In this document: positions 1 to 32,778 of the stretch, in pieces
How the letters are laid out: every line of letters starts with the position of its first letter
Position numbering within the stretch: position 1 is the first letter of the stretch
NCBI GenBank assembly: GCA_000998425.1
Contig: LCDG01000010.1
Span: 1 to 32,778, forward strand
DNA length: 32,778 nt
Origin: Candidatus Nomurabacteria bacterium GW2011_GWC2_42_20
GTDB taxonomy: Bacteria > Patescibacteriota > Minisyncoccia > Phycocordibacterales > UBA1550
Direction: 5' to 3'
Notes under the pieces: generated by a model
Databases searched by the model: none
Told to the model about the DNA's origin: nothing
Seen by the model: the letters and a program-made list of their open reading frames with translations, nothing else
Position numbers and translations under genes: made by a program

Positions 1-27
1 CGCATCATAGCACGCAAAAATCAAACA

Positions 28-57
28 AAAAACCCTCGGCCGAAACTGAGGGTTTTT
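28..57 (-). terminator. Rho-independent terminator downstream of tmk
   Basis: AAACCCTC..GAGGGTTT hairpin with flanking A/T runs. Confidence 0.7.
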
Positions 58-70
58 AATAAAAAGCTTT

Positions 71-769
71 TTATTTTTTTAATACGATTTCACGAATCTT
101 CATATGAATTTCTTCAGGACTTAACTCGTAAGCGGAGAGTGCTGAATTCTGACCAGGAACCACACACTGGATGATCTTCCATCCAAAAAAGTCTGCATAG
201 AGTCTCCCCGCCTTAGTGCCATTCCTGACGTATTCCATATCAGACTCAACCGCATCGGGACTCTCTCCTTTTTCTTGCGCACGTTTAAGCGCTCGTGCAT
301 AAGAAACTTCGGGAGGAAGATCAAGGTAGATGGTTACATCTGGTTTCGGTATCCCCAGTTGGTTATACTCGAGATCGTAAAGCCAGTTCGCGAAATTGAG
401 TATCTCTACGTCAGATTTCAGTTTCCCCCCCTGATGTAAAAGATTTGATTCGACGTACCGGTCAAAAATTACAACATCATTGCGTTTAATCAAACCCTGA
501 AGATATTCCAGTGATTCAAACCTGTCTTGCGCATAAATGCGTGATGCCAGCTTAGGATTCGAGTTCACAAAATCATATTCGGAAGCACGCGATGATTTCA
601 AGAACTCAAACAACATTCTTCCGGCAGGAGTGCCATCGTAGCGGGGAAAGGAAATGCGCCCGACTTTAAAGTTATTCTGCCTAAGAAAACCGGCGAGAAG
701 TTCGGTTTGTGTCGCCTTACCCGAACCATCAGAACCTTCAATTGCAATCAGCTTTATTTTTTTCGACAT
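71..769 (-). CDS. tmk: Thymidylate kinase
   Basis: P-loop start IAIEGSDGSGKATQTELLAGFLR and DRYVESNLLHQGGKL; full-length ORF of 232 aa. Confidence 0.9.
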   Translation of the reverse strand: MSKKIKLIAIEGSDGSGKATQTELLAGFLRQNNFKVGRISFPRYDGTPAGRMLFEFLKSSRASEYDFVNSNPKLASRIYAQDRFESLEYLQGLIKRNDVVIFDRYVESNLLHQGGKLKSDVEILNFANWLYDLEYNQLGIPKPDVTIYLDLPPEVSYARALKRAQEKGESPDAVESDMEYVRNGTKAGRLYADFFGWKIIQCVVPGQNSALSAYELSPEEIHMKIREIVLKK

Positions 770-837
770 TTGAAACCTCCACTAAAAATTTAAGATCAAA
801 AAACCTCTATCTTTCTACCACAAAGTAGGAGAAATAT

Positions 838-1260
838 CTACTTCCCAGTGCTCCCAAACCCACCGTGCCCGCGCGATGTGTCAGATAGCTCTGTAACTTC
901 TTTTATGTCCGCTCGCTCCACTTTCTGAATAAGCATTTGCGCAACTTTGTGCCCAGCTGTGATTGTGTAATCATCATCGCTTAGATTTACGACTCCTGCT
1001 TTTATTTCTCCACGATACCCAGCATCTATTACGCCACCAAGGTTTTTTAAACCATGAACCATTGATAGTCCGCTCTTGTCCCAAATGAGCCCAACGTATC
1101 CATCTGGGATCTCTATGGCAATACCAGTCCCAACAAGAACCCGTGCGCCGACTGGGATACTAACACTTTCAATAGCGTACAGATCAAATCCAGCGTCACC
1201 GTGATGCGCGTAGGTTGGCAATTTCGCATCCTTGTGTATTTTTTTTACCCTAATCTCCAT
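838..1260 (-). CDS. dut: dUTP diphosphatase
   Basis: HHGDAGFDLYA, DKSGLSMVHGLKNLGGVIDAGYRGEI and C-terminal RGHGGFGSTG motifs. Confidence 0.93.
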   Translation of the reverse strand: MEIRVKKIHKDAKLPTYAHHGDAGFDLYAIESVSIPVGARVLVGTGIAIEIPDGYVGLIWDKSGLSMVHGLKNLGGVIDAGYRGEIKAGVVNLSDDDYTITAGHKVAQMLIQKVERADIKEVTELSDTSRGHGGFGSTGK

Positions 1261-1288
1261 TAGTTGAAATTATAGCATTAAAAACAAA

Positions 1289-1314
1289 ACCCCGCAGTTT
1301 TGTGACTGCGGGGT
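1289..1314 (-). terminator. Terminator between dCMP deaminase gene and dut
   Basis: ACCCCGCAGT/ACTGCGGGGT 10-bp stem flanked by A/T runs. Confidence 0.7.
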
Positions 1315-1325
1315 AAAAAACAACT

Positions 1326-1925
1326 TTATTCCTGCTTATTTGTAGCACCAATTGGGTCATACCCGTTCAAGGCAATCCACTTCTCTAAAAACGGAGAGGT
1401 ATATTTGATTACCTCAACACCTCGTTCGCGAAAATAGTCTGTCACAAACTCCTCTCTCCCATACTCCCAGATGTAGTAAACTTTTTTGATTCCCTTGTTT
1501 ACCATCTGTTTTGCACAACTAAAACATGGGTGAAGTGTGACAATCATGCTCACGTCTTGAAGCCCCAGAGTACTCACAGTCAGATTGCCGATGGCGTTCA
1601 ACTCGGCGTGCGACCCGCGACACAAACCTTTGCCTTCATGGATCTTGCCATCGACTACACGCGCGCATCCTACTTCTCGCGGATCGACATCCCCGCTCGT
1701 TGCGCCATTGTAACCCGATGAAAGAAAATGTGCGCACCCATAAAAGATGACAGCGCCAACCTCGTAAAAAAGGCATGTTGGTCTCTGTGAAATAACGATT
1801 GCTTGTTGAGCAAAGATATCCAAGTGGCTTGGCCTGGTATAATTACTACGAAGCTTTTTCTTGAACATTTTCCCGAGCACCTCTGTATCAGTACCAGGAA
1901 CCCACTTCAAAACTTCTTTAGACAT
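1326..1925 (-). CDS. dCMP deaminase-family (cytidine/deoxycytidylate deaminase) protein
   Basis: Zinc-binding HAELNAI and HPCFSCAKQMVNKGIKKVYY motifs. Confidence 0.85.
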   Translation of the reverse strand: MSKEVLKWVPGTDTEVLGKMFKKKLRSNYTRPSHLDIFAQQAIVISQRPTCLFYEVGAVIFYGCAHFLSSGYNGATSGDVDPREVGCARVVDGKIHEGKGLCRGSHAELNAIGNLTVSTLGLQDVSMIVTLHPCFSCAKQMVNKGIKKVYYIWEYGREEFVTDYFRERGVEVIKYTSPFLEKWIALNGYDPIGATNKQE

Positions 1926-2000
1926 AACATTCCTCCTTGTAAAAGTACAAAAGAATCAACTAAAACAAGTATATCACAATTTTTACAAAAAGTCCAGAGA

Positions 2001-2029
2001 TTGACAAAGTGCAACAAAATAAGTAGAGT
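2001..2029 (+). promoter_or_regulatory. Sigma70-type promoter for thyA
   Basis: TTGACA, 17-nt spacer, TAGAGT; thyA ORF begins at 2077 after AAGGAG. Confidence 0.65.
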
Positions 2030-2076
2030 GACAACAGTAACAAGTAGTACATTCTCAACAATACAAGGAGTATGCA

Positions 2077-2994
2077 ATGAAACAATATCTAGACCTACTT
2101 CGCCATATTCAAACAAACGGTGTAATAAAGGGCGATCGTACTGGCACTGGAACAAAATCAGTTTTTGGGTACCAAATGCGGTTCGATCTATCTGAAGGCT
2201 TCCCTATTATCACTACAAAAAAGATCCCAATGAGACTCGTTATCACGGAGCTCTTGTGGTTTCTGGCCGGCAACACGAATATCAAGTATCTCGTAGGGCA
2301 CGACAACCATATTTGGGACGAGTGGCCGTACAAAGCCTACCTGAAAAAACTCGGGAAACCTGTACCAAAAACCGATTCTGACGAATGGAAAAAAGGCTTA
2401 GCTCAGTTTATTCTTGGGATAAAGCACAATGACGAGTTTGCAAAAGAACACGGCGAGCTCGGTCCTGTGTACGGAAAGCAGTGGCGCTCGTGGACTGCGC
2501 CAAATGGGCAAACAATTGATCAGATTGCGCAAGTTGTCGAACAGGTAAAAAAGTCTCCGGATTCACGTCGTCTCATTGTGTCAGCATGGAACGTTGCCGA
2601 CATCGATGAAATGGCAAAATCGGGCCTTCCACCATGCCATTGCTTGTTTCAATTCTATGTGGCAAACGGGAAGCTATCGTGTCAACTCTACCAGAGAAGC
2701 TGTGACACGTTTCTGGGGGTTCCATTCAATATAGCATCCTACGCACTCCTCACCATGATGATTGCACAGATATGCGGGCTGGAGCCTGGCGAATTTATCT
2801 GGGTTGGCGGAGATGTTCATCTCTACCTTAACCACATGGAACAAGTCGAATTGCAACTTTCTCGTACACCTCGCTTACTTCCAAAGATGCTGATCAACCG
2901 TAAAGTGACTGACATCTTTGGTTTTAAAACAGGCGATTTTATGCTCGACTGGTATGACCCGTATCCGGCAATCAAAGCACCGATTGCAGTGTAA
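2077..2994 (+). CDS. thyA: Thymidylate synthase
   Basis: [45 protein letters not shown] and [25 protein letters not shown]. Confidence 0.96.
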
Positions 2995-3009
2995 AATAGT
3001 ACCAACTCA

Positions 3010-3039
3010 AAAGCCGACAATCTTGCGATTGTCGGCTTT
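3010..3039. terminator. Bidirectional terminator between convergent thyA and rplK
   Basis: AAAGCCGACAATC/GATTGTCGGCTTT 13-bp stem, TTGC loop, T-run. Confidence 0.8.
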
Positions 3040-3061
3040 TTTCTTTGATTTTTGTGGGGTT

Positions 3062-3484
3062 TTATTTCACTTCAATTCCTGCTGAACGCGCTGTGCCAGC
3101 AATTATTTTCATTGCAGCCTCCACGTCATTTGCAGAAAGATCAGGCATCTTCTTTTCTGCGATTTCGCGAAGCTGTGCTTTGGTGATTGATGCCACTTTG
3201 CTTGCGCCAGGCTTCTTTGAGCCACTCTTTACATCAGCCGCCTTGAGAATGAGCCCAGAAGCAGGTGGGGTCTTCATTACGAATGTAAAGGTGCGATCCT
3301 CGTACACAGTAATGACAACTGGAACCATATCTCCCATCTTATCCTTGGTAGCATCATTGAATTTTGTGACAAATTCACCAATGTTCACACCTGCCTGCCC
3401 GAGGGCGGGCCCCAAAGGAGGCGCTGGTGTTGCTTTACCGGCTGGAATGACTACCTTTACTTTTTTTGTTATTTTTTTTGCCAT
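3062..3484 (-). CDS. rplK: 50S ribosomal protein L11
   Basis: [38 protein letters not shown]. Confidence 0.97.
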
Positions 3485-3557
3485 AGTGTTGATGTTGGAA
3501 TTTGCTGAGTCTACCCTAAGTCGGGAGATTTTTCAAGCCCAGTGTTAGTTTTGGATA

Positions 3558-4103
3558 TTATATCTTATGAATTTGCAAAAAATCGAGCTCTACCGGTGTT
3601 TCGCGTCCGAACATTGAAACGAGTACTTTTGCGCGACCTCGTTCATTGTCTACCTCAGCAACCTTGCCTTCAAGATCCTTAAAGGGGCCGTCTACAATAG
3701 TTACTTGGTCTCCAACCACGAGGTCAATATTGTGTTTTGGCGTGTTTTCTGCCATGCGAGCAAAAAGAGCTTCTGCTTCTGCTTTTGCAAGAGGGACTGG
3801 AGTTACACCAGCACCAACAAAACCTGTTACACGAGGTGTGTTGCGAACAACATACCATGAATCATCGGTTACAATCATATCAACGAGAATGTATCCAGGA
3901 TAAATCTTTTCCTCGACTTCGACACGTTTTGTGCCCTTTACCTTTATTTTTTTCTCCATAGGAACAATGACATTAAATATCTTGTCCTCCATTCCCAATG
4001 ATTCAATGCGCTGCTTCAGGTTTCGAAGTACTGCATTTTCGTACCCAACGTATGTGTGAATCGCGTACCAATTGCGCTCTCCTGTTGTTTCTTGTTTTGC
4101 CAT
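3558..4103 (-). CDS. nusG: Transcription termination/antitermination protein NusG
   Basis: WYAIHTYVGYENAVLRNLKQRI, YPGYILVDM, VGDQVTIVDGPFKDLEGKV (KOW). Confidence 0.96.
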   Translation of the reverse strand: MAKQETTGERNWYAIHTYVGYENAVLRNLKQRIESLGMEDKIFNVIVPMEKKIKVKGTKRVEVEEKIYPGYILVDMIVTDDSWYVVRNTPRVTGFVGAGVTPVPLAKAEAEALFARMAENTPKHNIDLVVGDQVTIVDGPFKDLEGKVAEVDNERGRAKVLVSMFGRETPVELDFLQIHKI

Positions 4104-4121
4104 ATGAGTAGTAAATAAAAA

Positions 4122-4304
4122 TTAGCCAACAATGAACTTTTTAATTAATGTTGTGAAAAATGCATCAAACGCGCCTAGGTAGAGCGATGTTAAAATTGAA
4201 AGCACAATAACTAGCACAGTAAAAGCGACCGCCTGACGACGTGTTGGCCATGTGACGTGAGCGAGTTCGCCCTTTGACTCCTTTATGTATTCAATAAATT
4301 GCAT
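4122..4304 (-). CDS. secE: Preprotein translocase subunit SecE
   Basis: 60-aa single-TM protein with ELAHVTWPTRRQA, directly upstream of nusG. Confidence 0.9.
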   Translation of the reverse strand: MQFIEYIKESKGELAHVTWPTRRQAVAFTVLVIVLSILTSLYLGAFDAFFTTLIKKFIVG

Positions 4305-4309
4305 AATGT

Positions 4310-4440
4310 TGATTTTCTTTGAGTGAAACGAAGTTGAAAATCACACCCGCCTAAGTTTTTCTACGAAAAATTTAGGCGGGGAAATGACCTAATGTCGCTA
4401 CGCTCGTTATCTCATTTAAAAAACCGCCCCGCAGGGCTTT
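4310..4440. repeat. Structured intergenic element with two GAG-type capped stem-loops and a central 15-16 bp hairpin
   Basis: GATTTTC-TTTGAGTGAAACGAAGTT-GAAAATC on +; CCCGCCTAA.TTTTTC/GAAAAA.TTAGGCGGG; on - GGCGG..AAATGA-g-ATAACGAGCGTAGCGACATTAG-g-TCATTT..CCGCC. Confidence 0.6.
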
Positions 4441-4502
4441 TATTCACTATACTCTTTGCGGGAAGAAAAGTCAACGTCCCACAACCTCTCCAACAAAAAA
4501 AA

Positions 4503-4524
4503 CGCCCCACAAAGTTGTGGGGCG
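4503..4524 (-). terminator. Terminator hairpin downstream of 4558-5043
   Basis: CGCCCCACAA/TTGTGGGGCG perfect stem with A-run on the + strand. Confidence 0.7.
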
Positions 4525-4557
4525 GCAAAGCAGAATTTATCCTGCTTTATGTTTCGA

Positions 4558-5043
4558 TTAGGTGGCAACTTCCTTCTCTACCTTTTGTGCATGGGTGCCT
4601 TTAAGGCACATTTTTGTAAACAGCTGATTGAAGAAACCCCAGATGTGTTCCTGGCGCTTGTAGTCCGGAGTTCCTTCCTTAAAGGGCGACCGAAAATTCA
4701 GACAATGCAGGTCCGCAACGGATACATAAACGCGTGATCCTGCGAGTCCATAAAGTTCAGTGCCGACTGGCGCTGAAACCACACGAATCGCACGGAATTC
4801 ATGACCAGAAGAATGCTCTTGTTTCGACACACAGAAAATAATCCCTGCTGTTTCCACAAGACCGCAATAGCCATGCCATATGTTCTCAGCCTTGGTACTG
4901 ACAAACTCCACAGACGTCTTTTTGGGGCGTGGGGTGAAGTCTGGCTTAGGACCATGGACCTTATTGGGTCTTACAACCCTCGACATTGGCACTACGGTCT
5001 TTGCTTTTGCTTTCTTACTTTTTTTACCGTCGGGCTTTGACAT
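4558..5043 (-). CDS. Hypothetical protein with Lys-rich N-terminus
   Basis: 161-aa ORF, AGGAG-like SD upstream, terminator downstream; family not recognised. Confidence 0.7.
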   Translation of the reverse strand: MSKPDGKKSKKAKAKTVVPMSRVVRPNKVHGPKPDFTPRPKKTSVEFVSTKAENIWHGYCGLVETAGIIFCVSKQEHSSGHEFRAIRVVSAPVGTELYGLAGSRVYVSVADLHCLNFRSPFKEGTPDYKRQEHIWGFFNQLFTKMCLKGTHAQKVEKEVAT

Positions 5044-5174
5044 TATTTTCTCCTTTCAAGAGAAAAAGTTGTAGATACCTGCTGGTTTTCAAATCCTTAC
5101 TACTAGCTTAAATTATACACAACTTTCGTATTTTGTCAATAGGTAACATGCCTGAGTTTTAAGGGGTTTTTATA

Positions 5175-5214
5175 AAATAGAGGACACCTCTCGCATGAGA
5201 GGTGTCCTCTATTT
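5175..5214 (-). terminator. 18-bp perfect-stem terminator downstream of the SIMPL-domain gene
   Basis: AAATAGAGGACACCTCTC-GCAT-GAGAGGTGTCCTCTATTT. Confidence 0.75.
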
Positions 5215-5233
5215 GCCTTCCTTCCTAGTACCC

Positions 5234-6046
5234 CTACCGAATCTCGTATGTTACGGTAACATTAGAGACTATTTTCTCCTCTCCTTGAGGGATCTCTGGC
5301 ATAGAACTATCTGCGCCAAAATCAGCCTTCTCGCTCATCATTGTAGTGCGAGCATATATTGGGTAGTTGCCGCCTTCAGAAAATGACACTACGCGCACAA
5401 GCGTGACACCAAGATCGCGCGCAAGAACCTCTGCTTTTGAACGCGCCATTTCAATAGCAAGCTTCCTCGCTTCTGCCTTCAGCGCATCCTCATCATCAAT
5501 CGCAAAATTTGGGCCATACATTTCAGTAACACCAGCAGACGCAAGTTCCTCTACAAGCGTGTTCACTTTTTCTAGGTCGCGCATTTTAACATCTACAGTT
5601 TGAGAAACCTCGTACCCAACGATTACCTGTCTTCCTGGTCGAGGAGGCGGGCAGTTCAGCTCCATGCACGATGCTGTGCCTTCTTGCCACTCATACTTTG
5701 GATATGAGCTGTAATTCTGGGTTTTAATATCTTTGTCTGAAACACCAAGCTTACGCACAGCAGAAAGGGCTGCTCTTGTTTTTGCTGTTACTTTGTCTTG
5801 CGCATCGGAAACCTTTGCAGCACTCTCACGAACAGCAAAGGACACGTTTGCAATATCCGGTGGGGCAACTACTTCTCCTTCTCCTGAAACTGATATCGTA
5901 TTCGTTGCCGAAACACCACCACCGATAAAACGGTATCCTTTAACCTCAGTAATTATCATAGACCCCACAAGCACAGCACATAACATCGCGAGCACAGTGA
6001 CCGCCTTGAATAGTTTTGTCTTACTGTTTTCTTTGCTGTCGTCCAT
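5234..6046 (-). CDS. SIMPL (DUF541) domain protein, membrane-anchored
   Basis: N-terminal TM; ISVSGEGEVVAPPDIANVSFAV and IKTQNYSSYPKYEW typical of SIMPL/YggE proteins. Confidence 0.85.
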   Translation of the reverse strand: MDDSKENSKTKLFKAVTVLAMLCAVLVGSMIITEVKGYRFIGGGVSATNTISVSGEGEVVAPPDIANVSFAVRESAAKVSDAQDKVTAKTRAALSAVRKLGVSDKDIKTQNYSSYPKYEWQEGTASCMELNCPPPRPGRQVIVGYEVSQTVDVKMRDLEKVNTLVEELASAGVTEMYGPNFAIDDEDALKAEARKLAIEMARSKAEVLARDLGVTLVRVVSFSEGGNYPIYARTTMMSEKADFGADSSMPEIPQGEEKIVSNVTVTYEIR

Positions 6047-6060
6047 AATAATTTATCATT

Positions 6061-6438
6061 TTATTTAAGGATGTCATCCACCTGACGCAAGATAGTATCA
6101 AGAGAATAATCCGACTTAATAATGTACCCCTTTACCCCGAGTTCCATTCCCTCACTCATATTTTCAAGGTCCGATAATTGTGTTTCCATTATAACGGGGA
6201 TGTCCTTCCCCCAATCCTCTGCGCGAAGCTTTTTTAAAAACTCGATGCCAGTGACCTTCGGCATTATTAAATCTGTCATAATAAGATCTGGCTTCTCGCG
6301 AAGTGCCACCTCAAATCCTTCCTCTCCATCAAACGCCGAAAAAACTTCGTACTTACCTTGACCTCCTGCTACCAAACCATCTCGAAGAATCTTCGAAAGA
6401 ATCTTGTCATCGTCAACAATTAATATTTTTTTTGCCAT
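6061..6438 (-). CDS. Single-domain response regulator (CheY-like receiver)
   Basis: KILIVDDDKILSKIL, DLIMTDLIMPKVTGIEFLKKLR, no output domain. Confidence 0.93.
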   Translation of the reverse strand: MAKKILIVDDDKILSKILRDGLVAGGQGKYEVFSAFDGEEGFEVALREKPDLIMTDLIMPKVTGIEFLKKLRAEDWGKDIPVIMETQLSDLENMSEGMELGVKGYIIKSDYSLDTILRQVDDILK

Positions 6439-6456
6439 ATTTACCGCTTAATTATA

Positions 6457-8214
6457 CTACAAAGGAAGCGTGAAATAAAAGGTACTTCCCACTCCTTGTT
6501 TTGAACCCACCCCAACGACACCCCCGTGCGCATCAATAATACCTTTCACTATTACAAGTCCGAGCCCTGTGCCCTTGTGTTCTTCGTCCTTGCGAATACT
6601 AGAAGCAAATTGTGTGAATTTATTAAAAAGTTTTTCCATGTTTTCTCTTGTGATCCCCTCTCCCGTATCTGTCACAGCAACAACAACACAACTAGGCACC
6701 TGCGTAGTGTCAGATGTCATATTATCTGAAACCCATAGAGCGTTTATTGCCCTTGCCTCTTCCTCAAACGATTCACCCCTTTTATGCATAAAAATGGATA
6801 CCGTCACAAGACCACCGCTTGGTGTATATTTTAAAGCGTTTGAAAAAAGGTTGTTTAAGACCTGTTTTATTCTTTCATAATCAAATTCAATATTATTTGA
6901 TATATTTTCTGCGACAGCCAACCTTAAACTTACGCCGGCATTACTTGCGCCAGCTTCAAAAAAGTTTATTCTGTCTGTAATGATTTCCTTTATGTCGTTT
7001 TGCTTTTTATCGACAACCAATTTACCAGCCTCCAGCCTTGCAACATCTAAGAGATCATTTACCAAATCAAGCATTGAGGACGAGCTCTCGTAGAGCATTG
7101 AAACATACTCATTTGTTGCCTCTTTGTCTTCCAGAATTTTTGACGAACGCATTACCTCACCGATCTTTTTTATATTTCCAAGTGGTGAACGAAGTTCGTG
7201 CACCATAAGAGAAGTGAACTCATTGCGCATATTCTCAGCCTCTTTTTCGTGGGTAGTATCATGAAAGATGACAACACCCCCCAAAATCTGACCTTTATTG
7301 GGTCCAACATTTGACTTAACTGGAGATATTACGACTTGGTAATACTTGTTTCTAAAGAATACTTCAGGTTCGGTGATAGTTTTGTCTAGCTTTATTGCCT
7401 CTTCTAGTTTGCCCCTAATGTCAATGGCGTCTTTAAATGAATCTACGAAATCAAAAATTGTTGGTACAGAGTCCTCTTTGTACCCAACAATAAGCTTTGC
7501 AGTTGGGTTTGCTGCAATAACACGATACTCGCGATCAGTCATTATTACACCCTCGAGCATGCTTTCGAGCATGGCTGCTATTTTACCTTGTTCATTTTTT
7601 ATAACGTCCTCAAGTTTTGTTACCGCCTGTGATGCTTGATTCACAATCTTATATAGAATCTCCATTTCTGATTCCTTGTATAGACCTGCTTTTGTATGAG
7701 AAACAGTTAGCACACCAGCAAGCTCTCCTCCTATAACAAATGGGATGTTGAAATACGACCGCACAGGCTCTTCTGTGGCATCAAGCATGATCGCACCTTC
7801 TATCGTCTCTTCAACGTTCATATCAGAAATGTCTCTCCCCAAGAGCGCAGACAGGGAATCAAGCATGCGTCTCCGTATATCCCTTATGAAATTGTTCGAA
7901 ACAGATTGCTCTAAATCAACTTTAAAAACCACCTTTGATGGGTCCAAGAGCATGTAAGAAACAGCGCTGTACTCAATAAACTGATTTAGTGATCCAGCAA
8001 TCACATCGAGAATCTTTTGAATGTTTAGCGAGTAGCCGGTACGGTCTGATATTTCTTTCAAAATCGCAAGCTCATAAAGTCTGCGTTTTACTTCTCTATC
8101 CCTTTCTTCAAGCCCGCGCCGTATACGCCGAACGGCCAAATATGAAAAAATGATTACTAACAGGTATAGAGTAATAAGGACTGCGACAAGAGGAATAATT
8201 TCGCCTGAAACCAT
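6457..8214 (-). CDS. Membrane sensor histidine kinase (TM, GAF-like, PAS, HisKA, HATPase)
   Basis: FTSLMVHELRSPLGNIKKIGEVM H-box; FDYERIKQVLNNLFSNALKYTPSGG N-box; DTGEGI; GTGLGLVIVKGIIDAHGG. Confidence 0.94.
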   Translation of the reverse strand: MVSGEIIPLVAVLITLYLLVIIFSYLAVRRIRRGLEERDREVKRRLYELAILKEISDRTGYSLNIQKILDVIAGSLNQFIEYSAVSYMLLDPSKVVFKVDLEQSVSNNFIRDIRRRMLDSLSALLGRDISDMNVEETIEGAIMLDATEEPVRSYFNIPFVIGGELAGVLTVSHTKAGLYKESEMEILYKIVNQASQAVTKLEDVIKNEQGKIAAMLESMLEGVIMTDREYRVIAANPTAKLIVGYKEDSVPTIFDFVDSFKDAIDIRGKLEEAIKLDKTITEPEVFFRNKYYQVVISPVKSNVGPNKGQILGGVVIFHDTTHEKEAENMRNEFTSLMVHELRSPLGNIKKIGEVMRSSKILEDKEATNEYVSMLYESSSSMLDLVNDLLDVARLEAGKLVVDKKQNDIKEIITDRINFFEAGASNAGVSLRLAVAENISNNIEFDYERIKQVLNNLFSNALKYTPSGGLVTVSIFMHKRGESFEEEARAINALWVSDNMTSDTTQVPSCVVVAVTDTGEGITRENMEKLFNKFTQFASSIRKDEEHKGTGLGLVIVKGIIDAHGGVVGVGSKQGVGSTFYFTLPL

Positions 8215-8218
8215 AATT

Positions 8219-8488
8219 CTATTTAGTCTGTTTTACTTCAGGATACTTTATAAAAATTGGCCCAATCGAATTTTTAACAATCTGACCTGATAGTTCAACG
8301 TAAGTATCTATGAGGCTGTTGAGTGCTTCTATCGGGTCTCCAATTATCTCTATCACTACTCCACTATCCCCAATCCTTATGTTAGGAACTTTTTTTGCTC
8401 GTATAACCGCCATGTCGGGCCCGAGAATTACGCTTTGTTTCGCAATAATCTCTGACATCACCGATTTGTATTGTTCTGTTTGATCCAT
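8219..8488 (-). CDS. Hypothetical protein in histidine-kinase operon
   Basis: 89-aa ORF ending 5 bp before the HK start. Confidence 0.7.
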   Translation of the reverse strand: MDQTEQYKSVMSEIIAKQSVILGPDMAVIRAKKVPNIRIGDSGVVIEIIGDPIEALNSLIDTYVELSGQIVKNSIGPIFIKYPEVKQTK

Positions 8489-8496
8489 AATGGTAT

Positions 8497-8910
8497 TTAT
8501 TCCCCTTTAATAACTTTCAGAAGCTTGCTCGCGGCGACCCCCATAAACACATACCCTATTGTGTACAGCGAATCATGAGTGACCTTTAAATATGTGTGGT
8601 TTATGCTTTCAAACCATGGCACTTCTGTTGCAAAACCAAGAAAAACAAGTGTCATCCCAATACTAAAAAATGTGAGCACGCTGCCAAAAACTCCGCCGTG
8701 CATATGCCTACCACCAATCCACACCATCGCACTCGTTACTGAGGCCACGATAAGGAGCGACCACAAGGAGATTGTTTCGAGCATGTTGGATGGATCGTCT
8801 GGGACAATAAATTCCTGCAATGCTCCGAGCGGTTCGACTGTCTGCGAAAAAGCAATTGTTGGAATAGCAAACATTGTCACAAGACCTATGTATGTTCCAA
8901 TATGTTTCAT
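8497..8910 (-). CDS. Hypothetical membrane protein, probable signal peptide and 3 TM
   Basis: Hydrophobic N-terminus LVTMFAIPTIAFSQ plus three hydrophobic segments; first gene of HK operon. Confidence 0.7.
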   Translation of the reverse strand: MKHIGTYIGLVTMFAIPTIAFSQTVEPLGALQEFIVPDDPSNMLETISLWSLLIVASVTSAMVWIGGRHMHGGVFGSVLTFFSIGMTLVFLGFATEVPWFESINHTYLKVTHDSLYTIGYVFMGVAASKLLKVIKGE

Positions 8911-8985
8911 GAGTAAAAATTAAATAGCTGCTAACTTTTTTATTATACCATACCACTAAAAGTAAAATAGCTGTGCATTACGCCA

Positions 8986-10290
8986 TTATTTTACTTTCAA
9001 GATTCTGCGCGTAGCATCCTTATATTCTTCGACGTTCGGCTGACTGAATGCATCTATATTAAGAAGGTTTGCAAGGTGCATAACGGTGCACATCATAAAC
9101 TGAAGCAAAGAACCAAGTGATTCTGGGCTAATATCTGTAAGAGAGATTTCTCCATATGAAACCCCACGCGCGTCATATGTCTCCTTTACTCCCTTATAAA
9201 TGGCATCGAGAATCTCGCATGGCGCCCTATTTGAAAGCCCTGGAACAAGCTCCGCAAAGACCTTATCCTCTGCCAGAAACTGGTGCTCCCAATGAGGGGT
9301 GTGGGCTCTCACCAGAAGACGCGCGACGATATCTGGCTGTGCTAGATGCATTTGCTCGACTGAGTGTAGGTCTGTTGAGCCAATAGAAACCGTGGGGACC
9401 ATGCGGTGTGTTGCTGGCTCACTATCAATTGTTTTTTCTTTACCGAGACTCTCTGCAAAAAGTTGTCTATACCATTTACCAACCGACTCTAGCTCTGGAT
9501 GAAATGCGAAAAAATCAAAAATAACTGCGCCTTTTTTGTGCCAAGCGATAATATCTCGTGCGGCATTAAAAGAATTACTCTCCACCCCCCTATTAATCGT
9601 GTCATGAATTACAGACTGCGCGCCACGCATCAATTGTGTTGCATCAATACCAGCACACAAGAGGGGGAATACTCCAGCTGGAGAAAAAACGGAGAAACGT
9701 CCGCCTACCATTTTCGGTACGGGAAGAAGGTGGTATTTTTTATTTTCTCCAACATCCCAAAGAGGGGACCATTCATCCGTTATACACACAATGCGGTCTG
9801 AAAGTGAACCAAACTTTTTTTCGAGCGCAATAACAAGAACCGATGCGTTTATTACCGTCTCTACGGTTGTGCCAGATTTGCTTGCAATGATTATTATAAT
9901 TTCTTCCTTGTCCATAATCTCGTCCAAAAGGAGTTCCGTAATATCAGCAAGTAGCTCTGGTGAGCACGTATCAGCAAAAATCATTTTGGGAGCAAAAGGT
10001 GTATGCGGATCGAGCACCCCTGCAGTAGCTTCATATAGAGCCTTTGCTCCTAGGTTTGACCCGCCGATACCGATATCGAGAACATATGCGAGCTTTGGTC
10101 CTGCGAGTTTTGTTGCTAGAGATTGGGATTTTTTTAAAAGAACCTCATCAAACGGCAAACGAAGTGACGCCTCTGGTGTGGAGTACGAGCTGTCGCTCAT
10201 AGCAAGGCGCATTTTTGCAACATATTCTGCAGTACAAGAAGTGTCAGGCACGACACCATTTACTTCATTCATGTATCCATGATATTTCAT
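8986..10290 (-). CDS. pgi: Glucose-6-phosphate isomerase
   Basis: VLDIGIGGSNLGAKALYEA, IIASKSGTTVETVINASV, GGRFSVFSPAGVFPLLCAGID, EQMHLAQPD. Confidence 0.9.
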   Translation of the reverse strand: MKYHGYMNEVNGVVPDTSCTAEYVAKMRLAMSDSSYSTPEASLRLPFDEVLLKKSQSLATKLAGPKLAYVLDIGIGGSNLGAKALYEATAGVLDPHTPFAPKMIFADTCSPELLADITELLLDEIMDKEEIIIIIASKSGTTVETVINASVLVIALEKKFGSLSDRIVCITDEWSPLWDVGENKKYHLLPVPKMVGGRFSVFSPAGVFPLLCAGIDATQLMRGAQSVIHDTINRGVESNSFNAARDIIAWHKKGAVIFDFFAFHPELESVGKWYRQLFAESLGKEKTIDSEPATHRMVPTVSIGSTDLHSVEQMHLAQPDIVARLLVRAHTPHWEHQFLAEDKVFAELVPGLSNRAPCEILDAIYKGVKETYDARGVSYGEISLTDISPESLGSLLQFMMCTVMHLANLLNIDAFSQPNVEEYKDATRRILKVK

Positions 10291-10406
10291 CCATCTATTC
10301 TACACGATATTGCGCAGAATATGGAATACAGAATTATTGGCGTCAAAAAAGACTGGCCTTCTCAAAATTTCCCAAACACGCAAAATCTTGATACTATACA
10401 CACATT

Positions 10407-11063
10407 ATGGATACACAAAAAAGAATTATTGTTTGGTTTTCAGCCGCATTAGTTGTGGTTATTGCTGCTATTGGAGCTTACCAAATAGCAACAGGCCCGC
10501 GCGCAGAGCTACCTCGCAAAGATGGCACCCTTAACCTAGCGATTGATCAAACTGATCATACCAAGGGGTCAACAACTCCAAAAATGACATTTGTAGAATA
10601 CAGCGACCTGCAGTGTCCAGCATGTGGCGCATACTACCCAATGCTAGAAGAAATGTTTGCTGAGTACAAAGACAGCATTTCATTTACTTATCGCCACTTC
10701 CCTCTTCCGCAACACAAAAACGCATTATCCTCCGCCTATGCATCTGAAGCGGCCGGCAAACAGGGTAAATTTTGGGAAATGGTTGATTTGATCTTCAAAA
10801 ACCAGAGTGAATGGTCGGAAAGTACAACTGCTTCAGTAATTTTTGAGGGGTACGCGGAGAAGCTTGGTCTCGATATTGATCAATATAAAAACGATGTAAA
10901 CAGCGATGTGGTAAAAGAAAAAGTTGCCCGCGACCAAAAGAGTGGCAAGCTGTCGGCGATTGACCACACTCCAACATTTTTCATTAATAATAAAATGTCA
11001 GACAACCCTCGCTCTATTGAGGAACTAAAGGCTCTTATTGAATATGCGATCGCAAATCCCTAA
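10407..11063 (+). CDS. DsbA-family thioredoxin-like thiol oxidoreductase, membrane-anchored
   Basis: N-terminal TM; FVEYSDLQCPACGAYYPMLEE (CPAC) and IDHTPTFFINNK cis-Pro. Confidence 0.9.
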   Translation: MDTQKRIIVWFSAALVVVIAAIGAYQIATGPRAELPRKDGTLNLAIDQTDHTKGSTTPKMTFVEYSDLQCPACGAYYPMLEEMFAEYKDSISFTYRHFPLPQHKNALSSAYASEAAGKQGKFWEMVDLIFKNQSEWSESTTASVIFEGYAEKLGLDIDQYKNDVNSDVVKEKVARDQKSGKLSAIDHTPTFFINNKMSDNPRSIEELKALIEYAIANP

Positions 11064-11472
11064 TATAATTCTATGGTCTCTCATAGGACTCGCACTTGTT
11101 GGGTTCACAGATTCAGCATACCTTCTTGCTAAGCGCATCTCTGGTGCTCCGATACCTTGTTTCATAACAAGCGGATGCGACACTGTATCAAAATCACCAT
11201 ATTCTGTGCTTTTTGGTATTCCACTATCCGCATGGGGAGTTCTGTTCTATTTAGGGATTGGTTTTCTCGCGCTTCTGTATATAGATACTAAAAATCTCAT
11301 TGTGGCAAAGCTAATACCTTTTGCAACAACCCTTGGTTTTCTTTCGTCTCTTTATTTTGTTTATGTACAAAAGTTTCTTATTGGCGCATTCTGTATTTAC
11401 TGCATCCTGTCAGCAATTGTTTCTACTCTCCTGTTTGCATTAGGAGTAGTTGTGTACAGGAAATTGAAATAA
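11044..11472 (+). CDS. Vitamin K epoxide reductase (VKOR) family protein
   Basis: SGCDTVSKSPYSVLFGIPLSAWGVLFY and GAFCIYCILSAI cysteine pairs; overlaps the end of the DsbA-like ORF. Confidence 0.9.
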   Translation: MRSQIPNIILWSLIGLALVGFTDSAYLLAKRISGAPIPCFITSGCDTVSKSPYSVLFGIPLSAWGVLFYLGIGFLALLYIDTKNLIVAKLIPFATTLGFLSSLYFVYVQKFLIGAFCIYCILSAIVSTLLFALGVVVYRKLK

Positions 11473-11509
11473 CAAAAGCCCCACGCTTCATGTGGGGCTT
11501 TTGTTATTT
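11467..11509. terminator. 18-bp perfect-stem bidirectional terminator between VKOR and LUD genes
   Basis: AAATAACAAAAGCCCCAC-GCTTCAT-GTGGGGCTTTTGTTATTT; overlaps VKOR stop codon. Confidence 0.8.
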
Positions 11510-12123
11510 CAGAAACCTAATTTTTCTTTTACGAGGACTATTGTGAGATGCCGATTTGGCATAATCTCCTGCTCAATGATGAGTGTGCGTGCCCATGCTG
11601 TCCCTGGGTAACCAATTTTTTTAGTACGAGCATCCTCGAGGGGTACAACGTGGTCGCGAATGCGCGCCATCGCTGCGTCGAGTGTTGGTACTATCTTTTG
11701 AACCCCTGCTACCCACACCACATTGTCAGAGGTAAATGCATAGCTTGGTATCTGACTCCCAGACGCCGAGGCTATGACAAGCTGGCCGTCTTCTGTAATA
11801 GCGTGTACGCTCCCCAAAAAATAATCAGCTAATACTGACTCTTTGCGAAGGCGAGCCTTCTTTGTCGGATCTTTTTCATTTAGAATCTGTTCATGCACAT
11901 TACTCCAACCATGCCCCCCTGCTTTCAAGTAATCAACAAAACCAATTTCATTGAGTGTTGTAGATGAACCATTCATAACTGAGCCACCTGCCGGGATGAG
12001 TTCTTTGATTTTCTCTAGCGCCTCTTCTTTTGTGTTTACAACGATAGCATTTATATTGCGAGTCTTGAGCGACACGACCACCTTTTCAACGACTTCATCT
12101 GAAGGGATTTTTGTATAGTCCAT
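11509..12123 (-). CDS. LUD-domain protein (LutC/YkgG-like)
   Basis: AIVVNTKEEALEKIKELIPAGGSVMNGSSTTLNEIGF and LVIASASGSQIPSYAF...VVWVAGVQKIVPTLDAAMARI. Confidence 0.85.
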   Translation of the reverse strand: MDYTKIPSDEVVEKVVVSLKTRNINAIVVNTKEEALEKIKELIPAGGSVMNGSSTTLNEIGFVDYLKAGGHGWSNVHEQILNEKDPTKKARLRKESVLADYFLGSVHAITEDGQLVIASASGSQIPSYAFTSDNVVWVAGVQKIVPTLDAAMARIRDHVVPLEDARTKKIGYPGTAWARTLIIEQEIMPNRHLTIVLVKEKLGF

Positions 12124-12131
12124 TGTATTTT

Positions 12132-12235
12132 ACCCACCTAACTTTTAGAAAGACGAGTGGGCTAATTATTGATAATCCTTTTTATTATACACTATTAATT
12201 GAATATACTATTCTTACTAAAAGTTTGGGCGGGTG
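12132..12235. repeat. Imperfect inverted repeat bracketing an AT-rich promoter-containing segment
   Basis: ACCCACCTAACTTTTAG ... CTAAAAGTTTGGGCGGGT, about 70 nt apart; contains TATAAT on the - strand. Confidence 0.5.
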
Positions 12236-12237
12236 AA

Positions 12238-13089
12238 TTATTTATTTTCAAACAACGTTGGCGAATCAACATCGCGCATATTGATGGAGATGATGAGCAT
12301 AAACACAAGAAGAGTAAAATATGGTGGAATGAAAAACACCCCAACAATGTTGAGCAATGTTTTAAGCGCAAGAGCTGGAATGATTGCGTACAGACTCATC
12401 CTGTATGCGCCACCATACGACAACAATGTCTTTTTAAGATACGAAATAAAAAGAGGAATTAGAGCAAAAAGAAGTAGGACCACAAGATATTTTAGATACC
12501 CAAGCAACACCACTATGAACGTCCCAATCAAACCAAAGACTACGATGTACCAAAGCGAATTACGCACTTTTTCAACCCATGACAGCAACCACTCCTGACT
12601 GATTGTCGAGGTGGGTAATGCGCGTAGATCCTGAATGGTTATTTGCCCCCTATCACTCTGTGTCACTATTTCGGTTCTTGTCAGTAAGGCAAATGTCTTA
12701 TGCTCTTCAAATTTCTTTTTATCAAAATCATTCTTTGTGTCAACGACTAACATATTCTCAAGCCCCTGCTCCCTTAACACGTCCTTAGTACCTCCCTTTG
12801 CAGGAACAACATATGGCTCAGAAACATTTACTGATGCCTCCCCTTTTTCAATATTGATTACAAGTTCAGCGGGAAAATAATTTTTTATTATCTCAGGCGC
12901 ATGATACTTCACAAACGTAACACCCTGCGGAATAAGCATCGCCCCGAGTGCCGTCGTCATGATTATAGAAAGCAATAAAGAGACCTTCCAGTAGTAGCGA
13001 ATAATCTCACCAACTTGCATGGTAGTGGCATTTTGATAAAAAGACGGATTATAAATGCTTTGCTTAAATGTCTCAAAAATGGTTTTCAT
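12238..13089 (-). CDS. DUF1189-like integral membrane protein
   Basis: MKTIFETFKQSIYNPSFYQNATTMQVGEIIRYYWKVSLLL N-terminus with multiple TM segments. Confidence 0.7.
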   Translation of the reverse strand: MKTIFETFKQSIYNPSFYQNATTMQVGEIIRYYWKVSLLLSIIMTTALGAMLIPQGVTFVKYHAPEIIKNYFPAELVINIEKGEASVNVSEPYVVPAKGGTKDVLREQGLENMLVVDTKNDFDKKKFEEHKTFALLTRTEIVTQSDRGQITIQDLRALPTSTISQEWLLSWVEKVRNSLWYIVVFGLIGTFIVVLLGYLKYLVVLLLFALIPLFISYLKKTLLSYGGAYRMSLYAIIPALALKTLLNIVGVFFIPPYFTLLVFMLIISINMRDVDSPTLFENK

Positions 13090-13187
13090 ATGATTTAGTA
13101 TATCAGGCATTGACCGTTGCGTAAACAGATGAACTATGGTACAGTTTTTGTCAGTCAGCACCCACCCATCACAAAGCGGAGAAAATC

Positions 13188-13562
13188 ATGAGATTACTGA
13201 TTGTGGTACTTTGTACTTTTTTTGCTCAAAAATTCCACTATGCCGACCGATGGCTTTGCAAGCATCTACCTTGGTATCTTCGTCTCTCTTGGTGTTCCTT
13301 GTGGATACGGCAAGAGGATGACCATCCATCGCTTGATTCTGACCTCGATGCATTGTTTCACAAAATACAGTTCCGTCGAAAACTACTCAAGGAGTGGATT
13401 AATCTTACGAGACTAAGTCCTTCTCCAAGTATGGGAGACTCGGCAAAAGAATTCCTGAGGATTAAAGAACTTGAGGAACGTCTGTATGTCGAGTACAACG
13501 ACAGTCTCATCCAGAGACAAAACACTGCACGTGGTCGCAACGAAACCCCCTCGCTTTCATGA
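13188..13562 (+). CDS. Hypothetical protein
   Basis: 124-aa ORF with charged C-terminal helix (KEFLRIKELEERLYVEYNDSL); stop lies in the terminator loop. Confidence 0.5.
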   Translation: MRLLIVVLCTFFAQKFHYADRWLCKHLPWYLRLSWCSLWIRQEDDHPSLDSDLDALFHKIQFRRKLLKEWINLTRLSPSPSMGDSAKEFLRIKELEERLYVEYNDSLIQRQNTARGRNETPSLS

Positions 13563-13577
13563 GGGGGTTTTTCTTTT
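13544..13577. terminator. Terminator between convergent 13188 ORF and nnrD
   Basis: AAACCCCCTC..GAGGGGGTTTTTC. Confidence 0.75.
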
Positions 13578-14429
13578 TAAATGAATCTGCAATTCCTTTA
13601 CAACGAGAGGGATGAAATCAAAACTATCGCTTGCAAGTACACCCTCTCCGTATTTTTGCCCAGCAAGATCCCCCGCCGTCCCATTTATATGCGCGGCAAC
13701 TGAAGCTACACTAAAAGTATCACTGCCTCGCGCGAGGAGCGCCCCCGTAACACCAGCAAGGATATCTCCAAAACCACCCTTTGTCATATAAACAGACCCA
13801 GTTTTGTTCACAAATATGTTTTTTCCATCTGAAATAATATCGACCGCCCCCTTCAATAAAATTGTCGTAGAGAGTGCACTCGCCCATCGCTGTACTTTTT
13901 CTTTTCGTTCGTTCTCATCTATACCAACTTCCCCACCTGTCAAAATTCTAAACTCCTCGCTATTTGGTGTGAGTATTATTTTTTTATCTTTTAAAATTTC
14001 AGTGTGGCCAGCAATTGCGCGGATAGCCTCCGCATCTAGAACCATTGGTATGTCACTCTTTTCGACAAGAGCTCGTATTGCAGCAAAAGTCTCTTCACTT
14101 CGCTCCAGCCCACACCCGATCACCAACGACTGATACCGCGAAGTCTCACTCGAGATTTCCTCTGCATTACTTGAATTAAACTCCCCTAAAAATGGAGATG
14201 TGATGATGTCAGGCGCGTAACTTGCTGCAATATCCATTGCGCGTGGATGACCATGCAGGACCGCGAGATCAGCTCCGGCTCTCAATGCGCCCATTGCGTT
14301 AAAAACTGGCGAGCCGGAATATGTGCGCCCACCAGAGATTATCAATACATAACCAAAATCCCCTTTGTGTACCCATTGGTCTCTTTTTGGGTACAATTTG
14401 GTAGCCATTGTTTTTATATCGTTATTCAT
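13557..14429 (-). CDS. nnrD: ADP/ATP-dependent NAD(P)H-hydrate dehydratase (carbohydrate-kinase-like)
   Basis: GDFGYVLIISGGRTYSGSPVFNAMGALRAGADL; ILTPNSEEFRIL; KGGFGDILAGVTGALLARG. Confidence 0.88.
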   Translation of the reverse strand: MNNDIKTMATKLYPKRDQWVHKGDFGYVLIISGGRTYSGSPVFNAMGALRAGADLAVLHGHPRAMDIAASYAPDIITSPFLGEFNSSNAEEISSETSRYQSLVIGCGLERSEETFAAIRALVEKSDIPMVLDAEAIRAIAGHTEILKDKKIILTPNSEEFRILTGGEVGIDENERKEKVQRWASALSTTILLKGAVDIISDGKNIFVNKTGSVYMTKGGFGDILAGVTGALLARGSDTFSVASVAAHINGTAGDLAGQKYGEGVLASDSFDFIPLVVKELQIHLKRKTPS

Positions 14430-14447
14430 GTTGCTAGTATACCAAGT

Positions 14448-15620
14448 TTAATGGTCAATCAGTTCTTTTTTCATTTTCATTGTCGAAAGCACAATGACTC
14501 CCATTACGACGAGTGCCCCACAAAATAAGAGCGCGTAATTGGGACCAAAATGTTCCCAAACATATCCTCCGCCAACTCCTGCGAACATCAAACCAAACCC
14601 AGCAGTCGCATTCACAAGCCCATATGCCCCAGCTCGATGACTTTCAGGAGAAAGCTCAGACGCTAAAGCGCGTGCGACACCATCAGTAAGCGCAGGGAAA
14701 AGCCCGAGCACCAAAAAGCCTATCGCGAGTGTTATCGTGCCTTCAGCAAAAGCAACAATAAAGTACCCGACCAAAAGGACAAGATATCCAATACGTAATA
14801 CAGTGCGTGATCCAATGCGATCGCTCAGCCCGCCAGCACTCACCGAGAAGCCCGCAAAAGAAAGATTGTAAAGCATATAAAAAAGTGGTATCGACGCGAG
14901 CGCAAAACCAAGGTTTTGTGTTTTAAGAAGAAGAACAGCCACTGGAATACTCCCTGAGGAGAGCAGGAACAGCGCAATAAGGTATCGCTTGAAGTCGCGT
15001 GTGAAAACAGAAAGTGAACCGAAAGATAGATTTCCTTTGCGCGCATGCCCTACAATATCTTTTACAAATACAAGTGATACAATCGCAAAAAGTCCTATAA
15101 TAAACGCGACAACAAACACAATATTAAAACCATCTGGATATGCGCGCAAGATAATGTATGCGATAAATGGTCCAAGGATAGCTCCAAGCGTATCGAGCAT
15201 TCTATGGTAACCAAAAGCGCGCCCCATTTCCTCATTTGATGTAGAAAGAGAAATAATCGCGTCACGTGGGGCCTCACGAAGTCCTTTGCCTATACGGTCC
15301 GAAAGACGAATCCCAATAACTCCCGATACTGTCGAAACGAGCAGGTACAGTGGGCGGGTGGCTACAGAAAGACCGTATCCTAGAATCATGAACGGTTTTC
15401 TTTTTTGTATCTTGTCAGAAAATCTTCCTGCGTAAATCTTGATAATGTTTGCCATGCCATCTGCAAGACCCTCCACTAATCCAAGTGAGCCAGCACCAGC
15501 CTTTAATACAGACGTAAAAAATGCCGGGAAAATAGCGAGTACCATTTCTGACGAAAGGTCATTAAAAAAACTCGTGAGGCCGAGCAGTAAAACATTTCGT
15601 GGTGGACGATAGCGACTCAT
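14448..15620 (-). CDS. MFS transporter
   Basis: About 12 hydrophobic segments; FFNDLSSEMVLAIFPAFF, GRFSDKIQKRKPFMILGYGLS, DRIGKGLREAPRDAII. Confidence 0.88.
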   Translation of the reverse strand: MSRYRPPRNVLLLGLTSFFNDLSSEMVLAIFPAFFTSVLKAGAGSLGLVEGLADGMANIIKIYAGRFSDKIQKRKPFMILGYGLSVATRPLYLLVSTVSGVIGIRLSDRIGKGLREAPRDAIISLSTSNEEMGRAFGYHRMLDTLGAILGPFIAYIILRAYPDGFNIVFVVAFIIGLFAIVSLVFVKDIVGHARKGNLSFGSLSVFTRDFKRYLIALFLLSSGSIPVAVLLLKTQNLGFALASIPLFYMLYNLSFAGFSVSAGGLSDRIGSRTVLRIGYLVLLVGYFIVAFAEGTITLAIGFLVLGLFPALTDGVARALASELSPESHRAGAYGLVNATAGFGLMFAGVGGGYVWEHFGPNYALLFCGALVVMGVIVLSTMKMKKELIDH

Positions 15621-15630
15621 AGTAATAAGT

Positions 15631-15684
15631 ATAACAAATTCCCCCAGAAAGGTTTTTAAAAACCTTTCTGGGGGAATTTGTTAT
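15631..15684. terminator. 54-bp perfect zero-spacer palindrome downstream of tRNA-His
   Basis: 27-nt arms ATAACAAATTCCCCCAGAAAGGTTTTT / AAAAACCTTTCTGGGGGAATTTGTTAT. Confidence 0.8.
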
Positions 15685-15695
15685 TTATCTATTGG

Positions 15696-15768
15696 GGTGG
15701 CTATCGGGAATCGAACCCGAATTGGAGGTTCCACAAACCTCAGTGTTAACCTTTACACCATAGCCACC
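15696..15768 (-). tRNA. tRNA-His(GTG)
   Basis: Cloverleaf by eye; anticodon loop TTGTGGA; acceptor GGTGGCTA/TAGCCACC including G-1. Confidence 0.95.
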
Positions 15769-15792
15769 ATACTTTCCAACAACAGCCAATTG

Positions 15793-16347
15793 TTAATACC
15801 TTGGCGGTTCCTCCGTTATACCAGATTTATGGTTCACTTGTCGAGCAAGTGCATACAGGAGACTTGAGAGGCGATTTAAATACGCTAAAGTTTCTTTTTT
15901 AACGAAAATTTTTCCTTCGTCATTTGCTCCCACAACGCGACGTTCCGCCTTGCGTGACAGCGTACGCGCAAAATCAAGAAGTGCGGCAAGCTCAGTCCCG
16001 CCAGACACAAAAAAACTTTTGATTGGCGGGAGTTCTGCCTCTGCTCTGCCGATAAGAGCTTCCAACTCGGTTATTTTTTCTTGGTTGATATACTTATCTG
16101 CTCCGGCAACTTCTGCCTGAGCGATAAATAGATTTTGCTGAATATTTCCAACAAGATTGGACACGGTGTTGTTTGTTCCTGTAACTATAATTTCATTCGC
16201 GCGCTCATTCATTTTGATTACGCCAAGAAAAGAGTTTATCTCATCAAGCGCACCAAGGGCTTCCGCAACAACGGAACTCTTTGAAAATCTTTGGTCACAC
16301 CCAAACGTGCTTGTCGTGCCGTTATCACCCTTCCCCGTGTAGAGCAT
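15793..16347 (-). CDS. PduO-type cob(I)alamin adenosyltransferase
   Basis: LYTGKGDNGTTSTFG...EALGALDEINSFLG; LDFARTLSRKAERRVV; LAYLNRLSSLLYALAR. Confidence 0.92.
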   Translation of the reverse strand: MLYTGKGDNGTTSTFGCDQRFSKSSVVAEALGALDEINSFLGVIKMNERANEIIVTGTNNTVSNLVGNIQQNLFIAQAEVAGADKYINQEKITELEALIGRAEAELPPIKSFFVSGGTELAALLDFARTLSRKAERRVVGANDEGKIFVKKETLAYLNRLSSLLYALARQVNHKSGITEEPPRY

Positions 16348-16375
16348 TTTTTGATACTAACAAATTTTCTTGTGA

Positions 16376-16404
16376 TTGACAAGAGGTGTTATTTTTGCTA
16401 TAAT
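16376..16404 (+). promoter_or_regulatory. Promoter for the cation transporter
   Basis: TTGACA, 17-nt spacer, TATAAT. Confidence 0.75.
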
Positions 16405-16447
16405 TTTATAAGTTAATTTTTGAACTTTCACAAAAAGGAGGTGTACT

Positions 16448-17137
16448 GTGGTACAAACAAATCATCTGGAAGCATGCCCATCGGTAAGATCTGGGGTTTC
16501 AAAAGATTGCTCGTGTGATAAAGAAGTGAAGCATTATTTAAAATTGGCGAAATTGTCATTTTCACTTTTTATTTTCGAGCTTCTCGGTGGAATATTTTCA
16601 GGAAGTATGGCTCTCGTATCTGACGCGCTTCATGTACTCCTCGATGGAATGGAGAACATTGTTTCAGCGATTGTGTCTCGCCTTTCACTGAAGGGCTACG
16701 ACGAAAAAATCGTGCGTGACTTTGGCGGTAAAATAAGCGCTTTACTTCTCCTGTTTGCCAGTAGTGGGATTGTATACGAAGGATTTGAACGCATACTGAC
16801 CCCACACGAAGTCGAATGGTATATGGTGCTTGTTGCCATCATCGGTCTTGCGGTAAATCTATGGCAAAAAAGTCTCCATAACGAGGCTTTAGAAGAACAC
16901 CGCAACCAGACCCACTTTTGGCAAAACCGACACCTGATTTCAGATATATCAGCAAGCGCTGCTGTTGTGATTGGCGGGTTGGTTATGTTCTTTGCCGAAG
17001 GTTTGTACTGGATCGATGGGGTGCTTTCTGTTGGCATCGGTGTAATGATTGTGTTTTTTACAATCGCAAAGCTTCTTGGCTTTGATATTCACAAGCACGA
17101 CTATGAGCATACATGCGGAAGTAAAAGCTGTAGATAA
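16448..17137 (+). CDS. Cation diffusion facilitator family transporter
   Basis: GGIFSGSMALVSDALHVLLDGMEN and paired HD-type motifs, TM segments; AAGGAGGTG SD. Confidence 0.85.
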   Translation: MVQTNHLEACPSVRSGVSKDCSCDKEVKHYLKLAKLSFSLFIFELLGGIFSGSMALVSDALHVLLDGMENIVSAIVSRLSLKGYDEKIVRDFGGKISALLLLFASSGIVYEGFERILTPHEVEWYMVLVAIIGLAVNLWQKSLHNEALEEHRNQTHFWQNRHLISDISASAAVVIGGLVMFFAEGLYWIDGVLSVGIGVMIVFFTIAKLLGFDIHKHDYEHTCGSKSCR

Positions 17138-17141
17138 CAAT

Positions 17142-17176
17142 TAATGGGGTAATCGCTTACGCGGTTGCCTCATTTT
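17142..17176 (+). terminator. Putative terminator of CDF gene
   Basis: AATGGGGTAATCGC / GCGGTTGCCTCATT stem with G-T pairs then TTATTTT. Confidence 0.5.
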
Positions 17177-17196
17177 ATTTTCCCAAACAAAATAAA

Positions 17197-17221
17197 ACCC
17201 GCACAATATTTTTGTGCGGGT
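17197..17221 (-). terminator. Terminator downstream of 17238-17684
   Basis: ACCCGCACAA/TTGTGCGGGT. Confidence 0.7.
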
Positions 17222-17237
17222 GCCGAGCCTATACAAT

Positions 17238-17684
17238 CTAGGCCCTGTATCTCAACTCATGAGACAAACTTTCCGTGATGATCTTGAAGATTTGTTCGAG
17301 GTCATTACGAAAAGGGAAGGTCAGAAATGAATCCCTTGGGCCAGCAAACTTGCGCGTGCCAACTGTCAGCTCGATGTTAACACAGCGAACCCTAGCTTGC
17401 GCAAACAGTGGCTGTATAACAATAGCTGGCTCAAGCATATCTTTAAACCCCTGCATCATTTCTTCAAAACGATTTTTGTATGCAGGAACATGTTTTTTTC
17501 TGTGTATGCGAACACCGACTGCCTTGAATTCCCGCCCTTCGATAATTATAGGCTCTACGATTTGCGTAGCATACCAAACATTTTTACCGAATTCGAGAGA
17601 TCCACAGACTACTAAAATTGCTTCAATTATTTCTATTGCTTCCCTTACCTCGTTTCTTGATGCAGAAGCTCCTGAATGAATCAT
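17238..17684 (-). CDS. Hypothetical protein
   Basis: ORF with strong SD (GGGGAGGG) before MIHSGASASRNEVREAIEIIEAIL; family not recognised. Confidence 0.65.
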   Translation of the reverse strand: MIHSGASASRNEVREAIEIIEAILVVCGSLEFGKNVWYATQIVEPIIIEGREFKAVGVRIHRKKHVPAYKNRFEEMMQGFKDMLEPAIVIQPLFAQARVRCVNIELTVGTRKFAGPRDSFLTFPFRNDLEQIFKIITESLSHELRYRA

Positions 17685-17848
17685 TTCAACCCTCCCCTTT
17701 TTTAAATTACACAAAGAACAAATCATACGATATACATGAATTTATATCGTGTAACATTATGCCATATCTGTAGAAAAATGCAAGCTCCAATGGTGAATTT
17801 GTTGGCTGTCGAAGGCGCATAATACACGCGCGCTTGATTTCTTGTGAA

Positions 17849-18022
17849 AGGAGAGGATGCTTGGCTAAGAACATTTTTACTCGCCGTCGCTCCTAAAAAT
17901 TTCTCAGCCCTGCTCGAGCGACCCATTCTACTGAATGGGTTTCCCCGCTCTCGCTTTCAAATCCTTTCCTGCTCTACAAAAGTTAAATGGCGATACGCTA
18001 ACGCGTACCGCCATTACTTTTG
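17849..18022 (-). repeat. tRNA-Leu-anchored structured element (3'-type)
   Basis: Inverted partial copy of the tRNA-Leu 3' end, 8-bp/4-nt hairpin ACCCATTC-TACT-GAATGGGT (17921-17940), capped stem 17863-17909, direct copy AGGAGAGGAT at 17849-17858. Confidence 0.7.
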
Positions 18023-18106
18023 TGCGCAGGAGAGGATTTGAACCTCCATGCCGGTGAAGGCGCTACCACCTCAAGGTAGTGCGTCTACCAATTTCGCCAC
18101 CTGCGC
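18023..18106 (-). tRNA. tRNA-Leu(GAG)
   Basis: Long-variable-arm tRNA; anticodon stem-loop CTACC-TTGAGGT-GGTAG; acceptor GCGCAGG/CCTGCGC. Confidence 0.95.
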
Positions 18107-18259
18107 ATTCATCCCATCAATTGATGACCCTATGAGCATACCCCAGAAAGGAGATTTTTTCAAGCAAAAGCGCGAGTGTTTGACTCGCGCATTTCGAATC
18201 AGCTGACGAATCACCAGATTTCGTGTCATCGGACACGCGTCTTGGACGTAAACTAGTCG

Positions 18260-18700
18260 TTATGCAATTACTTCCTCTGCTGTTGGTGCATCTACAACCT
18301 CTCCCTCCTGCACTGGGACAGTCACACCACTCTTTGTGTGACGCATCTTACGCTTTACATCACGAGCAACCTTGCAACGAACGAAGTAAAGTTTTGAGCG
18401 ACGAACTTCAGACTGGCGCACAATTTCAATCTTATCAATCGATGGAGAGTAGAGTGGGAAGATCTTTTCAACACCTACACCAGACGCAACCTTGCGAACA
18501 GTGAACATAGCGCCATTTCCTTTGCCACCTTTTACGGCAAGTACAAGTCCCTCAAAAATCTGCATGCGAGTCTTACCTTTTTCCTCAATCTTGAGGTGTA
18601 CCTTAACTGTTGCTCCAGCGCGAATAGGCAAATCCTTGCGACTTGCTACTGCTACTGGGCTCATTTGTATTGTTGTAGTTTCCATAATTTTTGTCTTCAA
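18260..18700 (-). CDS. rplS: 50S ribosomal protein L19
   Basis: IRAGATVKVHLKIEEKGKTRMQIFEGLVLAVKGG; GVEKIFPLYSPSIDKIEIVR; likely start at METTTIQ, 18685. Confidence 0.95.
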   Translation of the reverse strand: MKTKIMETTTIQMSPVAVASRKDLPIRAGATVKVHLKIEEKGKTRMQIFEGLVLAVKGGKGNGAMFTVRKVASGVGVEKIFPLYSPSIDKIEIVRQSEVRRSKLYFVRCKVARDVKRKMRHTKSGVTVPVQEGEVVDAPTAEEVIA

Positions 18701-18715
18701 GTATCCGCTACTCTA

Positions 18716-19453
18716 TCATATGATACCCATTTCTGCAAGACCCGTCTTGAAGTCCTCTGGAAGCGGTGCTTCAACCTTGTGCTCTACTCCATTTTGACCT
18801 TTAAATACAACAGAAAAAGCATGGAGGGCTGTTCGACCAAAACCAAGCAAGCATGGTGCCTTTGGCGCATATAACTTGTCACATAAAATGGGGTGACCGA
18901 CTGCCTTTAAGTGTACGCGAATCTGGTGTGTACGCCCTGTATGTGGGCACACCTCAAGGTACGAAAGCTTGCTTCCTTTTGCATCTCCTTCGCCTAACAC
19001 ACGATATTCGGTTACTGCTTCTCGAAGTTCTCCGCGAGCACCGTACTCTGAAGACCATTTACGAAAATCACTTTTTGAACGACCTATAGGTTTGTCTATG
19101 GTACCAACAGATTCCTTAAACACGCCGTGAGTTATTGTTCGGTATGATTTTTTGATTGTTCGCGCCTGAAACTGTGCTTTCAAATTTAAAAAAGATGCCT
19201 GTGTTTTTGCGATTAGGAGAACACCGGATGTGTCACGGTCGATGCGATGCACGATCCCCCATTTCTCAATAACACCACCTTTGGTGAGAGGTATCGTCTC
19301 ACCAACCCCGTGCACGCTAGGATACTTTTCAAGAACCCAGTCAGCAAGAGTTTCTTCTTTAGTACGCCCATCAGAATGAACAACAAGACCAGCAGGTTTA
19401 TTCACCGCAAGCACTTCATCATCTTCATATAAAATTGGGATATTCATTGTCAT
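18716..19453 (-). CDS. RluA-family pseudouridine synthase
   Basis: VNKPAGLVVHSD, WGIVHRIDRDTSGVLLIAKT, HTGRTHQIRVHLKAVGHPILCDKLY. Confidence 0.95.
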   Translation of the reverse strand: MTMNIPILYEDDEVLAVNKPAGLVVHSDGRTKEETLADWVLEKYPSVHGVGETIPLTKGGVIEKWGIVHRIDRDTSGVLLIAKTQASFLNLKAQFQARTIKKSYRTITHGVFKESVGTIDKPIGRSKSDFRKWSSEYGARGELREAVTEYRVLGEGDAKGSKLSYLEVCPHTGRTHQIRVHLKAVGHPILCDKLYAPKAPCLLGFGRTALHAFSVVFKGQNGVEHKVEAPLPEDFKTGLAEMGII

Positions 19454-19459
19454 CGTTCT

Positions 19460-20161
19460 CTACTTCCCGTGTCGTCTTTCGCGGACCTTGAACTCTTCAA
19501 TGATTCTCGTAAATTCCTCCTTTGAAAATTCTGGCCAGAAAACATCCGTGAAGAAAAGTTCACTATACACTGTTTGCCAAGGCAGAAAACCAGAGGTTCT
19601 ATGCTCTCCACTAGTGCGAATAACGAGATCTGGGTCTGGCATCGGATACGACCAAAGCTTTTTTGAAAAATCATCCTCAGTGACGCTTTGCACGCCCTCT
19701 GCCAAAAGTGCGTTTGTGGCAGAAAGAATCTCTGCTCTTCCGCCGTAGGATACCGCTACATGCAAGGTCACATCATAATCCTTTGCTGTCTCTGACTCTG
19801 CCTTCTCCATTCCTCCTTGTATATCATCGTCAAAACGCGCGCGGTCGCCAATAAACCGCACTCGTACGCGATTCTCAATCATTTTTTTTATTTCATTATT
19901 GAGAATAAAGCGAAGTAGTTTCAATAAAAACCCGACTTCTTCCTCGCTACGTTGCCAATTCTCTGTAGAAAATGCAAAAACAACGACATCTGAGATCCCC
20001 GCCTCGCGCGCCCACTCGACGACATCCTGCAGTCTTTTATACCCTTCGTTGTGCCCTTCAAAAACTGGCTTATTGTGCGCGCGTGCCCAACGGCGATTGC
20101 CGTCCATAATAATACCAACGCATTTTATTTGTGAATCTGTCATGTGTTTATTAGCAATCAA
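19460..20161 (-). CDS. uppS: Isoprenyl (undecaprenyl diphosphate) synthase
   Basis: CVGIIMDGNRRWARAHNKPVFEGHNEGYKRL; FAFSTENWQRSEEEV; PDPDLVIRTSGEHRTSGFLPWQTVYSELFFTDVFWPEF. Confidence 0.96.
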   Translation of the reverse strand: MIANKHMTDSQIKCVGIIMDGNRRWARAHNKPVFEGHNEGYKRLQDVVEWAREAGISDVVVFAFSTENWQRSEEEVGFLLKLLRFILNNEIKKMIENRVRVRFIGDRARFDDDIQGGMEKAESETAKDYDVTLHVAVSYGGRAEILSATNALLAEGVQSVTEDDFSKKLWSYPMPDPDLVIRTSGEHRTSGFLPWQTVYSELFFTDVFWPEFSKEEFTRIIEEFKVRERRHGK

Positions 20162-20433
20162 TACAGAATATCAAAACTTTTGTATCCTCCCAAGGGCTCC
20201 GACCACTTTTCTGATACAGTATCAACCCTGGAAAGAAGAGGCCCTTTATGAATGAGTCTAAAAAGTTCCATTAGCTTACTTTCCTCGCCCTCCGCAACGA
20301 TAGACACCGACCCATCAATATTATTTTTTACGCTACCAACAATCCCACGAGACCTTGCTTTGCGTGTCACAAAATCACGAAACATTACCATTTGCACACG
20401 ACCAAACACTTGGCATTCGAGACGTTTTTGCAT
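20158..20433 (-). CDS. Acylphosphatase
   Basis: QVFGRVQMVMFRDFVTRKARSRGIVGSVKNNIDGSVSIVAEGEE. Confidence 0.85.
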   Translation of the reverse strand: MQKRLECQVFGRVQMVMFRDFVTRKARSRGIVGSVKNNIDGSVSIVAEGEESKLMELFRLIHKGPLLSRVDTVSEKWSEPLGGYKSFDILY

Positions 20434-20472
20434 ACCACTTACCCTAGCGTGGTTCTGTGTAAAACACAAGTG

Positions 20473-20545
20473 TGGGAGATAGAGGACTTGAACCTCTGAC
20501 CTTTTCGGTGTAAACGAATTGCTCTACCAACTGAGCTAATCTCCC
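20473..20545 (-). tRNA. tRNA-Val(TAC)
   Basis: Acceptor GGGAGAT/ATCTCCC, anticodon loop TTTACAC. Confidence 0.95.
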
Positions 20546-20632
20546 AATAACTTTATTATACCGTTCTTCGCACAGTATCCATAAAGAAGTGCTAACCTTT
20601 TGGGCCTGCCAAAACAGCTAATCCCCCAATAA
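20546..20632 (-). repeat. tRNA-Val 5'-end duplication element
   Basis: TTATTGGGGGATTAGCTG (20615-20632) duplicates TTATTGGGAGATTAGCTC at the tRNA start, offset 82 bp; hairpin TTTTGG..CCAAAA; TACTGTGCG at +50. Confidence 0.65.
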
Positions 20633-20666
20633 TCCATACTATACCAGATATTGGGAGAAAAACAAT

Positions 20667-20844
20667 GGTGCCCCCACTCGTCTCGGTCCCGAGTTACTAA
20701 GTCGCCAAGCTCCTAAGTACTCGCGACCCCGCCTCATTGTTTTTGATTACAAAAACATATTCCGGCTTTCGATTCCTCGCGCAAGTGAAGCAGTTCACTT
20801 GCTGCGGGGCACCAACAGAAAAATCGCCATCAGGCGATTTTGTT
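20667..20844 (-). repeat. tRNA-Arg(TCT)-anchored structured element (3'-type)
   Basis: Inverted tRNA 3'-end copy interrupted by CAAGTGAA-GCAG-TTCACTTG; helix GCC..GGC; core stem-loop 20685-20728; direct tRNA 3'-end copy GGTGCCCCC at 20667-20675. Confidence 0.75.
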
Positions 20845-20846
20845 GG

Positions 20847-20918
20847 TGCCCCCGCGAGGAATCGAACCTCGAATAACGGCTTAGAAGTCCGCAGTTATAT
20901 CCATTTAACTACAGGGGC
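20847..20918 (-). tRNA. tRNA-Arg(TCT)
   Basis: Acceptor GCCCCTG/CGGGGGC, T-arm CGAGG-TTCGATT-CCTCG, anticodon loop CTTCTAA. Confidence 0.93.
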
Positions 20919-20973
20919 TTATTAAATTAAGCAAAATGTTCGAACGAAGAAACTCTACCACAGGATCACCCTT

Positions 20974-21303
20974 CTACAAAGAAGGGTCTGCTGTCGTTAA
21001 CTTTTCGCTTTTTGCCTTTTCGAAATTAGCGGCCTTTTCATCAATTTGATCTGCAACAATCTTAAGCCCTTCCGTATCAAGCACCTCTACATTATTAACC
21101 TTTTTTGGCTCAGCAAAGAAGTGGTCGCGATTCACCCCAATAGACATATAGATGTTGAAAACGAGTGAGACGCTGAGCCATATAAAAAACAGGAGGACAA
21201 GATTTTTCCAATCACGGAATGGTGTTATCTCCATTTTTAAAGCATCTGCACCTTTTGAAAAAGAGATCTTTTTAAGCCAATTTTTTATATTCATATTATT
21301 CAT
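20974..21303 (-). CDS. Hypothetical single-TM protein in pilMNO-like operon
   Basis: 109-aa ORF, one TM, overlaps the PilO-like gene by 8 bp. Confidence 0.65.
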   Translation of the reverse strand: MNNMNIKNWLKKISFSKGADALKMEITPFRDWKNLVLLFFIWLSVSLVFNIYMSIGVNRDHFFAEPKKVNNVEVLDTEGLKIVADQIDEKAANFEKAKSEKLTTADPSL

Positions 21304-21847
21304 TGACGAAATTAAGGATTGTTAAATAAGCTTCGGCCCTCCATATTGGTGCTCCACCTCTACTTACCGCACCCGCTTCTAAATCTTCCCTAACAACACG
21401 AAGAGTATTCCATCCAATCTCTCCTGGAAAGTTTTCCAAAAGCACTAATAAGCGTGAGACCTCTGAAAAAGTTCCTATTGCCTTTATGCGGAAGTTTAAC
21501 AATGGAACTGTTTTTTCAGTAAAACCTTTTTCAAGAGACTCTATTGTAATTCTGGTTCCAGACTGTGGGCCAAGTGCCTCTACTTTTTTTATAAAGACAG
21601 ATATTTCGTTTTCTTTAAAAAAGAACTTTGAAATTTTTTCTATATTAATATTTTCGCGTCTCAAAGCTGACGCTGCCGAGGCAGTGTGCGACTCCTTACC
21701 AGAAAGCTCGTTTATTTTCTCTGAGAACTTTATTGATTCCTCTGTTTTATTCTTCATTGAGAAAAACAGTGATGCAGAAATAGCAACAGTAATAATCATA
21801 ACCATAGACGCCGCACCAAATAGTATTATTATTTTATTTGATTTCAT
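21296..21847 (-). CDS. PilO-like type IV pilus assembly protein
   Basis: N-terminal TM then coiled coil; third in the pilM-pilN order. Confidence 0.6.
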   Translation of the reverse strand: MKSNKIIILFGAASMVMIITVAISASLFFSMKNKTEESIKFSEKINELSGKESHTASAASALRRENINIEKISKFFFKENEISVFIKKVEALGPQSGTRITIESLEKGFTEKTVPLLNFRIKAIGTFSEVSRLLVLLENFPGEIGWNTLRVVREDLEAGAVSRGGAPIWRAEAYLTILNFVNE

Positions 21848-22416
21848 TTTGTTTTGTTTTTTGATGTTGGTTTTGTGTTGCGCTCTAAAACAACAGAAAA
21901 TTCTATATTCTCGCTTTTTACATAGCTAGATATTGGTAGTGTCACATCTGTGAACCTTGTATCCTTTTTTAATTCTTCAAAGAAGCTTGATAGACTGTCG
22001 CGATCTAATGCTTCGCCAGTAATGACTACTCTTTCCTGGTTAACCACCGAGTCATATGTAACTCCATAGATTTTGATCTTACGACTTTTGTTATTTAGGA
22101 TATCCGATATTACTTGGTATGGGGAGAGCTGGGTTTTTGCGCTAGCTTTCAAAAGGAGGGTAATTTTATTATTTATATCAACCACTTGGGAGCTCACATC
22201 TTTTTCTTTCACTCCGCCTCCGTACACTTCCTCAAGGGTTGCGAGTTCTTTTTCTAGGTTGTTGTACTTTGAGGTTGAAAGCAAATATGGCGACATAAAC
22301 AAAACGAGGTTTGCAGTAATAAGAAGGTCTGTAACGATAAGCGAAACAATCGTAAGACGAATACGGTACTTGTTGAGGATCTTCTTCTTTTCCTTTGTTG
22401 CAAAAATATTTATCAT
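21844..22416 (-). CDS. PilN-like type IV pilus assembly protein
   Basis: INIFATKEKKKILNKYRIRLTIVSLIVTDLLITANLVLF, then coiled coil and fimbrial-assembly-like C-terminus. Confidence 0.65.
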   Translation of the reverse strand: MINIFATKEKKKILNKYRIRLTIVSLIVTDLLITANLVLFMSPYLLSTSKYNNLEKELATLEEVYGGGVKEKDVSSQVVDINNKITLLLKASAKTQLSPYQVISDILNNKSRKIKIYGVTYDSVVNQERVVITGEALDRDSLSSFFEELKKDTRFTDVTLPISSYVKSENIEFSVVLERNTKPTSKNKTK

Positions 22417-22424
22417 AATTGCTG

Positions 22425-23522
22425 TTATTGTGACCGGCGCAATGCGAGACCAAAAGCTGTTGCGTATCGCAATGAATCGTTAAAGCTAATTTCTGGGACG
22501 TAATTCTCAAGCGTATTCACATTTATCATTACGTTTGCAAGCTCCACTGTCGCAGAAGAACCGGTTGATAGGTAATTCAAAAAGCCTGCTAGGTTCGAAT
22601 CTCCACCGCAGAGATATATTTTCTCTACAACTGGACGCCTGTTCCCATGTTCGTCATTGTGCTCCTGCCAATACGTCTTGTGTTTGCCTATCTCCTCGCG
22701 CAATGTTGACACTATGTATATCGTTGCCAACAATACATCTTCGTTTGTGCTGTCAACGGAAATCCCATTTTCGTGTTTTATTTTTTCTGCCTCTTCATAC
22801 GAAATATTCATGTTTTTTGCAATAGCATCGGTAAGCATCCCCCCACCAATCGGTATTGTCGATGTAAATTTAACCACCCCTTCTGAAACTATTGCTACAC
22901 CAGTGCGTGTCCTGCCAAAATCAACAAGCATTACAGTGCCCTTGTCCCCCTCTGGAACTACTGCTCGCGCAATAGACTGCGCCTCGATTTCAAATGAGAC
23001 TGGTGTTATCCCGGACCCTAAAAACGCCTCCATATACCCATCGATGAGAGATCTTTCAACCGCCGCAACACTTACATCAATAAATGAGCTGTCTTCTTTT
23101 ATTATGTCGTAATCAAATAGTGCTTCGCTTGTTTTTACAGGAATGTGCTCCTCAAGCTCAAGCTCGATAGCGCCACGCACATCGCTGTATTTCATAGATG
23201 GAAGTCTCATCTCAAAAAGATACGCTTTTTCCTCTGGAAGCGACACCGAAGCAAATTCCAGGTTATGTATTTTTTTAAGATCACTAAAAATTAACCTAAG
23301 CTCTGCAGGCTTTTTGACCTCACCAGACTCTATAACACCACGTGGGATTGGTAGCTCACCGTAACGCCCAACAACAAAGCCTTTTCGCTTTTCGATGAGC
23401 TCGACGAAACGCATGGATGTATCTGAGATGTCAAAGCCGACAGCTGGCATTTGCAGGAACTGTGGTGGCGGGAAAAATTGATAAAATTTACTTCTCTTCA
23501 TTAAGATATAGTATACAGCCAC
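22425..23522 (-). CDS. pilM: PilM-like type IV pilus assembly ATPase
   Basis: VGFDISDTSMRFVELIEKRKGFVVGRYGELPIPRGVI; VMLVDFGRTRTGVAIVSEGVVKFTSTIPIGGGMLTDAIAKNMNISYEEAEKIK. Confidence 0.85.
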   Translation of the reverse strand: MAVYYILMKRSKFYQFFPPPQFLQMPAVGFDISDTSMRFVELIEKRKGFVVGRYGELPIPRGVIESGEVKKPAELRLIFSDLKKIHNLEFASVSLPEEKAYLFEMRLPSMKYSDVRGAIELELEEHIPVKTSEALFDYDIIKEDSSFIDVSVAAVERSLIDGYMEAFLGSGITPVSFEIEAQSIARAVVPEGDKGTVMLVDFGRTRTGVAIVSEGVVKFTSTIPIGGGMLTDAIAKNMNISYEEAEKIKHENGISVDSTNEDVLLATIYIVSTLREEIGKHKTYWQEHNDEHGNRRPVVEKIYLCGGDSNLAGFLNYLSTGSSATVELANVMINVNTLENYVPEISFNDSLRYATAFGLALRRSQ

Positions 23523-23558
23523 GCATGCTTTTTTACTACTAAATTTAGTGTTTCAAAT

Positions 23559-24158
23559 CTAGTAAAAAAATGCGTACAGCAGAGCCCCTATAAATACGAC
23601 CACTATTATGGAAATCAGATTAAAGTATTTATAAACCATGCGCGCAATGTGCCCACCAACATACCTCATTATTGTTGCAATTGTAAAAAACCTTAACCCT
23701 CTACCAAAGATTGACGCAACAATAAACACGGGGATACTGATCCCAAATAACCCACCAGCGATAGTAAAAATCTTGTATGGGATTGGCGTAAAAGCAGCCG
23801 TAAAAATGGCAAAGAAGGCATTGTCTGAGAAGAGTTTTTGCACGGTAACCATTTGTGTTTCAAGGTGGTACGTATTTACAACCCACACACCAACTGTTTG
23901 AAAAAGAAAGTAACCAATTGCGTACCCAAACAAACCGCCCAAAACCGATCCTAGTGTTGTAACAGCAGCATAAAAAAATGCTCGCAGTCTCTCGCGTGTC
24001 ATAAGTATCGCAACAAGAAGCACGTCTGGCGGAACTGGGAAAAATGACGATTCAGCAAACGAAACTCCAAACAACCACCATTTTGCATTCTTGCCCTCAG
24101 CGTGTCGTACTGCCCATGCGCCAAGAGAATCTTTTATTGTTTGAAGTCTTTGTCGCAT
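23559..24158 (-). CDS. YqaA-like VTT/DedA-related membrane protein
   Basis: SFAESSFFPVPPDVLLVAILMTRERLRAFFYAAVTTLGSVLGGLFGYAIGYF. Confidence 0.85.
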   Translation of the reverse strand: MRQRLQTIKDSLGAWAVRHAEGKNAKWWLFGVSFAESSFFPVPPDVLLVAILMTRERLRAFFYAAVTTLGSVLGGLFGYAIGYFLFQTVGVWVVNTYHLETQMVTVQKLFSDNAFFAIFTAAFTPIPYKIFTIAGGLFGISIPVFIVASIFGRGLRFFTIATIMRYVGGHIARMVYKYFNLISIIVVVFIGALLYAFFY

Positions 24159-24162
24159 AGTT

Positions 24163-24495
24163 TTACTGCACGTTTGTTCCTGGTGGGATTTCGCGTGACG
24201 GCTCTATGGTCGTCAAAAATCCGTCACCTACAGCATATAGAACCATGCCCTGACTTTCAATACCACGTATTGTGCGTGTTGGTAAATTCGCAAGTACAGG
24301 AACTTGCTTCCCAACAAGGACAGATGTATCTGGGTAATGCTCGGCTATACCAGAAAGAATCTGGCGTGGTGATTCATCGCCAGTATTGATCATAAGTTTT
24401 ATAAGCTTGTCAGCATCAGGAACTTTTTCAGCAGAAAGAATCGTTCCTATCCTTATTTCAGCTTTTTTAAATTCGTCAAATGTGATTTCTGTCAT
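24163..24495 (-). CDS. Free-standing tRNA-binding (EMAP/MetRS-beta-like) domain protein
   Basis: ITFDEFKKAEIRIGTILSAEKVPDADKLIKLMINTGDESPRQILSGIAEHY. Confidence 0.9.
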   Translation of the reverse strand: MTEITFDEFKKAEIRIGTILSAEKVPDADKLIKLMINTGDESPRQILSGIAEHYPDTSVLVGKQVPVLANLPTRTIRGIESQGMVLYAVGDGFLTTIEPSREIPPGTNVQ

Positions 24496-24557
24496 ATAAC
24501 TGGGTACAATATACTCTGCGTTCGCTCGGAGATGCAAGCCCCGTGTTTGCATCTTTC

Positions 24558-24974
24558 TCACTCACTTGAGTATAATGTTTCTAAAATTGGTTTATTGTTT
24601 TTACGATCAAGATAGCTTTGCAAAATTATCGTTGCCGCGGAATCATCAACATGCTTTCTCTTTGTTTGATAATAACGTGCCTGCTGTGTTGAAAGAAATT
24701 CACGCTCTTCGATAATTGGGATATCTATAACTCTTTGTAATCCAGTAATGAATTTATCTATTTCTTTTTTAACCGGATTAGGCTGTCCTTTATAGTCTAC
24801 CGACTCACCTATAATAATACTTTCTACTGATTCATGCGCGCAGATTGTTTTTATTTCTCCAACACAACTCTTACTATTTTCTAGAATAGCATAAGGGAAA
24901 GCTATGCTCCCCCCTTCGTCGGAGATGGCCACCCCTATTCGCTTTGTACCATAATCTATCCCGAGATATCTCAT
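24558..24974 (-). CDS. ruvX: Putative pre-16S rRNA nuclease / RuvX (YqgF)
   Basis: RYLGIDYGTKRIGVAISDEGGSIAFPYAIL; DDSAATIILQSYLD. Confidence 0.9.
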   Translation of the reverse strand: MRYLGIDYGTKRIGVAISDEGGSIAFPYAILENSKSCVGEIKTICAHESVESIIIGESVDYKGQPNPVKKEIDKFITGLQRVIDIPIIEEREFLSTQQARYYQTKRKHVDDSAATIILQSYLDRKNNKPILETLYSSE

Positions 24975-25040
24975 ACGAACATGATAGCACACTAGGCAAA
25001 CATTGCGTTTTCGGTAGATTTTGCTAGGATGGGCAGACAG

Positions 25041-25127
25041 GGATAGGTGGCTGAGTGGTCTAAGGCAGCGGTCTTGAAAACCGTCGTCCTCGAAAGTGGA
25101 CCGTGAGTTCGAATCTCACCCTATCCG
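25041..25127 (+). tRNA. tRNA-Ser(TGA)
   Basis: Acceptor GGATAGG/CCTATCC, discriminator G, anticodon loop CTTGAAA, long variable arm. Confidence 0.95.
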
Positions 25128-25183
25128 CAAAAGTAAAAAGTGGTCCGACGTCCGTCGGACCACTTTTTACTTTTGCGGATAGG
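25120..25183 (+). terminator. 31-bp perfect inverted repeat that includes the tRNA-Ser 3' acceptor strand
   Basis: CCTATCCGCAAAAGTAAAAAGTGGTCCGACG-TC-CGTCGGACCACTTTTTACTTTTGCGGATAGG. Confidence 0.8.
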
Positions 25184-25256
25184 CTAACTGTTTGACAAGA
25201 GTTCCACATGGGAATAGTGTATAAATAGCACAGTACAAATAACCAAGGAGGATACC

Positions 25257-25790
25257 ATGCGCTACTTTATCGCCCACCTTTTAAACGACTCGGTTGCAAA
25301 ATATCACCATTCGCTCGTTTATGAGCTATCTTATAGGTTTGACATAAATATAAGTGCGGGATTATTTCCTACACATTTCACTATCAAGGCTCCGTTTGAT
25401 ACGGATGACACTACCGCAATAAAGAACAAGCTTGAAAAGTTTGCGTCGGTACACTATGCTCCGTCGTTTACTATTCAAAACTTTGGACACTTTAACAAGA
25501 GAGTAATCTTTCTTGATGTTTCACTCAATGAGATTCTCTCCACTGTTGTGTGGGATATCCAAAACACTATTAAAAAGATTCCTGGTTTATCGTGGGGAGA
25601 ACATGAACCTCTGAAGAATCTTCACATTACTGTTACAAAAAATTTTGACGCAACAAAATTTGACGCTGTCTGGAGGTACCTCACGCAAAAAAATGCGCCA
25701 TTATTTGAACTGTCGTTTGACAATATAGCACTCCTCCGCTTAGAAAACGGTGCATGGACAGTAGATAGCATCTATTATCTCAATACATAA
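25257..25790 (+). CDS. 2H phosphoesterase (2'-5' RNA ligase superfamily) protein
   Basis: Two H-x-T motifs, THFTIKAPF and LHITVTKNF; AAGGAGG SD. Confidence 0.8.
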   Translation: MRYFIAHLLNDSVAKYHHSLVYELSYRFDINISAGLFPTHFTIKAPFDTDDTTAIKNKLEKFASVHYAPSFTIQNFGHFNKRVIFLDVSLNEILSTVVWDIQNTIKKIPGLSWGEHEPLKNLHITVTKNFDATKFDAVWRYLTQKNAPLFELSFDNIALLRLENGAWTVDSIYYLNT

Positions 25791-25803
25791 CTTCTACGCT
25801 AAA

Positions 25804-25833
25804 CTAAAAGCCACCTAAAATAGGTGGCTTTTT
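25804..25833. terminator. Terminator between convergent 25257 and 25850 genes
   Basis: AAAGCCACCTAAAATAGGTGGCTTTTTTT. Confidence 0.75.
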
Positions 25834-25849
25834 TTACAGAGATTTTTTT

Positions 25850-26560
25850 CTAAAATGGAAAGTTCCAAAATACATCACGGCAAATCGATAAATTTTGAGT
25901 AAAAGCTAGCGCACCAAGCCATACCAGCACTCCACCAAACAAAATATTTACGTACTGCACCCAAGCAAAGCTACGCGCAAAATATCTCTCGATCTCGCCT
26001 GCGAATGCGCCAATGATTAAAAACGGTACTCCGAGACCAACCGCGTACGCGATAAGCAAGAAGAATGTTTTTGCTGGTGCAAGTGTTGCAAGACCGAGGA
26101 TTGCACCGAGGGCCGCACCAACACATGGTGTCCACCCGGCAGCAAAAGCAGAACCAAACACAAACGAAGTAAGTGCGCGTGAAGAAAACTTTTTATGAAC
26201 TGACATTTTGTGTGGTCGTTCAAGAAATGACAATTTCACAAGCCCCATTAAATACAACCCGAAGAATATAACTATAGCCCCACCAAAACGCGCTATAAAT
26301 ATCTGCAAATCGGGGCCAGCCTGGACAAGCGCCCCATGTAATATGAGACCTAAAATTGCAAATACAGTAGTAAAACCAAGCACAAAGAATAGGCTTGCAT
26401 GAAACATCGCAAAACGCGATACTAACGCGCTTGGTGTTTTCTTTTCAATGGCGATGCCACCAAGGTACGCAAGAAACCCTGGTACTAGCGGCAACACGCA
26501 CGGGGCAAGAAAAGAAACTAGCCCTGCCCCAAACGCAACAAAAATAGTGATATCATTCAT
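25850..26560 (-). CDS. CcdA/DsbD-like cytochrome c biogenesis transmembrane protein
   Basis: GLVSFLAPCVLPLVPGFLAYLGG and AFAAGWTPCVGAALGAILGLA cysteine motifs. Confidence 0.92.
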   Translation of the reverse strand: MNDITIFVAFGAGLVSFLAPCVLPLVPGFLAYLGGIAIEKKTPSALVSRFAMFHASLFFVLGFTTVFAILGLILHGALVQAGPDLQIFIARFGGAIVIFFGLYLMGLVKLSFLERPHKMSVHKKFSSRALTSFVFGSAFAAGWTPCVGAALGAILGLATLAPAKTFFLLIAYAVGLGVPFLIIGAFAGEIERYFARSFAWVQYVNILFGGVLVWLGALAFTQNLSICRDVFWNFPF

Positions 26561-26624
26561 TGGATAACATCATACCGCAAGTGTGATAATTGCGCACGAT
26601 GTGTTCGCCTGCTACACTATCACT

Positions 26625-27110
26625 ATGAGTAACAATGATCACAAAATATCTTGGACTGCGCCCGAGTACGAGGATCACAACCACGGCGCAGATTGGTATT
26701 GGGCGGTTGGCATCATTTCAATATCTCTCGCAGTTGCTTTTGTTATTGTTGGGAATACATTACTTTCTATTATTATACTTATTGGTATGGGAACGCTTCT
26801 CATGCACGCAAAGCGTGAACCACGAATTCTTGATTATAGGATTTCAAAAAAAGGTATCCGAGCGGGAGAAACTCTTTACCCATGGGAAACACTTGAGTCT
26901 TTTTGGATACTCGAGAGAAGCGAAGACTTAAAGTACCAACACGGTCCAAAAATCCTACTTACTTCAAAAAAACCACTTATGCCTCATATTGCTATACCTC
27001 TCGACGATGATGTGGTTGATGAGGTGTACCAAATTTTATCTAACATGGTCCCAGAAGAATACCAGGTTGAACCATTCCCTGAGCGGATAATGCGTAGAAT
27101 TGGTTTCTAG
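26625..27110 (+). CDS. Hypothetical membrane protein
   Basis: Two TM segments then a soluble domain (ISKKGIRAGETLYPWETLESFWIL). Confidence 0.7.
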   Translation: MSNNDHKISWTAPEYEDHNHGADWYWAVGIISISLAVAFVIVGNTLLSIIILIGMGTLLMHAKREPRILDYRISKKGIRAGETLYPWETLESFWILERSEDLKYQHGPKILLTSKKPLMPHIAIPLDDDVVDEVYQILSNMVPEEYQVEPFPERIMRRIGF

Positions 27111-27177
27111 CCAGAGTGTTGTTCGTTTTTGCTTTTTTGTGTTTTTGTGGTAGAGTGCGGGTTGTCAGTTGCCAGTT

Positions 27178-27258
27178 TGCTCTCGTCGTTGTTATGCTTA
27201 GTCTAAGTAATGTAACAGCTGCGTGAACTACTGTGCGGAGTAATGTTAGGTAGTTAAT
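27178..27258 (+). repeat. tRNA-Arg(GCG) 5'-end duplication element
   Basis: TGCTCTCGTCGTT at 27178-27190 and 27258-27270 (offset 80); CTTAG/CTAAG hairpin; TACTGTGCG at +50. Confidence 0.65.
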
Positions 27259-27330
27259 GCTCTCGTCGTTCAATGGATAGGATGCTAGCTTGCGGAGCTT
27301 GCGATGTAGGTTCGATTCCTACCGAGAGCA
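27259..27330 (+). tRNA. tRNA-Arg(GCG)
   Basis: Acceptor GCTCTCG/CGAGAGC, T-arm GTAGG-TTCGATT-CCTAC, anticodon loop TTGCGGA. Confidence 0.88.
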
Positions 27331-27333
27331 CAA

Positions 27334-27366
27334 GAAAAAATCTCCACTTTTTGTGGAGATTTTTTG
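27334..27366 (+). terminator. Terminator after tRNA-Arg(GCG)
   Basis: AAAAAATCTCCAC-TTTTT-GTGGAGATTTTTT. Confidence 0.75.
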
Positions 27367-27412
27367 TATATTTATTGTTCCAATCTTATTATTCGATGTT
27401 GCCAGCATCAAC

Positions 27413-27733
27413 TTACCTACCCACCTTCACTGAAAATCCACTACCTTTCCACGCGGTTATCCCACCTTCGAGATTCATAACATTACTAAAACCAATTTCG
27501 GACATGAGAGATGTTGCGCGAGCCGACCGCCCACCCATTTGGCAATTAATTATATATTTTTCATTCTTATCAAGCTCGTTCAGCTTATCAGCAAACGACA
27601 TCGAGCTAATATCAATATTCAAGGCGCCACCTATGTGCCCACCCTCAAACTCCGCAGGAGTTCTAACATCAACAACAATAACATTACCATCTTCTATATG
27701 CTTTATTGCTTCCTTTGGAGAAATATTATTCAT
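27413..27733 (-). CDS. Rhodanese-like domain protein
   Basis: VVDVRTPAEFEGGHIGGALNIDI; active-site region INCQMGGRSARATSLMSEIGF. Confidence 0.92.
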   Translation of the reverse strand: MNNISPKEAIKHIEDGNVIVVDVRTPAEFEGGHIGGALNIDISSMSFADKLNELDKNEKYIINCQMGGRSARATSLMSEIGFSNVMNLEGGITAWKGSGFSVKVGR

Positions 27734-27748
27734 CCAGACGATAATAGC

Positions 27749-27788
27749 AGAAAAGGTCCCGCTCAACTAGTTGAGCGGGACCTTTTCT
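27749..27788. terminator. 40-bp perfect zero-spacer palindrome between rpsT and the rhodanese gene
   Basis: AGAAAAGGTCCCGCTCAACT / AGTTGAGCGGGACCTTTTCT. Confidence 0.75.
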
Positions 27789-27798
27789 ATCTACCTCC

Positions 27799-28062
27799 TT
27801 ACGCTATTTTCTTGATTGCTTTAGCAAGACGCGACTTTTTACGCGATGCAGCATTTTTCTTGATAGTATTACCTTTTGCTGCCTTATCTATTGCCTTGTA
27901 GGCCTTTGAAAGAAGAGTTTCTGCTGATTTTTTGTCCTTTGCAGAAACAAGAGTGCGTACCTCCTTTACAACCTCCTTCATCGCCTTACTGCGACGAGAA
28001 TTGTAAACGGCCTTGCGCGCAGAGCTACGGATATTGCGTTTTGCTGATTTGATAATTGGCAT
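27799..28062 (-). CDS. rpsT: 30S ribosomal protein S20
   Basis: MPIIKSAKRNIRSSARKAVYNSRRSKAMKEVVKEVR; KKNAASRKKSRLAKAI. Confidence 0.93.
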   Translation of the reverse strand: MPIIKSAKRNIRSSARKAVYNSRRSKAMKEVVKEVRTLVSAKDKKSAETLLSKAYKAIDKAAKGNTIKKNAASRKKSRLAKAIKKIA

Positions 28063-28127
28063 ATTCGTTACATTATATACCATTTCCTATATTTTGCAAG
28101 AGGCTCTATTCCGTGTAATATGTAAAT

Positions 28128-28706
28128 ATGATCGCTCATCTTTCTGGAACAATCCTCTTTGCAGGCGACCGATATGTGGTCATAGAAACTAACGGTGTCG
28201 GCTACAAAGTCCGCCTAGCAGTAGACACACTTCAAACGCTTAGAAAAAACACTGGTGAAAATACGTCTCTTTGGATACATACCGCTGTGCGCGAGGATGC
28301 TCTCGATTTGTATGGCTTCCAAAACCAAGTCGAATTGGAATTTTTTGAAATGCTCATCAGTGTCTCTGGTATCGGCCCAAAAGGAGCACTCGGTATTTTA
28401 AACGTAGCGCCAGTCGACCACCTAAAGGAAGCAATTGCTATGGGTGATACAGGCGCCCTAACAAAAGTTTCTGGTATTGGTTCAAAAAGTGCTCAAAAAA
28501 TAATCCTTGAATTACGCGATAAGCTAGGTTGGCAAGAAAGTGAGGCAGGTGGAACAATGCTTGGCGACGAACGTGACGCGATAGAAGGTCTTGTGGCGCT
28601 AGGGTATGCCGAACGCTCTGCTAGAGAGGCTCTCAAAAAAGTACCATCTGACACAAAAGGCACTGGCGCGCGTATTAAAGAAGCGCTAAAATTATTAGGA
28701 AAATAA
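28128..28706 (+). CDS. ruvA: Holliday junction DNA helicase subunit RuvA
   Basis: MIAHLSGTILFAGDRYVVIETNGVGYKV; LISVSGIGPKGALGIL; LTKVSGIGSKSAQKIILELRDKL. Confidence 0.96.
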   Translation: MIAHLSGTILFAGDRYVVIETNGVGYKVRLAVDTLQTLRKNTGENTSLWIHTAVREDALDLYGFQNQVELEFFEMLISVSGIGPKGALGILNVAPVDHLKEAIAMGDTGALTKVSGIGSKSAQKIILELRDKLGWQESEAGGTMLGDERDAIEGLVALGYAERSAREALKKVPSDTKGTGARIKEALKLLGK

Positions 28707-29975
28707 ATGGAAAATATTTTACGCACAATTAAAAAATTAATCCCGCATAATATTTTCCATTCGCTTCAGCCTGCGTACCACTACATATTTGCACTCATTG
28801 CAGCAATCATATACCGCTTCCCTTCGCGCAAAATAAAGGTCCTTGCTATCACAGGCACAAAAGGAAAAACGTCGACAACTGAAATTGTAAATGCGATTTT
28901 AGAGGAGGCTGGCTATAAGACCGCTCTTGCTGGCACACTTCGTTTTAAAATAGATGATAACGAGGAGCGTAACTTATACAAAATGACTATACCTGGTCGT
29001 TTTTTTGTGCAACGATTTTTACGTCGAGCGGTGCGCGCAAAATGTGATTGGGTAATAATCGAGATGACATCCGAGGGAGCGCGACAATTCCGCCATAAGT
29101 TTATAGATTTTGATGCGCTCATTTTTACAAACTTGTCACCTGAACATATTGAATCTCACGGATCATTTGAAAATTACAAAGAAGCAAAAAAATCTATTGC
29201 GGAGACCTTGTCTCACTCAGCAAAAAGGCCGCGTATTATTGTTGCAAATGGAGACAATAAATACGCAAGTGAATTTCTCGAAGTTGGTGCCGACATAAAA
29301 ACAACATACTCAATCAAAGATGCAGAGCCGTACACTCTTGAAAAAGACTTAACTACATTTAATTTTATGGGAGCTCCTCTTAAGTCGCATCTGTCTGGCG
29401 CTTTCAATCTTTCCAATATGCTCGCAGGAATTTCCTTTGCGCGTACTATCGGTGTTTCCCCAGAAGTCATTCGTCGTGCCATTGAAAAGTTCCACGGCAT
29501 TCGTGGTCGCGTCGAGCATGTAAATATGGGGCAGGATTTTGACGTAATAGTTGATTATGCTCACACTACCGATTCATTAGAAAAAGTTTATGAGGTTTTT
29601 CAGGACTCTCGAAAGATTTGCGTACTTGGCGGAACTGGTGGGGGGAGAGACTCGTGGAAACGCCCAGCGATGGGCGCGATTGCCGGCGCGCACTGCGATG
29701 AAATAATTCTAACCAACGAGGACCCTTACGATGAGGACCCTCAAAAAATAGTTTCTGAAATTATGGCTGGGGTAGAAAGCGGTGGCGCTAAAATTATTAT
29801 GGATAGACGCGAGGCTATTGCGTACGCCCTATCTCTCGCAAAAATTGGTGACGCAGTCATAATAACCGGCAAAGGCACCGACCCATACATAATGGGGCCA
29901 AACGGCACAAAAACACAATGGGATGACGCTGATGTCGCTCGCGAAGAACTTACAAAACTCGGTTTTAAAAAATAA
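28707..29975 (+). CDS. Mur ligase family protein (MurE-like)
   Basis: VLAITGTKGKTSTTEIVNAILEEAG; VDYAHTTDSLEKVYEVF; GGTGGGRDSWKRPAMGAIA; ILTNEDPYDEDPQKI. Confidence 0.9.
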   Translation: MENILRTIKKLIPHNIFHSLQPAYHYIFALIAAIIYRFPSRKIKVLAITGTKGKTSTTEIVNAILEEAGYKTALAGTLRFKIDDNEERNLYKMTIPGRFFVQRFLRRAVRAKCDWVIIEMTSEGARQFRHKFIDFDALIFTNLSPEHIESHGSFENYKEAKKSIAETLSHSAKRPRIIVANGDNKYASEFLEVGADIKTTYSIKDAEPYTLEKDLTTFNFMGAPLKSHLSGAFNLSNMLAGISFARTIGVSPEVIRRAIEKFHGIRGRVEHVNMGQDFDVIVDYAHTTDSLEKVYEVFQDSRKICVLGGTGGGRDSWKRPAMGAIAGAHCDEIILTNEDPYDEDPQKIVSEIMAGVESGGAKIIMDRREAIAYALSLAKIGDAVIITGKGTDPYIMGPNGTKTQWDDADVAREELTKLGFKK

Positions 29976-30054
29976 TTAAGTTGTTTGACTTTGTGCTTCA
30001 GAGAGAGTAGCTTGTAAAGTAGTAACCTGTTCTAAATGACAAACGGAGGTTGAA

Positions 30055-30611
30055 ATGAGTAAAAATCATGTGGATCAAAGCGAATTGCCAAGGAAAATAA
30101 TTACCCGTTTTTTCAGGAAATTAAAGAAGTCGATAAAAGAGATTTTTTTGACCGTGCGGGCGACCCTTTTAGTGTGGAGAAATTACGATGTCTTGTTTTC
30201 GTCCTTGACGAATTGACCGCTGGAGTCGAACATTGGGACAGAGTTGCTTCCTTTGTTATAAAGAGGGGGGGAAAACAACTTTCTGAATTCTACCAACCAG
30301 CTCTTCTCTTGCTCATTCCAAAAATTTCTCCCCAAAAAAGAAACGAGGTTGTAAAATATTTTTGCACCTTTGGGAAACTTAGCCTCGTTTCATTTATCAC
30401 CGAAAAAGAACTTCTTCGGTACCCAAGCAACAAAGAGCTTCTTTTAATCGCAAAATATCATCGTCGCCATCGCACGACAGTAGACAGTGATGTATGGAAA
30501 GAAATCGTTAACCTTGCAAAAAGTAGCGTCTGTTACCGAGCTGAGCTCTCTGCTATCAATAAAATGACTGTCGAGTTAGTAACACTTGAGAAGAACGACG
30601 TATCGGATTAA
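30055..30611 (+). CDS. Hypothetical protein, apparently split by a frameshift near 30090-30100 (frame-1 start 30055; frame-0 body annotated from GTG 30174)
   Basis: Strong SD (GGAGG) only before ATG 30055, whose frame stops at 30216; the other frame is open from 30063 and protein-like (NNYPFFQEIKEVDKRDFFDRAGDPFSVEKLRCLVFVLDEL). Confidence 0.55.
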
Positions 30612-30681
30612 TTTTGAGAGCGCCCCCGCACCACGCGGTGGTGCTCTTTTTCTTTGCACCTCTTTTTGGTATACTAGCAAA

Positions 30682-31095
30682 ATGCAAACAGTATCACTCT
30701 TCCCATCACTATTCGACTACCAGATGCTTGGTATTTTTGCACTTCGTGTAACCATCGGACTAATATTTGTTTATTTTTGGTATGAAAAAGTAACTCACCA
30801 GCGCGCAGAACGAATTCATTTTTTTGAAAAGCTTGGGTTGAGGCCAGCAAAAACCTACTTCTTTATTGTATCATCAGCCGAGGGTGTTGCTGGCGTGCTT
30901 TTGGTAGTTGGTCTCTGGACTCAAGGTGCTGCAATAGTAACAGGGTCTCTCATGACACTCGCCACCATTATTAAATGGTACAAGCCATCAGCACTCCCAA
31001 GAAATACAATCGAATTTTACATCATTCTTGCTGTCGCATCATTTGCCCTTCTCTTCCTTGGGCCAGGCGTGTTTGCGTTTGACCTACCATTATAG
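30682..31095 (+). CDS. DoxX-like membrane protein
   Basis: FALRVTIGLIFVYFWYEKV...FFEKLGLRPAKTYFFIVSSAEGVAGVLLVVGLWTQGAA. Confidence 0.75.
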   Translation: MQTVSLFPSLFDYQMLGIFALRVTIGLIFVYFWYEKVTHQRAERIHFFEKLGLRPAKTYFFIVSSAEGVAGVLLVVGLWTQGAAIVTGSLMTLATIIKWYKPSALPRNTIEFYIILAVASFALLFLGPGVFAFDLPL

Positions 31096-31150
31096 GATTG
31101 CAAATACCACATTTTGTGGTATTATCCTGTTTGTTTTTAGTTAAATTAAT

Positions 31151-31226
31151 GCGCCCATAGCTCAGTCGGTAGAGCAGCTCCCTTTTAAGGAGACGGTCGT
31201 AGGTTCGATTCCTACTGGGCGCACCA
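31151..31226 (+). tRNA. tRNA-Lys(TTT), CCA encoded
   Basis: Acceptor GCGCCCA/TGGGCGC + ACCA, anticodon loop CTTTTAA. Confidence 0.96.
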
Positions 31227-31409
31227 GAAACAAAAGGCACGGGTTCTCTCCGTGCCTTTTGTTTCTATTTGCGAACAGAGCAAGCCAACTGCTTGGCTTG
31301 CGTTAGGAATCGAAAGGCGGAACATGTTGCGAAGCAACAGTGAGCCGAGGTCGCGAGTACTTATGAGCGAAGCGAATTAGTAACTCGAGACCGAAACTAC
31401 TGGGCGCAC
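31227..31409 (+). repeat. tRNA-Lys-anchored structured element, unit 1
   Basis: 17-bp hairpin 31226-31266; CAAGCCAA-CTGC-TTGGCTTG 31281-31300; antisense T-arm TAGGAATCGAA; core stem-loop 31349-31392; direct copy CTACTGGGCGCAC 31397-31409. Confidence 0.75.
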
Positions 31410-31634
31410 AACGTAAAGAAAAACAGCACCTGCGTGCTGTTTTTTAGTTGTGCGAGCCGGAGCAATATTTTGCTAGCAAGCAAAATAAGCGAGGCAGGGT
31501 CGTGAAAATTTTGTTTTGACGAAAACAAAATTATTCCTGACCACACGCTAGTCTTGGGCGAGCAGTACTCTGCAATACCATCAAATCAAAATGGATTGTA
31601 TCGGCTAAAAGGAGAGGCGATTTCTACTGGGCGC
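31410..31634 (+). repeat. tRNA-Lys-anchored structured element, diverged tandem unit 2
   Basis: CGCACAAC/GTTGTGCG inverted tRNA end around a terminator-like hairpin; AGCC-GGAGCAAT-[ATTTTGCT-AGCA-AGCAAAAT]-AAGCGAGGC; GGTC..GACC stem; third copy CTACTGGGCGC 31624-31634. Confidence 0.6.
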
Positions 31635-31642
31635 GTAAAATA

Positions 31643-31674
31643 AAAAAGGACCTCCGAGGAAGTCCTTTTGTTTG
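31643..31674 (+). terminator. Terminator-like hairpin after the tRNA-Lys array
   Basis: AAAAGGACCTCCGAGGAAGTCCTTTTGTTTGGTTTTT. Confidence 0.5.
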
Positions 31675-31694
31675 GTTTTTGTGATTGTTGTTTT

Positions 31695-32060
31695 TTACTT
31701 CTTGTTTGCTACCCCTTTGCATTTCGGGTTTGCCGGAAACTCCCAGCCGATGTCGCCGTTTTGCATGACGACAAATTTGGCCTCGCACGTTACCGGGCCA
31801 TCTGCGTTTGGTGCTGGGGCATCATCCACGCGGATGTAGTTCCGGCTGATTGAGCCGTCTGCGTTGGGCGTGTAAAGCCCGTCGTGATGAGCCACACAAG
31901 CCTGCCAAGAGGGCTGACCGAGGTGCGGGGCACATTCTTTTGCCGCCACATCGAGGCCGCCTGAACCGGCAACGACGACGTGCTTCGTCGGACCAGCTGC
32001 ATAAGCTGAGCCAGACGACAGACAAACGAATGCCAATACAACTACAAACAACTTTTTCAT
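31695..32060 (-). CDS. Small secreted Cys-containing hypothetical protein
   Basis: Signal peptide MKKLFVVVLAFVCLSSGSAYAA; four mature-region Cys; AAAGGAG SD; promoter upstream. Confidence 0.75.
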   Translation of the reverse strand: MKKLFVVVLAFVCLSSGSAYAAGPTKHVVVAGSGGLDVAAKECAPHLGQPSWQACVAHHDGLYTPNADGSISRNYIRVDDAPAPNADGPVTCEAKFVVMQNGDIGWEFPANPKCKGVANKK

Positions 32061-32144
32061 TTGCTACTCCTTTTTTAAATTGAAAGAACTACCGAAGTGG
32101 AAGCCACAGAACCCTTTATTGGACCTGTTAACTTCACTAGAACA

Positions 32145-32172
32145 AGTATAGCATATCCATTTTTTTTGTCAA
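32145..32172 (-). promoter_or_regulatory. Promoter for the secreted protein gene
   Basis: On - strand TTGACA, 16-nt spacer, TATACT. Confidence 0.7.
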
Positions 32173-32213
32173 GCCCACACAAAAATAGCTTCCCCTATCA
32201 TGACATTGGCTAT

Positions 32214-32240
32214 TTATCCACTGCAAAAAAGTTATCCACA
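32214..32240 (+). promoter_or_regulatory. Two DnaA-box-like sites
   Basis: TTATCCACT (32214) and TTATCCACA (32232), same strand, 18-bp phasing. Confidence 0.45.
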
Positions 32241-32249
32241 GGTGGCTTG

Positions 32250-32475
32250 TTGCACAAATAATGATTCCTGGGATATAATAAACACAGACTTAAATTAGGT
32301 GATTCGCAAATTTCAGGTTCTGGCCAACTTACGGTCTACACAAAAAGGAATTCATGCACAATCACTACCTGCACCTTGCGCGATATACAGCGCTCCAAGA
32401 ATTTGTTCTTTTAGCACACAACGCCTCATACAGGCAAAATTAAAAAGTCAGCATAAGCTGGCTTTTTTTGTTTTT
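32250..32475 (+). ncRNA. Putative small transcript (sRNA and/or 29-aa sORF MHNHYLHLARYTALQEFVLLAHNASYRQN at 32354-32443)
   Basis: TTGCAC-18-TATAAT promoter, AAAAGGAATTC-ATG, terminator AGTCAGC-ATAA-GCTGGCTTTTTTT. Confidence 0.45.
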
Positions 32476-32778
32476 TTATATATCAAGAATGAATCTTTCG
32501 AGGGATATATTCATCGGCTCCCCTCCTCTGTGGTCCTCGTGATAAATAGTGACGAGCGATCTGGAAAGGCTTGCGATCTCTTCTTGTGAGTAATTTTTTG
32601 CAAAACTACGCGCCTTTGTAGCAACAAAGGGGTTCAGCCCGCAGTTGTCATCCATCCTCGCATTTTTCATAAGTGCAATATTTTTAACCGTCCAAAAAAG
32701 AGTGTTGCATATCTCCTCCCCCGACAAGCCAGAGGTTAGTGCCTCTTGGTACAAGACCCACAATTCTTTTTTGTTTCG
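32476..32778 (-). CDS. holA: DNA polymerase III delta subunit-like (HolA) C-terminus, truncated by window edge
   Basis: KKELWVLYQEALTSGLSGEEICNTLFWTVKNIAL...GLNPFVATKARSFAKNYSQEEIASLSRSL...MNISLERFIL; frame open to the window end. Confidence 0.6.
   Translation of the reverse strand, partial: RNKKELWVLYQEALTSGLSGEEICNTLFWTVKNIALMKNARMDDNCGLNPFVATKARSFAKNYSQEEIASLSRSLVTIYHEDHRGGEPMNISLERFILDI

What the first reader, a model, noticed from the sequence alone, without database searches (positions are those of the whole stretch)
31212..31634. Three in-line copies of the tRNA-Lys 3' end: tandem insertions at one tRNA
CTACTGGGCGCAC occurs in the tRNA (31212) and at 31397, and CTACTGGGCGC at 31624. 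Each interval contains the element architecture: a hairpin containing or abutting the tRNA end, an AGCC-GGA..-[8-bp/4-nt hairpin]-..GAGGC-type helix, and a GGTC..GACC stem. The second unit is diverged (CGCACAAC/GTTGTGCG arms, A/T-rich GGTC stem). This resembles repeated att-site use, with an older distal unit and a newer proximal unit.
Basis: partly seen in the sequence, partly recalled or inferred. Interest (0 to 1): 0.75.

Follow-up and report, generated by a model that had tools for sequence, protein, structure and literature searches.

The report
Tiny insertion cassettes stacked behind tRNAs
In these ultra-small bacteria, almost gene-less DNA cassettes of about 150-230 bases, each carrying a replacement copy of the gene end it cuts into, have inserted again and again behind tRNA genes, and behind one protein gene, at a scale and with a folded-DNA design we could not match to any described element.

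Summary
The window is from a Parcubacteria genome (Yonathbacteria-like). Behind tRNA-Lys(TTT) lie two units plus a remnant of a third, separated by tRNA-end copies. Related genomes show earlier states: G003 and G013 have the tRNA joined directly to unit 2 (no unit 1), G005 has only the third type, and G009 has none. The 185-bp unit 1 sits exactly between two tRNA-end copies.

The unit body is two covarying hairpins. It recurs in 81 of 99 genomes of the order (up to 36 copies) and 40 of 384 sampled across the phylum. Checked copies lie almost always just 3' of a tRNA or tmRNA, on the same strand.

The decisive case is topA. In 8 of 16 congeners the same element sits at the topA 3' end; topA has received an element-borne tail and the old tail lies displaced beyond it. 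Eight congeners have an empty site. This is site-specific integration with restoration of the target end.

Each unit also carries an inverted copy of its target, so that a single strand can fold as in integron attC or CTX-phage attP sites. G000's only tyrosine recombinase is a single Xer protein. That this enzyme does the work is inferred, not shown.

The parts
31151..31226 (+). tRNA-Lys(TTT), the target; its T-loop (TTCGATTC) and 3' end are the insertion sublocations
31206..31224 (+). tRNA 3' segment carried by the newest unit (X, copy 1): CGATTCCTACTGGGCGCAC
31226..31266 (+). unit 1 terminator-like hairpin (17-bp perfect arms), the only cargo of unit 1
31279..31302 (+). unit 1 hairpin H1 (AGCAAGCCAACTGCTTGGCTTGCG), recurs in related units at the boundary between the T-stem and acceptor complements
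31303..31314 (+). unit 1 inverted copy of the tRNA T-arm (T': TTAGGAATCGAA, near-complement of TTCGATTCCTA)
31314..31392 (+). unit 1 body: two covarying hairpins (H2, H3), model R1 91.9 bits
31397..31409 (+). displaced tRNA end (copy 2), right boundary of the 185-bp unit 1
   Evidence: pre-insertion junction in G003
31410..31446 (+). unit 2 terminator-like hairpin
31447..31454 (+). unit 2 inverted copy of the tRNA 3' end (GTTGTGCG)
31454..31542 (+). unit 2 body (type 2), model R1 65.6 bits; unit 2 is 96% identical in G003 where it abuts the tRNA
31547..31617 (+). remnant (3' part) of a type-3 unit; an intact type-3 unit sits at this locus in G005
31618..31634 (+). oldest displaced tRNA end (copy 3): CGATTTCTACTGGGCGC
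   Evidence: D2
20668..20803 (-). type-1 unit behind tRNA-Arg(TCT) 20844-20918, body 20685-20768 (87.3 bits)
17863..17950 (-). diverged unit body behind tRNA-Leu(GAG) 18022-18106 (29.2 bits), with inverted and direct tRNA-end copies

Best explanation
These are minimal integrative cassettes. A unit consists of X (the 3' end of the target gene from the crossover onward), a short cargo (usually just a terminator hairpin, rarely a gene), an inverted copy of the target (T') and a structured body B of two hairpins. Site-specific recombination at the target (tRNA T-loop, tRNA 3' end, tmRNA end, or the end of topA) joins the host gene to the unit's own X, restoring the gene, and displaces the old end to the far side of B. 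Repeats of this at one gene build a stack with the newest unit next to the gene. Shown: gene-end replacement, empty versus filled sites, stacking, target-matched ends, conserved fold. Inferred: the T'-B-X strand folds into the substrate (like attC or CTX-phage attP), and the recombinase is a tyrosine recombinase supplied in trans, most likely the cell's single Xer protein, because no other was found in G000.
For: topA: in 8 of 16 congeners (G000, G002, G005, G006, G007, G009, G010, G015) a unit follows topA and a displaced topA tail lies beyond it; insert 196-232 bp in the seven measured. Eight have no unit. G007's displaced tail (HKLNKPE*) plus flank is 87% identical to the empty site of G004, while its topA now ends HKLVK*. 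In G000 the two topA tails differ mostly at silent positions (77% identical DNA; both encode TIPERCSNKLCPNHNPHKLEK). Lys locus: pre-insertion state of unit 1 in G003 and G013. 21 of 26 pattern hits have an intact tRNA directly upstream on the same strand; the other 5 are cut by a contig end or masked bases. 98 of 124 body hits lie within 350 nt of an upstream same-strand tRNA or tmRNA. The displaced copy matches its own tRNA best in 51 of 87 first units, a count that includes type-2 units whose copy is too short to tell. Covarying body. Crossover sublocations equal those of tRNA integrases, T-loop and 3' end (PMC1762012; Williams 2002 as cited in PMC4383910). Xer.
Against: No excision circle, read-level polymorphism or enzyme assay is available. 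Units contain no recombinase gene, and the Xer genes are not next to units. The same body occurs behind different tRNA kinds within one genome while T' and X match each tRNA; a plain att exchange would spoil the tRNA when a unit changes target, so some correction, selection or copying step is missing from the model. No dif-like sequence was identified in the body. G010 shows no Xer gene in its (95% complete) assembly although it carries 11 bodies.
Confidence: 0.72

Rival explanations
1. Copying mechanism: units spread by template switching or self-primed DNA synthesis. The terminator hairpin of a displaced strand folds back and copies the tRNA end (making T'), then synthesis jumps to a body elsewhere and back to the target.
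For: Explains why T' and X match whichever tRNA is hit although bodies are shared between tRNA kinds, and why tRNA end, terminator and T' often form one long palindrome (Trp, Ser, Phe).
Against: topA received a foreign tail rather than a copy of its own. The H1 hairpin sits inside T' at a fixed place. Boundaries are sharp at the T-loop, the 3' end and topA C|RAA.
Confidence: 0.15
2. The units are functional RNAs: attenuators in which T' pairs either with the tRNA or with the downstream copy, controlling tRNA maturation or termination.
For: Two conserved covarying hairpins; G.T outnumbers A.C on the sense strand (17 to 4 in the hand-made alignment, 78 to 20 in model-aligned hits), so the folded strand is the tRNA-sense strand.
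Against: A strong terminator lies between gene and body. Presence varies between congeners. The same body follows topA, a protein gene, and displaces its end. Units occur in stacks. Only 3% of pairs are G.T. No Rfam family matches.
Confidence: 0.06
3. Another enzyme moves them: an HUH (Y1/RAYT) transposase, or an RNA-guided IS110-type recombinase with T' as the guide.
For: T' is a guide-like complement spanning the crossover; Y1-type genes are common in the order (66 of 99 genomes); TIGR systems of CPR bacteria show that RNA guides exist there (PMC12045711).
Against: IS110 DEDD transposase absent from G000 and from 89 of 99 relatives. Y1_Tnp not found in G015 (31 bodies), G046 (17), G025 (11) or G003 (7). 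Direct duplications of 10-70 nt with gene-end replacement are not expected of either enzyme (general knowledge).
Confidence: 0.05
4. Ordinary homologous recombination or gene conversion spreads once-formed palindromic repeats; there is no active site-specific mobility.
For: Bodies within one genus resemble each other across tRNA kinds, as concerted evolution would give; these cells are thought to take up DNA (general knowledge).
Against: Precise boundaries at the same sublocation in tens of tRNA kinds, tmRNA and topA across a phylum; stacks of different unit types at one gene.
Confidence: 0.06

Closest known systems
Genomic islands in tRNA/tmRNA genes (Islander type, tyrosine integrase)
   Same: Target gene end restored by an element-borne copy, displaced fragment at the far end, tandem arrays, T-loop and 3'-end sublocations
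   Different: About 150-230 bp, mostly no genes and no integrase; inverted target copy plus a covarying two-hairpin body; many copies per genome at nearly all tRNA kinds
Integron gene cassettes with attC sites
   Same: Topology X-cargo-X'-structured body-X; folded single strand; stacking with newest unit proximal; some units carry one small gene (L102, L143)
   Different: No IntI or attI platform; tRNA, tmRNA and topA ends act as the receiving site; target sequence is not the GTTRRRY box; the favoured folded strand is the tRNA-sense strand, not shown to match the attC bottom strand
IMEX such as CTX phage using host XerC/D
   Same: Element without its own recombinase; inverted att copies that can make a folded single-strand attP; host Xer as likely enzyme
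   Different: Targets are tRNA and gene ends, not dif; no phage genes; no match in phages, plasmids or viral contigs
CIMEs, phage satellites and tycheposons at tRNA genes
   Same: Non-autonomous or cargo-poor elements at tRNA ends mobilised in trans (general knowledge)
   Different: Those are kilobases long and carry genes (general knowledge); here most units are only att structure plus terminator
REP/REPIN palindromes with RAYT
   Same: Short non-autonomous palindromic repeats, a G-N-A-R motif at the foot of a hairpin
   Different: Bound to tRNA ends with target duplication; persists in genomes where no Y1_Tnp was found

Membership tests
tDNA genomic island (Islander) | Intact tDNA plus displaced 3' fragment in the same orientation flanking the element | tested here: met
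tDNA genomic island (Islander) | Element restores the gene end; empty site in relatives | tested here: met
   topA; Lys locus:
tDNA genomic island (Islander) | Integrase gene inside the element | tested here: not met
   units of 150-230 bp have no room for one; G000 has one tyrosine recombinase, not adjacent to a unit
Integron cassette | Receiving site attI with an intI gene | tested here: not met
   only a single Xer-type recombinase in G000; TIGR02249 integron integrase 132 bits, below the cut-off of 265
Integron cassette | Folded attC with R and L boxes and extrahelical bases | tested here: inconclusive
   covarying hairpins and an inverted target copy found; R box GTTRRRY not seen at the junctions; no binding data
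IMEX (Xer-dependent) | Integration at dif by host Xer | tested here: not met
   targets are tRNA, tmRNA and topA ends; Xer use itself not testable here
REP/RAYT elements | Dependence on a Y1 (RAYT) transposase | tested here: not met
   G015, G046, G025, G003 have many bodies and no Y1_Tnp match
IS110 (bridge RNA) elements | DEDD transposase | tested here: not met
   none in G000; 10 of 99 relatives
Known RNA family | Match to an Rfam model | tested here: not met
   only tRNA reaches gathering score

The most novel reading that the evidence does not exclude
An integron-like cassette system of the Parcubacteria in which tRNA, tmRNA and topA gene ends serve as receiving sites, the cassette end is a folded single-stranded att site that carries a complement of its own target, and the cell's single Xer recombinase does the work that IntI does in integrons.
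Probability: 0.4. Interest if true: 0.9.

Novelty: new variant of a known kind. Interest (0 to 1): 0.8.

Why it matters
It gives a concrete gene-exchange and genome-growth mechanism in bacteria thought to be too reduced for many mobile elements, at up to dozens of sites per 0.7-Mb genome. The units are close to the smallest integrative elements one can imagine (att structure plus terminator), so they separate what is needed for site-specific integration from cargo and enzyme. They also raise a testable question: how does an element keep a matching copy of whichever tRNA it enters? Practical side: tRNA 3' ends, terminators and topA tails in these genomes are mosaic, and assemblies break at these stacks.

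Tried and rejected
Rfam, strict and permissive: only the tRNA. Viral contigs, phages, plasmids: no match for unit 1; two further viral-contig scans gave no answer. Y1_Tnp as mover: its distribution does not fit. IS110 as mover: absent from G000. Integrase-bearing autonomous version: the tyrosine recombinase loci found in 12 genomes hold no unit and no tRNA within the stretch fetched. Pfam on cargo ORFs: nothing above cut-off. My first strand parsing of hits was wrong and was redone. The topA query by mistake contained the tail twice; only its genomic matches are used. The motif scan missed the displaced tail of G009, which is visible. Literature searches found no description of these elements, but the library holds only open-access papers.

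Full report
1. What is in the window. tRNA-Lys(TTT) lies at 31151-31226. Copies of its 3' end lie at 31206-31224 (in the tRNA), 31397-31409 and 31618-31634. Unit 1 is the 185 bp between the first two copies: a perfect 17-bp terminator-like hairpin (31226-31266), a hairpin H1 (31279-31302), an inverted copy of the T-arm (TTAGGAATCGAA, 31303-31314) and a body of two hairpins (31314-31392), followed by the displaced tRNA end. Between copies 2 and 3 lie unit 2 (terminator hairpin, inverted tRNA end GTTGTGCG, body 31454-31542, end CACAC) and the 3' remnant of a third unit type (31547-31617). Two more units lie in the window, behind tRNA-Arg(TCT) and tRNA-Leu(GAG).

2. The genome. The genome holding the window (G000, 679 kb, 38 tRNA matches) carries such units behind about a third of its tRNA genes by inspection, including Arg, Trp, Val, Lys, Leu, Tyr and Ile. 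Organism names from exact pattern matches elsewhere are Candidatus Yonathbacteria, Kaiserbacteria and other Parcubacteria; one match is in an assembly labelled Cytophagales.

3. The body is a conserved folded structure. In 30 hand-picked bodies, 19 of 23 pairs have changes on both sides; 97.9% of cells pair, against 78.8% in shuffles and 29-38% with slid partners. Wobble G.T outnumbers A.C on the tRNA-sense strand (17 to 4; 78 to 20 in model-aligned hits, where the model itself favours G.T), which points to the sense strand as the folded one. Folded as DNA, the sense strand is also the more stable in both units tried. G.T is rare (3%), and a terminator precedes the body, so folding as DNA is at least as likely as folding as RNA.

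4. Distribution. With a covariance model of the body, 81 of 99 relatives have at least one copy, up to 36 per genome, and 40 of 384 genomes sampled across the phylum do. In more distant relatives, 14 of 16 loci checked have a tRNA directly upstream on the same strand. Of 124 distinct hits in fetched loci, 98 lie within 350 nt downstream of a same-strand tRNA or tmRNA gene, of more than 30 kinds. Most of the rest are further units of stacks, contig edges, masked stretches, or topA.

5. The ends belong to the target. The displaced copy scores a median of 10 against its own tRNA and 4 against others, and the inverted copy 11 against 5. Own is strictly best in 51 of 87 for the direct copy, the remainder including type-2 units whose copy is only about 5 nt. 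A strict 15-mer test finds an upstream partner for 38 of 124 hits, against 4 of 367 in mismatched controls. Unit-1-like bodies in other genomes sit behind Val, Ser and Arg tRNAs, so bodies are shared while ends differ.

6. The decisive comparison: topA. In G000 a unit sits at the 3' end of topA, and the topA tail occurs a second time beyond it (Pfam). Among 16 congeners, eight have a unit there and eight are empty. In G007 the displaced tail HKLNKPE* and its flank are 87% identical to the empty site of G004, while topA itself now ends HKLVK*. In G009 the displaced tail resembles the empty sites of G003 and G013. The inverted copy follows the proximal allele (ACGAAGAC with GTCTTCGT; ACAAAAAC with GTTTTTGT). 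topA units occur in other families of the order too (loci L133 and L135). This is what site-specific integration with a gene end carried on the element produces.

7. The Lys locus in relatives. G003 and G013: tRNA, unit 2, remnant of type 3, same downstream flank, no unit 1. G005: tRNA and an intact type-3 unit between the same flanks. G010: homologues of units 1 and 2. G002: a unit-1 homologue and two other type-2 units. G009: no unit, in a segment inverted relative to the flanks. The order of events is therefore type 3, then unit 2, then unit 1, each next to the tRNA. Caveats: these are metagenome assemblies; G003 is split over two contigs at the tRNA, and part of the tRNA in G013 is masked.

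8. Sublocations. Type 1 begins at the T-loop (TTC|RA), type 2 at the very 3' end (GC|ACAA), type 3 at the T-loop (GGTT|CGAATC). T-loop and 3' end are known integration sublocations of tRNA integrases; for phage Ms6 strand exchange is placed in the 7-bp T-loop (PMC1762012; PMC4383910).

9. Cargo. Most units hold only a terminator hairpin. L102 has two tandem cassettes of about 0.85-0.9 kb behind tRNA-Gly, each with one small ORF and each ending in an inverted copy, a structured end and a tRNA end. L143 has a 1.4-kb unit with a 163-aa ORF. None of these proteins has a confident Pfam match.

10. Mechanism. The topology X-cargo-X'-body-X is that of an integron cassette, and the inverted att copies recall the folded attP of CTX phage (PMC5357621; attC: PMC3053210). 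Of the eleven genus genomes searched, seven (G000 among them) have exactly one tyrosine recombinase match, two have two, one has four, and G010 has none. In G000 it is a 332-aa Xer protein above the cut-off of NF040815 (XerA/integron integrase). Hence the lone Xer is the best candidate, by exclusion. IS110 and Y1 transposases do not fit. Not explained: how a unit keeps copies that match each new tRNA. Options are selection for intact tRNAs after exchange between like tRNAs, conversion within the palindrome, or a copying step.

11. Verdict. The system works like tDNA integration and like integron cassettes, but it is a member of neither by the tests made: there is no integrase in the unit and no IntI or attI. 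I file it as a new variant of a known kind.

Noticed in passing
window about 20560-20640 (-), upstream of tRNA-Val(TAC): A 5' tRNA fragment with a similar context (TTGGGGGATTAGCTGTTTTGGCAGGCCC...) precedes the intact tRNA start. Similar 5' fragments with GTTTTGGTAGG occur before tRNA-Lys(CTT) in G015 and G002 and before tRNA-Thr(GGT) in G000: possibly another element family using tRNA 5' ends.
   Followed up: no
G009, G002, G010 tRNA-Lys loci (L075, L072, L074): The tRNA with its array is inverted relative to the DoxX-like gene or the downstream flank, compared with G000, G005 and G013; recombination between inverted tRNA-end copies could be the cause.
   Followed up: partly
L145 2300-2590 (G000:C7): Two units whose inverted copy matches a tmRNA end (GTGGAGATG..TGGGGGAATCGAA), with no tmRNA found upstream: an orphan array or a lost or moved tmRNA.
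   Followed up: partly
L113 6280-6620 and G013 (L068 840-880): Hairpin inserts nested inside unit bodies, including a motif GACGAATCAGCAGATTTGTGTCTTGGACT that recurs in several hosts.
   Followed up: no
window 31695-32060 (-): A 121-aa protein with a signal-like start and no Pfam match sits between the array and the conserved flank in G000; it was not seen in the G005, G003 and G013 loci.
   Followed up: partly
tRNA-Ser(TGA) window 25041-25128; tRNA-Trp in L027: The terminator palindrome extends perfectly through the tRNA 3' end, and at Ser(TGA) without any unit body: perhaps a scar or a precursor of units.
   Followed up: no
G003:C48, G003:C21, G010:C12, G002:C16 ends: Contigs of several relatives break at or near the tRNA-Lys array, so such stacks are under-represented in assemblies.
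   Followed up: no
G015:C48 752-3119: Three tyrosine recombinase genes in a row (a RIT-like trio), not linked to units.
   Followed up: no
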